This document shows, piece by piece, positions 1-50,208 of a stretch of 50,208 bases of DNA. The translations under genes were made by a program, and so were the position numbers. This stretch comes from Vulcanimicrobiota bacterium (GTDB taxonomy: Bacteria; Vulcanimicrobiota; Vulcanimicrobiia; Eremiobacterales; Eremiobacteraceae), in NCBI GenBank assembly GCA_019235715.1, contig JAFAKE010000066.1, positions 1 to 50,208 on the forward strand, read 5' to 3'. Each line of letters opens with the position of its first letter. The first letter of the stretch is position 1. The notes under the pieces were generated by a model. That model was not told where the DNA came from and ran no database searches. It saw only the letters and a program-made list of their open reading frames with translations.

Positions 1-770
1 GAGGCAAAGGGCGCAGTGCCGAACAATTCGACAAGCTTTTTCGTCACAGCCTCAATCACCGCATCGACATCTCCACCGCGCTGGTTGATCTCAGTCACGA
101 ACGGGCCGCCGCAGATGATGCCCGTCGCGATGTCGCGCGCCGGAAGCCGCGCGCCCGACGATTTGACGGTCGCGACCGCGACGTCCTCGAAGCCGGCGGC
201 GCGCACGAGTTCGCCGACCGGTTCGCGGTCCAACAGTCCGAAAGGCACTTCGTAAAAACGCGGCGGGTCATCCGGAAATGCAGCGCGGATCTGTTCGTCG
301 GCCGCGGCGAAAACCGGGCAGCGAGCGAGCCGATCCCAAACGTTGAAGATGATCCATCCACCGGGGCGCAGCACCCGAAGCGCTTCGCGCAGCGCCTTTC
401 GCCGGTCCGCAAAGAACATCACCCCGAACTGGCACACGACGGCGTCAAAGCTGCGGTCTGCGAATGGCAGCGTCGTCGCGTCGACGGACTGCCACGAGAT
501 GCGCTCGTCCGCGCCCAGCTTCGCGCGCGCGATGTCGATCATCGCCTCATTGAGATCGGTCGCGGTGATGCGCGCGTCCGCCGGCAGCGCACCGGCTAGC
601 TTGGCGGTGAGGACGCCGGTGCCGCAGGCAAGCTCGAGCACGCTCATCTGCGCGACCGGCGGCACGCGCGCGGCTAGATCTGCGGCTTGCGGCTCGAAGA
701 CGAGCGGCACGAGGTAGCGATCGTAGTGCTCGGGGATCGAGCCGATGAATGCGCGGTACACGTCGCCCAT
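1..770 (-). CDS. Class I SAM-dependent methyltransferase (partial)
   Basis: The frame opens with ATG at 770 and stays open to the window edge, so the C-terminus is missing after about 256 residues. The Rossmann SAM-binding motif LELACGTGVLT lies near residue 45, followed by the acidic motif ITATDLNEAMI. The later segment VLRPGGWIIFNVWD is typical of UbiE/Methyltransf_11-type small-molecule methyltransferases. The substrate cannot be read from sequence. The gene starts 13 bases after the stop of an ABC-2 permease on the same strand, so it is probably the last visible gene of the exporter operon and may methylate the exported compound or a lipid. The ribosome site is weak (AAAGAA). Confidence 0.88.
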   Translation of the reverse strand, partial: MGDVYRAFIGSIPEHYDRYLVPLVFEPQAADLAARVPPVAQMSVLELACGTGVLTAKLAGALPADARITATDLNEAMIDIARAKLGADERISWQSVDATTLPFADRSFDAVVCQFGVMFFADRRKALREALRVLRPGGWIIFNVWDRLARCPVFAAADEQIRAAFPDDPPRFYEVPFGLLDREPVGELVRAAGFEDVAVATVKSSGARLPARDIATGIICGGPFVTEINQRGGDVDAVIEAVTKKLVELFGTAPFA

Positions 771-783
771 GATTGCGTTCTTT

Positions 784-1599
784 CTACGATCCGGTGCTTT
801 GATGATGGTCGAGGCCCCGCCGCCAGAATAGATAGGCCGCGGTGAACCACAGCGCGCCGATCAACGGCGTCAACCAGCCGAGCAGCGGATTGACCGCGTA
901 GTCGCCTTGCGCGGTCTTGTGCAGCAGCGTCGACGCCGGGAAATAATTGATGAACGCGAACGGGAAGATGAAGGAGAGCGTGAAGCGCACGACGCGGTTG
1001 TAGATCGAAAGCGGATAGCGGGTGAAATCCGTTTCCAGCGACATGACGACCCAGCGCAGCGTGTCCAGCCGCACCACCCAGAACGCCAGCGTCGCCACTG
1101 CCAGTTGAATGGCGAAGTCGATGAACGCCCCGCCGACCATCGCGCCGAGCAGCAAGCCGGCGACCCCGATGGTCCACTGCAGATGGACGAGCCCTTGCAC
1201 GATCGCGAAGAAGATCGTCGCCACGATCAATTCGTCCGGCCAGATCTGGCCGGGCTGCGAAATGATCTGGAACAGCGGATCCAGCGGGCGAACCATAAAG
1301 CGGTCGAAGCGGCCTTCGCGGATGTGCCACGGCACGTCGCCGACCGTGAAGAACAGCGTGCCGTTGAGCGACGACGCCAGCCAGTACAGCGCGTACAAAA
1401 AGACGACTTGCTGCCACGTCCAACCGTTCATGATCGGGAAGCGGTTCATCGTCAACCAAATCGTGGCGATCGCTGAGCCATGCAGCACGAGCGTGAACAC
1501 CAGCCACACGAAGAAATTCGCGCGGTACTCGGCGAGCGTCAGAAAGTTGAGGCGCCAGAATTCCGCATAGGTGCGCCAATACGGCGCGAGACTAGCCAC
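784..1599 (-). CDS. ABC-2 type transporter permease (DUF990/ABC2_membrane_6-like)
   Basis: This protein of about 271 residues has six or so hydrophobic segments and matches the pattern of ABC2_membrane_6 permeases, which pair with a second related permease and a daunorubicin-type ATPase. I place the start at GTG 1599. It overlaps the upstream permease stop (1592-1594) by eight bases and gives the N-terminus VASLAPYWRTYAEF, which aligns with the paralogue's AYAEF segment. An in-frame ATG at 1758 would add 53 arginine- and serine-rich residues read from inside the upstream gene and is unlikely. The conserved motif WHIREGRFDRFMVRPLDP is seen in both permeases in variant form (VREKIREGNIAIDLMRPI). 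The pair probably forms a heterodimeric exporter channel in the inner membrane. Confidence 0.9.
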   Translation of the reverse strand: MASLAPYWRTYAEFWRLNFLTLAEYRANFFVWLVFTLVLHGSAIATIWLTMNRFPIMNGWTWQQVVFLYALYWLASSLNGTLFFTVGDVPWHIREGRFDRFMVRPLDPLFQIISQPGQIWPDELIVATIFFAIVQGLVHLQWTIGVAGLLLGAMVGGAFIDFAIQLAVATLAFWVVRLDTLRWVVMSLETDFTRYPLSIYNRVVRFTLSFIFPFAFINYFPASTLLHKTAQGDYAVNPLLGWLTPLIGALWFTAAYLFWRRGLDHHQSTGS

Positions 1600-2404
1600 C
1601 CTGCACCACCACGCGCCGTTCGCCGACGCGCCAAAGCGCGAGCGCGCCGACGGCGAAGACGACGACCCACACGGCTTGCAGTGCAAGCGTCGACAGCAAT
1701 TCGGGTCCCTGGTATTTGCCGAGATAGATCGAGAGCGGGGCGTTGTAGATCGCCGCAAACGGCGAAGCCTGCGCGATCGCCGTCACGGGGGACGGGAAGA
1801 ACTGCAGCGGGACGACCGCACCGGCCAGCAGCGACGTGATGAACTGCACCATGAGCTGGAAGCCGAAGATCTCCATCGTCCAAAACGTGATCGTCGCCAT
1901 GAGCAAATCGAGGAAGAAGTTGACGAGAAAGCCGAGCGCGACACTGACGAGAAAGGCGAGCGCGATCAGCGGCGACGCCGGCGCGCTTATGTGCGTGCCC
2001 GTGAGCGCCAGGAGGCCGATGGCGATCGGCAATGCCACAGCGATCTGCACGAGCGCAAACCCGGCTTGTCCGACCGTGTCTGCGAAGACGTACAGCGGCA
2101 CGCTGATCGGGCGCATGAGATCGATCGCGATATTGCCTTCGCGGATCTTCTCACGCACGACATACGGGCCGTCCACGTTGTAGATCAGCCCGACCAGCAA
2201 CGCGAGCACCGAATACGTGATGATGTCCTTGAACGAAAAGCTCTGCTGCGGACCGTTGTTCGCATACAGCGCGCTCCATAGCGCGTAATACAAATAGACG
2301 CGCAGCGCGATCGAGCCGATGTGCGTGAACACCTCTTCGCGATACGTCGCTTCGCGCGCAAACGCTCGTTTGGCGAATTCGGCGTACGCGCCCCACGGGA
2401 TCAG
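1592..2404 (-). CDS. ABC-2 type transporter permease, probable CTG start
   Basis: This is the second permease of the exporter, about 270 residues with six predicted membrane segments and the family motif VREKIREGNIAIDLMRPI. The start is the unusual point. The only upstream in-frame ATG (2566) lies 163 bases inside the Kelch gene and would add about 54 residues with no permease character. The first downstream GTG (2332) would delete the segment AYAEFAKRAFAREATYREEV, which aligns with the start of the paralogous permease. Between them, CTG at 2404 overlaps the Kelch stop as CTGA, with AAAGGA about eleven bases upstream. I therefore use CTG with translational coupling. It overlaps the next permease by eight bases. 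Confidence 0.87.
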   Translation of the reverse strand: MIPWGAYAEFAKRAFAREATYREEVFTHIGSIALRVYLYYALWSALYANNGPQQSFSFKDIITYSVLALLVGLIYNVDGPYVVREKIREGNIAIDLMRPISVPLYVFADTVGQAGFALVQIAVALPIAIGLLALTGTHISAPASPLIALAFLVSVALGFLVNFFLDLLMATITFWTMEIFGFQLMVQFITSLLAGAVVPLQFFPSPVTAIAQASPFAAIYNAPLSIYLGKYQGPELLSTLALQAVWVVVFAVGALALWRVGERRVVVQGG

Positions 2405-3534
2405 GGCTGAACGCGTCCTTTTTGGAACTTGATCTGGGTGACTGGGCTGACGAAGCGCAGCACCGATGTCACCGGCGCGGTACCGGAATAGGGCGCACCG
2501 CCGATCACCCAGATCTGATTGCCGAGCGATGCCACAGCCATGCCATGGCGCGGATAGGGCATCCACGGCCCGCTGATCCAGCCGCCGATGCTGCTGCTCG
2601 AGATCTCGGTCGTCTGCGTGACCGTGCGTCTCAGATCACCCTCGAACGTGATCGCTGATTCCTGGTCCTGCGCGGAGCCGGCGTAGTTCTCGCCGCCGAT
2701 CGCCATCAGCCTGCCGTTGACGGCGGCAAGGCCGAAGTCGCTGCGACCGACGTGCATCGAGCTGCACGCGCCCCAGCGATCGCGCGCAGGATCGTAGACG
2801 TCGCAGGTGCGCAGGCTGTTCTGATTGCGATCGCGCCCGCCGACGACGTAGATCTTTTCGTTGATGACGACCGAAGCGGCCAAAAAGCGTGAATCGCCGA
2901 GCACGTATTCTTCCGTACGCCACGTGTTGGTCGCGGGATCGAAGATGAACATGCTGGTCTCATCGTTGCCGTGCGAGGACTGGCCGCCCAGCAGATAGAG
3001 TTTGCCGTTCACCGCTTGCATCATCGGACCGTAACGCGGGAATGGAAGCGAGGGCAGCTCCATCCACGAGTCGTCGATGGGATCGTAGCGCCAGAACTTG
3101 TTGGTGACGAGATCCTCGATGCGCCCGCCCGCGACGTAGAGATAGCCGCCAAGTCCGGCAGCGGCCGCGTGATCGACGCTTTCCGGAATGGTTGACGCCA
3201 GGCGCCATTCGCCGGGATGCGACACGATCGGGCCTGCGACTCCCGGATTGGCTTGCGGCGATGGGAACGTCGGCTCTAAGACGAGCAGCGTCGCCATCTG
3301 TTCGTCATGCGGACCGAAGCCGCCGACGAGGTAGATGCGTCCGTCCATCACCGCGACCGCTGCGTCTTGACGCGCCGAGGGTAAGTCGGGTCCGTGCACC
3401 CACACGCCTTTATTGAGATCGACGACGACGCCGGTCTGCGAGCCGATCTCTGCCGCGCCGGACGCCGGCAGAACCGCTGCCAGCGCGATCCCTACGGCGA
3501 GCAGCGCGCCCCGGAATAGCTGCACGGGAATCAT
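2401..3534 (-). CDS. Exported six-blade Kelch-repeat protein
   Basis: The protein has 377 residues. A hydrophobic signal sequence (about residues 7-26, ending near ASGAAE) is followed by six Kelch repeats. Each has a W near the start of the blade and ends in a YLVGG-type strand pair (LVGGF, VAGGR, LLGGQ, VVGGR, AIGGE, VIGGA). Six blades would close one beta-propeller. The gene sits inside the ABC exporter operon: its ATG overlaps the ATPase stop (ATGA at 3531-3534) and its TGA overlaps the probable CTG start of the next permease. A Kelch protein is not a usual part of ABC-2 exporters, so it may be an extracytoplasmic partner or enzyme acting on the exported product. That role is inferred from position only. 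Confidence 0.9.
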   Translation of the reverse strand: MIPVQLFRGALLAVGIALAAVLPASGAAEIGSQTGVVVDLNKGVWVHGPDLPSARQDAAVAVMDGRIYLVGGFGPHDEQMATLLVLEPTFPSPQANPGVAGPIVSHPGEWRLASTIPESVDHAAAAGLGGYLYVAGGRIEDLVTNKFWRYDPIDDSWMELPSLPFPRYGPMMQAVNGKLYLLGGQSSHGNDETSMFIFDPATNTWRTEEYVLGDSRFLAASVVINEKIYVVGGRDRNQNSLRTCDVYDPARDRWGACSSMHVGRSDFGLAAVNGRLMAIGGENYAGSAQDQESAITFEGDLRRTVTQTTEISSSSIGGWISGPWMPYPRHGMAVASLGNQIWVIGGAPYSGTAPVTSVLRFVSPVTQIKFQKGRVQP

Positions 3535-4580
3535 GAAACGGTCTCCACGTCGGCGGTCACCAGCAGTCCGTCGCGGGCGGCAACGCTGCCATCGCCCAAA
3601 CCATGCTGATAGATGTCGCGGATGATCGCTTCGAGCGGCGGCTCGGCGATCGTGACGTCCCTGAGCTCGTAGTGCTGGGCGAGCTTGACCACCAGCTCGT
3701 CGGCGCGCACGGCATCGCGGTCGAATTCGATCACGATGCGCGGGCCCTCGCGCGACACGACGTTCGCGCCCGGCACGGTGATGCGCACGTCGTCGCAGTT
3801 CTCGCAGTTGAGGTCGGCGGTCAGCGTGCGATTGCGTCCATAACGCCCCTTGATCGTCTCCACGCTGCCGTCATACAGCTTGCGGCCGTGATCGATGAGG
3901 ATGATGCGCGCGCACAACTTTTCGATGTCCGCAAGATCGTGCGTCGTCAAGATAAAGGTGGTGCCGCGGTCGCGGTTCACGCGCGCGATGAACTGCCGGA
4001 TGTTCTCTTTGGCGACGACGTCGAGGCCGATCGTCGGCTCGTCCAGGAACACGACTTTCGGTTCGTGCATCATCGCGGCGGCGAAATCGCCGCGCATACG
4101 CTGGCCGAGGCTGAGCTGGCGCACGGGCGTACGGATGAACTCGTCGAGGCCGAGCAGTTCGGTGAATTCGCGCAAGTTGCGTTCGTACGTCGCGGCCGGC
4201 ACGTTGTAGATCGCGCGCAGCAGCTGGAACGACTCGATAAGCGGAAGATCCCAATACAACTGCGTGCGCTGACCGAACACGACGCCGATCTGGCGGCCGT
4301 TGGCTTGGCGATCCGCCCACGGCACGATGCCGTCGACCGTGCACGTGCCGCTCGTCGGCACGAGAATGCCGGTCAGCATCTTGATCGTCGTAGATTTGCC
4401 CGCGCCGTTCGGGCCGATGTAGCCGACAAGTTCGCCCGCGTCGAGTTTGAAGCTGACGTCGCGCACCGCGTCTTTTATTTCATAGTCGCGCGAGAATAAC
4501 GTCGCGATAGCGCCAAGCGGGCCTTCTTTGCGGCGCAGGGTTCGGAATTGTTTCGTGAGGCGATCGGCGCTGATGATCAT
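3531..4580 (-). CDS. ABC transporter ATP-binding protein (ABC-2 exporter)
   Basis: The protein has 349 residues. It contains Walker A (GPNGAGKST, about residues 57-65), the ABC signature (LSLGQRMRGD), Walker B (VVFLDEPTIGLD) and an H-loop (TTHD). The approximately 100-residue C-terminal extension is typical of the daunorubicin/polysaccharide-type ATPases that partner ABC-2 permeases. It is the first gene of the operon and its stop overlaps the Kelch start. It energises export by the two downstream permeases. The substrate is unknown, but related systems export lipids, antibiotics or polysaccharide. The start at ATG 4580 is 66 bases from a divergent gene, so the operon promoter must lie in 4581-4646. 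Confidence 0.95.
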   Translation of the reverse strand: MIISADRLTKQFRTLRRKEGPLGAIATLFSRDYEIKDAVRDVSFKLDAGELVGYIGPNGAGKSTTIKMLTGILVPTSGTCTVDGIVPWADRQANGRQIGVVFGQRTQLYWDLPLIESFQLLRAIYNVPAATYERNLREFTELLGLDEFIRTPVRQLSLGQRMRGDFAAAMMHEPKVVFLDEPTIGLDVVAKENIRQFIARVNRDRGTTFILTTHDLADIEKLCARIILIDHGRKLYDGSVETIKGRYGRNRTLTADLNCENCDDVRITVPGANVVSREGPRIVIEFDRDAVRADELVVKLAQHYELRDVTIAEPPLEAIIRDIYQHGLGDGSVAARDGLLVTADVETVS

Positions 4581-4646
4581 GAGTGCAGGCGAGCGAGTGC
4601 GCTCCGTAGCAGGTAGCGATGACTTCGTTCACACGGGGGTGCTTCC

Positions 4647-5051
4647 TTGGCAGCGCCGGCCGCTGACACGACCGATCTCGTCTTCGTCTACGGGCTGCTC
4701 AAACGCGGATTCAGTCTGCACCATCACATGTCGCTCGGCGTTTTCATCGGCAGCGCGACCGTTGCGGGCAAGCTGTACTCGCTCGGCCACTATCCCGGCC
4801 TGGTCGAAGGGACAGGCAAGGTGCATGGTGAGGTATATCGTTTTGCAGACGTCGCCGTCGCGCTTGAAGTGCTCGATGAAGTCGAGGGATACGATCCGCT
4901 CAATCCGGATGAGAGCGAGTATCTGCGCGTTGTGAAACTGGCGGAGATGGACGCGAAGAGCGCGCGCCCATCGGTCTGGTGCTACGTCCACAATGCGCCG
5001 ATTGCAGGACGAACGCTAATCCAATCAGGCACATGGTCGCAGCGGACATGA
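4647..5051 (+). CDS. Gamma-glutamylcyclotransferase-like (GGCT/AIG2) protein
   Basis: This protein of 134 residues has the N-terminal GGCT signature FVYGLLKRG, then AGKLYSLGHYPGLV and the glutamate-bearing DEVEGYDP segment expected near the active site. Family members cleave gamma-glutamyl amino acids to 5-oxoproline or act on gamma-glutamyl amines. The start is TTG at 4647: an in-frame stop at 4620-4622 excludes anything earlier, and GGGGGTG lies just upstream. It is divergent from the ABC exporter operon with a 66-base gap. The substrate is uncertain because the AIG2-like fold is used for several reactions. Confidence 0.85.
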   Translation: MAAPAADTTDLVFVYGLLKRGFSLHHHMSLGVFIGSATVAGKLYSLGHYPGLVEGTGKVHGEVYRFADVAVALEVLDEVEGYDPLNPDESEYLRVVKLAEMDAKSARPSVWCYVHNAPIAGRTLIQSGTWSQRT

Positions 5052-5069
5052 CTCGTGGTGAACGAGACG

Positions 5070-5936
5070 TCAGGCCGAGTTCCGCTCCTGCGCCAACAGC
5101 TTCTCTTTGCGCTTGCTGCCCCAGCGGTATCCGCCGGTCGCGCCGTCGTTGCGCACGACGCGGTGACAGGGAATGACGAGCGCCACAGGATTTGCACCGC
5201 ATGCCTGGCCGACCGCACGCGCCGCCTTCGGCTCGCCGATCGCCGCTGCGATCTCGGCGTACGTTCGTGTTTCGCCGACAGGAATCGCGCGCAGCGCTTC
5301 CCACACGCGCCGCCGGAATGCGGTCGCCTGAATATCGACGGGGAGCTCCAAGTGCGGGCGTTGGCCCTCGAGGTACTCGACGATCGCCTCGATATAGCGC
5401 GTGAGGTGCGCGCCGCCGCGTTCGATCTGCGCCCCTGGATACTCCGCGTGCAGAGCCCGCTCGAGCTCCGCATCGGAACCGCCAAGGCACACCGCGCTCA
5501 CGCCGCTATTGGTGGCGCCGACCAGCAAGCGCCCGAGCGGCGAATCGACAATCGCATACCCGATGTGCATGCCTTCGCCGCCGCGTCTGTACAGCGCCGG
5601 CGTCATGCCGAAATCGGCGCGCGCACGCTCGTACACGCTGCGGCTCGATCCAAAGCCGGCGTCGTAGATCGCGCGGCTGACCGGCTCGCCGTTGCGCAAG
5701 CGCGACTTGAGCTTCGCAAGGCGCTGCTCTTGTCCGTATTGGCGCGGCGAGACGCCCGCTATCTTCTTGAATGCGCGCTGCAGCCGCGCCGGCTCCACGC
5801 CGAGCTCCCCGGCCAGCTGGCGCAGGGTCGGCATGGATTCAAGGTCTGATTCGAGCACGCGGCAGGCTTGCTGGACCACGGCCACATCGTTTGCGTTTTG
5901 CATTTCTTCTATATGATAGGGTCGCCGGCGGGCCAT
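5070..5936 (-). CDS. Ada-type methylated-DNA--protein-cysteine methyltransferase with AraC-like HTH
   Basis: The protein is about 288 residues. The N-terminal half is an AraC-type helix-turn-helix domain (LRQLAGELGVEPARLQRAFK, then VSRAIYDAGFGSSRSVYERA). The C-terminal half is an O6-alkylguanine-DNA methyltransferase with the acceptor cysteine in the motif PCHRV. The N-terminal zinc/methylphosphotriester domain of E. coli Ada is absent, so the classic activation switch is missing, while the direct-repair cysteine is present. The start chosen is ATG 5936, two bases after the NDH-2 stop; ATG 5903 is an alternative that keeps both domains. Upstream sequence in this frame runs into the NDH-2 gene and is not protein-like. 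It is probably cotranscribed with the dehydrogenase. Confidence 0.92.
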   Translation of the reverse strand: MARRRPYHIEEMQNANDVAVVQQACRVLESDLESMPTLRQLAGELGVEPARLQRAFKKIAGVSPRQYGQEQRLAKLKSRLRNGEPVSRAIYDAGFGSSRSVYERARADFGMTPALYRRGGEGMHIGYAIVDSPLGRLLVGATNSGVSAVCLGGSDAELERALHAEYPGAQIERGGAHLTRYIEAIVEYLEGQRPHLELPVDIQATAFRRRVWEALRAIPVGETRTYAEIAAAIGEPKAARAVGQACGANPVALVIPCHRVVRNDGATGGYRWGSKRKEKLLAQERNSA

Positions 5937-5938
5937 AT

Positions 5939-7228
5939 CTATCCGCTTTTGCCGCGCGGCAGCTTCACCTGGACGGTGTCGCGCGAGAAGATGAGGTCGA
6001 GCGTCCAGTCGATCGCGACGCGGATCTTGCGTTCCAGCGTCGGGATGCGGAACAGATAGTAGGTCCGCCACAGCCACCACGCGGGAAAGCCCGAGATCTT
6101 CAAGCCGCCGAGCATGGCGACGGCTTGGTGTTCGCCCAAGTGCGCCATTTGTCCGACCGAGGTGTAGGCGAATGGACGCAACGGCTTGCGATCGATCGCC
6201 GCCATCACGTTGCCGGCGACGTGCAATCCTTCGCGCAACGCGTGTTGCGCGGTCGGCGGGTAGGGCCTGCCGCCGCCTGGTGGCATGACGACAGCGCTGT
6301 CACCGACGCACCATACGCCCGGATAGCCCGGCACGGCGAGATACTCGTCGACAGGCACGCGGCCGCGCTCATTTGAGATCGGCAAACCTGCGATGAGCGG
6401 ATTTGCCGAAACGCCGCCGGCCCACACGAACATCTGTGTTTCAATGCGCGTGCCGTCCGTGAGCGTCACGCCGTTCGCATCTGCCGACTTGACGCCGACC
6501 CCTAATCGGAACTGCACGCCGCGCTTTTCGAGCGTCGTCTGCGTCCAAGTCGCGAGCGCTTCAGAAAGCTCGGGCAAGATGCGCGTTTGCAAATCGACCA
6601 CAATCGTCGTCACATCAGACGGCTTGACGGTGCGATACAATTTGGCGGCGGTACGCACGAACAGGTCCATCTCGGCGGCGGTCTCAATGCCCGCGAAGCC
6701 GGCGCCGGCGACCGCGAACGTCAGCAGCCGCCGGCGCACCTCTGGATCGTCTTCGAGTTCAGCCCGCTCGAGCATGTCGATCGCTCGGTTGCGCAGGACG
6801 AATGCATCGGCGAGCGTGCGGATCGTGAGCGCGTTTTCAGCGACGCCCGGCAGGTTGAAGTAGTTCGTCTCGCCGCCGACGGCGATGATCAGCTGGTCCC
6901 AGCCCACCGCGTGGACCGCGCCGTCGCCGTGCACGATCGTCACGGTGTGGCCGCTAAGATCGATGGACTCGATCTCCGCGTCGAACACACGCACGCGCGG
7001 CAGCACGCGCCGCAGGCTGACGACGATGTGCTGCGTATCGATGCTGCTCGTCGCCGCTTGCGGCAGCATCGGTGTGAAAAGGAAGAAATTGTCGCGGGCG
7101 ATGAGCGTCAGGTCGAGGTCGCGCCGCCAACGCGCCAAGCGCTGCAAGCGCAGCGCCGCGTACACCCCGCCGAATCCGCCGCCAAGGATGACGATGCGCT
7201 GGGAACGAGCCGATGACGTGTCGGCCAT
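5939..7228 (-). CDS. ndh: Type II NADH dehydrogenase (NDH-2)
   Basis: This FAD protein of 429 residues has two Rossmann motifs: VILGGGFGGVYAA near residue 13 for FAD and VAGAGFAGIETAAEM near residue 170 for NAD(P)H. The C-terminal FAD contact WCVGDSA and the motif PPTAQHALREG are typical of NDH-2. Such enzymes pass electrons from NADH to quinone at the inner face of the membrane without pumping protons. The C-terminal amphipathic region (FPAWWLWRTYYLFRIPTLERK) fits membrane attachment. It is transcribed ahead of the Ada-like gene. The start ATG at 7228 lies 115 bases from the divergent gene at 7344. Confidence 0.93.
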   Translation of the reverse strand: MADTSSARSQRIVILGGGFGGVYAALRLQRLARWRRDLDLTLIARDNFFLFTPMLPQAATSSIDTQHIVVSLRRVLPRVRVFDAEIESIDLSGHTVTIVHGDGAVHAVGWDQLIIAVGGETNYFNLPGVAENALTIRTLADAFVLRNRAIDMLERAELEDDPEVRRRLLTFAVAGAGFAGIETAAEMDLFVRTAAKLYRTVKPSDVTTIVVDLQTRILPELSEALATWTQTTLEKRGVQFRLGVGVKSADANGVTLTDGTRIETQMFVWAGGVSANPLIAGLPISNERGRVPVDEYLAVPGYPGVWCVGDSAVVMPPGGGRPYPPTAQHALREGLHVAGNVMAAIDRKPLRPFAYTSVGQMAHLGEHQAVAMLGGLKISGFPAWWLWRTYYLFRIPTLERKIRVAIDWTLDLIFSRDTVQVKLPRGKSG

Positions 7229-7293
7229 TGCGTTTGCGTTCGCACGGGAGGCATCGTCCCCTGCGCCACAAAACTGGTAGCGTCGCTGACGAA

Positions 7294-7315
7294 GCCCGGC
7301 TTTTCGAGGCCGGGC
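7294..7315. promoter_or_regulatory. GC-rich hairpin in a divergent intergenic region
   Basis: A perfect seven-base-pair stem (GCCCGGC / GCCGGGC) encloses the eight-base loop TTTTCGAG. It sits between two divergent genes, so it is not positioned as a terminator for either. On the plus strand it would fall in the 5' leader of the propeller/phosphoesterase gene, about 28 bases before its start. Function unknown. Confidence 0.45.
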
Positions 7316-7343
7316 CTACAGCAAAAATATCGGTTCAAGTGGT

Positions 7344-9680
7344 ATGGGGTTGCCGATGGTTGTCCGCACGCAGCACATCGCGCTCATCATCGCCGCGGCG
7401 TGCGTCGCTGCGATCCTTGTCGCTCTTTTCGCCAGCGCACCGCGTGCGGCCGACGTCACCGCGCTGCCGAACGGCTGGCGCATCACGCCCGCCGGCTCGA
7501 CTATCGTGCCGCTGGGCACGCTGCCGCTGCGTATCGCTCAAAGCCCATACGGCCGTTGGCTCGCGATCTCCAATGCGGGCTATGGCGATTTGTCGCTGAC
7601 GATCGTCAATCAAGACGATGGCGCGATCGCCGACAGCAAGCCGATGGCTCATACGTTCTATGGCTTGGCGTTTTCGCCGACCGAGGACGCGCTCTACGCC
7701 TCCACCGCGTCAGACGGCGGCATCGCCCGATATCCATTCGACTCGGCGACCGGCAAACTCGGCGATCCGACGTATCTTCCGCTCGGGTCCGGCAAATTGT
7801 GGGTGAACGGCCTGGCCGTTTCACTTGACGGCTCGATCGTCTACGCGGCCGTGAGCGGCGCGAACGATCTGGTCGCCGTGCGCGCACGCTCCGGCGCGAT
7901 CGTCTTCGCTTCTGCGGTCGGCAACACGCCCTATGGCGTCGTCATGTCGAGCAACGGCGCGCGCGTCTACGTCTCGAACTGGGGCGGCTCGTCGATCAGC
8001 GTCGTCGATTCGAATAACGGCGCCATGCTCGGCACCATTGCGACCGATCCGCACCCGGGCGCACTGCTGATCGGCGCCGACGCGCGCACGCTGTACGTCG
8101 CATGTGCCAATGAGAACGTCGTCGACGTGATCGATACGCTCACCGGCAAGATGCGCGGCAAGATCGACGTCGCGCTGTATCCGAATTCGCCAGCCGGTTC
8201 GACGCCGGATGGGCTTGCGCTATCCGCCGACGGACGCACGCTGTACGTCGCCGACGCCGACAGCAACGCGGTCGTCGCCGTCGACGTCACCACGACGGCG
8301 CCCATCCTCTACGGAGCGATTCCGGTCGGCTGGTATCCCACGGATATCGCGATGTCCAAGGACGGGAAGCGGATGTACGTGCTCGACGGCAAGGGACTGT
8401 CGGGGCATGCGAATCCCGATTTCATGCACAGCTCGATCGTGCCGCGCGCGCAGTCGAAGCAGACGTACTATGCGCCGAACACCGCGACCGGCGATCTGGA
8501 AACGGTGACCGCGCTCTCGCGCAGCGCGTTGATCGGCGGGCTCGCCGTCGCCCGCGCGAACTCGCCGTTCAAGCCGCTCGTGCAGTCGTCAAGCTTACCG
8601 CCGTTCAAGCACGTCATCTACGTCATCAAAGAGAACCGCACGTACGACGAAGTGCTGGGCGACGACACGCGCGGTAACGGCAGCGAGTCGCTTGCCGTGT
8701 TCGGCCAGAAGGTCACGCCCAACATCCATCGCTTGGCAGACGACTTCGTGCTGCTCGACGCGTTCTACAGCGAAGGAACGGTGAGCGCAGACGGCCATGA
8801 GTGGGCGGACGGCGCGTACGCAGACGATTTCGTGCAGCGCATGTGGCCGGCAGACTATGCAGGCCGCGCCGACGGTTTTTATGATTACGCGAACCCGATC
8901 TTGCGTCCGAGCGCCGGCTACATCTGGGATCTCGCGATCAAGCGCGGCCTCACCGTGCGGCTCTACGGCGAGGGCGGCGTCGAAGGAAGCTCGCCCGCGC
9001 GCGGCCTTGATGCGGCCACCGGAGCGCTGCTCGATCCCGCCTATCGCCCATTCGATGTCACCTACTCGGATCAAGATCGCATTGTCGAGTGGCTGCGCGA
9101 GTTCCGCCAATTCGAGGCGTCCGGCCAACTGCCTAATCTCGAAGTGGTCTGGTTGCCGAGCGATCACACCGCGGCGATGCGCGCGGGCGCGCGCACGCCC
9201 TATGCGATGATCGCCGACAACGACTACGCGCTTGGCCGTATGATCGAAGCGCTCAGCCATAGCCGCTACTGGAAGGACACGCTGCTCGTGAGCATCGAGG
9301 ACGACGCGCAGGCGGGCCCCGACCACGTGAGCAACCAGCGCATCGAGGCGCTCGTGATCAGCGCGTACGCGAACCGCGGCATGGTCGACCACACGCACTA
9401 TACGACCTCGAGCGTGTTGCGCACGATCGAGCTAGCATTCGGATTGCCGCCCTTGAGCCAATTCGATGCATCCGCCACGCCGCTCTCCGGCGTCTTCACG
9501 CAATCGCCGGACCTGCGTCCGTGGCGCGCATCGCTGCCGAACATCAGTTTGACGACGATCAATCCGCCCAGCGCCGCCGCGCAAGCATCGGCGTCATTCG
9601 ACCTGAGCACTGCGGACGCGGTCGATCCCGATCAGTTCAACGCGGTGCTTGCCAAGTATCTCAAAGACGTGCGCATGTAA
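7344..9680 (+). CDS. Exported YncE-type beta-propeller fused to alkaline-phosphatase-superfamily phosphoesterase
   Basis: The protein has 778 residues. A signal or anchor helix (about residues 12-30) precedes a seven-blade-like YncE propeller (to about residue 390) with repeats of the form GRTLYVADADSNAVVAVDV. The C-terminal half has the phosphoesterase signature HVIYVIKENRTYDEVLGD near residue 420, then DAFYSEGTVSADGHEW and the late IEDDAQAGPDHVS motif containing metal-ligand candidates. This two-domain layout is known in bacterial proteins annotated as bifunctional YncE/alkaline phosphatase family. It probably acts outside the cytoplasmic membrane on phosphate or phospholipid substrates, but the specificity is not readable. 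ATG 7356 has a better GGGG ribosome site than ATG 7344 and may be the true start. Confidence 0.92.
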   Translation: MGLPMVVRTQHIALIIAAACVAAILVALFASAPRAADVTALPNGWRITPAGSTIVPLGTLPLRIAQSPYGRWLAISNAGYGDLSLTIVNQDDGAIADSKPMAHTFYGLAFSPTEDALYASTASDGGIARYPFDSATGKLGDPTYLPLGSGKLWVNGLAVSLDGSIVYAAVSGANDLVAVRARSGAIVFASAVGNTPYGVVMSSNGARVYVSNWGGSSISVVDSNNGAMLGTIATDPHPGALLIGADARTLYVACANENVVDVIDTLTGKMRGKIDVALYPNSPAGSTPDGLALSADGRTLYVADADSNAVVAVDVTTTAPILYGAIPVGWYPTDIAMSKDGKRMYVLDGKGLSGHANPDFMHSSIVPRAQSKQTYYAPNTATGDLETVTALSRSALIGGLAVARANSPFKPLVQSSSLPPFKHVIYVIKENRTYDEVLGDDTRGNGSESLAVFGQKVTPNIHRLADDFVLLDAFYSEGTVSADGHEWADGAYADDFVQRMWPADYAGRADGFYDYANPILRPSAGYIWDLAIKRGLTVRLYGEGGVEGSSPARGLDAATGALLDPAYRPFDVTYSDQDRIVEWLREFRQFEASGQLPNLEVVWLPSDHTAAMRAGARTPYAMIADNDYALGRMIEALSHSRYWKDTLLVSIEDDAQAGPDHVSNQRIEALVISAYANRGMVDHTHYTTSSVLRTIELAFGLPPLSQFDASATPLSGVFTQSPDLRPWRASLPNISLTTINPPSAAAQASASFDLSTADAVDPDQFNAVLAKYLKDVRM

Positions 9681-9701
9681 AGGCGGTTCTTAAGGCCGGC
9701 G

Positions 9702-10817
9702 TTATTCGCCGTCCAGATACGCAAGCTCGGGCTTCGCGCGCACGACGATCGAACCGAGCCCGTCGATCATCACCTTATCTGAATCCGGGTAATAGCACAC
9801 TTCGTCCGGGTCTGCCAGACCCAATAACAGAACGGTGCACGGCGCGTCCGATGTGTTCGCGAGCTGGTGTGCTCCCTGCGGGCCTGTCGGGAAGCAGATG
9901 AAGTCGCCGCGCCGGCACACGACATCGCCGCGCGGGGTGCGAATCGTCGCGCTGCCTTCCCACACGAAGAACATCTCTTCTTCGCGCGTGTGCATGTGCA
10001 CTGGGCAATAGCGGTCGCCAGGCTGCAGGGTTGCGATCCGATAGCCGAGCTTGCGCGCGCCGATGTAAAGCCCGATCTCGCGATCGGCGCCCGAAAAGCG
10101 CGTCCCTTTCTTGCTGGTCTCAGTGAATGTTTCCGGCGGCACATCGTCGATGTTGATGCGGTTGACGTACACGTCGCGCCGCGATTCCAAATAGCAGCCG
10201 ATGACCTCATCGGCGCCGTGGAGAATCGACATGCCGTCGCCGACCAGCAGCGCCTCGAGCTTCAACGCCCACAGCTTGCGCAGCGACAGCACTGCTTTGA
10301 TGGGATCGAGCAGTTTATCGTCGGCCAGCAGCCGCACGCTGCCCGCCGGATCGCCCCACAGCGCATCGCCGACGATCGCGGTCTTGTGCGCCGGCAGATA
10401 CAACGCGATCTCGCCCGGCGACTTGAGGCCTTCGAGTCCGACGACCCAGATGCCGGAGAAGTGCTCGCCGTGCGCCGCGTCGTGCTGCACGAACTGGCGC
10501 TCGCCTTCGCGCAGGATCAAATCGACGGGGCCCGTCAAGAGCGGCGCGTCGCGTTCGCTGGCGGCGATCTTCGCGCCGAAGAGCGCAGCGAGGTCGCGCG
10601 TGCGCCGCTCGTGATCGCGGTTGGTGACGACGATCCAGGCGACGCCGCCGCGCTCGCGCATCTGCGCCTCGTCCTGCGGCGTCCACGCGAGCGGATCCAC
10701 CACGATGTTGGCGCCCTCGCGTTCGAGGAAATGCGAATTGAAAAAGACGTTGCGGTCCGGCTGCCAGACCGACCACATGAAGATGCCGGGAATGGAGAGC
10801 GGCTGCACGGGGCGCAT
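9702..10817 (-). CDS. Metallo-beta-lactamase-fold-like / cupin fusion protein
   Basis: The protein has 371 residues in two parts. Residues 1 to about 230 read like a metallo-beta-lactamase fold. They have the strand-loop WIVVTNRDHERRTRDLAALF where HxHxDH normally sits, then HGEHFSGIWVVG and IVGDALWGDPAG. Only part of the metal-binding set remains (NRDHER), so zinc hydrolase activity is doubtful. Residues 250-371 are a cupin with the metal motif PVHMHTREEEMFFVWEG and the second motif GPQGAHQLANTS. The cupin could bind a metal and act as dioxygenase, isomerase or sensor. The gene is convergent with the phosphoesterase gene (21-base gap). The boundaries and fold of the first part are inferred. 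Confidence 0.8.
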   Translation of the reverse strand: MRPVQPLSIPGIFMWSVWQPDRNVFFNSHFLEREGANIVVDPLAWTPQDEAQMRERGGVAWIVVTNRDHERRTRDLAALFGAKIAASERDAPLLTGPVDLILREGERQFVQHDAAHGEHFSGIWVVGLEGLKSPGEIALYLPAHKTAIVGDALWGDPAGSVRLLADDKLLDPIKAVLSLRKLWALKLEALLVGDGMSILHGADEVIGCYLESRRDVYVNRINIDDVPPETFTETSKKGTRFSGADREIGLYIGARKLGYRIATLQPGDRYCPVHMHTREEEMFFVWEGSATIRTPRGDVVCRRGDFICFPTGPQGAHQLANTSDAPCTVLLLGLADPDEVCYYPDSDKVMIDGLGSIVVRAKPELAYLDGE

Positions 10818-10849
10818 GTGCGGTGCGCCCCGCGCTCAATCCTGTTGCG

Positions 10850-11752
10850 TTACCTGCCGCTGGTGAAGTCGGCCGGCGGCGGCACTTGCGTGTAACCTGC
10901 CGGGGGATCGAACGACGCCGGGTTATACTGCTGGTTCTCGAACTGCGTGACCTCTTCGTGAATCGTGAACTTCAGCCCGAGCACCATCGTCGTGTCTTGG
11001 ATCAGCGCAAAGCGATCCGTGCTGTGCGCTTTCCCGGTCGCCTGCACTTGGAACGTGCCGAGGCAGGGATTAGCTTGACCGTGACCTCCGCCTCCCGGCA
11101 TCTGCGGCATAGGCGGGGGTGCCGGCGGTTTCGGGAGGTTGCACGTGATCGTCACCGGATTGGCGACATACCACTCATCGTTGGTCATCGTTCCGATTTC
11201 GCCGTTGGGACACTGGCCTGTGCCGTTCGACGTTCCGGTGATCGTCTCGGTGACGTGATGCGCCGTCATGCCGAAGATCTGGCGCGTGTTCGGATCGTTG
11301 ACCGTGTTGACGCTGATCGTCACGCCGCCGCTGCCCTGGATCGGCGATCCCGACGGATTCGGCTGGTTTGGCGGAGGCGAATATTGCTTCATCTCTTGCT
11401 CCGCCTTGGCCACTGACGCGGCCATCGCAGCCTTGTACTGATCGAAGGTCATCACCCAGTAGGTCTTCTTGCCGTTGTCCGCGTTGATGATGCGCTTCGT
11501 GTCGCATTGCAAGATCTGCGTAGTGGTGTCGTTATCCGTGCGCATGCGCTGCGGACCGATGATGGTCGTTTCGTTTTGCGCTTTGGGATGGAAGAACATG
11601 GCCGCCGGACCCGCCATCTTCGTCGTCGTCGTCTTGGTCCAGGTGAGCTGCGTCGGCGGCGCGCCGGTCGCCAACAGCGGAATCGCCGCTGCGACGACGG
11701 CGGTGACGCCGGCTGCTAATGCGAAGTAAAGAGTCCGCCATCCGCGCTGCAT
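10850..11752 (-). CDS. Exported protein of unknown function
   Basis: This protein of 300 residues has an N-terminal signal sequence (RGWRTLYFALAAGVTAVVAA, cleavage near ATGAPP) and a mature part rich in Thr, Asn, Gln and Pro. It includes a proline/glycine linker (KPPAPPPMPQMPGGGG). The segment TKMAGPAAMFFHPKAQNETT followed by a 'readout' strand KRIINADNGKKTYWVMTFDQ resembles DUF4412-type periplasmic proteins, but I cannot confirm that. The start is ATG 11752, because GGAGG lies eight bases upstream; more distal in-frame starts read Arg-rich non-protein sequence. It lies 32 bases upstream of the cupin fusion on the same strand and may be cotranscribed with it. Confidence 0.82.
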   Translation of the reverse strand: MQRGWRTLYFALAAGVTAVVAAAIPLLATGAPPTQLTWTKTTTTKMAGPAAMFFHPKAQNETTIIGPQRMRTDNDTTTQILQCDTKRIINADNGKKTYWVMTFDQYKAAMAASVAKAEQEMKQYSPPPNQPNPSGSPIQGSGGVTISVNTVNDPNTRQIFGMTAHHVTETITGTSNGTGQCPNGEIGTMTNDEWYVANPVTITCNLPKPPAPPPMPQMPGGGGHGQANPCLGTFQVQATGKAHSTDRFALIQDTTMVLGLKFTIHEEVTQFENQQYNPASFDPPAGYTQVPPPADFTSGR

Positions 11753-12060
11753 GATGCGATCCTCCATCGAAACGGAAATGCCGGCAGCGTCCCAGGGGTA
11801 CGCGCTGACGCCTCTGCGTTCGGCTTCACTCGCGTCGCGCCCTCGCGCGCCCTTTTGTCGCCCGCGCATGCGAGCCGCTTGGCCGCCGCGTCCAGCGCGG
11901 CGACGAGCGTTCGGCCGCGCAATCGGCAACGCGCGGCGCAAATCCTTCAACTCCAAGATGACGGGACTTGGATTTCGCGCGCAGCGCAGCGACCGCACGC
12001 GCGAATCTCAGGAGACGGTTGAGCGGGAGGCATAGAACCCGCGGCGAATTGGAAACAAGT
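11753..12060. other. Divergent intergenic region, 308 bases
   Basis: This gap separates the exported unknown (minus) from the SWIM-SNF2 helicase (plus). It holds the GGAGG ribosome site of the minus gene at its left end and GGAAACAAGT before the helicase ATG at its right end. An imperfect dyad pairs CGCAAATCC near 11937 with GGATTTCGCG near 11970. I see no convincing coding sequence and no clear sigma-70 boxes. Confidence 0.5.
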
Positions 12061-15000
12061 ATGGCTGTCCGCGCTTCTACCAAGTCCGCACAACCTGTCA
12101 TGCTTCGTTTTGAAGAGGGCGTCGCGCCCGACCGTGGCGGACCGCCGCTCGGAGCCTGGCAGTCGCACATACCGGCACAGACAGCCATCGACGGCACGTT
12201 CCCGAAGACGATCATCGCGCAGGGCCTTGCAGCGTTTCAACGCAGCAAGGTCCGTTCTTTGAATCTGCGCCGCAATGACATCGTCGGCACCGTCGCCGAC
12301 ACCGAGACGCACACGACGACGCTGACGCGCGATGCATCGCGCCTTCCTTTAGGTATGCGCTGCAATTGCACGTGCCGCTACGGCTACGACTGCAAGCACG
12401 CGGTCGCCGCGCTGTACACGTTGATCGAGCTGTCGACGCGCGACGTCGAAACTCCGGCTGCCCCTGCCGTGCCCGCGCCCGCCGTCGCTGGAAACGGGCA
12501 CAGCGCCGGCCCCGCGAAGACTTCGACGAACGGCGAACAGCACAGCAACGGGGCGGCCGCTTCCGCGCCCGCGCGCTCCGATCTCGTCGACCTGCTCACG
12601 CCGCATCACGAAAGCGTCACGCCGCGGCGCCGGCTGTGGGTCGTCGCCGGCTTCGACGAACGCCTCGGCGTGTTCTATGCTCGCTTGTGCCTGGATGCGC
12701 CCAAACTGCACGGCGTGGCGCGCACGCATGCGGACCTGCAACAATTGTATCGCACGACGCGCCAAGCCAATCTCACGGGCGAGGAATGGGATCGCCATGA
12801 CTCCGCGCTCTTGGCCGACGCGACGCTCGGCTCGATGTTCGGCACGCCGGCCGATTATGCGCTTGCACGCGCCACGAGCGAACAGACCAAAGCGCTGACC
12901 AACAACTTCGCGCAGTTGCTGCTGCGGTTGATCGCGCATCCGCGCGTGCGCTACGACGATCATCTCGGTGCCCATCCGTCAGAGATGCCGGCGGTGCGCA
13001 TCGCGCTCGCTCCGCTGCGCCTGCGTCTGTCCGGCACGCGTGACGAGCACGGCGATCTCGAGCTGGGCGGCATCTTCGTGCGCCCTGACGGCTCGACCGT
13101 CGACGTTGCGGCCGTGCGGCCGATCGACGGTACGCCCGCGTGGCTCTTCGACGGTGGCACGTTTTATTTGCACGACGGCAGCTTCAGCCCGCGTATCGTC
13201 GAGCGGCTCGCTGGGGGCAGCGCGCGCATCACGGCGAGCGAGATTCCCGTCTTCTTGGAGCGCGCGCACCGCTTTCTCGACCGCGATACCGCGGCGGCCC
13301 TTATGGTATTGCCCGACGACATGTCGCTGCAGTCGCTCGTGCGCTTGCGCTGGCAGGGCGACGGCATCACCGTCGAAGCGTCGGTCGAAGACGCGCGCAG
13401 CGGCGCGAACTGGCGGGTGACGCCGCAGGATTTCAATCCGCTGCAGCGCGTTGACAGCGGCAAGAAAGGCGCCGAAGCGCGCTATGCGTACTGCGCGCCC
13501 GAGATCGCGCAGCGTCTGCGCAGCCGCATCGAAGGCGCCGGCTGCCGGCCGGCGCGCGACGTATACGAGCAGTTGGCGGCACAGCATCCGGACGAGACGG
13601 TGCCGCAGTACGACGAGACAGCGTGGCGCATCGAGCCGACGGATGCCGCGTATCAATTCGGCACCGAGACGCTTCCCGCGTGGCGCGCTGACTATCAGCT
13701 CGACATGGACGAGACCGTCAAGTCGCTGGCGGAAGGCCCCAAAGTGCTGCAGGTCTCCGTCACCGTCGACAGCGACGCCGAGAAGAGCGCGCACAAGAAC
13801 AAGATGAGCAAGGGAGCAGCGAACCTGTTCGGGCCGATCGACTGGCTCGAGATATCGGTCGAGCTGCTTCTCGATGGGCAGAAACTCTCGCCTGACGACA
13901 TCAAAGCGCTGTGGCAGAGCACCGGCCGCTATCACCGGCTCTCGGACGGCCAGTTCATCGATCTCTCGTCGTTCGCGCTGCTGCGCGAAGCGACCGGCGG
14001 TTTTGGCGGCGGACTCGAGCGCGGCGGCACCGCGCGCTTGTCGGCCGCGCAGATGCTGTCCGTCTACGACGATCTTGCCAAGGCCTGCGGCGACTCGCAG
14101 CTCCCCGACCAACTGCGCGAGCTGCGCGAAGCGGTGCGCAACTTCTCCGGGATCGAGGAATGCGATCCGCCCAAGCACCTGGCAAAGATCTTGCGGCCTT
14201 ATCAGCGGCGCGGATTAGACTTTCTCGCGTATCTCGGCCGGTACGCATTCGGCGGCATCTTGGCCGACGACATGGGCCTCGGAAAGACGCTGCAAGTGCT
14301 TTCGTATTTGGAACGCGAGCGCCAAGGACGCGGCAGCGCGCCAAATCTCATCGTCTGCCCAACGTCGGTCACGCACACCTGGGTCGGCGAAGTCGCGCGC
14401 TTCACGCCCGAGCTCAAAGTCCAGCTGTTGTCTGCCGGCTCGGGCCGTGAAGACGTCTATCACAGCGCCGACAAATACGATTTGCTCGTCACATCATACG
14501 CGCTGGCGCGGCGCGATGCGGAGAGTTTGGCGAAGATCCCATTCCGAACGGTCGTGCTCGACGAAGCGCAGCAGATCAAGAATCCGCAAGCCAAGATCTC
14601 GCAGGTCATCAAGTCGCTGCAATCGGCGCAGCGTCTTGCGCTGACCGGCACGCCGATCGAGAACTCGGTGCTCGACCTGTGGTCGATCATGGACTTCGTC
14701 ATGCCGGGTCTGCTCGGCAACGAGAGCCACTTCCGCGGCACGTTCGAAACCCCGATCATGCGCGACGGCGATGCCGAAAAACAGCAACGGCTGGCCAAAC
14801 GCGTGCAGCCCTTCATGATCCGCCGCCTCAAGCAGCAGGTCGCCGCCGATCTGCCCTCGCGCACCGAGCAGACCATCGAGTGCGAGATGACGCAGTCGCA
14901 GCGCAAGGCGTATAAGGAAGTCGTCCTGCGCGCGCGGCGCGAGATCATGCGCGAAGTGGACGAGCACGGCATCGGGCGCGCGCAGCTTTCGATACTCGCC

Positions 15001-15594
15001 GCGCTCACGAAGCTGCGCCAGATCTGCAATCACCCCGGACTTGTCGGCGAGCATTGGCGCGAGGATGAAGATGCGTCCGGCAAGTTCTCGGCGTTCCTCG
15101 AGCTCGTCGAATCGATCGTCGAATCCGGGCACCGCGTTCTCGTGTTCTCGTCGTTCACCGAGATGCTCGGCATCATCCGCGAAGCGTTCGATGGACGCCA
15201 GCTGGCATATTCGTACCTCGACGGCACGACGAAGAACCGCGCCAAGGTGCTAGAGGATTTCAAGCGCGAGGATGGACCGCCGGTGTTCCTCATGAGCCTC
15301 AAGGCGGGCGGCGTCGGTCTTACCGTCACCGAAGCCGACTACGTCGTGCTGTACGACCCGTGGTGGAATCCCGCGATCGAGCGTCAGGCGATCGACCGCA
15401 CGCATCGCATCGGGCAGACCAAACCGGTCACGGCGTATCGCTTGGTGACGATCGGCTCGGTCGAGCAAAAGATCCAAGCGCTGCAGCAGCGCAAGCAGGC
15501 GCTCGCGGACTCCGTCGTCGCCAGCGACGCGGCGTTCGCCAAGAGCCTGACGCGCGAAGACCTGGACGATCTCTTCTCCGCCGTCACGGAGTAA
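12061..15594 (+). CDS. SWIM zinc-finger SNF2-family helicase
   Basis: The protein has 1177 residues. A SWIM finger (C103, C105, C111, H113 in CNCTCRYGYDCKH) is followed by a Pro/Ala/Asn-rich linker (about 135-180) and a long middle region. The C-terminal SNF2 motor has Walker A (DDMGLGKT, K742), motif II as DEAQ (D834-Q837), the TGTPIEN motif and the motif V/VI block around DPWWNPAIERQAIDRTHRIG. The domain order matches bacterial SWIM/SNF2 proteins of the RapA/HepA superfamily, which translocate on DNA and remodel nucleoprotein or RNA polymerase complexes. The start ATG 12061 has GGAAACAAGT upstream; an in-frame ATG at 11968 would add 31 Arg-rich residues. The PLP decarboxylase follows after seven bases. 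Confidence 0.95.
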   Translation: MAVRASTKSAQPVMLRFEEGVAPDRGGPPLGAWQSHIPAQTAIDGTFPKTIIAQGLAAFQRSKVRSLNLRRNDIVGTVADTETHTTTLTRDASRLPLGMRCNCTCRYGYDCKHAVAALYTLIELSTRDVETPAAPAVPAPAVAGNGHSAGPAKTSTNGEQHSNGAAASAPARSDLVDLLTPHHESVTPRRRLWVVAGFDERLGVFYARLCLDAPKLHGVARTHADLQQLYRTTRQANLTGEEWDRHDSALLADATLGSMFGTPADYALARATSEQTKALTNNFAQLLLRLIAHPRVRYDDHLGAHPSEMPAVRIALAPLRLRLSGTRDEHGDLELGGIFVRPDGSTVDVAAVRPIDGTPAWLFDGGTFYLHDGSFSPRIVERLAGGSARITASEIPVFLERAHRFLDRDTAAALMVLPDDMSLQSLVRLRWQGDGITVEASVEDARSGANWRVTPQDFNPLQRVDSGKKGAEARYAYCAPEIAQRLRSRIEGAGCRPARDVYEQLAAQHPDETVPQYDETAWRIEPTDAAYQFGTETLPAWRADYQLDMDETVKSLAEGPKVLQVSVTVDSDAEKSAHKNKMSKGAANLFGPIDWLEISVELLLDGQKLSPDDIKALWQSTGRYHRLSDGQFIDLSSFALLREATGGFGGGLERGGTARLSAAQMLSVYDDLAKACGDSQLPDQLRELREAVRNFSGIEECDPPKHLAKILRPYQRRGLDFLAYLGRYAFGGILADDMGLGKTLQVLSYLERERQGRGSAPNLIVCPTSVTHTWVGEVARFTPELKVQLLSAGSGREDVYHSADKYDLLVTSYALARRDAESLAKIPFRTVVLDEAQQIKNPQAKISQVIKSLQSAQRLALTGTPIENSVLDLWSIMDFVMPGLLGNESHFRGTFETPIMRDGDAEKQQRLAKRVQPFMIRRLKQQVAADLPSRTEQTIECEMTQSQRKAYKEVVLRARREIMREVDEHGIGRAQLSILAALTKLRQICNHPGLVGEHWREDEDASGKFSAFLELVESIVESGHRVLVFSSFTEMLGIIREAFDGRQLAYSYLDGTTKNRAKVLEDFKREDGPPVFLMSLKAGGVGLTVTEADYVVLYDPWWNPAIERQAIDRTHRIGQTKPVTAYRLVTIGSVEQKIQALQQRKQALADSVVASDAAFAKSLTREDLDDLFSAVTE

Positions 15595-15601
15595 AAGCGC
15601 C

Positions 15602-16984
15602 GTGGAGCGCGACGAGCAGCTCCAAGACCTGATCCGCCGTGGGCTCGATGGCATTGCCGGTTGGGAGCAGCAATGGCGGCCCTTCGAGCGCGCGCCGGCG
15701 CTCGACGTCGATGCGCAAGCCGCGCGTGCGGCGATCGACGAGCTGGCCAGGCGCCTGCACAACAATTATCCCTTCTTCCATTCCGACTATGCCGGCCAGA
15801 TGCTCAAGCCGCCGCATGAGGTGGCGCTCGCCGCGTATGTGACCGCCGCGCGCATCAACCCGAATAACCACGCGCTGGACGGCGGACCGGCGACTGCGGC
15901 GCTGGAGCACGAGGCGGTCGCCGAGCTTGCGCACATGTTCGGCTATCGCGAATATCTCGGCCATCTGACAAGCTCGGGCACCGTCGCGAATCTCGAAGCG
16001 TTGTGGGTCGCATCGCGGCTCAAACCCGAAACGCGCATCGCGTTCTCGAGCGAAGCGCATTACACGCAGGCGCGCATGTGCGACGTCATCGGCGCGCGGA
16101 CCACGCTGATCCCGGTCGACGCACGCGGCAGAATGGACCTGGATGCCCTCGCGCGCTGCGGCGGCGAGGTCGGCACGGTTGTCGTGACGCCCGGCACGAC
16201 TGCGGCAGGCGCAGTCGATGCGGTCGACGCCGTTGTGGCGCTGGCACGCGAACGCGGCTGGCGCGTCCATGCGGACGCGTCGTACGGCGGTTTTTTCTCG
16301 CTCATCGCCAACGAGCCGGCGGCGCGCCTCGACGCCGGCGCGTGGGCGGCGATCAAAGACTGCGATTCGGTCGCGATCGATCCGCACAAGCACGGTCTGC
16401 AGCCATACGGCTGCGGCTGCGTGCTCTTCGCCGATCCGCGCGTCGGCGCGCTCTACAAGCACGATTCGCCGTACACGTATTTCTCGTCCGGCGATCTTCA
16501 TCTCGGTGAGATCAGTCTCGAGTGCTCGCGCGCGGGCGCTGCAGCGGCGGCGCTTTGGACCACGTTGCGCGTGCTGCCATTGCGCCCCGATAAGGGACTT
16601 GGCCCGATACTGCTCGCCTGCCGCCTGGCGGCGCTTGCGGCACACGCGCGCGCGCAGCGCGGCGGTCTGCTGACGCCGGTGATCGCGCCTGCGCTCGACA
16701 TCATCGCTCTTGCGCCGCTGCGCGCCGGCGAGCGCGCGAGCGCGCGCGCGATCTCGCAACGCACCGAGATGCTCTTCAGCGCGCTGATGGCGGATCAGCA
16801 GCGGCCGTTTTACATCGCCAAATGGCGCGTCGCCAAAGCGCTCGGCCTGCTCGCGCTGCCCGACGTCGAATGGGATGATGACGGATGCACCGTCGTGCGC
16901 TGCGCGCTCATGAAGCCGGAGCACGGCGCCATCGTGAACGACCTGATCGAAGCGCTCGAACGCTGGCCCTTACTTCGCGCCTAA
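15602..16984 (+). CDS. Group II PLP-dependent decarboxylase
   Basis: The protein has 460 residues, starting at GTG seven bases after the helicase stop. The PLP lysine is K263 in DPHKHG, preceded by VHADASYGGF (Asp for the pyridine nitrogen) and the phosphate-binding stretch HLTSSGTVANLEAL. The fold and motifs are those of the glutamate/diaminobutyrate/aromatic amino acid decarboxylase family. The region PNNHALDGGPATAALEHEAV is the usual entry motif. Substrate specificity cannot be assigned; aspartate, 2,4-diaminobutyrate and aromatic amino acids are all candidates. The last 15 bases overlap the convergent gene 16970-17434. Cotranscription with a helicase has no obvious functional logic. Confidence 0.92.
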   Translation: MERDEQLQDLIRRGLDGIAGWEQQWRPFERAPALDVDAQAARAAIDELARRLHNNYPFFHSDYAGQMLKPPHEVALAAYVTAARINPNNHALDGGPATAALEHEAVAELAHMFGYREYLGHLTSSGTVANLEALWVASRLKPETRIAFSSEAHYTQARMCDVIGARTTLIPVDARGRMDLDALARCGGEVGTVVVTPGTTAAGAVDAVDAVVALARERGWRVHADASYGGFFSLIANEPAARLDAGAWAAIKDCDSVAIDPHKHGLQPYGCGCVLFADPRVGALYKHDSPYTYFSSGDLHLGEISLECSRAGAAAAALWTTLRVLPLRPDKGLGPILLACRLAALAAHARAQRGGLLTPVIAPALDIIALAPLRAGERASARAISQRTEMLFSALMADQQRPFYIAKWRVAKALGLLALPDVEWDDDGCTVVRCALMKPEHGAIVNDLIEALERWPLLRA

Positions 16985-17434
16985 ACTGACGGGGCAGGCA
17001 TGCACCGCGATTGCGCCCGATTCTCCGCTCACCGAGGCCGCACGTGCGTCGATCGCCGTGACCTGATAGCGCAAGATGCCATCGCCGCCGCGCAAATACG
17101 CGAAGGCCTCATGAGCCACATCGACGCTGCCGCTGTACCTGAGCGCCGAGATCTGCGCCATATGCACGGCCAAAATGGTCGACTCCGGCAAACGGACATC
17201 TGCAGGAACGTAATCGTAGCGCGCGGTGACGCGCAAGCTCATGGTCGAGCTGAAATCACTGCGAAACGTCACGACGGTAGGCAGTTCCAAGGCGCAGTCG
17301 CCGTAATACACGACGCGCGGAAGGACGGCGCTCGCGATGAATGCGGGCGATTCCACGGAGTCCGCTGCGACGGGGGCGGCTCCCGACGTCATCAGGAGCC
17401 AGCCACAGCAGATAAGGCGAGCGGCGATGCTCAT
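16970..17434 (-). CDS. Small exported protein of unknown function
   Basis: This protein of 154 residues begins with a signal sequence (RLICCGWLLMTSGAAPVAA). The mature part is predicted mostly beta-strand (PTVVTFRSDFSSTMSLRVTARY) and has two cysteines, one in YYGDCALELP and one in AIAVHACPVS, which could form a disulphide. No family is recognised. It is preceded by a strong AAGGA ribosome site that is itself part of an array of four TTAAG repeats. It is separated from the upstream lipoprotein gene by a terminator, so it has its own promoter. Its 3' end overlaps the convergent decarboxylase by 15 bases. Confidence 0.8.
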   Translation of the reverse strand: MSIAARLICCGWLLMTSGAAPVAADSVESPAFIASAVLPRVVYYGDCALELPTVVTFRSDFSSTMSLRVTARYDYVPADVRLPESTILAVHMAQISALRYSGSVDVAHEAFAYLRGGDGILRYQVTAIDARAASVSGESGAIAVHACPVSLGAK

Positions 17435-17436
17435 TC

Positions 17437-17473
17437 CTTAATTCTCCCTTAACTTTTCTTAAGATTGGCTTAA
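17437..17473 (-). promoter_or_regulatory. Array of four TTAAG repeats at helical phasing
   Basis: On the minus strand the pentamer TTAAG occurs four times, at 17469-17473, 17458-17462, 17448-17452 and 17437-17441 (plus-strand coordinates of CTTAA). The steps are 11, 10 and 11 bases. Direct repeats at this spacing are the usual target layout of OmpR/PhoB-family response regulators. The array lies directly before the start codon at 17434 and includes its ribosome site. A possible -35 (TTGAAA, about 17487-17492) lies just upstream. Regulator binding is inference; chance is not excluded in a purine-rich leader. Confidence 0.5.
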
Positions 17474-17510
17474 CCTTGGCGTTGCCCTTTCAAACCGGCG
17501 TCACACATCG

Positions 17511-17541
17511 GCAAAAAAAGAAGCGGCCGGTTGCGGCCGCT
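17511..17541 (-). terminator. Rho-independent terminator of the lipoprotein gene
   Basis: Read on the minus strand, a perfect eight-base-pair stem (AGCGGCCG / CGGCCGCT, 17522-17541) with a four-base loop is followed by a T-rich tract (TCTTTTTTTG, 17512-17521). It lies 32 bases after the lipoprotein stop codon at 17574 and separates that gene from the next minus-strand gene. Confidence 0.85.
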
Positions 17542-17573
17542 CTACCCTGAGCGCAGTGGATGTGCGCCGAGCG

Positions 17574-18242
17574 CTATTGCTTCTCGGCGGTCACTAAAAT
17601 GATCGCTCGATTATTCGAGGTGCGGAAATCGCTCATCGCTGCGACGGCCGCGCCGAGCGGTGCGCTCTTGTCGAGCATCTCGCTGATCGACTGGCCGGTG
17701 CGCGCCTTGACCTGCGCGTCCATGCTTTGGCGCAACGGCTCCGGCATCGCGTTGTACTTCTCAATCACCGAGAGCACCGGGCCGAGTTTCATCGCCACGG
17801 TGTGCGGATCCATGATCACGATCGTCGCGCCTTTCGAGTTGCCGCTGACGAACGCGACGTAGCTGATGCCGTACTTGTGCGCGGTTGCCGCCACGTTTGC
17901 CGGCGTATTCGCTTTGTTGTAGCCCTGCGGTGCCGCGACGGTCGCGAGCCATTTGTCGAGATCGTCGACCGTGGCAGGCGTCGAGGCGACGACCTCGTGG
18001 CCGACATAACTGCCCTTGGCAAGCGACGTGACCGCGGTGCCGCCTTCTTGCGACGGGTTGATGGTCTGATGGATGTCGCGCGCATCCACAATCGTGGCGT
18101 TGTCGGGCAGCGGCAGGCCGGTAGTGTTGCCCAGCGTCGCGGTTGCGCCCGGTTGCGGCGCGTTTGTCTGCTGTTCGCCCTTCGAGCAGCCCCCAAGTGC
18201 GAACGCGACGACTGCCGTCAACAGCAAGAGACGGTACGTCAT
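17574..18242 (-). CDS. Lipoprotein of unknown function
   Basis: This protein of 222 residues has a type II signal peptide with lipobox ALGGC (Cys at residue 19), followed by a disordered Gln/Asn/Pro stretch and a folded part. The folded part contains paired strands such as YVAFVSGNSKGATIVIMDPH, suggesting an alpha/beta sandwich. No named family is recognised. The ATG at 18242 has AAAGGGGGCC upstream. It lies 49 bases downstream of the citrate synthase stop on the same strand, so it may be read from that promoter, and it ends in a strong terminator. Confidence 0.85.
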   Translation of the reverse strand: MTYRLLLLTAVVAFALGGCSKGEQQTNAPQPGATATLGNTTGLPLPDNATIVDARDIHQTINPSQEGGTAVTSLAKGSYVGHEVVASTPATVDDLDKWLATVAAPQGYNKANTPANVAATAHKYGISYVAFVSGNSKGATIVIMDPHTVAMKLGPVLSVIEKYNAMPEPLRQSMDAQVKARTGQSISEMLDKSAPLGAAVAAMSDFRTSNNRAIILVTAEKQ

Positions 18243-18291
18243 GACGACTGGCCCCCTTTTGTGTGCCGTGCTTCCGGTGAACGGGCGATGC

Positions 18292-19494
18292 TTAACGCCG
18301 GTCGATCGAGACCCATGGCAGACCGACGAGACCCGTGTAATCGACTTGCGGCCGAATCAGTCTGTTATCCTTCATCTGCTCGATGATGTGAGCGGTCCAG
18401 CCGGCCATGCGCGAACACGCGAACATGCACGTGAAGGTATCGGGTTGGATGCCGAGCGCGTACAGCGTCGGCGCCGTATAAAATTCGACGTTGGCGTACA
18501 AGCGCCGGCCCGGCTTCTTTTCGTTGAGCACTTGCACCGCGACGTCCTCAAGACGGCGTGCGACGGCGTACCACTTCGGATCGCCGCCGCTCGCGCCGAG
18601 GTCGCGCGCCATGCGTTCCAGCGGCTCTGCGCGCGGATCGCGCACCTTGTATTCGCGATGGCCGATACCCATCACGCGATCGCCCTTGTCAAGCAGCGCG
18701 CGCACGTACTTCTCGGCGTTGTTCGGATCGCCGATGTCGAGCACCATCTGCATCACTTTGCCGGGTGCGCCGCCGTGCAAGTCGCCTTGCAGTGTCGCGA
18801 CGGCGGACGTCGCCGCGGCGTACATGTCGGCCCACGTGCTCGCGGTGACGCGCGCGGCAAATGTCGACGCGTTGAATCCGTGATCGGCGAGCAGCACGAA
18901 GTAGACGTCAAGGGCGCGCGCGGCCGTGTCGGCCGGCACCTCGCCGTTCTTCATATAAAGGAAGTTCGCGGCATGCGCGAGGTCGCTGCGCGGCGCAACA
19001 GGCTCGAGGCCGCGCCGCAAGCGATCGAATGCAGCGACGGCGGTTGCGGTCGCGGCGGTCAAGCGCATCGCGGCTGGAATGTCGGACTCGTGCGTGCCGT
19101 CGGGTTTGTGCGCTACGTGGAGCGATAGCGACGATACGGCCGTGCGCAGCACGTCCATCGGCCACGCGCCACGCGGCACGCCGTGCAACATCTCGAGCAC
19201 GGGTCCAGGCAGCGAGCGCTGTGCAGCCATCTGCGCGCGCGTCTCATCGAGTTCGGCGCGGTTCGGAAGACGGCCATGCCACAGCAGATATGCGACCTCT
19301 TCAAAGGTCGCGTGTGCTGCGAGGTCCGCGATGTCGTAGCCGCGGTACGTGAGGCGGCCTTCTTGTCCTGCGACTTTGCTGATCTCGGTGCTGCCGACGA
19401 CGACGCCTTCGAGCCCGGGATTGACGGTGATGCTGTTGTTCTTGACGGCGATGCCTCCTATTGGGCCGACCTTACGTTCTTGCGAACGCCGCAT
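18292..19494 (-). CDS. gltA: Citrate synthase (citrate/2-methylcitrate synthase family)
   Basis: The protein is about 400 residues. It shows the family motifs LTYRGYDIADLAAHATFEEV, the active-site histidine regions LHGGAPGKVMQMV and MGIGHREYKVRDPRA, and the C-terminal ANVEFYTAPTLYALGI with the catalytic Asp/Glu region. It condenses oxaloacetate with acetyl-CoA, or with propionyl-CoA if it is a methylcitrate synthase; the two cannot be told apart here. ATG 19494 follows GAGGTGG. An AGGAGG lies inside the frame at 19454-19459, seven bases before a GTC codon from which the recognisable protein begins, so the functional start may be non-canonical. The gene is divergent from the glycosyltransferase. 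Confidence 0.94.
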   Translation of the reverse strand: MRRSQERKVGPIGGIAVKNNSITVNPGLEGVVVGSTEISKVAGQEGRLTYRGYDIADLAAHATFEEVAYLLWHGRLPNRAELDETRAQMAAQRSLPGPVLEMLHGVPRGAWPMDVLRTAVSSLSLHVAHKPDGTHESDIPAAMRLTAATATAVAAFDRLRRGLEPVAPRSDLAHAANFLYMKNGEVPADTAARALDVYFVLLADHGFNASTFAARVTASTWADMYAAATSAVATLQGDLHGGAPGKVMQMVLDIGDPNNAEKYVRALLDKGDRVMGIGHREYKVRDPRAEPLERMARDLGASGGDPKWYAVARRLEDVAVQVLNEKKPGRRLYANVEFYTAPTLYALGIQPDTFTCMFACSRMAGWTAHIIEQMKDNRLIRPQVDYTGLVGLPWVSIDRR

Positions 19495-19541
19495 GCCACC
19501 TCGCCCAGGGTCCGGCGCCGCTGCGACGCGAAGCGGTTCCC

Positions 19542-20741
19542 GTGACTCTCACGACAGACGGGCGCGTTCGACAACCGCCTTCTGTGTTGTTCCTCTTCTC
19601 CGACACGGGCGGCGGCCATCGCACGGCCGCAGAAGCGATCGACAGCGCGCTGCGCCGCTTGCCCGGCGGCGCTGTCGTGCGCACTGAAATGGTGGACGCG
19701 TTTGCGGCGTGCGGCGTCTTCCCGCTGCGCGAGGCGATCCGCAGTTACGGCGTCGCGCTCAAAGTGCAGCCCAGTCCATATCCGGCGCTCTATCATCTTT
19801 CAAACGGGCGCACACGCGCGCGCATCGTGACCGAACTCGGCAAGCCGTTCATCCGCGGCAATTTCCGTCAATTGCTCGAGCGCGTCGATCCTTCACTCGT
19901 CGTGTCGGTGCATCCGCTGCTCAACGAGCTGGCGCGCGATACGATCGACGCGACCGGCAGCCGCGCGCCGCTCGTCACTGTGATCACCGACCTGGTGACC
20001 ATCCATCATGCATGGACGACGAATATCCCCGCCAATCAATACGTGGTCGCGTCGGCCGAAGCGGCGCGCGTGTGCACGAGTCGCGGCATCCCGGCAGAGC
20101 GCGTGCACAACCTCGGCCTGCCGATCCGCGACGGTTTTTCGCCGCCTGCCGACAAGCGCGCGGCGAAAGAGCTGGCCGGCCTCGATCCCGGGCGGCGCGT
20201 TCTGCTGATCATGTCCGGCGGCGAGGGCGGCGGCAAGCTCAGCGGTATTTTGCGCCGCATCGCCGGTTCGTTGCGCGCGCTCAAACTTCAAGTCGTCGCT
20301 ATCTGCGGACGCAACGACGCTTTGCGCGAGCGCCTCGAAGCGATGGCGCCGCGCTTCGGCGCCGGCGCGCGCATACTCGGCTTCGTCGATAATGTCGCCG
20401 ACTACATGCGCGCCGCCGATGCGCTGCTCTCAAAAGCGGGTCCCGGTACGATCGTCGAGGCGGCTGCGTGTGGACTGCCCATCATCGTGTGCGACTACAT
20501 CTCAGGCCAGGAGGCCGGCAACCTCGGCTATGTAGAGGCGCGCGGCGCAGGCGTCGTCGCATTGGAGGCGCGCGACGTCAGCGTGACGTTGCGCCGCATG
20601 TTCGGCGCGGATCCGAGCGTCATGGCTGAGTACCGGCGCAGCGCGCTCGAAAGCGCACGCCCGCATGCGGCCGAAGACATCGCACGCTTCTTGTTGACGA
20701 TGCTGCCCGAAACCGCGAAGAACGTCACGCCCGTAGGCTAG
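19542..20741 (+). CDS. MGDG-synthase-type glycosyltransferase
   Basis: This protein is about 399 residues from GTG 19542. The N-terminal half is MGDG_synth-like, with the glycine-rich acceptor loop FLFSDTGGGHRTAAEAI. The C-terminal half is a GT-B donor domain with LLIMSGGEGGGKLSGIL and the nucleotide-sugar motif SKAGPGTIVEAAACGLPIIV. Relatives transfer galactose or glucose from the UDP sugar to diacylglycerol at the inner membrane face, which suggests glycolipid synthesis. The start is uncertain: TTG/ATG-type starts further upstream (to 19461) would overlap the divergent citrate synthase gene. Its stop shares the tetranucleotide CTAG with the convergent ROK gene. Confidence 0.92.
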   Translation: MTLTTDGRVRQPPSVLFLFSDTGGGHRTAAEAIDSALRRLPGGAVVRTEMVDAFAACGVFPLREAIRSYGVALKVQPSPYPALYHLSNGRTRARIVTELGKPFIRGNFRQLLERVDPSLVVSVHPLLNELARDTIDATGSRAPLVTVITDLVTIHHAWTTNIPANQYVVASAEAARVCTSRGIPAERVHNLGLPIRDGFSPPADKRAAKELAGLDPGRRVLLIMSGGEGGGKLSGILRRIAGSLRALKLQVVAICGRNDALRERLEAMAPRFGAGARILGFVDNVADYMRAADALLSKAGPGTIVEAAACGLPIIVCDYISGQEAGNLGYVEARGAGVVALEARDVSVTLRRMFGADPSVMAEYRRSALESARPHAAEDIARFLLTMLPETAKNVTPVG

Positions 20742-21691
20742 GGGATCCCGTGGAGCACGAGGCTCGCGGAGCCGACGATGCCTGCGTTGTTTCCGAGCTT
20801 CGCGCGTACGATCGCCGTTTGATGTTTCGGCACCATCGTCGTCTGTTCGTCGACCAGGCGTGTGAGCGGCGTCGCCAGCAACGAATCGTCGGTGCGCCCG
20901 ACGCCGCCGCCGAGCGCGATGATCTCCGGATTCACGAATGCGATAACGTTGGCGAGCCCGGTCGCGAGATCTCGCAGCCATGAATTCCACGTGGCGAGCG
21001 CGTGCTGGTCCCCTGCTGCGGCGGCGCGTGAGATCATCTTCGATCCCCAGTCCACCTGCGGCGTCCCCGTCAACAACGTGCTGCGCGGAAACGACGGCGC
21101 AAGCGCAAGCGCGTGACGCAGCAATGCAGTTCCGGATGCCTGCACCTCGAAGCATCCGATCTTACCACACGTGCACACGAACCCCGTTCCCGCGCGGATC
21201 ACGTGGTGGCCGATCTCGCCCGCGCCCATCGCATGGCCGAGCACGAGTTTACCGTTCGCGATGATGCCGCCGCCGATCCCGGTGCCGAGGGTGACCAGTA
21301 CGAAATCGCGCGCGCCTTTGCCCACGCCGTAGTGATATTCGCCGATCGTCGCGCAACGCGCGTCGTTGAGGATATGCACCGGGCGCGCGAGCTTCTTCTC
21401 GAGCTTTTGGCGCAGCGGCACGTCGTGCCAGTCGAAGTTCGGCGAGAAGCGGACGGTGCCGGTGGCCTGTTCGATGTTGCCCGGGGATCCGATGCCGACG
21501 CCTGCCACCTTGGCGCTCTTGGGCAACGACTCGATCGAACGCGTGACGACGCGAGCGACTTCACCGACGACGTACTTGACGTCGTGCGATTCCAGTTCGC
21601 GCGAGTGGACGTTATAGACACGACCGCGATCGTCGACCGGCGATGCCGCAACGTGCGTGCCGCCAAGATCGACGCCGATCGCATACTTCAC
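20738..21691 (-). CDS. ROK-family sugar kinase (glucokinase-like)
   Basis: The protein has 317 residues. It shows the N-terminal phosphate loop GVDLGGTHVAASPVD, the catalytic region ILNDARCATIGEYHYG, the glycine-rich LVTLGTGIGGGII and the ROK zinc site GHHVIRAG with CTCGKIGCFE. These features fit a glucokinase of the ROK family phosphorylating glucose or a related hexose with ATP. A repressor function is unlikely because no N-terminal helix-turn-helix is present. The stop is shared as CTAG (20738-20741) with the convergent glycosyltransferase. The gene is downstream of tRNA-Leu on the same strand, separated by a hairpin. Confidence 0.93.
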   Translation of the reverse strand: MKYAIGVDLGGTHVAASPVDDRGRVYNVHSRELESHDVKYVVGEVARVVTRSIESLPKSAKVAGVGIGSPGNIEQATGTVRFSPNFDWHDVPLRQKLEKKLARPVHILNDARCATIGEYHYGVGKGARDFVLVTLGTGIGGGIIANGKLVLGHAMGAGEIGHHVIRAGTGFVCTCGKIGCFEVQASGTALLRHALALAPSFPRSTLLTGTPQVDWGSKMISRAAAAGDQHALATWNSWLRDLATGLANVIAFVNPEIIALGGGVGRTDDSLLATPLTRLVDEQTTMVPKHQTAIVRAKLGNNAGIVGSASLVLHGIP

Positions 21692-21718
21692 GCGTCACGC
21701 CTCCCGCGGACGAACAAT

Positions 21719-21738
21719 CGGTCGGCTAATGCCGACCG
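21719..21738 (-). terminator. Hairpin after tRNA-Leu
   Basis: A perfect eight-base-pair stem (CGGTCGGC / GCCGACCG) with a four-base loop lies 12 bases after the tRNA 3' end. The following minus-strand sequence ATTGTTCG is only weakly T-rich, so termination may be partial, allowing read-through into the ROK kinase gene. Confidence 0.6.
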
Positions 21739-21749
21739 CTTCGACGCCA

Positions 21750-21836
21750 TGGTGCCCAGGACAGGACTCGAACCTGCACCGGTTTTACCCGACTAGCCCC
21801 TCAAACTAGCGCGTCTACCAATTCCGCCACCTGGGC
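21750..21836 (-). tRNA. tRNA-Leu (anticodon GAG)
   Basis: Read on the minus strand, the 87-base sequence begins with the acceptor GCCCAGG, carries the leucine-type D arm GCGGAATTGGTAGACGC, and has the anticodon loop TTGAGGG (anticodon GAG) between CTAGT and GCTAG. A long variable arm (TCGGGTAAAACCG), the T loop GGTTCGAGTCC, the acceptor CCTGGGC and an encoded ACCA end follow. The long variable arm and the loop position match class II tRNA-Leu and read CUC/CUU codons. Confidence 0.96.
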
Positions 21837-21886
21837 GGGCACCGGACATCGACAATACGCCGGACGCGCGATGAATACCCGCGCGG

Positions 21887-22810
21887 TTACTCGACGTTCG
21901 GGTCGAGCGCGTCGCGCAGGCCGTCGCCCATGTAATTGATGGCGAGCACGGTCAAGAAGATGCAGATGCCGGGGAAGATGCCGGCCCATGGCGCGATCTG
22001 CATGTTCTCTTGCGCGTTTGTGAGCATGTTGCCCCACGACGCGGTCGGCGGCTGCACGCCGAAACCGAGATACGAGAGCGCGGATTCTAAGATGATGATG
22101 CCGGCGACGTCGAGCGTCGCCTGCACGATGATCGGCGCGGCGGCGTTCGGCAGCAGATGCTTGAACATGATCGAGACATTGCGGCTGCCTATTGCGCGCG
22201 CCGCTTCGGCGAATTCTTTTTCGCGCAAGCTTAAGAACGCGGCGCGCACGAGGCGCGCGACCGTCATCCAGGAGAGCAATCCGATGATGAGCGCCACGAA
22301 TACCGGGCCGAGCGATGACTTGACCGACGTCGCCGCGACGATACCGGTCAGGACGAGCAGCAGCGGCAAGATCGGGATCGACAAGAACACGTCGGTCACG
22401 CGCATGATGATGTAGTCGACCCAGCCGCCGAAATAGCCGGCGCAGGCGCCCATGATCGTGCCGAGCACGACCTCGATGAACATGGCGGTGACTGCGAGCG
22501 AAAGCGAAATGCGAGCACCGTACATCAGGCGAGTCAGCAAGTCGCGGCCGAGCTCGTCGGTCCCGAGGATGTGACCGTTGACGCCCGGCGCGAGCGGCGT
22601 GCCTTGCCACACCGGATCGATCGCGTTGGGATCGTAGTGCGACAGCAGCGGCGCGAAGACCGCGGAGATGACGAATACCAGCAGCACGACGGTGCCGATG
22701 AGCGCCGGGCGGTGGCGCGAGAACTTCTTCCAGCCGAGATTGCGCCGAGTTACGACATCGTCGTCATCGGGGACCGCCATCGGCGGAAGCGTCTGCGTTG
22801 CGACTGCCAC
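21887..22810 (-). CDS. Dipeptide/oligopeptide ABC transporter permease (DppC-like)
   Basis: The protein has 307 residues. A cytoplasmic N-terminal stretch is followed by six membrane helices, the OppC N-terminal signature (LGTDELGRDLLTRLMYGARI) and the EAA loop (EFAEAARAIGSRNVSIMFKH) that contacts the ATPase. The start is GTG 22810, supported by AGGAGC; it lies 10 bases after the DppB stop. It forms the membrane channel with the next gene. No ATPase or binding-protein gene is next to it, so the rest of the transporter must be elsewhere, and the substrate (peptide, nickel, glutathione or similar) is open. Confidence 0.94.
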   Translation of the reverse strand: MAVATQTLPPMAVPDDDDVVTRRNLGWKKFSRHRPALIGTVVLLVFVISAVFAPLLSHYDPNAIDPVWQGTPLAPGVNGHILGTDELGRDLLTRLMYGARISLSLAVTAMFIEVVLGTIMGACAGYFGGWVDYIIMRVTDVFLSIPILPLLLVLTGIVAATSVKSSLGPVFVALIIGLLSWMTVARLVRAAFLSLREKEFAEAARAIGSRNVSIMFKHLLPNAAAPIIVQATLDVAGIIILESALSYLGFGVQPPTASWGNMLTNAQENMQIAPWAGIFPGICIFLTVLAINYMGDGLRDALDPNVE

Positions 22811-22820
22811 GCGCTAGCTC

Positions 22821-23804
22821 CTAATCGTACTTCACGCGCGGGTCGAGCCACCCGTACGCGAGGTCCGCGATGAGATTGAAGAACACCACGAGGATCGAGA
22901 TCAGAACGAGGTAGCCCATCAACAAGCCGAAGTCTTGTTGGCCGAGCGCCGTGATGAACAGCCGGCCCGCGCCGGGCCATGCGAAGATCTGCTCGGTGAT
23001 CAGCGCGCCGCCGACCAGGAACGGGATCGTGAGCGCGACGACGGTGACCACCGGCATCATGCCATTCTTCAGGCCGTGCTTGAGCAGGATCGTCATGAAC
23101 GGCAGACCCTTTGCGGCCGCGGTGCGCATATAATCGGTGTGCAGCACTTCTTGCATCGAGGCGCGCGTGAAGCGCGACCACGTCGCGACCTGCAGCAATG
23201 CGAGCACCGTAACCGGCAAGACGAGATGGCGCACCCTATCGACGAAATCGCCGCCGTCGGTCGAGATGATGCCCGCCGAGGGCAGCTGGAAATCGAATGC
23301 GTAGCCGAAGGCTTGGAAGTGAATGCCCTTCACCGCGAACAGCAGCTGCAGGATCAAAGCGAAGAAGAACGACGGCATCGATTGGCCGAAGAACGCGAAC
23401 GTCGTCACGAAATAATCGAGTGCGGAATACGGACGCAGCGCCGCCAAGATGCCCAACGTCAGACCGATGATCAGCGAGATGATGAACGAGGTGATCATCA
23501 GCTCGAGCGTCGCCGGCAGCCGTTCCAGGAACGCCTCGACGACCGTCGTCGAGTTCAGCGTCGACCAGCCCCAATCGCCGTGCAGCACTCGCCAGAGCCA
23601 GTTGAAGTATTGGACGTAGAGCGGGCGATCGAGTCCCAGATTGTGGCGCAGCCGTTCGATGTCGGCCGCCGTCAGGTGCGGGTTCCCGGCGTACGCCGCG
23701 AGGCCGCCGCCCGGCATGGCGTGCAAGATCGAGAACAGGATCATGCTGATGAGCAGCAAGAGCGGGATGGCTTGCAGCGAGCGGCGGATGGCGTACGTCA
23801 GCAT
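22821..23804 (-). CDS. Dipeptide/oligopeptide ABC transporter permease (DppB-like)
   Basis: The protein has 327 residues. It begins with the typical OppB/DppB start (MLTYAIRRSLQAIPLLLLIS), then LGLDRPLYVQYFNWLWRVLHGDWG, six membrane helices and the EAA loop HTDYMRTAAAKGLPFMTILL. It pairs with the DppC-like protein directly downstream. The 20-base gap after it to the exported protein 23824-24240 suggests that gene is in the same transcript, upstream of the permeases. A solute-binding protein would normally start such an operon, but that gene is not one. Confidence 0.95.
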   Translation of the reverse strand: MLTYAIRRSLQAIPLLLLISMILFSILHAMPGGGLAAYAGNPHLTAADIERLRHNLGLDRPLYVQYFNWLWRVLHGDWGWSTLNSTTVVEAFLERLPATLELMITSFIISLIIGLTLGILAALRPYSALDYFVTTFAFFGQSMPSFFFALILQLLFAVKGIHFQAFGYAFDFQLPSAGIISTDGGDFVDRVRHLVLPVTVLALLQVATWSRFTRASMQEVLHTDYMRTAAAKGLPFMTILLKHGLKNGMMPVVTVVALTIPFLVGGALITEQIFAWPGAGRLFITALGQQDFGLLMGYLVLISILVVFFNLIADLAYGWLDPRVKYD

Positions 23805-23823
23805 GTCGTATCTCTACTTCTGA

Positions 23824-24240
23824 CTACGGGGTCGCCTGGGTGATCGGTTTACCGTCGGGCGTGCGAGTGTCGTCGGCGACCACCCAACCGTAGCGTCCCT
23901 TGTTGGGCCCGTCAGTGAGCTTCACACCGACCAGGTCCAGGTTGGTCGAGGAGTACTGCGTCTTGCCGGCACCGTCTTTGCAGCCGACGACGACGGCTTT
24001 GGTGCCTGGCGTCGCAAGCATCGTGTGGTGCAACACGGTCTCGGCGTTGTAATTCCCGGCAAGGTATTCAACCAAGCGCTGAGCGGAATCCCAGACGAAG
24101 ACATCGGGATCGAGCCCTTGGGAGGCAAGCACCAAGTGCTCGCCCTGCGTGACGACGCAGGCGGAGGCTCCGGCGGCTGGCCCGATGATTGCACAAACGA
24201 CGAAAAGAAAGGCGAACGTGCGCTGCCACCTTGTCAGCAT
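23824..24240 (-). CDS. Small exported protein of unknown function
   Basis: This protein of 138 residues has a signal peptide (RTFAFLFVVCAIIGPAAGAS). The mature domain has two cysteines (in ASACVVTQG and VVVGCKDGAG) and a C-terminal strand pair ending GRYGWVVADDTRTPDGK, which reads like an SH3-like or small beta domain. It precedes the DppB-like gene by 19 bases and may be cotranscribed with it, but it is far too small for a peptide-binding protein. No family is recognised. Confidence 0.78.
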   Translation of the reverse strand: MLTRWQRTFAFLFVVCAIIGPAAGASACVVTQGEHLVLASQGLDPDVFVWDSAQRLVEYLAGNYNAETVLHHTMLATPGTKAVVVGCKDGAGKTQYSSTNLDLVGVKLTDGPNKGRYGWVVADDTRTPDGKPITQATP

Positions 24241-24293
24241 GCGGCTTGTCGGATTCGCTGGCCCGACTTTTCCATCCCGCTTCCAAAACGAGT

Positions 24294-24345
24294 CGGGCCG
24301 GCATTTGGTTGCCGGCCCGCTCCGCCTGGCCGAGTGACCTCGGCC
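24294..24345 (-). terminator. Tandem hairpins after hsp20
   Basis: Two perfect dyads follow the Hsp20 stop on the minus strand. The first is a seven-base-pair stem (24328-24345, loop of four). The second is a ten-base-pair stem CGGGCCGGCA / TGCCGGCCCG (24294-24319, loop of six) followed by ACTCGTTTTGG. The second is a plausible intrinsic terminator with a short T tract. Confidence 0.7.
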
Positions 24346-24362
24346 ACGTTCGCGCTTGGCGA

Positions 24363-24866
24363 CTAGCCCTTGATGGCGACCTTTTTCGCCGCGACCGGCT
24401 TCATCGGGGGCACGGTCAGCGTCAGGATGCCATTGTCGTACGATGCCTCGATGTTGTCGGCATCGATATCTGCCGGGAAGGCGATCGTCCGGTAGAACGA
24501 TCCACGGCGCAGCTCGCGATAGTGATAGCGCGCGCCCTGGTCTTCTTTTTTCTCTTCGTTCGTCTTCGCCGAGATTTTCAGCTGGTTGTCGGCGACTTCG
24601 ATCGAGATGTCTTCCTTTTTGAAACCCGGGAGCGCCGCCTCGACGACGTACTTGCCGTCCTTTTCGTAGACGTCCGTCGCCGGAGCGCTGATGAACGTCG
24701 CTTCGGGCATCATGACGTTGTCCAGCAGGCTGTTCATCGTGCGCCGGAACGTCGAAAGTTCAGGAAATGGGTAGCGGCCGAACTCAGGGCCGAAGAACGT
24801 GTCAAAAATCCCGCGCGGTGCGGGCAGTTTGGTCTCTTTGCCGTTGCCTTGCGTTGTGGTTGCCAT
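24363..24866 (-). CDS. Hsp20/alpha-crystallin small heat-shock protein
   Basis: The protein has 167 residues. A variable N-terminal arm (about residues 1-60) is followed by the alpha-crystallin domain. That domain begins at PATDVYEKDGKYVVEAALPG, includes KEDISIEVADNQLKISAK, and ends in the conserved ASYDNGILTLTVP motif. The C-terminal tail lacks a clear IxI motif (VAIKG). Small heat-shock proteins bind unfolding proteins without ATP. AAGGAG lies nine bases before the ATG, and a good sigma-70-like promoter lies 80 to 107 bases upstream. No CIRCE-type dyad is visible. Confidence 0.95.
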   Translation of the reverse strand: MATTTQGNGKETKLPAPRGIFDTFFGPEFGRYPFPELSTFRRTMNSLLDNVMMPEATFISAPATDVYEKDGKYVVEAALPGFKKEDISIEVADNQLKISAKTNEEKKEDQGARYHYRELRRGSFYRTIAFPADIDADNIEASYDNGILTLTVPPMKPVAAKKVAIKG

Positions 24867-24945
24867 GACTTCTCACTCCTTACTCGCTTAAGGCGGCCGA
24901 TGCCGGCTGCGTCCGCAACCGTGATCAGTCAGCTTTGACGGCTCC

Positions 24946-24973
24946 ATTGTAGTCAGCGCGCAACGAATTTCAA
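24946..24973 (-). promoter_or_regulatory. Sigma-70-like promoter of hsp20
   Basis: On the minus strand, TTGAAA (24968-24973) and TACAAT (24946-24951) are separated by 16 bases. They match the -35 and -10 consensus in five of six positions each. The predicted transcript would begin near 24939, giving a leader of about 70 bases before the hsp20 ATG. Confidence 0.7.
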
Positions 24974-25013
24974 GAGGAGCTGTCCCGAGGGCCAAGCGCA
25001 AAATGTGGAAGGT

Positions 25014-27776
25014 TCAGCCTGCAGCGTGCAATTGTCGCAACACGTACGGCAGGATGCCGTCGTGGCGGTAGTACTCGACTTCGTCGGGCGTGTTGATGCG
25101 CACGCGGACGGTGAACTCCGTGCGCGAACCGTCAGCTCGGACCGCCTGCACCTTCAGCTTTTGGCCGACACCGACGCCGTGCGCGATGCCCTCGACGTTG
25201 TAGGTCTCTTCACCGGTCAGTCCGAGCGACGCAGCCGACTCGCCGGATTCGAACTGCAGCGGCAGCACACCCATCCCGATCAGGTTGCTGCGATGGATGC
25301 GCTCGAAGTTCTCCGCGATCGCGGCGCGCACGCCGAGCAGGCGCGGACCCTTGGCGGCCCAATCGCGCGACGAGCCGGTGCCGTACTCCTTGCCCGCGAT
25401 GACGATGAGCGGGGTACCCTCGCGCGCGTACTGCATGGCCGCATCGTAGATCGACATCTCCGCGCCGTCGGGCAGATGGCGCGTCACGCCGCCTTCGGTG
25501 CCGGGAGCCAGCAGATTGCGCAAGCGCACGTTGGCGAACGTGCCGCGCATCATCACTTCGTGGTTGCCGCGGCGCGCGCCGTACGAATTGAAGTCGGCGG
25601 GCTCGACGCCGTGCGCGATGAGGTACTTGCCGGCGGGCGTGTTCTTGCCGATGTTGCCGGCAGGTGAGATGTGATCGGTCGTCACGCTGTCGCCGAGCAG
25701 CGCGAGCACGCGCGCGCCGGTGATGTCACGCAGCGGCGGCGGCTGCGCGGTCATGCCGTCGAAGAACGGAGGCTTGCGCACGTACGTCGATTCGCGGTCC
25801 CACGCAAAGCGATCGCTGGCTTGCACGTTCAACGATTTCCAGCGCTCATCGCCGCCGAACGCGTCGGCGTACTGGCGCTTGAACATGTCGTCGCTGACGC
25901 AGCGCGCGACCGCCTCGCCGACCGCCTGCGGCGAAGGCCAGATGTCCGCGAGATAGACCGGCTTGCCGGCGCTGTCGCGCGCGAGCGGATCTTTGACGAG
26001 GTCGATCTCCATCGTTCCCGCGAGCGCGTATGCGACGACGAGCGGCGGCGACGCCAGATAGTTCGCGCGCACGAGCGGGTGGATGCGCGCTTCGAAGTTG
26101 CGGTTGCCGGAAAGCACCGCGCACACGACGAGGTCGTGATCGGTGATGGCTGCGCTGATCGGGTCGGCTAGCGGACCGCTGTTGCCGATGCACGTCGTGC
26201 AACCGTAACCGACCAGATAGAAACCGAGCTGTTCGAGATACGGCTGCAATCCGGCTTTCTTGAGGTAGTCGGTGACGACTTTAGACCCGGGCGCAAGGCT
26301 GGTTTTCACCCAGGGCGCGGTCGTAAGGCCGCGCTCGATGGCGTTCTTGGCGAGCAATCCAGCGCCCAACATCACGCTTGGATTCGACGTGTTCGTGCAG
26401 CTCGTGATCGCCGCGATGACGACGGCGCCGTCGAACAATTCGGCCTCTTCACCGTTCGCGCCGACATAACGCGCGCGACGCCGCTCTTGCTCGGCGGTAC
26501 GCACGCTCCCGCCCTCGCCGGCCCAGCGCTCGGCGGCGACCACCGGCGTCTTGTGCGCGCGGCCTTGGGCGAATAGCTCCATCGCCTGTTCGAACTGGCG
26601 CTTCGCATCTTTGAGCGGCACGCGATCTTGCGGCCGGCGCGGCCCGGCCAAGCTGGGCTCGACAGTGCCGAGATCGAGGTCGAGGATATCTGTGTACAGC
26701 GGCTCGGGCATCTCATCGGTTCGGAACATGCCCTGCGCCTGCGCGTAGGAGCGCACGAACGCGATGTGCGCCTCACTGCGCCCGGTAAGCTTGAGGTATT
26801 TGAGCGTCTGGTCATCGATCGGGAAAATCGCACACGTCGACCCGAATTCAGGCGACATATTGCCGATCGTCGCGCGATCGGCGACGCTCAGATTTGAAAG
26901 TCCCGCGCCGAAGAACTCGACGAACGTGTCGACGACGCCCTTGCGGCGCAATATCTCGGTGACGGTCAGCACGAGATCGGTGGCGGTCGAGCCGTCAGGC
27001 AAACGGCCGCGCAGACGAAAGCCGATCACTTCAGGGATGAGCATTGAGACGGGCTGGCCGAGCATCGCAGCTTCGGCTTCGATGCCGCCGACGCCCCAGC
27101 CGAGCACGCCGAGGCCGTTGACCATCGTGGTGTGCGAGTCGGTGCCGACCAGCGTGTCCGGGTACGCGTGTACCTCGCCGTTATGCTCGCCGCGGAACAC
27201 GACGCGCGCCAAGTACTCCAAGTTGACTTGGTGCACGATGCCCGTGTCAGGCGGCAAGGCTTTGAAGCGGCGCAGCGCTGATTGCGCCCACTTCAAGAGC
27301 GCATAGCGCTCGTGGTTGCGCGTGAATTCCAGGTCGGCGTTGATCTGAAACGCCTCGCGTGAGCCAAACGCATCCACCTGAACCGAGTGGTCGATAACGA
27401 GCTCGACGTCTTGCAGCGGATTGATCTTGTTCGGATCGCCTTTGAGATCGGCCATCGCGTCGCGCATCGCGGCAAGATCGACGACGCACGGAACGCCGGT
27501 GAAATCTTGCAACAGCACGCGCGCCGGACGGAACGAGATCTCGCGCTCGGACGGCTTCTTCGGATCCCACGACGCAAGCGCTTCGATTTGATCTTTCGTG
27601 ACGGTTCGGCCGTCTTCCAAGCGCAGGAGATTTTCGAGCAGCACCTTGAGCGAGAAAGGCAAGCGCTCGACATGACCAACGCCCGCGTCGCTCAGCGCGG
27701 CCAAGCGATGATACACGACGGCCCCGCCGTCCGCGTTCAGCGTCGCTTTGCTGTCGAATGAGTTCAGCGAAGCCAT
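25014..27776 (-). CDS. acnA: Aconitate hydratase (AcnA type)
   Basis: The protein has 920 residues. The three [4Fe-4S] ligands are C460 ([10 protein letters not shown]), C526 and C529 ([10 protein letters not shown]). The 66- and 3-residue spacing equals that of the IRP1/AcnA family. The N-terminal segment has [20 protein letters not shown], and the C-terminal swivel domain has [15 protein letters not shown]. It interconverts citrate and isocitrate in the TCA cycle. The ATG at 27776 is 94 bases from a divergent gene. It lies between citrate synthase and isocitrate dehydrogenase in the window but is not adjacent to either. Confidence 0.97.
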
Positions 27777-27870
27777 TGGATTTGCGTGGTTCGTCGCGGC
27801 GCGAATTGGAGCCTACGCGTCCGCACGCCCGCAAAGGATTCCGCGTTGACGCCGTTCGAAGGCCCGCACC

Positions 27871-28455
27871 ATGCTACGAACACTATTGGTCGCCGCATGC
27901 ATCCTTGTGATGACGCCTGCTGCAGCATTCGCAGCCCAGTCGCACAACGTGACCGTCGACCCGGGCGTCTTCATCCCTATCAAGGCTTTCGCCGATTCGT
28001 TCAACGCCGCGTGGCAAGGCGGACCGACCACGATGCCCGATATCTTCACCGACGACATCTCCGTGATCGACCTTTTTCCGCCTTTCTACTGGCACGGCAA
28101 GAGCGACGTCGTCAGATGGTATTCGATGATCATGCCTTCGAAAGGCGATCGCGCTTTGCATCAGCACGTGGAGCTCGGCAGTCCGTTCATCGTGACGGTC
28201 GGCGCTGGCGAACGCCGTTCGACGACGGGAAGCGGTGACACCGCGTACGTCGTCGTCCCCGCGACGCTGACGTATGTCTATAATGGAAAGCAACAGATCA
28301 CCAAAGCGGTATACGCTTGGACGCTGCGGCATGAAGCCGGGCGCTGGCGAGTCTGTGCGCATTCATGGGGTACGATTTCCGAAACGCAGCCGCACGCGGT
28401 TCGGTACACGATCAGCGTGCCGTGGGCGAGGCCGGCGGGCGAGCAGACCCGTTGA
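27871..28455 (+). CDS. Exported NTF2-like protein of unknown function
   Basis: This protein of 194 residues has a signal peptide (LRTLLVAACILVMTPAAAFA). The mature domain reads like an NTF2/SnoaL-like fold: an N-terminal helix with FADSFNAAWQG, an 'FTDDISVIDLFPPFYWHG' strand, then VRWYSMIM, and a final strand pair with W at RWRVCAHSWGT. Such folds serve as small-molecule-binding or catalytic domains, so function stays open. The start ATG follows AAGG by eight bases. Its stop overlaps the TTG start of the next gene (TTGA), so the two are coupled. Confidence 0.85.
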   Translation: MLRTLLVAACILVMTPAAAFAAQSHNVTVDPGVFIPIKAFADSFNAAWQGGPTTMPDIFTDDISVIDLFPPFYWHGKSDVVRWYSMIMPSKGDRALHQHVELGSPFIVTVGAGERRSTTGSGDTAYVVVPATLTYVYNGKQQITKAVYAWTLRHEAGRWRVCAHSWGTISETQPHAVRYTISVPWARPAGEQTR

Positions 28456-29225
28456 ACCAGCGCGAGCGCGTCTTCGCCGCGCGCGCGTTCATCGCGCTGC
28501 TTGCGATTGCGGCCGCCGTTTCGTCTGAGACGCCCGCGCTCGCCGCCAACTACGACACGCCAGAGGGCTACGTGCAATATGCGCTGGGTTTCGGCGATAC
28601 GTACAATGGTGTGACGACCGATGACGGCGACCATCTCTGGGGTTCGTACGCGCTGAAAGCGAAGGTGTTCCTCGGGCACTTCGCGGCCGAGTATCAGTGC
28701 TACCGCGATTTGACCAACAGCCAGACGAACGCGCTCACGCCAAGCGGCGGACCGGGAACCGCCATCAACTATCCCGGCGCGCAAGCGATCGTGCCGCAGT
28801 TCGTCGCCTCTGACGGCGAGTCGGAGTTTCGGCTCGAGTACCGGCCGCCGAGGTTCCCGGTGTATCTCGGCGTCGCGTACAGCAACTCGTTCAACAACTA
28901 CAATTTTCCGCGGCTCACCGCCTCGGGTATCGGCGTCGAGCTGCAGCCGGACTTGGGGCGCGCGCTCAGCCCGTACGCTTCGTACTACTGGTTTCCGAAT
29001 CAAACCGGCACGTACGCGCTGGCAAACCCGAATGATCTGTCGAGCGGATCCGTGCACTCGGCGTTCATCGCCAACGAGCTCGATTTCGGAGCGTCCTTCG
29101 CGTTTCCGAAGGTCAGGTTGAATATCTTGGCCGGCTACTATCAAGAAACGAACGTGCGCAAAACGGGAACCTTCAACTTCGTGCGCGACGGGCCGTACGT
29201 CGCAGTCGGTTACCGCATACGATAA
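28452..29225 (+). CDS. Exported beta-rich protein, possibly outer membrane barrel
   Basis: The protein is about 257 residues from TTG 28452, which overlaps the preceding stop by four bases. The N-terminus has a signal peptide (FAARAFIALLAIAAAV, cleavage near ALAANYDT). The mature sequence alternates polar and aromatic residues in strands of 8-10 residues, such as VYLGVAYSNSFNNYNFP, LSPYASYYWFP and LNILAGYYQETN. It ends with the strand PYVAVGYRIR, as outer-membrane barrels do. A barrel would imply a diderm envelope, but this is inference. It is convergent with isocitrate dehydrogenase, with 10 bases between the stops. Confidence 0.82.
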   Translation: MNQRERVFAARAFIALLAIAAAVSSETPALAANYDTPEGYVQYALGFGDTYNGVTTDDGDHLWGSYALKAKVFLGHFAAEYQCYRDLTNSQTNALTPSGGPGTAINYPGAQAIVPQFVASDGESEFRLEYRPPRFPVYLGVAYSNSFNNYNFPRLTASGIGVELQPDLGRALSPYASYYWFPNQTGTYALANPNDLSSGSVHSAFIANELDFGASFAFPKVRLNILAGYYQETNVRKTGTFNFVRDGPYVAVGYRIR

Positions 29226-29235
29226 GGCGGCCTCG

Positions 29236-30687
29236 TCATTCGCCGGGGATGCCCGAGAACTCGGGCCGGCCGTCGAACGTGCATAGCGATTCCGTTTGGA
29301 TGAAATCGAAGCCCGCCGCGGCGACGCGCTGCAGCAGCTCTGCGATCTGTGCGTGCGAGATCTCAGCGCCGTCTTTTGCTTGAAAGCGGCAGCGCCACTG
29401 ATCGGTGCACAGCGTTTCCGGCAATCCCTTCGGCCACACGCGCGAGCCGCGATTGAGAATCGCTTTCAACTCAAGACCATTGGCTGAAACGCGCGAAAGC
29501 GCGCTGCCGAGCTCTTCTGCGGTTCCCTCCGACCAGTCGAGATACACGTCCACGCCGACGAGCGCTTTCTTGCGCGGGTCGGTCGCCATCGTCTTGAACG
29601 ACGGCGACTTCTCCAGCGCGACGTCTTTATAAGAGGCCGGTTTGAGATGCTGCGGCTTTTCGCCCAAGCGCGCGATCACCGCCGCGGCGAATTCTTTCGT
29701 GCCGACTTTCTGCTTGCTCGTGCCTTCGCGGAAAATATCGTAGGTATGGATGCCGTCTTCGATCGTGCGTAACCATGCGTTGTGGAAGCGCGCCGCGACG
29801 TCGGTCTGCCTGACGTGCACGAGCATCATGATCGAGCCGAGCATCAGGCCCGACGGATTTGCGATATTCTGGCCGGCACGCCGCGGCGCCGAGCCGTGGA
29901 TCGCTTCGAACATCGAGCATATCTCGCCGATGTTCGCTGAGCCCGCGAGGCCGACCGATCCCGTGATCTGCGCGGCGACGTCGGACAAGATGTCGCCGTA
30001 GAGATTAGGCAATACAAGTACGTCGAACGACTCGGGCGTGTCGGCCAGTTTTGCCGCCCCGATGTCGACGATCCAGTGCTCGTGCTCGATCTCCGGATAC
30101 TCCTTGGCGATCTCATCGAACATCTTGTGGAAAAGGCCGTCGGTCAGCTTCAGGATGTTGTCTTTGGTGAAGCACGTGACTTTGCGGCGGTTGTTGCGGC
30201 GCGCATATTCGAAGGCGTAGCGGATGATGCGCTCGCTGCCCGGACGCGAGATCAGTTTGAGCGCCTGCGTCATCTGATGCGTCTGCTGGTACTCGATGCC
30301 GCCGTACACGTCTTCTTCGTTCTCGCGCACGATGACGACGTCCATCACCGGATGCTTGGTCTGCACGTACGGCGCGTACGACACGCACGGTCGCACGTTG
30401 GCATACAAGCCGAGCGCGGTGCGCGTGGTCACGTTGAGGCTCTTGTAGCCGCCGCCTTGCGGCGTGGTGATCGGCGCTTTGAGAAACACTTTCGTACGCC
30501 GCAGCGACTCCCACGCGCTCGCCGCGATGCCCGCGGGATTGCCCGCAAGATAGACTTTTTCGCCGACTTCGATTACTTCGATGTCGAGCTGAGCGCCGGC
30601 CGCGTTGAGCACGTCAAGCGTCGCGCTCATGATCTCCGGTCCGATGCCGTCGCCGTAGGCGACGGTGATGGGCGTTTTCGCGGACAT
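29236..30687 (-). CDS. icd: Isocitrate dehydrogenase (NADP-type, long Rickettsia/Thermus-like form)
   Basis: The protein has 483 residues from ATG 30687, supported by GGGAG six bases upstream. The decarboxylating dehydrogenase core is clear: VAYGDGIGPEIM at the N-terminus, RENEEDVYGGIEY, the NLYGDILSDVAAQITGSVG metal-binding block and EAIHGSAPRRAGQNIANPSG. The approximately 130-residue C-terminal extension (from about residue 350) is found in Rickettsia and Thermus enzymes and absent from the E. coli type. It oxidises isocitrate to 2-oxoglutarate. Cofactor preference is not certain from the motif alone. It is divergent from the small gene at 30777. Confidence 0.94.
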   Translation of the reverse strand: MSAKTPITVAYGDGIGPEIMSATLDVLNAAGAQLDIEVIEVGEKVYLAGNPAGIAASAWESLRRTKVFLKAPITTPQGGGYKSLNVTTRTALGLYANVRPCVSYAPYVQTKHPVMDVVIVRENEEDVYGGIEYQQTHQMTQALKLISRPGSERIIRYAFEYARRNNRRKVTCFTKDNILKLTDGLFHKMFDEIAKEYPEIEHEHWIVDIGAAKLADTPESFDVLVLPNLYGDILSDVAAQITGSVGLAGSANIGEICSMFEAIHGSAPRRAGQNIANPSGLMLGSIMMLVHVRQTDVAARFHNAWLRTIEDGIHTYDIFREGTSKQKVGTKEFAAAVIARLGEKPQHLKPASYKDVALEKSPSFKTMATDPRKKALVGVDVYLDWSEGTAEELGSALSRVSANGLELKAILNRGSRVWPKGLPETLCTDQWRCRFQAKDGAEISHAQIAELLQRVAAAGFDFIQTESLCTFDGRPEFSGIPGE

Positions 30688-30776
30688 GTGAACTCCCTGC
30701 ACGCCGTTCGTGCGCGCTACGGATTCGTCGCGGCGGAGGGCGCGGTCCCGCCCTTGCGTAATGGGTCGCCCGACAT

Positions 30777-31064
30777 ATGGCGCAGTCACAGGTCATCGCG
30801 GCGCGCTTTGCGCAGATGCGGTACGCGACGAGCGCGATCGATTGGTTCCGCAATCAAGGCATCGAGCCGTCGGCGATCGGCGCATTCGCGGTGCCGCCCG
30901 GCGGCCAACCGCGCGCACCGCGTCCGGGCGACAATCAACGCGATGACCTGACATGGATCGTCTCGCTCGATCTTGCGCGCACGCAGATCACGCGGCGCGT
31001 CGCCATCGACGCGATGAAACGCGAAGGCGGCACGCTCATCGCAAACGCACCGGCACCCACGTAG
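30777..31064 (+). CDS. Small protein of unknown function
   Basis: This protein of 95 residues starts at ATG 30777, 90 bases from the divergent isocitrate dehydrogenase. It has an alpha/beta pattern: VIAARFAQMRYATSAIDWFR helix-like, then a Pro/Gly/Arg-rich loop (PPGGQPRAPRPGDN) and a strand-helix WIVSLDLARTQITRRVAIDA ending in GGTLIA. The pattern weakly recalls YflT-type stress proteins with two beta-alpha-beta units, which I cannot confirm. No strong ribosome site is seen. It may share transcription with the kinase 23 bases downstream. Confidence 0.7.
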   Translation: MAQSQVIAARFAQMRYATSAIDWFRNQGIEPSAIGAFAVPPGGQPRAPRPGDNQRDDLTWIVSLDLARTQITRRVAIDAMKREGGTLIANAPAPT

Positions 31065-31087
31065 GCGCACTCCGAAAGGCGGCCTGC

Positions 31088-31708
31088 ATGATCGTGGCCA
31101 TCGCGCGGGAGCTGGGCGCCGGCGGGCTCGCCGTCGGTGAGGCGGTCGCAAACGAACTCGGCATTCCGTTGCTCGACAAAGAGATCGTCGATCTGGTCGC
31201 ACAGCGCATCGGCGCGCCTGAATCGTATGTCGCGCAACGCGACGAGCAGGTCGAGACGTTCACCGAACGGGTGTTGCGCGGCATCACCGCCGCCTATCCC
31301 GAAGCGATGGCTGCGCGCGCACTGCCCGATTGGTCCGAACAGAATCTCGTCAAGCTCACTGAAACCATCATCCGAGAGCGCGCCGCCGGCGAGTCGCTCG
31401 TGGTGATCGGGCGGGGTGCGCCGGTGCTGCTCAAAGATCGGCCGGATGTGGTGCGCGTGTTTCTGACCGCGCCCGCGGCGCAACGCACGACGAGCGTCGC
31501 CGCGCGCCTGGGGCTGTCCAACGAAGATGCGCTCAAAGAGATCCGCCGCTCAGACCAGCATCGCGCCGCGTATTATAAGGAACACTACGGCGTGCTGGAC
31601 TGGCGCGACCCGCGCCATTACGACCTTGTGGTCAATACCGCGCGCTTCGGCATCGAAGGCGCCGCGCGCATGATCGTCGATGCGGCACGAGAGGTCGTCA
31701 GGCGCTAG
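31088..31708 (+). CDS. Cytidylate kinase-like family protein
   Basis: This protein of 206 residues starts at ATG 31088, behind AAAGGCGG. It begins MIVAIARELGAGGLAVGEAV, where a P-loop-like glycine segment occupies the nucleotide site. LGIPLLDKEIVDLVAQRIG then follows as in cytidylate kinase-like proteins (PF13189 type). The later motif GESLVVIGRGAPVLL precedes RVFLTAPAAQR and a lid-like region with DQHRAAYYKEHYGV. The P-loop lacks the canonical GKS/T (it reads ELGAGGLAV), so the nucleotide substrate and even activity are uncertain. Confidence 0.88.
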   Translation: MIVAIARELGAGGLAVGEAVANELGIPLLDKEIVDLVAQRIGAPESYVAQRDEQVETFTERVLRGITAAYPEAMAARALPDWSEQNLVKLTETIIRERAAGESLVVIGRGAPVLLKDRPDVVRVFLTAPAAQRTTSVAARLGLSNEDALKEIRRSDQHRAAYYKEHYGVLDWRDPRHYDLVVNTARFGIEGAARMIVDAAREVVRR

Positions 31709-31724
31709 CGCGTGTCGCGGCGCG

Positions 31725-33026
31725 CTACGCGCGCAAAGCCTCGAGCGCCGGCGCCGTGCCGATCGCGCACAGCGTGCCTGAATCCCAGCGGATGTTCGCC
31801 TTCACGAATTCGTTGAACTCGGCGGCGCGCAGCTTCGAAAGCCGCTGCAGTTCCTGCGCAGGCGTCACCAGCGGCTGGTCGAAGAGCGCAAGCTCCGCGT
31901 AGCGCCGCGCCGTCTCAGCATTCCATTCGGAGATCAAGTGAGTCTGGGCGGAATACGCTTCGCGGCCGCGCTCGAATTCGTCGGCGGAGAACCCGTGCTG
32001 AGTCTCTTCGAGCAGGCGCCGCATCTCGCGCACGGCGAGTTTCGCGCGCCCGCGGCCGACCGCAGCCATCGCGCTCATCACGCCGACGTTGCTGTAGAAG
32101 TCTTGCGTCGCATAGACCTCGTATGCGAGGCCCAATCCTTCGCGCAGCCCATCCCACAAGCGGCTGCCGTCGCCTTCGCCGATCATCGTCTGCGCGAGCT
32201 GCGTCTGCAAGACGGCATCGAAGCCGTGAGGATACGACGGCGTCGTCGTCGATATCGAGAACCAGACTTGCTGCGTGTTGGAGCGCCGCAGCGTTTTCGC
32301 CCGACGCGCGCGGTGCATCGCCGGCTGCACAAGCGCGTCAGCAGGCGTTGGTGGAACAACGGCATCGGGCGCTGCCCGCCAGGTGCCGAAGAAGCGCTCG
32401 GCTGATGCCGCCAGTTCGCGTGTCGATTGCGGACCCGCAAGGCTGAGGACCGCGTTGCGCGGATTGAACAGGCGGCGATGAAATCTGCGCACCTGCGCTG
32501 CGCTGATTCCGCGCACCGTCGCGAGCGTGCCGCCTACATCGCGGCCGAGCGGGTGCGAGCCCCAGAGCGCTTCGTCCGTGAGCACCTCGATGCGCTTGCT
32601 GGGATCGTCTTCCCAATCGCGCAGCTCTTCGAGCACCACCTTGCGCTCGGTTTCGATGTCCTTGGCTGCGAACAGCGGCCGGCGCACGACGCTGCTCAAG
32701 AGATCGAGCGCTTCGTCCGCCTTCGCGGCGGGAACGCTGCCCATGATCGAGATGAGCTCTTTGCTCGTCGCTGGGTCAAAGCGATTGCCACAGCGCTGCA
32801 GCGCGGCTGCCAGTTCTTGGCGCGAATAATCGAGCGTCGCTTTGAAGATCAGATGTTCGAGGAAATGCGCCAAGCCTTGGGCGTTAGGCGGGTCGTACAC
32901 CGAGCCGGCGCGCAGCGCAAGCGCGATACTCGTCGCGCCGCTTTGCGGCGTGCGCGTAGCGACTACGCGTAGCCCGTTGCGCAGCCGGTGGCTGGTCGGG
33001 GCGGGTTGTTTGGAGCGCCGGGACAT
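31725..33026 (-). CDS. M16-family zinc metallopeptidase
   Basis: The protein has 433 residues from ATG 33026. The inverted zinc motif HFLEH (GLAHFLEHLIFKATLD) lies about 60 residues from the start. It is followed by the downstream glutamate region ERKVVLEELRDWEDDPSKR, as in the M16 family (pitrilysin/PqqF/processing peptidase). The N-terminal phrase LRNGLRVVATRTPQSG is typical. The C-terminal M16_C domain runs from about residue 165. Single-chain relatives of this length work as dimers and degrade or process peptides. Longer in-frame starts reach 33509 but read intergenic and antisense sequence. Confidence 0.93.
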   Translation of the reverse strand: MSRRSKQPAPTSHRLRNGLRVVATRTPQSGATSIALALRAGSVYDPPNAQGLAHFLEHLIFKATLDYSRQELAAALQRCGNRFDPATSKELISIMGSVPAAKADEALDLLSSVVRRPLFAAKDIETERKVVLEELRDWEDDPSKRIEVLTDEALWGSHPLGRDVGGTLATVRGISAAQVRRFHRRLFNPRNAVLSLAGPQSTRELAASAERFFGTWRAAPDAVVPPTPADALVQPAMHRARRAKTLRRSNTQQVWFSISTTTPSYPHGFDAVLQTQLAQTMIGEGDGSRLWDGLREGLGLAYEVYATQDFYSNVGVMSAMAAVGRGRAKLAVREMRRLLEETQHGFSADEFERGREAYSAQTHLISEWNAETARRYAELALFDQPLVTPAQELQRLSKLRAAEFNEFVKANIRWDSGTLCAIGTAPALEALRA

Positions 33027-33366
33027 TGTGGGGCTTTCTAGCGGCGAAACGGGTTGTGCGGTGAGCCCGTGGGGCGATATTCTACCTTCGCCAAGGCTTG
33101 CGCAAACGTCTAGGGCCATTAGGGACGAGGGCTTGCGGCTTTGCCGATTCTTTCGTCCCGCAGACTGAAATATTAAGGGCGAGCAAGCGAGTTTAGCCAG
33201 CCTGGGATGTGCGCGGCGCATCAATCCAGAGATTGATGCCGGCCGTTTCCAAAGCGAGATGTGCACGATCGCGCCGCTAGCGCTCGCCTCGCGTTTTGGG
33301 CGGAGGCCGCCGCTTGCGCTGTCGGCGCCAGGCGGCGCCGGAAGCACGAGCGAACCGCGCGCCAGC
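33027..33366. other. Divergent intergenic region with a perfect 9-bp dyad
   Basis: This 340-base gap separates the M16 peptidase (minus) from the sigma factor (plus). A perfect inverted repeat GCATCAATC / GATTGATGC with a four-base loop lies at 33218-33239, about 130 bases before the sigma start. It is A/T-richer than its surroundings and has no T-run, so a protein-binding site is more likely than a terminator. An in-frame ATG at 33259 would extend the sigma factor by 36 low-complexity residues, which I reject. Confidence 0.5.
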
Positions 33367-33903
33367 ATGAGTGAGGACGCCGCGCTGATCGCGCGCGTGC
33401 GCAGCCGCGACTCAGCTGCGTTCGCACAGTTATACGACCGCCATGCGGCGCTGGTCTTCGGCGTCGCCCGGCGCGTGCTCGGCGATGCGACGCAAGCCGA
33501 GGACGTCACGCAATCCGTCTTCCTTCAGATATGGGCGCGGCCCGAGACATTTCAAGGCGGCAACTTCGCCGCCTGGGTCGCAACGGTCGCGCGCAACGCC
33601 TCCCTCGACATCGTGCGCAGCGCGGCAGTGCGTACGCGCGAACCGGAGATGCCCGTCGACCTTCCGGCGAATACCGATCTCGATGACGAGGTGTTCGGCC
33701 GCGTGCGCGCGGCTGCTGTCATCGACGCGCTGCGCGCGCTGCCATCGGACCAACGCGAGCCGATCGAGCGCGCGTATTTCGAAGGCTTGTCCTATCGCGA
33801 AGTCGCCGAGAAGCTCAACACGCCGCTCGGCACGATCAAGAGCCGGATCCGTTCGGGCATGCGGCGCTTGATGGACGTGCTTAGCGAGGTGGGCGCGACA
33901 TGA
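33367..33903 (+). CDS. ECF-type RNA polymerase sigma factor (sigma-70 family)
   Basis: The protein has 178 residues from ATG 33367. Region 2 has AFAQLYDRHAALVFGVARRV and the DNA-melting/-10 contact block AEDVTQSVFLQIW. Region 4 has ALPSDQREPIERAYFEGLSY and the helix-turn-helix YREVAEKLNTPLGTIKSRI. It directs polymerase to a stress regulon. The anti-sigma gene overlaps it as ATGA, the classic arrangement for a sigma/anti-sigma pair. The ribosome site is weak. An upstream dyad at 33218-33239 is a candidate control element. Confidence 0.94.
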   Translation: MSEDAALIARVRSRDSAAFAQLYDRHAALVFGVARRVLGDATQAEDVTQSVFLQIWARPETFQGGNFAAWVATVARNASLDIVRSAAVRTREPEMPVDLPANTDLDDEVFGRVRAAAVIDALRALPSDQREPIERAYFEGLSYREVAEKLNTPLGTIKSRIRSGMRRLMDVLSEVGAT

Positions 33904-34601
33904 TGGGCGAGCGCGACCAGGCCATGCGCGAACTCGCAGAGTTGTATCCGCTCGGCGGGCTTGACCCCGAAGAGCGCGCTGCGGTCGAAGCGTACCTGGC
34001 CAGCGAGGGCTGCCGCGACGCTATCAAGCGCGGCCGCATGATCGCGTATGCTTTGGGTGAGAGCGTCGCGCAAGAGCCGCCGCGCGAACTGCGCGCACGC
34101 GTGCTTGCCGCAGCGCAGCCGCCAAGCGTAAGCGCACAAGCGCCGGTCGTGACTGCACCGACGCGGCGCGCTGACATCATCACGCCGTGGTGGACACGGC
34201 CTGCATGGCTGGCAGCGGCGGCGGCAGTCGTCGTCGTGATCTTCGCGGCGACGTTCGCGCATCAGTGGTTCTGGCCGCGCACGTGGGCGGTCGCGTGCAG
34301 CGCGGCGCCCGCAAGTTGCCCGAGCGCGACGCGCGTCGTCGCATCGTCCGGAAATCAGTTGCGATTCGAAGCGCAGGGAATGGCGCCGCTTCCTGCCGGG
34401 AAAGTATATCAAGCGTGGTACATCCGCGCCGGCGCAAAGCCGACGCCGGCTCCGACGTTCAGTCCGGATGCGAATGGAAATGCGACGGTCACGTTACCGG
34501 TCGGCGCGGAGAAGGGATTGACGGTCGCGATCACCGTTGAACCGCAGGGCGGTTCGCAGGCGCCGACGACGAAGCCGTTCCTCGTCGCTTCCATTAACTA
34601 G
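33900..34601 (+). CDS. Membrane anti-sigma factor (RskA-like)
   Basis: The protein has 233 residues. The cytoplasmic N-terminal part (about 1-95) has the anti-sigma region MRELAELYPLGGLDPEERAA and no zinc HxxxCxxC motif. One membrane helix (WLAAAAAVVVVIFAATFA, about 103-120) follows. The extracytoplasmic part has the RskA signature KVYQAWYIRAGAKPTPAPTF. It holds the sigma factor at the membrane until stress proteolysis releases it. The start overlaps the sigma stop by four bases (ATGA), which couples their translation. The EgtB-like gene follows after 68 bases. Confidence 0.93.
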   Translation: MMGERDQAMRELAELYPLGGLDPEERAAVEAYLASEGCRDAIKRGRMIAYALGESVAQEPPRELRARVLAAAQPPSVSAQAPVVTAPTRRADIITPWWTRPAWLAAAAAVVVVIFAATFAHQWFWPRTWAVACSAAPASCPSATRVVASSGNQLRFEAQGMAPLPAGKVYQAWYIRAGAKPTPAPTFSPDANGNATVTLPVGAEKGLTVAITVEPQGGSQAPTTKPFLVASIN

Positions 34602-34669
34602 GGAGGGTAACCGCGAGCCGTCCGGCAAGGCAGGCCGCCGCGGAAACACGCAGACTGGAGATCCCGCTC

Positions 34670-35938
34670 GTGGCCATCACATTGCAGACCGGACGGTCGA
34701 GCTTCACCACCTGGTATGATGAGAACCGCCGCAGGTCGGCGGCGCTCTTCGACATCGTGACGCCTGAGGCGTACGCCTCTCGCCCGATACCGCTGCGCCA
34801 TCCGGTGCGCTTCTACGAAGGCCATCTGCCGGCGTTCAGCTTCATCACGCTCGCGCGCGACGCGGCGGGCAAGCCCTCGATAGACGAGCGCATGGAGACG
34901 CTGTTCTATCGCGGCATCGATCCCGCGAGCGCGGCCGCAGCAGAACAGAGCGCGCCGCAGCAGTGGCCGGACCGAGCGCACGTGCAGGAGCTGGCCGCGA
35001 AATGGGATGCCGCGGTGCTCGACGTCCTGCGCGCAGCCGATGCCGGCGGCGCGGCGCTGAGCCCGCGCATACGCGAGGCGTCGTATACGATACTCGAGCA
35101 TGAGCCGATGCATCACGAGACATTGCTCTACATGCTGCACCAGGTGCCGCTCGAAGAAAAACACCGCACGTTTGGCGACGCAACGATCACGCCGGGCGGC
35201 GCGCCTGCGCGCAACGAGCGGATCCACATCAGGGCTGGACGGGCGACGTTGGGCGCGCGCCGCGAGCGCGCAGAGTTCGGTTGGGATAACGAATTCCAAG
35301 AGACGATCGTCGATGTGCAGCCATTCACCGTCGACAAGCACAGCGTGACGAATGCCGACTACCTCGAGTTCGTTGAGAACGGGGGCGGCCAAACGCCGCC
35401 CTTCTGGCGCAAGCGCGACGGGCGCTGGATGCAGTTGTGCATGTTCGAAGAGGTTTCGTTGCCCGCGGCGTGGCCCGCGTATGTCTCACACGAGCAAGCC
35501 AGCGCATACGCGCGCTGGCGCGGCGCGCGCCTGATGAGCGAAGCGGAATTTCATCGGGCGGCTTATGGCACGCCGGGCGGTGATGAGCGCGCGTATCCCT
35601 GGGGCGATGCCGCTCCCTCGGCCAACCATGGCAATTTCGGCTTTCAGCATTTCGAACCAATGCCGATCGGTGCGTATCCCGCCGGCGCAAGCGCGTGGGG
35701 CGTCGAGGATCTCGTCGGCAACGGATGGGAATGGACCTCGACGGTATTCGCTCCATTCGCCGGCTTCGAACGCATGCAATCCTATCCGGGATACTCAGCG
35801 GATTTCTTCGATAACCAGCACTACGTGATGCTCGGTGCATCGCCGGTGACTGCAACCGAGCTCATCCGCCGCAGTTTGCGCAATTGGTTCCGTCCCAATT
35901 ATCCCTACGTCTACGCGAAGTTCCGCCTGGCATACTAG
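34670..35938 (+). CDS. EgtB-like sulfoxide synthase (DinB_2 + FGE-sulfatase domains)
   Basis: The protein has 422 residues, starting at GTG with GGAG nine bases upstream. The N-terminal DinB-like domain carries the three iron ligands expected for EgtB: H52 in FYEGHLPAF, and H144 and H148 in ILEHEPMHHETL (HxxxH spacing). The C-terminal FGE/SUMF1 fold (from about residue 195) has VDKHSVTNADYLEF, ARWRGARLMSEAEF and VGNGWEWTSTVF. EgtB joins a thiol to hercynine in ergothioneine synthesis. EgtD and the lyase are not in the window. The position right after the sigma/anti-sigma pair suggests a redox-stress link. Some DinB/FGE proteins use other substrates. Confidence 0.85.
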   Translation: MAITLQTGRSSFTTWYDENRRRSAALFDIVTPEAYASRPIPLRHPVRFYEGHLPAFSFITLARDAAGKPSIDERMETLFYRGIDPASAAAAEQSAPQQWPDRAHVQELAAKWDAAVLDVLRAADAGGAALSPRIREASYTILEHEPMHHETLLYMLHQVPLEEKHRTFGDATITPGGAPARNERIHIRAGRATLGARRERAEFGWDNEFQETIVDVQPFTVDKHSVTNADYLEFVENGGGQTPPFWRKRDGRWMQLCMFEEVSLPAAWPAYVSHEQASAYARWRGARLMSEAEFHRAAYGTPGGDERAYPWGDAAPSANHGNFGFQHFEPMPIGAYPAGASAWGVEDLVGNGWEWTSTVFAPFAGFERMQSYPGYSADFFDNQHYVMLGASPVTATELIRRSLRNWFRPNYPYVYAKFRLAY

Positions 35939-35952
35939 CACGTTGTGACGCC

Positions 35953-35983
35953 GCGCGCGCGACCGTAGTGATTGCGCGCGCGC
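35953..35983. repeat. Alternating CG dyad after the EgtB-like gene
   Basis: Two runs of alternating C and G (GCGCGCGCG at 35953-35961 and CGCGCGCGC at 35975-35983) face each other across a 13-base spacer. They would form a nine-base-pair hairpin, but no T-run follows, so termination is uncertain. The sequence is also prone to Z-DNA. Confidence 0.45.
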
Positions 35984-36075
35984 CGCTGAGGTGAGCGCCA
36001 CCCCCAGTTGCGCCCGGCCTGCACGGACGATAAACTCAAGCGCGCTCGCGCCGATACCCCTGGCAGGGGGACACC

Positions 36076-36402
36076 ATGGAAGAAATCTGCGAAGACGCGA
36101 CCTGGCCGTACGAGAGCGCCCGCGCTGACCTCATCGCCGACGTCCGCAAGCACCGCGCAAGCCCGCGCGTCATCCAGACCGCGATTGACGCTTGCCGCCG
36201 GCACTTGAGCGAACGCACGATCAACGATGCCGCGCAGCGTAACGACGACATCCACAACGTGATGCGTAAAGCGATCGCTGAGACGATCGCAGAACTCGAA
36301 CGCGAGTTCAGCGGCAGCCACGACGACGCCATCATGCAGGCGCTCGTGATCGTCAACGACGTCGCCGCCAAACAACTCGGTTCGACCTCGCTTTTCCCCT
36401 AG
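36076..36402 (+). CDS. Small soluble protein of unknown function
   Basis: This protein of 108 residues is predicted mostly helical, with a charged first half (ADLIADVRKHRASPRVIQTA) and a repeated helix (NVMRKAIAETIAELEREFSG). There is no signal peptide or membrane segment. The ATG at 36076 has GGGGG about six bases upstream; that run is part of a short dyad, CCCCTGGCAGGGG. No family is recognised. It lies upstream of the CreD-like gene, which has its own promoter, so the two need not be linked. Confidence 0.75.
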   Translation: MEEICEDATWPYESARADLIADVRKHRASPRVIQTAIDACRRHLSERTINDAAQRNDDIHNVMRKAIAETIAELEREFSGSHDDAIMQALVIVNDVAAKQLGSTSLFP

Positions 36403-36437
36403 CTCCGGGACGCAGCGTAGATCAGCGCGATTCGCTC

Positions 36438-36499
36438 TTGCATTTCTCGTAACTTTGTGATACAAAGTAGGACAAGCAACTGACTTTGTGAGGCAAAGT
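36438..36499 (+). promoter_or_regulatory. Promoter with two ACTTTGT-N3-RCAAAGT operators
   Basis: TTGCAT (36438-36443) and TACAAA (36461-36466) are 17 bases apart, a good sigma-70-type pair. One perfect dyad, ACTTTGT-GAT-ACAAAGT (36452-36468), covers the spacer and -10. A second dyad with one mismatch, ACTTTGT-GAG-GCAAAGT (36483-36499), covers the leader and ribosome site. Their centres are 31 bases apart, about three helical turns. This is the layout of a repressor-controlled promoter of a dimeric winged-helix regulator. The regulator is not identified in this window. Confidence 0.72.
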
Positions 36500-36503
36500 G
36501 ACG

Positions 36504-37706
36504 ATGACGACTCGCATCATTGCGCTTATCTTGATATGGCTTGCGGCGACGGCAGGATGGATCGTGCTCGGCACCACGCTGTTGGTGCGCACCGAACAAA
36601 GCGATTCGGCGCAGCGCACGGCGCTGGGCGGTCTTTGGGGCCCCACGCAGACGCAAGTCGCGCCGAGCTTCTCCTATTTCACGCCCGCAAGCGGCGGCCA
36701 CAAGTCCTTCGTCACGACCGTGGACGCGGCGCGAAGCCGCATCGTTGTCGATCTCAACCTCGATCCGCGGCGCAAAGGCCTGCTCTGGTACAACACGTAC
36801 GGCGTGGCGTTTGCCGGCATGTATCGCGGCGGCAATCCGAATAACGCCGCGAGCGTGATATTCCGTCTGCCGCTTTGCGGCGACGGAGCGACCTATGATA
36901 ACGTGCGCGTCGTGGTGAACGGCCGGCCGGTCTCCACGACGGTGCGCGATGGCGAAGTCGTCGCTTCAGTCCCCGTCCGTAGCGGCGAGCCGACGAACGT
37001 CGCTGTATCGTACAATTCTCGCGGTGTCGGAACGTGGTCGTACTCGTTTGGCGAGGGCGTGAACGAAGCGCACGATTTCGATCTCGCGATGACGACAAAT
37101 TTTGGCGCAATCGATTTTTCCGGCGGCACGCTGTCGCCGACCACGGAGCGCCGCAGTGGGGATGGTTGGAAGTTGCGCTGGAACTATGGCGATCTCATCG
37201 CGGCACGGCCCATCAGCATGGTATTGCCGGAGCGGCTGCAGCCCGGTCCGCTCGCGCAGCGCATCACCTTCTGGGCGCCGCTCTCGCTCCTGTTCTATTT
37301 CTTCGTCGTCTTCATCATCGTGACGATCCGCCGCATCGACCTGCACCCGATGAATTATTTCTTCTTAGCCGCCTCGTTCTTCGCGTTCCATCTTCTGTTC
37401 GCGTATACGGTCGACCGCCTCGCGGTCGGCGCCGCGTTCGCGCTCTGCTCGCTGGTCTCGATGTTCTTGACGATCAGCTATCTGCGCATCGTCGCCGGCT
37501 GGCGCTTCGCGGCAGTCGAGGCCGGGCTCGCGCAGGTCTTCTATTTGATCCTCTTTTCGCTGGCGTTGTTCAACGAGGGATCGAGCGGACTCGCCATTAC
37601 GGTCGGCGCGATCCTGACGCTCTTCGTCACGATGCAGGTGACGGCGCGCATCAAATGGGGCGAGCGTTTTGCACCCGCGGCCTCCGCAGGCGCGGCCGCG
37701 CACTAG
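36504..37706 (+). CDS. CreD-like inner membrane protein
   Basis: The protein is about 400 residues. One N-terminal membrane helix (IIALILIWLAATAGWIVLGT) is followed by a large extracytoplasmic domain to about residue 255, then four or five C-terminal helices. CreD-type elements are visible: RRIDLHPMNYFFLAASFFAF and LFNEGSSGLAITVGAILTLF. CreD proteins are linked to envelope stress and colicin tolerance, but their activity is not known. ATG 36504 is chosen over GTG 36498, with GAGG upstream. Transcription is predicted to be controlled by two ACTTTGT dyads. Its stop shares CTAG with the convergent ketosynthase gene. Confidence 0.85.
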   Translation: MTTRIIALILIWLAATAGWIVLGTTLLVRTEQSDSAQRTALGGLWGPTQTQVAPSFSYFTPASGGHKSFVTTVDAARSRIVVDLNLDPRRKGLLWYNTYGVAFAGMYRGGNPNNAASVIFRLPLCGDGATYDNVRVVVNGRPVSTTVRDGEVVASVPVRSGEPTNVAVSYNSRGVGTWSYSFGEGVNEAHDFDLAMTTNFGAIDFSGGTLSPTTERRSGDGWKLRWNYGDLIAARPISMVLPERLQPGPLAQRITFWAPLSLLFYFFVVFIIVTIRRIDLHPMNYFFLAASFFAFHLLFAYTVDRLAVGAAFALCSLVSMFLTISYLRIVAGWRFAAVEAGLAQVFYLILFSLALFNEGSSGLAITVGAILTLFVTMQVTARIKWGERFAPAASAGAAAH

Positions 37707-38935
37707 GCGGCTTTGAAGACGAGCGCCGCGTTGAGGCCCCCGAACCCGAAGCTGTTGGAGAGCACGACCTTCTGCTTGAGCGGCGTAGGAACTGCCGGCG
37801 AATAGCGCAGGTCGCAGCCTGCGGCAGGCGTTTGGAGATTCACCGTCGGCACCACGAGGCTGTCGCGGATGCCGAGCGCGCATAACGCAGCCTCCACAGA
37901 TCCGGTTGCGCCGAGCGCGTGACCCATCATGCCTTTGATGCCCGAGACGATCACGTTGTTGGCTGCTGCGCCGAATACGTCGCGGATCGCGCGGCTTTCG
38001 GTCGGGTCGTTGAGCGGGGTCGACGAGCCGTGCGCGTTGATATGATCGACATCGGCAGGCTCGACGTCTGCATCGCGCATCGCCAAGCGCATCGCGCGCT
38101 TGGCTTCGCGCCCGTCTTCGCGCGGAGCGGCCATGTGCGAGCCGTCGTTGGTGAGCGCGTAGCCGGAGATCTCGGCGTACGGGGTTGCACCGCGCGCGAC
38201 GACGTCTTCTTCGCGCTCGAGCAGCATCAGACACGCGGCCTCCGCCATGACGAACCCATCGCGCTGGGCATCGAACGGTCTGCTCGCGCTCGAGGGATCG
38301 TCGTTGCGCTGCGACATCGACTTGATGACGTCGAAGGCGCCGAAGATCAAAGGCGTCAGCGGGATCTCGACCCCGCCGGCGAGCGCGCGGCGCGCGAGGC
38401 CGCTGCGCACGGCGTGAAACGCATCGCCCAGCGCGACCGCACCGGCCGCGCACGAATTCGAATTTGAAACCGTCGGGCCGTGGATGCCGAAGTGGATCGC
38501 GATGTTGCAGCACGCCGCGGCAGGAAAGACCGAGAGAGCGAGCATCGGGTGCACGCCTTTGATCCCGCGCTCGATGAAATTATGGAGCTGCGTCTCACCG
38601 TACGCGGCGCCGCCGAGCGCGCTGCCGACCCACACGCCGAAATCCTCATCGTCTCCGCTGGGGATGAACGACGCGTCTTCGAGCGCGAGCCGAGCCGCGG
38701 CGATCGAGAATTGTGCGAAGCGCTCGGAGCGCTGCGCCGCGCGTTTATCGAGAAAATCCGCAGGATCGAACTCATCGACTTGGCCTGCGACCTTTGAGCG
38801 GAATGGCGCCGCGTCAAAGCGCGCGAGGCCGCGCACGCCGCGCTTGCCTGCAAGTGCGCCTTTCCACAATCCCTCGCGCCCGATTCCAATCGGCGTGACC
38901 GCGCCGATGCCGGTGATATAGACCTTGTGGTTCAC
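37703..38935 (-). CDS. Beta-ketoacyl-ACP synthase (FabF/KAS II family)
   Basis: The protein has 410 residues from GTG 38935, which overlaps the SRPBCC stop (GTGA). The catalytic triad is C162 (SNSCAAG), H302 (HINAHGSSTP) and H339 (KGMMGHALGATG). The N-terminus VYITGIGAVTPIGIGREGLW and the C-terminal SNSFGFGGLNAALVF are typical of condensing enzymes. It joins malonyl-ACP to an acyl chain. Its position in an overlapping trio with SRPBCC and FAD-reductase genes, and not with fab genes, points to a specialised or polyketide-like product. The product is not known. No acyl carrier protein gene is beside it. Confidence 0.93.
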   Translation of the reverse strand: MNHKVYITGIGAVTPIGIGREGLWKGALAGKRGVRGLARFDAAPFRSKVAGQVDEFDPADFLDKRAAQRSERFAQFSIAAARLALEDASFIPSGDDEDFGVWVGSALGGAAYGETQLHNFIERGIKGVHPMLALSVFPAAACCNIAIHFGIHGPTVSNSNSCAAGAVALGDAFHAVRSGLARRALAGGVEIPLTPLIFGAFDVIKSMSQRNDDPSSASRPFDAQRDGFVMAEAACLMLLEREEDVVARGATPYAEISGYALTNDGSHMAAPREDGREAKRAMRLAMRDADVEPADVDHINAHGSSTPLNDPTESRAIRDVFGAAANNVIVSGIKGMMGHALGATGSVEAALCALGIRDSLVVPTVNLQTPAAGCDLRYSPAVPTPLKQKVVLSNSFGFGGLNAALVFKAA

Positions 38936-39381
38936 GTCGCTGCCTCTGCTAGCTCTTTCATGCGCGCGAGCGTTTTGCCCGCGATGCTCTGGATGAAGAA
39001 GTCTCCGATGATGCGCTCGCCGATCCAGCTGCCGACGAGCGGTATGCGGCGAAAGTCGAGGTCGTGGATGATGCTCACGCGCGTGCCGCCGGCGATCGGC
39101 GCGAAGATCCACGCGACCTTCATTCCAGCAGTCCAGCCTGAAAGGTGCGTGAATTCAATGCGCGGCGTCACCGGATCGAGGCGTTGCTCGGTCGTCCAGC
39201 GCACAGGGATCCACCCGCGGCGTGCTGCCATGACTGCGATGCGGCTGCTCGGCTGCTCGCGCGTAACGGTCACGTAGCGGTAGTGCGGCAGCAGCTGCGG
39301 CCACCGCCCGATGTCCTGCGCGAACGCGTAGACCGTCTGCGCCGGGGCGGCGATATCGATCGAGCGCTGCGCGTGCATCAT
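38932..39381 (-). CDS. SRPBCC (START/Bet v1-like) protein, cyclase-like
   Basis: This protein of 149 residues has the helix-grip pattern: SIDIAAPAQTVYAFAQDIGR at the start, a 'WPQLLPHYR' turn, strand pairs such as WTTEQRLDPVTPRIEFTHLS, and a long C-terminal helix (FFIQSIAGKTLARMKELAEA). Members bind hydrophobic ligands in a cavity, and some are polyketide cyclases/aromatases. ATG 39381 overlaps the oxidoreductase stop (ATGA), and its own stop overlaps the ketosynthase start. These overlaps suggest a shared pathway. Confidence 0.88.
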   Translation of the reverse strand: MMHAQRSIDIAAPAQTVYAFAQDIGRWPQLLPHYRYVTVTREQPSSRIAVMAARRGWIPVRWTTEQRLDPVTPRIEFTHLSGWTAGMKVAWIFAPIAGGTRVSIIHDLDFRRIPLVGSWIGERIIGDFFIQSIAGKTLARMKELAEAAT

Positions 39382-40547
39382 GCGATCAGATCCCACGCGA
39401 GCGCAAGCCGCTGCTCGTCAGCCGCCGCGCCGGCGACGACAGCGAGTAATTGGTCGGCAAGCTCCGGCCGGCGCGCGAGCTTACGCGCCGCGCGTCCGCG
39501 CAGCCAGGGCACGCGCAGCAGCGCGTCGACGCTGCGCGCCACCAAGCGAATGCGGCGCGCCGCGCGCGCGCGCTCGAGCACGTACGGACGCGTCGCGCGT
39601 TCCGGCGGCGTCCCCGCCGCGAGTGCGAGCGCCGCATTGGCCGCCGCGCCCGAGAGTCCCACTGCGAGTGCGATGCCTTGACCCAAGAACGGATCGAGCA
39701 ACTCAGCCGCATCGCCCGCCAGGATCGCGCGCCCATGCGCAGGCGCGCGCGCACGATAGCGCAGCGGACCGACGGCGACGCGGCGCACGAGATCCTTGCG
39801 TTGCATGCCGTACCGCCCGCCGCTGACGCCGCGCACGCAACGATCGGCTTCGTCGTCGAGCAATGCGCGCGGCATGACGAGCATGACGTTTGCCAAACCG
39901 CCGCCAAGCGGATTGCGCGCGTAATACCCGCGCTCGCCGACGAACATCTCGATCTCGTCAGAATCGCCGAGCGTCTGTTGGTGCCCGCCGACCGCCCAGC
40001 GGCCTCCGCGCCGTTGCGCGCCGGATAACCCGAGCCGCGCCGCAACCGCCGACCACGAGCCGTCAGCGCCGACGAGCGCTCGCGCGCGGATCGCGTGCTC
40101 GTCGCCCGCCTCATCGCGATACTGAACGTCGACGTGCTCCCGGGTTTGTGCGGCAGCCGTGAACGTGCCGCTGATGAGATGCGCGCCCGCTGCCTGCGCG
40201 GCAGCGGCAAGCGCGAAGTCAAAGTCGCTGCGCGCGATCGATAATCCGCCAAGGCCGGGCAGTCGCATTCTCACCGGCCCGATGCCGAAACCCGCCAAGC
40301 TCAGCGATGTCAATGCGTGCGCGCGCGCGCGCACTTCGCCCAACAGGTTCAGTGCTGCGAGCGCGTCGAGCGTGACGGGACTGAGATATTCGCCGCACAC
40401 TTTGGTGCGCGGCATACGCGCGCGCTCGAGCAGGATCGTATGCGCGCCGCGGCGCGCAGCGACAAGCGCGGCGCTCGCGCCCGCCGGTCCGGCGCCGACG
40501 ACGAGAATGTCGGCGTTCAGATCCGGGGCGCGTGCGCCGGATTTCAT
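39378..40547 (-). CDS. FAD-dependent oxidoreductase, geranylgeranyl-reductase-like
   Basis: The protein has 389 residues from ATG 40547. The FAD Rossmann motif VVGAGPAGASAALVAARRGA lies near residue 15, followed by the RMPRTKVCGEYLSP segment (the cysteine motif of the GGR family). The second FAD contact ILAGDAAELLDPFLGQGIAL is near residue 270. Homologues reduce isoprenoid or polyketide double bonds, hydroxylate aromatics or act as flavin halogenases; the halogenase WxWxIP motif is absent. It begins the overlapping trio with the SRPBCC and ketosynthase genes, seven bases after a small membrane protein gene. Confidence 0.92.
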   Translation of the reverse strand: MKSGARAPDLNADILVVGAGPAGASAALVAARRGAHTILLERARMPRTKVCGEYLSPVTLDALAALNLLGEVRARAHALTSLSLAGFGIGPVRMRLPGLGGLSIARSDFDFALAAAAQAAGAHLISGTFTAAAQTREHVDVQYRDEAGDEHAIRARALVGADGSWSAVAARLGLSGAQRRGGRWAVGGHQQTLGDSDEIEMFVGERGYYARNPLGGGLANVMLVMPRALLDDEADRCVRGVSGGRYGMQRKDLVRRVAVGPLRYRARAPAHGRAILAGDAAELLDPFLGQGIALAVGLSGAAANAALALAAGTPPERATRPYVLERARAARRIRLVARSVDALLRVPWLRGRAARKLARRPELADQLLAVVAGAAADEQRLALAWDLIA

Positions 40548-40554
40548 GGCAAGG

Positions 40555-41052
40555 TCAGGTGGTTGCTCGTCGAGCAGAGCGGCGCGCAGCGGCAGGCCTC
40601 GCCGCGGCGGGCGCACCGGCGATCCAGAACAGCAGCGCGGCGAGCACGAGGATGCCGACGACGCAGCCCAGCACGACCGACGTCACCGAGCCCACGGTGC
40701 GGATGACGTACGGGCTCCATTCGCTGCCGTCGCCGGTGGCCAGATCGATGACGGCGACGACGCGATAGGCGCGCAGATCCGCAAGGGTCGGTGTCACGCG
40801 CACGCTTGCGCCGCTGCGCGCGTTCGTGGACGCGTCGCCGAAGGCATACGGCGGCAAGCCATTGCCATTGGCGATGAACGGCTGCGCGAGATAGTAGCCG
40901 CTGACGAGCGCATAGCCGCGATGTTGCGCGCCCGGCTGCGCCAGCGTCGCGATCGAGCGAGGCCAGGGGACAAGTCCGCCAGCCGCAAGCGCCCCATATG
41001 TCAGCGCGACGAGCGCGAACAAGCCGACCGTCCAGCCGATGCGCCGCGACAT
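40555..41052 (-). CDS. Small membrane protein of unknown function
   Basis: The protein is about 165 residues from ATG 41052. An N-terminal membrane helix (IGWTVGLFALVALTYGALAA) and a C-terminal helix (SVVLGCVVGILVLAALLFWIA) flank an extracytoplasmic beta-rich domain, as in small membrane-anchored proteins. The tail is Arg/Ala-rich. A TTG at 41088 inside the P5C dehydrogenase end is an alternative start that would couple translation. It precedes the FAD reductase gene by seven bases and may be the first gene of that transcript. No family is recognised. Confidence 0.78.
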   Translation of the reverse strand: MSRRIGWTVGLFALVALTYGALAAGGLVPWPRSIATLAQPGAQHRGYALVSGYYLAQPFIANGNGLPPYAFGDASTNARSGASVRVTPTLADLRAYRVVAVIDLATGDGSEWSPYVIRTVGSVTSVVLGCVVGILVLAALLFWIAGAPAAARPAAARRSARRATT

Positions 41053-41080
41053 CGGCGCCGCGCCTGCGGAGCGTCCTGCG

Positions 41081-42649
41081 TCAGCCAACTTTTTCGCTCA
41101 CGCTCTTGGCCTGCAAGAACAGCAGCAGGTAGTCCGGGCCACCCGCTTTCGAATCCGTTCCCGACATGTTGAAACCGCCGAACGGATGGGCGCCGACCAT
41201 GGCGCCCGTGCACTTGCGGTTGAAATACAGATTGCCGACGTGAAACTCGTCGCGCGCGCGCTCGAGTTTCGAACGATCCTGCGAGTACACGGATCCGGTC
41301 AGTCCGTATTCCGTATTGTTCGCGATGCGCAGCGCATCATCGTAGTCCTTCGCTTTGATCACCGCGAGCACAGGGCCGAAGATCTCTTCTTGCGCGATCT
41401 TCGCATCCGGCTTGACGTCGGCGATGACGGTCGGCTGCATGTAGTATCCCTCGCCGGACGCACGCTCGCCACCGGCGATCAGCGTGCCTTCTTTCTTTCC
41501 CTCGGCGACGTACGATTCTATTTTCTTCAGCGAACCTTCATTGATGACCGGGCCCATGGTGACGCTCGGGTCTGCCGGGTCGCCGGTATTGATCGTGGCG
41601 ACGCGCTTTTTAAGCCGGTTCACGAACTCGTCGTAGATGGGCGCCTCGACGATCGCGCGCGAGCACGCCGAGCACTTCTGACCCTGGAAGCCGAACGCCG
41701 AGGCCGCCACGCCGTCGACCGCTGCGTCCAAGTCGGCGTCAGCGGCGACAACGATCGAATCTTTGCCGCCCATCTCGGCGACCACGCGCTTGATCCAGAT
41801 CTGCCCCGCTTGCGGCGTCGCGGCGAGCTGGTTGATGTGCAGCCCGACCTCTTTGCTGCCCGTGAACGAGATGAAGCGCACGCGCGGATGCTGCACGAGC
41901 AGATCGCCGATCTCGCTGCCCGATCCCGTGACGAGATTGACGACGCCCGGCGGCATGCCCGCTTGTTCCAACAGTTCGACGAACTTGTACGCGATGACGG
42001 GCGAGTCGCTGGAAGGCTTGAGCACGACCGCGTTGCCGGCGACGATCGCGGCCGACGTCATGCCCGCCATGATCGCAAACGCGAAGTTCCAGGGCGGGAT
42101 GATGACGCCGACGCCGAGCGGGATGTAGATCATCGCGTTCTTCTCGCCTGGAACCGGGGTTACGGGATGCGGGCCATCCAGACGCAGCATCTCGCGCGCA
42201 TAGTATTCGAGAAAATCGATGCCTTCGGCGACGTCGCCGTCGGCTTCGCCCCAGCTCTTGCCCACTTCGAGCACGAGCAGCGCATCGAACTCAAAACGGC
42301 GTGCACGCGTCAGCTCTGCGGCTTTGAACAGCAGCGCGGCGCGCTGCGCCGCGGGCACCTTCGACCAGCTGTAAAACGCCTGCTCGGCCGCGGCCACGGC
42401 CTCGCGCGCCTGCGCGGGCGATGCTTTCTGCACGGTGCCGACCGACTCGCTCGGCTTGGCCGGGTTGGACGTCTTGAACGTGCCGGCGCCGCGCACGCGA
42501 CGGCCGTTGATGATGAGATCGTACGTCGCTGATCCGCCGGCGCGTACGGCGGCAAGCGCCGCTTCCATCTTCGCTTTGTTCGCAGGATCTTTGAAATCGA
42601 TAAGCGCTTCGTTCTTGAATTCCGACACGCGCTCTAAGACGGTTGCCAT
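41081..42649 (-). CDS. pruA: L-glutamate gamma-semialdehyde (1-pyrroline-5-carboxylate) dehydrogenase
   Basis: The protein has 522 residues. The catalytic cysteine lies in GFQGQKCSACSR and the general-base glutamate in VVAEMGGKDSIVV. The NAD-binding motif FTGSKEVGLHI, the substrate-entry segment PPWNFAFAIMAGMTSAAIVA and the C-terminal CTGAMVGAHPFGGFNMSGTD are typical of the proline-catabolism P5CDH family (RocA/PruA). It oxidises glutamate semialdehyde to glutamate with NAD. Proline dehydrogenase is not in the window. It lies 67 bases downstream of the MocR regulator on the same strand, which may control it. Confidence 0.95.
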   Translation of the reverse strand: MATVLERVSEFKNEALIDFKDPANKAKMEAALAAVRAGGSATYDLIINGRRVRGAGTFKTSNPAKPSESVGTVQKASPAQAREAVAAAEQAFYSWSKVPAAQRAALLFKAAELTRARRFEFDALLVLEVGKSWGEADGDVAEGIDFLEYYAREMLRLDGPHPVTPVPGEKNAMIYIPLGVGVIIPPWNFAFAIMAGMTSAAIVAGNAVVLKPSSDSPVIAYKFVELLEQAGMPPGVVNLVTGSGSEIGDLLVQHPRVRFISFTGSKEVGLHINQLAATPQAGQIWIKRVVAEMGGKDSIVVAADADLDAAVDGVAASAFGFQGQKCSACSRAIVEAPIYDEFVNRLKKRVATINTGDPADPSVTMGPVINEGSLKKIESYVAEGKKEGTLIAGGERASGEGYYMQPTVIADVKPDAKIAQEEIFGPVLAVIKAKDYDDALRIANNTEYGLTGSVYSQDRSKLERARDEFHVGNLYFNRKCTGAMVGAHPFGGFNMSGTDSKAGGPDYLLLFLQAKSVSEKVG

Positions 42650-42716
42650 GTTTCCCCTCGTGATCGTGAGCTTTTAAGACTAGCCCGGCGCCATTCGTTG
42701 ACGGGCTTTGACGCCC

Positions 42717-44309
42717 CTAGACGGCGGCGGCTGCGGTTGGATCGATCGCCTCGGCGCCGCGATGTTTGCGCGCATGCGCATACGAGCGTATCGCTCGGCC
42801 CAAGCGAGCCATCGCCTCGCCCGCGTGTTCGTGCGGCAACTTGCCGAACGAAAGGCGCAGCGTGTTAGGAGCCGGCGCGGTCGGATAGAACGGCTGTCCT
42901 GGCAAGAAGATGACGCCCTCTTGCGCGGCATAGCCGAACAATTCCATCGACGACCAATTGACGGGGAGCTCGACCCAGATGTTCAGCCCGCCGGCCGGCA
43001 GCACCGCGCGCGCTCCATCAGGCAAAACGCGCAGCAACGCCGCGTGCAGCGCATCGCGCCGGCGCTGATAGAGATAGCGCGTCGCACGCAAATGGCGTGC
43101 GGCCGCCTTTGATTCCAAAAAGCGCAGCAGCGCGCGTTGCGCCACCGTCGTCGTGAACGAGTCCGCGCGCAGTTTTGCGGCGTACAAGGCTTGCAGCGCG
43201 GCCCCTTTGGCGGCGATATAGCCGATGCGCAGGCTTGGCATGAGCAGCTTGCTCATGCTCTCGATGAGCACGACGCGCTCGCTGTCGTCGGATGCGAAGA
43301 GCGGGGGCGGCGCTTCGCCATCGTAGGACAACGGCCAGCACGTCTGATCTTCGACGATAGTCACCTGCCCCTGGCGCGCGATGTCGAGGATCTTGCGGTG
43401 GCGCGCGCGCGCCAGATATGCGCCCGACGGATTCTGCGCAGCCGCGTTGACATATGCGACGCGCGGACCGCTGCGCCGGCAGACGTCGGCGAACGAAGAA
43501 GGTATCAAGCCGTCCTCATCGGCGCCAAGGTTCGTCCACGACACGCGGCGCTGGTCGAAGACTTCAAGCGCGGAGAAATAGGTCGGCGCTTCAGCGGCGG
43601 CCACGCAGCCGTAGTCGAGCAGCGTCTCGGCGACGAGGCTCAGCGCTTGTTGCGCGCCGCTCACGATGAGGATGTCGTCCGCTTCGACGTGCGCGCCGCG
43701 CGCGCGCAGCCGTTCTGCGAAAAAGGCGCGCAGCGACTCATCGCCGCGATCGGCGCGGTACTGGTGGATCTCGGGCGGGTCATCCAAGAACGTGCGCGCG
43801 TAGCACTGCGCGAAGTCAGCCACTGGATACGTCTCGGGGGCTGTGTGTCCGGCAGAAAGCGCGATCGCGCCGGGACGAACCGCAGAGCGCAGCAGCTGCA
43901 TGGCGGCGACGCGCCGCGTTTCCGTCGCGTAGCGGTTGATGCCCGGATCCCATCGGCCGACGGTCAGCGCGGGCGGTGGCGCGTCAGGCGAAACGGGTGG
44001 CGGCGACAAGCGCTGCTCGATCAGCGACGCATCGTGCGTGACGAACGTGCCGCGGCCCGTGCGCGACTCGACGAGCCCCTGCGACGCCAGCACTTCATAC
44101 GCTTGGCTCGCCGTGACGAGCGCGATGCCATGCGATTTCGCGATCTCGCGCTGCGGCGGGAGTTTTGCGCCGGACGGCAGCGTGCCGTCACGGATCTGCG
44201 ACGCTATCCCCTCGGCAAGTTGCTGGTAGAGCGGGCGCCGGTCGCGGCCTGAAAAAATGACGCGCTCGAGAGTTTCCCTAGCGTCCTCATTGACACCATT
44301 GCGTACCAT
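42717..44309 (-). CDS. MocR-family transcriptional regulator (GntR HTH + aminotransferase domain)
   Basis: The protein has 530 residues. The N-terminal GntR winged helix includes LYQQLAEGIASQIRDGTLPS and LVTASQAYEVLASQGLVESRTG. The type I aminotransferase-like domain has the PLP lysine in IESMSKLLMPSLRIGYI and a cofactor pocket with QTCWPLSYDG. MocR proteins use PLP as a ligand-sensing device and regulate genes such as pdxST, ddlA or amino-acid catabolism. ATG 44309 lies inside a dyad, suggesting autoregulation. Placement before the P5C dehydrogenase makes proline or glutamate metabolism a reasonable target guess. Confidence 0.93.
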   Translation of the reverse strand: MVRNGVNEDARETLERVIFSGRDRRPLYQQLAEGIASQIRDGTLPSGAKLPPQREIAKSHGIALVTASQAYEVLASQGLVESRTGRGTFVTHDASLIEQRLSPPPVSPDAPPPALTVGRWDPGINRYATETRRVAAMQLLRSAVRPGAIALSAGHTAPETYPVADFAQCYARTFLDDPPEIHQYRADRGDESLRAFFAERLRARGAHVEADDILIVSGAQQALSLVAETLLDYGCVAAAEAPTYFSALEVFDQRRVSWTNLGADEDGLIPSSFADVCRRSGPRVAYVNAAAQNPSGAYLARARHRKILDIARQGQVTIVEDQTCWPLSYDGEAPPPLFASDDSERVVLIESMSKLLMPSLRIGYIAAKGAALQALYAAKLRADSFTTTVAQRALLRFLESKAAARHLRATRYLYQRRRDALHAALLRVLPDGARAVLPAGGLNIWVELPVNWSSMELFGYAAQEGVIFLPGQPFYPTAPAPNTLRLSFGKLPHEHAGEAMARLGRAIRSYAHARKHRGAEAIDPTAAAAV

Positions 44310-44355
44310 TGCAATAGATGCAATTGGATAGCAACGCGGCGCGACCTTCTGTCAG
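44308..44355 (-). promoter_or_regulatory. MocR promoter with a start-codon dyad
   Basis: On the minus strand, CTGACA (44350-44355) and TGCTAT (44328-44333), 16 bases apart, resemble a sigma-70 promoter. ATTGCA-N5-TGCAAT (44308-44324) follows and overlaps the ATG at 44309. The predicted start of transcription falls inside or just before this dyad, so the message is almost leaderless with no ribosome site. A bound dimer here would block initiation. Confidence 0.55.
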
Positions 44356-44546
44356 CGGTCGGTCTGGGGCGGATCGAACGGGATGGGCTGGTCGACGCCG
44401 GGCAGTGGAACCGTGAATCTGCGGCGGCGCAAGTCGGGAAGACCCGGCTTTGCCATCTCCATGCCAGGAGCTTCGATCGGCATCTCTTTGTCGTTGACCC
44501 GGCCGACGTGCCGCAAGTCCAACGAACCTTCCGATTTTTCAACCAT
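44352..44546 (-). CDS. Possible small protein
   Basis: A frame of 64 residues from ATG 44546 contains VEKSEGSLDLRHVGRVNDKE, then EAPGMEMAKPGLPDLRR, and ends in FDPPQTDR. It has high third-position GC and charged, Pro-rich composition unlike a random shadow. The ribosome site is weak. Its end lies near the MocR -35 box. Alternatively it is non-coding leader of the region 44325-44612, which otherwise holds only the MocR promoter and the sulfurtransferase ribosome site. Confidence 0.42.
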   Translation of the reverse strand: MVEKSEGSLDLRHVGRVNDKEMPIEAPGMEMAKPGLPDLRRRRFTVPLPGVDQPIPFDPPQTDR

Positions 44547-44612
44547 CGACGCCGGTAGTACGGGGCGGCATTTGCGGCGCCCTGCCGGTGCATCCATCGA
44601 GTGAGGGAGACC

Positions 44613-45458
44613 ATGGCTACTTCAACACAGACGAGACCGCTCGTCAGCACCGAATGGGCGCAAGCACATCTCGCCGACCCCGGGCTGCGCTTCGTCGAAG
44701 TCGACGTCGACACGGCCGAGTACGAGAAAGGGCATCTGCCCGGCGCAGTAGGCTTCAACTGGCAGACGCAGCTCAACGATCGCGTCCGCCGCGACATCCC
44801 TTCAAAGGAAGAATTCGAAAAACTACTCTCAGACGCGGGCATCGACAACGACACGACGGTCGTGTTGTACGGCGACAACAATAATTGGTTCGCCGCCTTT
44901 GCGTTGTGGCTGTTCAATTACTACGGACACGACGACGTCGTGTTGATCGATGGCGGGCGCAAGAAGTGGCTCGCCGAAAACCGTCCGCTGACAACCGATG
45001 CGCCGTCGCCTGCGCGCACGTCCTACAAAGTTGCGAAGATCAATTCCGCTCTGCGCGCGACGCGCGATCTCGTGCTCGACACGGTGCGCGCCAAGTCGCG
45101 CAATCTTGTGGACGTGCGTTCGGCGCCGGAATTCACCGGCGAGATCATCGCGCCGCCCGGCATGCCCGAGACCGCACAACGTGCAGGTCACATCCCGGGC
45201 GCGATCAACGTGCCGTGGGCGCAGGCCGTCAACGAGGATGGGACGTTCAAATCGGCGGACGAATTGCGCGCGCTGTACACCGGCAAGGGCGTGGATCCGT
45301 CGCGTCCGACCATCGCATACTGCCGCATCGGCGAGCGCTCGTCGCACACGTGGTTCGTGCTCAAGCATCTGCTCGAGCTCGACGACGTCGTCAATTATGA
45401 CGGCTCGTGGACCGAATACGGCAACCTGATCGGCGTGCCCATCGAGAAGAACGTGTAG
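44613..45458 (+). CDS. Thiosulfate sulfurtransferase (two-domain rhodanese)
   Basis: This protein of 281 residues starts at ATG 44613, with GAGGGAG close upstream. Two rhodanese domains are present: the inactive first one has DVDTAEYEKGHLPGAVGFNW, and the second has RNLVDVRSAPEFTGEI with the active cysteine in YCRIGERSSHTWF. The CRIGERS loop is typical of actinobacterial-type CysA/SseA thiosulfate sulfurtransferases, which move sulfane sulfur from thiosulfate to a thiol acceptor. A terminator follows. Confidence 0.94.
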   Translation: MATSTQTRPLVSTEWAQAHLADPGLRFVEVDVDTAEYEKGHLPGAVGFNWQTQLNDRVRRDIPSKEEFEKLLSDAGIDNDTTVVLYGDNNNWFAAFALWLFNYYGHDDVVLIDGGRKKWLAENRPLTTDAPSPARTSYKVAKINSALRATRDLVLDTVRAKSRNLVDVRSAPEFTGEIIAPPGMPETAQRAGHIPGAINVPWAQAVNEDGTFKSADELRALYTGKGVDPSRPTIAYCRIGERSSHTWFVLKHLLELDDVVNYDGSWTEYGNLIGVPIEKNV

Positions 45459-45485
45459 GGATGTAGGAACCCCCGGGACGTATCG

Positions 45486-45520
45486 AAAAGGCCGGGCAAT
45501 AACGCTCGGCCTTTTTTCTT
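45486..45520 (+). terminator. Intrinsic terminator after the sulfurtransferase
   Basis: The sequence AAAGGCCG (45487-45494), a 12-base loop and CGGCCTTT (45507-45514) form an eight-base-pair stem followed by a run of T residues. It lies about 30 bases after the sulfurtransferase stop and separates it from the aquaporin gene. Confidence 0.85.
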
Positions 45521-45532
45521 TTGGGGGTCGCG

Positions 45533-46243
45533 ATGAATCGTTATATCGCTGAATTCGTCGGCACGTTCATCCTCATGTTCGTCGGCATCGGCACCGCGCT
45601 GTACGATGGCAAGACCATCGGGCATGCGGGCATCGCGCTGGCGTTCGGGTTCACGCTGCTCGCGCTCGTCTACGCGATCGGTCCGGTTTCGGGCTGCCAC
45701 ATCAACCCGGCCGTCACCATCGGGCTATGCGTCGCCAAGAAGTTCGAATGGGGACAGTCGCCCTGGTACATCGTCGCACAACTGCTCGGCGGCACGTGCG
45801 GATGGGGCACGCTCGTGCTCGTGCTCTATCTGAGCGGCAAGTACGATTCGAGCATGGCGCAGGCGGTCGCCAACGGCTACGGCGACAACTCGGCGCTGGG
45901 CGTCGGTATCGCAGGCGCGCTCATCGTCGAAGCGATCGCGACATTCGTGCTGATGTTCACGATTCTCGGCGCCATCGATTTTGCGGAATATCGCGGCTTT
46001 GCGGGCCTCGCGATCGGCACCGCGCTCGCAGTCGCGAACTTCGTCGCCATTCCGGTGACGAACGCATCGATCAACCCGGCGCGCAGCCTCGGCCCCGCGC
46101 TCTACGCAGGCACGGACTATCTGTCCCAGCTCTGGCTCTTCTTCGTAGGGCCGATCCTTGGCGCGGTCATCGCTGCGTTTGTTTGGAAAGCCGTCGCCGG
46201 CAACCGGCCGGCGATGACGGTGAAGGTCAACCAGCCCGGCTAA
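45533..46243 (+). CDS. Aquaporin (MIP family, AqpZ-like)
   Basis: This protein of 236 residues starts at ATG 45533, behind GGGGGT. Six membrane helices are present, and the two pore motifs are HINPAVTIG (near residue 63) and ASINPARSLGP (near residue 185). The first half begins YIAEFVGTFILMFVGIGTAL. The NPA-NPA pair and the R in NPARS define a water or small neutral solute channel; glycerol-facilitator-specific features (such as an Asp after NPA) are not seen. It follows the sulfurtransferase terminator and precedes the MoeB-like gene by 40 bases. Confidence 0.95.
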   Translation: MNRYIAEFVGTFILMFVGIGTALYDGKTIGHAGIALAFGFTLLALVYAIGPVSGCHINPAVTIGLCVAKKFEWGQSPWYIVAQLLGGTCGWGTLVLVLYLSGKYDSSMAQAVANGYGDNSALGVGIAGALIVEAIATFVLMFTILGAIDFAEYRGFAGLAIGTALAVANFVAIPVTNASINPARSLGPALYAGTDYLSQLWLFFVGPILGAVIAAFVWKAVAGNRPAMTVKVNQPG

Positions 46244-46283
46244 GAAGCAGACTGCGGCGCGCGCGTCGAAATACGCGCGAGAC

Positions 46284-47438
46284 ATGGCGGTCAAGACCGA
46301 GTCGTTCACATCCGAAGAGCTGCAACGCTACGGGCGCCAGCTGACCTTACCCGAGTTCGGGCAGCGCGGACAGCAGCGCCTCAAAGAGGCGCGCGTCCTG
46401 CTGGTCGGTGCCGGCGGTTTGGGCTCCCCGGCCGCGCTCTATCTCGCCGCGGCCGGTGTCGGCACGCTCGGCATCGTCGACTACGATCGCGTCGAGCTCT
46501 CGAATCTGCACCGTCAGGTACTGCACGCGACGAGCATGGCGGGCAGGCCCAAGACCGAGTCGGCGACGCGCACGATCGGCGATATCAATCCGCACGTGAA
46601 CGTCGAGACGCACGCGGCGCAGCTCACGAGCGCGAATGCCATGAACATCTTGCGCGGGTACGACGTCGTCGTGGACGGCAGCGACAATTTCGCCACGCGC
46701 TACCTCGTCAATGACGCATGCGTCCTGCTCGGCTTGCCGACGGTGTACGGATCCGTGTATCGCTTCGAGGGCCAGGCTTCGCTCTTCGACGCGCGGCGCG
46801 GCCCGTGCTATCGCTGCGTCTTCCCGCAGCCGCCGCCGCCCGGTGCGGTGCCGTCGTGCGCGACGGCGGGCGTCATCGGCGTTCTGCCCGGCATCATCGG
46901 TTTGATCCAAGCGACGGAGACGATCAAACTGATCGCTGGCATCGGCGATTCGCTGCTCGGCAGGCTGTTGCTCTTCGACGCGCTCGAGATGCGCTTCCGC
47001 GAATTGCGCATCCGCAAGGATCCCGCGTGTCCGGTCTGCGGCGAACACCCGGCGATCACCGCGCTCGTCGACTACGCGACGGTGTGCGGCGATGCGCCGA
47101 TGCCGGCTGACAGCGCAGACGACGTCGACGTAAGCGTACAGCAGCTCAAAGCCAAGCTGGATGCCGGGGAGAGGTTCGAGCTTCTCGATGTGCGCCGCCC
47201 CGACGAGCTCGAGATCGCCAAGCTGCCATACACGAAATGGATCGAGCTGCGCGAGCTGCGCGAGCGCATGAACGAGCTCGACAAGAATGCTGAGGTCGTC
47301 GTGTATTGCCAAGGCGGCGTGCGCAGCGCGCGCGCAACGCAATGGCTGCGCGACGCTGGATTTGCTAAAGCGAAGAATCTTGCGGGCGGTATCGACGCGT
47401 GGAGCGTGGAGATCGACCCGTCGGTTCCGCGATACTGA
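46284..47438 (+). CDS. MoeB/ThiF adenylyltransferase fused to rhodanese (MoeZ/MoeBR-type)
   Basis: The protein has 384 residues. The E1-like domain has the nucleotide loop VLLVGAGGLGSPAALYLAAA, the Arg finger region LHRQVL and a zinc site from CYRC and CPVC. The C-terminal rhodanese domain (about 285-384) has FELLDVRRPDELEIAKLP and the active-site cysteine in YCQGGVRSARATQ. MoeZ-type proteins adenylate the C-terminus of a ubiquitin-like sulfur carrier (MoaD, CysO or ThiS) and then load sulfur. The carrier gene is not in the window. The START-like gene overlaps its end by about 40 bases. Confidence 0.95.
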   Translation: MAVKTESFTSEELQRYGRQLTLPEFGQRGQQRLKEARVLLVGAGGLGSPAALYLAAAGVGTLGIVDYDRVELSNLHRQVLHATSMAGRPKTESATRTIGDINPHVNVETHAAQLTSANAMNILRGYDVVVDGSDNFATRYLVNDACVLLGLPTVYGSVYRFEGQASLFDARRGPCYRCVFPQPPPPGAVPSCATAGVIGVLPGIIGLIQATETIKLIAGIGDSLLGRLLLFDALEMRFRELRIRKDPACPVCGEHPAITALVDYATVCGDAPMPADSADDVDVSVQQLKAKLDAGERFELLDVRRPDELEIAKLPYTKWIELRELRERMNELDKNAEVVVYCQGGVRSARATQWLRDAGFAKAKNLAGGIDAWSVEIDPSVPRY

Positions 47439-47986
47439 GCGAAAGCGACCTTCTCGACGAGTTTCTTCCCAGTTGGGACGTCGCAAGCCGCCATGCGATG
47501 CACGTCGACGCACCGGCCGAGTGCGTCTACTCGTGCCTCTGGAGCGCCGATCTGGCCGCTGCACCGGTCACGCGCACGCTGTTCGCGATCCGCGGCGGTC
47601 ATTTCTCAAAACCGGTTTCGTCTGCGCCGCTCACGTTGCGCGCGATGTCGCGCGCAGGATTTACGTTGCTTGACGAGCGGCCGGGCGACCAGATCCTCTT
47701 CGGGCTCATCGGGCGCCCGTGGCAGCCCGCCTACGAAATACGCAGGTTCGAAGCATCCGAATTCATCCCGTTCGACGAGAGTGGCTACGCTAAGATCGTT
47801 TGGAATTTCGCGGTGCAGGCCGAAAGCACGGGGACGCGCCTTTCGACGCAGACGCGCGTGCGATGCACCGACCGCGCGAGCCTGATCAAGTTTCAGATGT
47901 ACTGGCTGTTCACCGGACCGTTCAGCAGCTTCATACGCCGCCAGATGCTTCGATCGATCGCCGCATGCGCCTCGGCCGATTCGTAG
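47399..47986 (+). CDS. START/SRPBCC-like protein of unknown function
   Basis: The protein is 195 residues as drawn from GTG 47399, 40 bases inside the MoeB-rhodanese gene. A CTG at 47435 overlaps the upstream stop as CTGA and would give 183 residues. The fold pattern is SRPBCC/DUF2867-like: HAMHVDAPAECVYSCLW at the N-terminus, strands EIRRFEASEFIPFDESGYAK and TRLSTQTRVRC, and a C-terminal helix FTGPFSSFIRRQMLRSIA. Function is unknown. Coupling to the sulfur-transfer gene is suggestive only. Confidence 0.82.
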   Translation: MERGDRPVGSAILSESDLLDEFLPSWDVASRHAMHVDAPAECVYSCLWSADLAAAPVTRTLFAIRGGHFSKPVSSAPLTLRAMSRAGFTLLDERPGDQILFGLIGRPWQPAYEIRRFEASEFIPFDESGYAKIVWNFAVQAESTGTRLSTQTRVRCTDRASLIKFQMYWLFTGPFSSFIRRQMLRSIAACASADS

Positions 47987-47992
47987 CGGGAG

Positions 47993-48018
47993 GGCCTTCG
48001 AACACCAGGTCGAAGGCC
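47993..48018 (+). terminator. Hairpin between the START-like and NHL genes
   Basis: A perfect nine-base-pair stem (GGCCTTCGA / TCGAAGGCC) with an eight-base loop lies six bases after the START-like stop. The following GGGCATTCTTCT is only weakly T-rich, so this is a possible terminator or leader structure for the next gene, whose start is 28 bases on. Confidence 0.55.
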
Positions 48019-48046
48019 GGGCATTCTTCTCTAGAGGAGGTATGTC

Positions 48047-49039
48047 TTGAATCGTTCCGGAGTCAGCCCACTTCGGCTGGTCGGCATGAGCGTTGTTGCA
48101 ACGCTTCTCATGGCCGGCTGCAGCAGCAGCTCGACATCATCGACCACGCCCACGCCTACGCCCGCCCTTCAGAACATCTATGTGACGAATACGTCAGCAT
48201 CATCGTCGGTCTTGACATTTCCGCTGACCGCCACGGGGAACGTCGCACCGAGCAATACGATCACGGGCGCGGCGACCGGACTGTCGGATCCGCATCGAAT
48301 CGCCTTTGACTCCAGCGGCAACGTGTACGTGACAAATGCCAACGTCGCGGCCCAGAGCGTCACCGTGTACGCGCCAGGCGCGACCGGCAACGCAACACCG
48401 ACCGCGACAATCGCCGGAGCTGCCACCGGCATCAATGGGCCGAACGGCATCGCGCTCGATGCGACCAACAAGATATACGTCGCGAATCGGAACGCCAACA
48501 GCATCACCGTCTATGCCGCCGGCGCGAACGGCAATGCGGCACCCGTTGCGACGATTTCGGGTGCGTCGACTGGCCTGAACCTGCCACACGGACTAGCGCT
48601 TGATGGCACGGGCAACATCTATGTGGCGAACGAGGGCGGTAACAGCGTTACCATTTACGCGGCTGGCTCAAACGGCAACGTCGCGCCAACGACGACGATT
48701 AGCGGCGCGGCGACGCTACTCGCTGCGCCTCACGGTTTGGTGCTTGACGGCGCGCTCAACATCTACGTTGCGTGCGACACCCCGGACAGCATCGTCGAAT
48801 TCGCCGCGGGAGCCAACGGCAACGTCGCTCCGATCACAGACATCACCGGCGCAGCGACCGGTCTCAACCATCCGAACGGCGTTTCGCTCGACGCTCACAA
48901 CAACGTCTACGCCGTGAACATCGCAACTCCGAGCGTCACCATGTACTCAGCCGGCTCGACCGGCAATGTCGCGCCGACGGCGACGATCAGCGGCGCCGCG
49001 ACGGGATTTACTTCCCCGCACGGCATCACCGTGCACTGA
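48047..49039 (+). CDS. NHL-type beta-propeller lipoprotein
   Basis: This protein of 330 residues starts at TTG 48047, with GAGGAGGT seven bases upstream. A lipobox MAGC (Cys near residue 25) is followed by a Ser/Thr/Pro linker and about six NHL-like repeats of roughly 42 residues. Each repeat holds phrases such as GNVAPTATISGAATG, PHGLALDGTGNIYVANEGGN and NSVTIYAAGS, so the domain should close as a propeller. Such proteins are common on the surface of soil bacteria and may bind ligands or partners; no enzymatic motif is seen. A strong bidirectional terminator follows. Confidence 0.9.
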   Translation: MNRSGVSPLRLVGMSVVATLLMAGCSSSSTSSTTPTPTPALQNIYVTNTSASSSVLTFPLTATGNVAPSNTITGAATGLSDPHRIAFDSSGNVYVTNANVAAQSVTVYAPGATGNATPTATIAGAATGINGPNGIALDATNKIYVANRNANSITVYAAGANGNAAPVATISGASTGLNLPHGLALDGTGNIYVANEGGNSVTIYAAGSNGNVAPTTTISGAATLLAAPHGLVLDGALNIYVACDTPDSIVEFAAGANGNVAPITDITGAATGLNHPNGVSLDAHNNVYAVNIATPSVTMYSAGSTGNVAPTATISGAATGFTSPHGITVH

Positions 49040-49053
49040 CGATCCCGACACTG

Positions 49054-49082
49054 CAAGACGGGCGCTTCATGCGCCCGTTTTG
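49054..49082. terminator. Bidirectional intrinsic terminator
   Basis: The arms CAAGACGGGCGC (49054-49065) and GCGCCCGTTTTG (49071-49082) pair over 12 positions with one G-T pair and a five-base loop. It ends the NHL gene on the plus strand and the LUD operon on the minus strand, whose stops face each other. Confidence 0.85.
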
Positions 49083-49092
49083 CATTTCATCG

Positions 49093-49782
49093 TCACTCCG
49101 CAGAGATCTCGCCTGACTCAGAGACGCCCGCGAGCATCACGATCATCTGAGAGGGCCCGTGTGCGCCGAGGACGAGCACTTTTTCGATGTCCGCGGAGCG
49201 GCTGGGGCCCGTGATGATGACGGCCTCTCCATGCCGGCCCTCACGCGCCGCCGCGTAGAGACCGGCGATCCCATCGTCCATGTGCGGTTTCAACTGTTTG
49301 ACATCGGCGATGACGATGCACGCCGGCGGCAAGTACGGCAGCAGCCGCTCGCCGCGGTTCGTGAACATCGCGACGACCGAGCCGGTGTCGGCGAGCAGCG
49401 CATCCGCTTCGATGATGCCGCAATCCGCGGCGGCGATGCGCTCCTTGGAGGCGCCGGCCGCTTGGAAAAACCGGTCGCCGGCGATGTTGCCGAGCGCCGC
49501 GCTCACGCGCGTCGAATTTTGCACTGCGACGATGTTGAAGCCGCGCTGTGTGAGCAAGACGCCGAGGGCGCGCGGCATGAACGCCGCGCCTCGCACGAAG
49601 ATGGTCTCGCCCTTAAGAGCGCCGAGCTCGCGCGCGAACGTCTGCGCGAGCTGCGCGCGCTCGGTCACGGGCGGATCGGCGAACACGGGCGCCGGCGCCG
49701 GCAGCGCGCGTTCGGGCTCATCGCGCAGCGCCTGCTTGATCGCATCGAGGATCGCGGCGCGCGCCGCGTTCGAATCGCTCAT
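49093..49782 (-). CDS. lutC: LUD-domain protein (LutC/YkgG-like)
   Basis: This protein of 229 residues starts at ATG 49782, which overlaps the preceding stop (ATGA). It has the LUD-domain segments CGIIEADALLADTGSVVAMF and CIVIADVKQL, and the C-terminal ITGPSRSADIEKVLVLGAHG, as in LutC/YkgG of the lactate-utilisation operon. LutABC oxidises L-lactate with iron-sulfur proteins LutA and LutB. A LutB-like tail enters from the right edge, and a lipoprotein gene lies between the two. Confidence 0.92.
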   Translation of the reverse strand: MSDSNAARAAILDAIKQALRDEPERALPAPAPVFADPPVTERAQLAQTFARELGALKGETIFVRGAAFMPRALGVLLTQRGFNIVAVQNSTRVSAALGNIAGDRFFQAAGASKERIAAADCGIIEADALLADTGSVVAMFTNRGERLLPYLPPACIVIADVKQLKPHMDDGIAGLYAAAREGRHGEAVIITGPSRSADIEKVLVLGAHGPSQMIVMLAGVSESGEISAE

Positions 49783-50165
49783 GGCTGCATCATCCACTGC
49801 CCGTCCGCGCCGCGTTCGAAAACTATCGGCCGGCCGTAAAGGTCGCGCGGCCCAGGCGATCCAGCGACGCGCGCCATGGGAGCGAGGCCAACGGTGGTGA
49901 AGCCGCCCTTGTCGATACGCTCGCGGTAGTAATCGAAGACTTCGCTCGCTTCTTTGCGCAGCGCCGGGATATCGTCCATATCGTACGCGCTGATGTAGTC
50001 GACCGCGAAGATGTGCTTCTTGACGTGCGAAACGTTGACGAAGGACTGATCGGACTCGCTCAGCACCAGCACGTCTTCACCCGACGGCAACGTGATGGCG
50101 TGGCGCGTCGACGCCGCACACGCGCACAGCGCGAGCAGAACAAGCGCGACGAACGCGGCCTTCAT
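49779..50165 (-). CDS. Small lipoprotein inside the LUD operon
   Basis: The protein has 128 residues from ATG 50165, supported by GGGAGCGG upstream. The signal sequence KAAFVALVLLALCACAAS ends in a likely lipobox. The mature part is charged (DDIPALRKEASEVFDYYRER) and ends near FERGADGQWMMQP. No family is recognised. Four-base overlaps connect it to the upstream LutB-like tail and to LutC downstream, so it belongs to the same transcript. A lipoprotein is not a usual part of the lut operon. Confidence 0.82.
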   Translation of the reverse strand: MKAAFVALVLLALCACAASTRHAITLPSGEDVLVLSESDQSFVNVSHVKKHIFAVDYISAYDMDDIPALRKEASEVFDYYRERIDKGGFTTVGLAPMARVAGSPGPRDLYGRPIVFERGADGQWMMQP

Positions 50166-50208
50166 GCGCGCCGCTCCCACCATTCCTTAAACGTTTCGTC
50201 CGCGATGG
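50162..50208 (-). CDS. LutB-like iron-sulfur protein, C-terminal tail only
   Basis: Only the last 15 codons and stop are visible: the frame reads IADETFKEWWERRA and ends at TGA 50162-50164, overlapping the lipoprotein ATG. A tail of form F-x-x-W-W near the C-terminus is typical of LutB/YkgF proteins, and the LutC gene downstream supports that. The identification rests on about 14 residues and gene order. Confidence 0.5.
   Translation of the reverse strand, partial: IADETFKEWWERRA

Follow-up and report, generated by a model that had tools for sequence, protein, structure and literature searches.

In one family of the Candidatus Eremiobacterota, uncultured soil bacteria, a gene for a Kelch propeller protein that looks to be exported is a stable syntenic member of an ABC exporter operon. 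It occupies the same slot, between the ATPase gene and the first permease gene (Perm1), in 12 of the 13 operons of the family, across nine genera. Other lineages and one member of the family (genome G008) keep the transporter without the Kelch gene; we therefore regard its product as probably a functional but lineage-specific and dispensable accessory, and not as a general part of the pump.

The exporter operon

The window, by which we mean the whole stretch of 50,208 nucleotides that was analysed, is part of a 2.5 Mb genome of this family. The operon runs on the minus strand from position 4580 to position 784, in the order ATPase, Kelch, permease, permease, and is followed by a fifth gene:

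3531..4580, minus strand: ABC ATPase of the exporter, 349 aa (PF00005, E 1e-25)
2401..3534, minus strand: Kelch protein (PF01344, E 2.4e-48), with a signal-like N-terminus (residues 1 to ~28), a short spacer, a predicted six-bladed propeller (~37-368) and a Cys244/Cys257 pair
1592..2404 (start approximate), minus strand: Perm1, ~270 aa, with a CTG or other non-standard start (PF06182, E 8.5e-22)
784..1599, minus strand: second permease (Perm2), 271 aa, with a GTG start (PF06182, E 2.5e-36)
3..770, minus strand: class I methyltransferase, running past the edge of the window (PF08241, E 2e-25)

The ATPase and Kelch genes share the four bases ATGA (3531-3534), the Kelch and Perm1 genes share the four bases CTGA (2401-2404), and the two permease genes overlap by eight bases (1592-1599). 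The four-gene order and the chain of overlaps asserted in the preliminary description were confirmed at all three of these junctions, with the caveat that the CTG start of Perm1 has to be assumed, since no ATG, GTG, or TTG start was found for this gene at the Kelch junction (window 2401-2410, minus strand). Here the window reads CTGATC and its nearest relative (locus L031) reads CTAATG, with an ATG one codon later at the place where the window has ATC. Either Perm1 begins at CTG or some other non-standard codon, or there is an assembly or sequencing error within positions 2401-2410. The methyltransferase gene does follow, as the preliminary description said, and begins 14 bases beyond Perm2, at position 770, but it does not belong to the conserved unit. 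No homologue of it was found near the other 11 operons, in stretches of 10-17 kb, and for this lack of conservation the idea that it carries out tailoring for the system was rejected.

With its ATPase and two PF06182 permeases, the transporter is, to judge by its sequences, of the ethyl viologen exporter (EVE) kind (TC 3.A.1.141; DUF990/PF06182). The permeases score 78.5 and 126.1 bits against this profile (cut-off 22) and form the sole PF06182 pair in the genome, and the PF00005 protein encoded by the first gene of the operon is, by its adjacency, the cognate ATPase expected of an EVE family member. The permease profiles had no match among solved structures; the substrate of the pump is presumably a small hydrophobic or amphiphilic compound. 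The EVE family includes EvrABC of Synechocystis and BC0513-BC0515 of Bacillus cereus (PMC5417439, PMC3924187). The five annotated operons that were read likewise begin with a single ATPase gene, followed by the genes of two dissimilar PF06182 permeases. They differ from the operon of the window in having no Kelch gene, whereas here a gene for an apparently secreted Kelch protein is interposed between the ATPase and Perm1.

Predicted fold and probable export of the Kelch protein

The Kelch sequence contains six GG repeats, the number that goes with a six-bladed propeller, and its AlphaFold2 model (pLDDT 80, pTM 0.80) shows, at the level of a predicted structure, just such a fold. The top PDB matches of the model in Foldseek are Kelch domains, for example 5yy8 (E 1.4e-21; TM-score 0.86 by target length). 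By prediction and sequence the protein thus has its six-bladed fold in common with the domains of NS1-BP, KEAP1, and the KLHL proteins; unlike these, it is bacterial and apparently exported, it has conserved loop residues of its own, and it carries no BTB or BACK domain.

The suggestion in the preliminary description that the propeller is exported still looks correct. All 12 family Kelch proteins have an N-terminal hydrophobic stretch without a lipobox cysteine (judged by eye), and behind this lies a spacer that varies in length. Cys244 and Cys257, which are the sole conserved cysteines, are both present in nine of the 12 proteins and both absent in the three from genus g3; their retention or loss as a pair suggests a disulfide, and hence an extracytoplasmic location, though the pattern traces to a single evolutionary event. 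Vulcanimicrobium, a relative that has been cultured, is enclosed in a Gram-negative envelope that includes an outer membrane (PMC9758169), so the compartment in question is presumably the periplasm.

The invariant polar residues of the Kelch protein are unequally placed. One face of the propeller, made up of the DA and BC loops, carries thirteen of them (Q56, E118, D121, E140, N145, K146, R167, H188, D191, S194, R216, R264, and R329), whereas the AB and CD loops of the opposite face carry one. This contrast hints at a binding face but does not prove one, because the counts are low and the two sets of loops are unequal in size.

The periplasmic mutarotase NanM (YjhT) is another exported bacterial Kelch propeller. 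The protein of the window has these features in common with it but falls far under the cut-offs of the NCBIfam N-acetylneuraminate epimerase profiles (54.8 bits against a cut-off of 416 and 48.6 bits against 256), and a mutarotase of the NanM type was rejected on these scores. They also count against the broader idea that the Kelch protein is an extracytoplasmic enzyme which modifies the exported product, for instance in the manner of those Kelch propellers that resemble epimerases or lyases. The match to the epimerase profile, weak as it is, and the loop face, with its conserved acidic, His, and Arg residues, speak for such an enzyme, but the PDB matches are mostly Kelch domains of the binding type, and we think this role quite improbable. 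More doubtful again is a true auxiliary subunit that, docked onto the two permeases at the membrane, would gate or assist export. Its proponents could point to a position and overlaps that are fixed within the family and to the variable spacer behind the hydrophobic N-terminus, which might act as a tether; the predicted loops of the permeases are short, however, and related transporters lack a Kelch partner.

Conservation and history of the slot

Kelch orthologues are present in 12 of the 14 family genomes, with ~46-75% identity to the Kelch protein of the window. No ATPase, Kelch, or permease genes were found in one of the remaining two, which is 72% complete (G001). The order ATPase-Kelch-Perm1 is the same in all 12 bearers, and Perm2 comes next in the 10 operons that have it contiguous; in G010 it is 17 kb away, and in G003 the contig stops inside Perm1. 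The overlap of the ATPase and Kelch genes is four bases in 12 of 12 genomes and that of the permease genes eight bases in 10 of 10 operons, a regularity that is not due to chance. The divergence of the Kelch protein follows that of the transporter (r 0.79 and 0.83 between their distances), as would be expected from co-inheritance.

Almost every genome of the class has the transporter, with Perm2 in 107 and ATPase orthologues in 102 of the 117, whereas high-scoring Kelch proteins occur in this one Eremiobacterota family only. Among the 119 ATPase loci of the class, the slot holds Kelch in 12, a hexapeptide-repeat protein in 57 (59 with two loci in which Perm1 is off the contig), and some other gene in 12; it is empty in 32, including G008, and not classifiable in four. 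The 106 loci outside the family have the hexapeptide-repeat protein (57), an empty slot (31), or other genes. The hexapeptide-repeat protein (PF00132) is unrelated to Kelch, and its gene overlaps the ATPase gene by four bases in the sister-family loci that were read. No signal peptide was seen in it by eye, and it looks cytoplasmic; a search for a close orthologue in the Kelch-bearing family gave weak matches only. This protein (L055:5535-6293, with its orthologues in the 57 sister-family loci) resembles a gamma-carbonic anhydrase with a C-terminal extension, in which the usual metal-binding histidines are absent by eye. In the sole case that was read of the 12 other occupants (G014, L105:577-1206, minus strand), the slot between ATPase and Perm1 contains a gene on the opposite strand for a signal-bearing protein.

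The EVE operons of the sister Eremiobacterota families have orthologous ATPases and permeases (Perm2 is ~50-65% identical) but differ in the slot, which contains the hexapeptide-repeat protein or nothing, and in the position of Perm2, which has often been relocated. In many of their genomes, pirin and DNA-glycosylase genes are found between Perm1 and Perm2. Five operons from annotated plasmids of five other phyla have the plain arrangement ATPase-Perm1-Perm2, without Kelch, and in four of them (Streptomyces, Sinorhizobium, Gloeothece, and Deinococcus) the ATPase and Perm1 genes overlap by four bases. The inference drawn earlier from the overlaps, that Kelch and transporter are produced in fixed proportion, is thus unsupported: operons without Kelch have four-base overlaps too, and a feature so general in operons of this type says nothing about stoichiometry.

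When 84,980 species genomes were scanned, by means of two conserved peptide patterns that may have missed distant cases, the Kelch gene was located in an exporter neighbourhood in six family members only, with four further matches away from such genes. No Kelch relative outside the family was found beside exporter genes, within flanks of up to 1.5 kb in the sister families and of ~5 kb for the GTDB matches. The preliminary description required that Kelch be neither missing from most of the orthologous operons nor randomly placed. This is so within the family, but outside it Kelch is not in the exporter operons that were compared, and a pairing general to EVE operons is ruled out by the sister families, by G008, and by the five other phyla.

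G008 has the order ATPase-Perm1-Perm2 with no Kelch gene between, and no Kelch orthologue was found elsewhere in its genome. Nor was any relaxation of constraint seen in its transporter. Departures from otherwise invariant columns number two and three in its permeases, where other lineages have 0-8 and 1-26; these are no commoner than in the Kelch bearers, and relaxed constraint was set aside as a sign that the transporter needs Kelch. A tree built from ATPase, Perm1, and Perm2 in concatenation resolves the family as a single clade, and the slot occupants cluster by clade, with four changes of occupant on this tree versus a mean of 19.9 for shuffled labels (3-4 changes over the trees made). 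G008 is placed, with weak support, among the Kelch bearers, and 0% of 200 bootstrap trees set all of the bearers apart from it; an early-branching position is not rejected (p-AU 0.135). The simplest reading, towards which these trees lean, is that Kelch was inserted in the stem of the family and later lost in G008.

Possible roles of the Kelch gene

Our best explanation, which we advance tentatively and with slightly less than even confidence in it as a whole, combines such an insertion with an accessory function at the exit side of the pump. The Kelch gene would have entered the operon in the family stem, exactly where the ancestral ATPase and Perm1 genes met, and would then have been retained. 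The ATPase and permeases would pump their small hydrophobic or amphiphilic substrate across the inner membrane, while the Kelch protein would leave the cytoplasm via Sec and form its disulfide outside. At the exit side its conserved loop face may be a binding surface for the exported compound or for a partner, and its co-expression with the exporter would reflect a common pathway, in which it is an accessory and not an obligate subunit.

Since the slot also accepts the unrelated hexapeptide-repeat gene, position by itself is no proof of a functional link. The main rival, which we consider rather unlikely, is accordingly that the ATPase/Perm1 junction is a permissive site where unrelated genes settle and from which their removal would disturb the translation of Perm1, the Kelch protein having no role in export. 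The variety of occupants across the class (Kelch, the hexapeptide-repeat protein, an opposite-strand gene, or nothing), the splitting of Perm1 from Perm2 by pirin and DNA-glycosylase genes, and the clean absence of Kelch from G008 are all in keeping with such a site. But a single occupant maintained throughout a family over 50% divergence, with a conserved loop face, is more than passive hitchhiking would lead one to expect, and the occupants are clade-clustered, not scattered. Less likely than a permissive site is a stronger form of the accessory explanation, in which the Kelch protein would be dedicated to the exporter, as an extracytoplasmic subunit or as a receptor on the exit side, and the slot would host different accessory proteins in different lineages.

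A literature search for Kelch proteins with ABC exporters returned one paper, a Fusobacterium annotation study that appears unrelated. As far as these searches show, such an accessory has not been described for the ABC-2 exporter class. If the functional link is true, an exporter family that is widespread but has been little studied gains an exit-side partner, in a phylum where genetics is almost lacking. The presence of Kelch, of the hexapeptide-repeat protein, or of nothing at one and the same junction offers a natural comparison for the roles of genes within an operon.

Kelch genes also occur in other settings. One genome of genus g3 of the family (G011) has ~27 Kelch matches in 3.1 Mb, several of them in tandem on one contig (C107), which suggests an expansion of the gene family. 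In a sister-family genus (g12), distant Kelch genes lie directly behind a gene for an ECF sigma-70 factor (L016, L020, L021, and L022), and in two of these loci (L016 and L021) the Kelch gene adjoins an Asp/Glu racemase gene.
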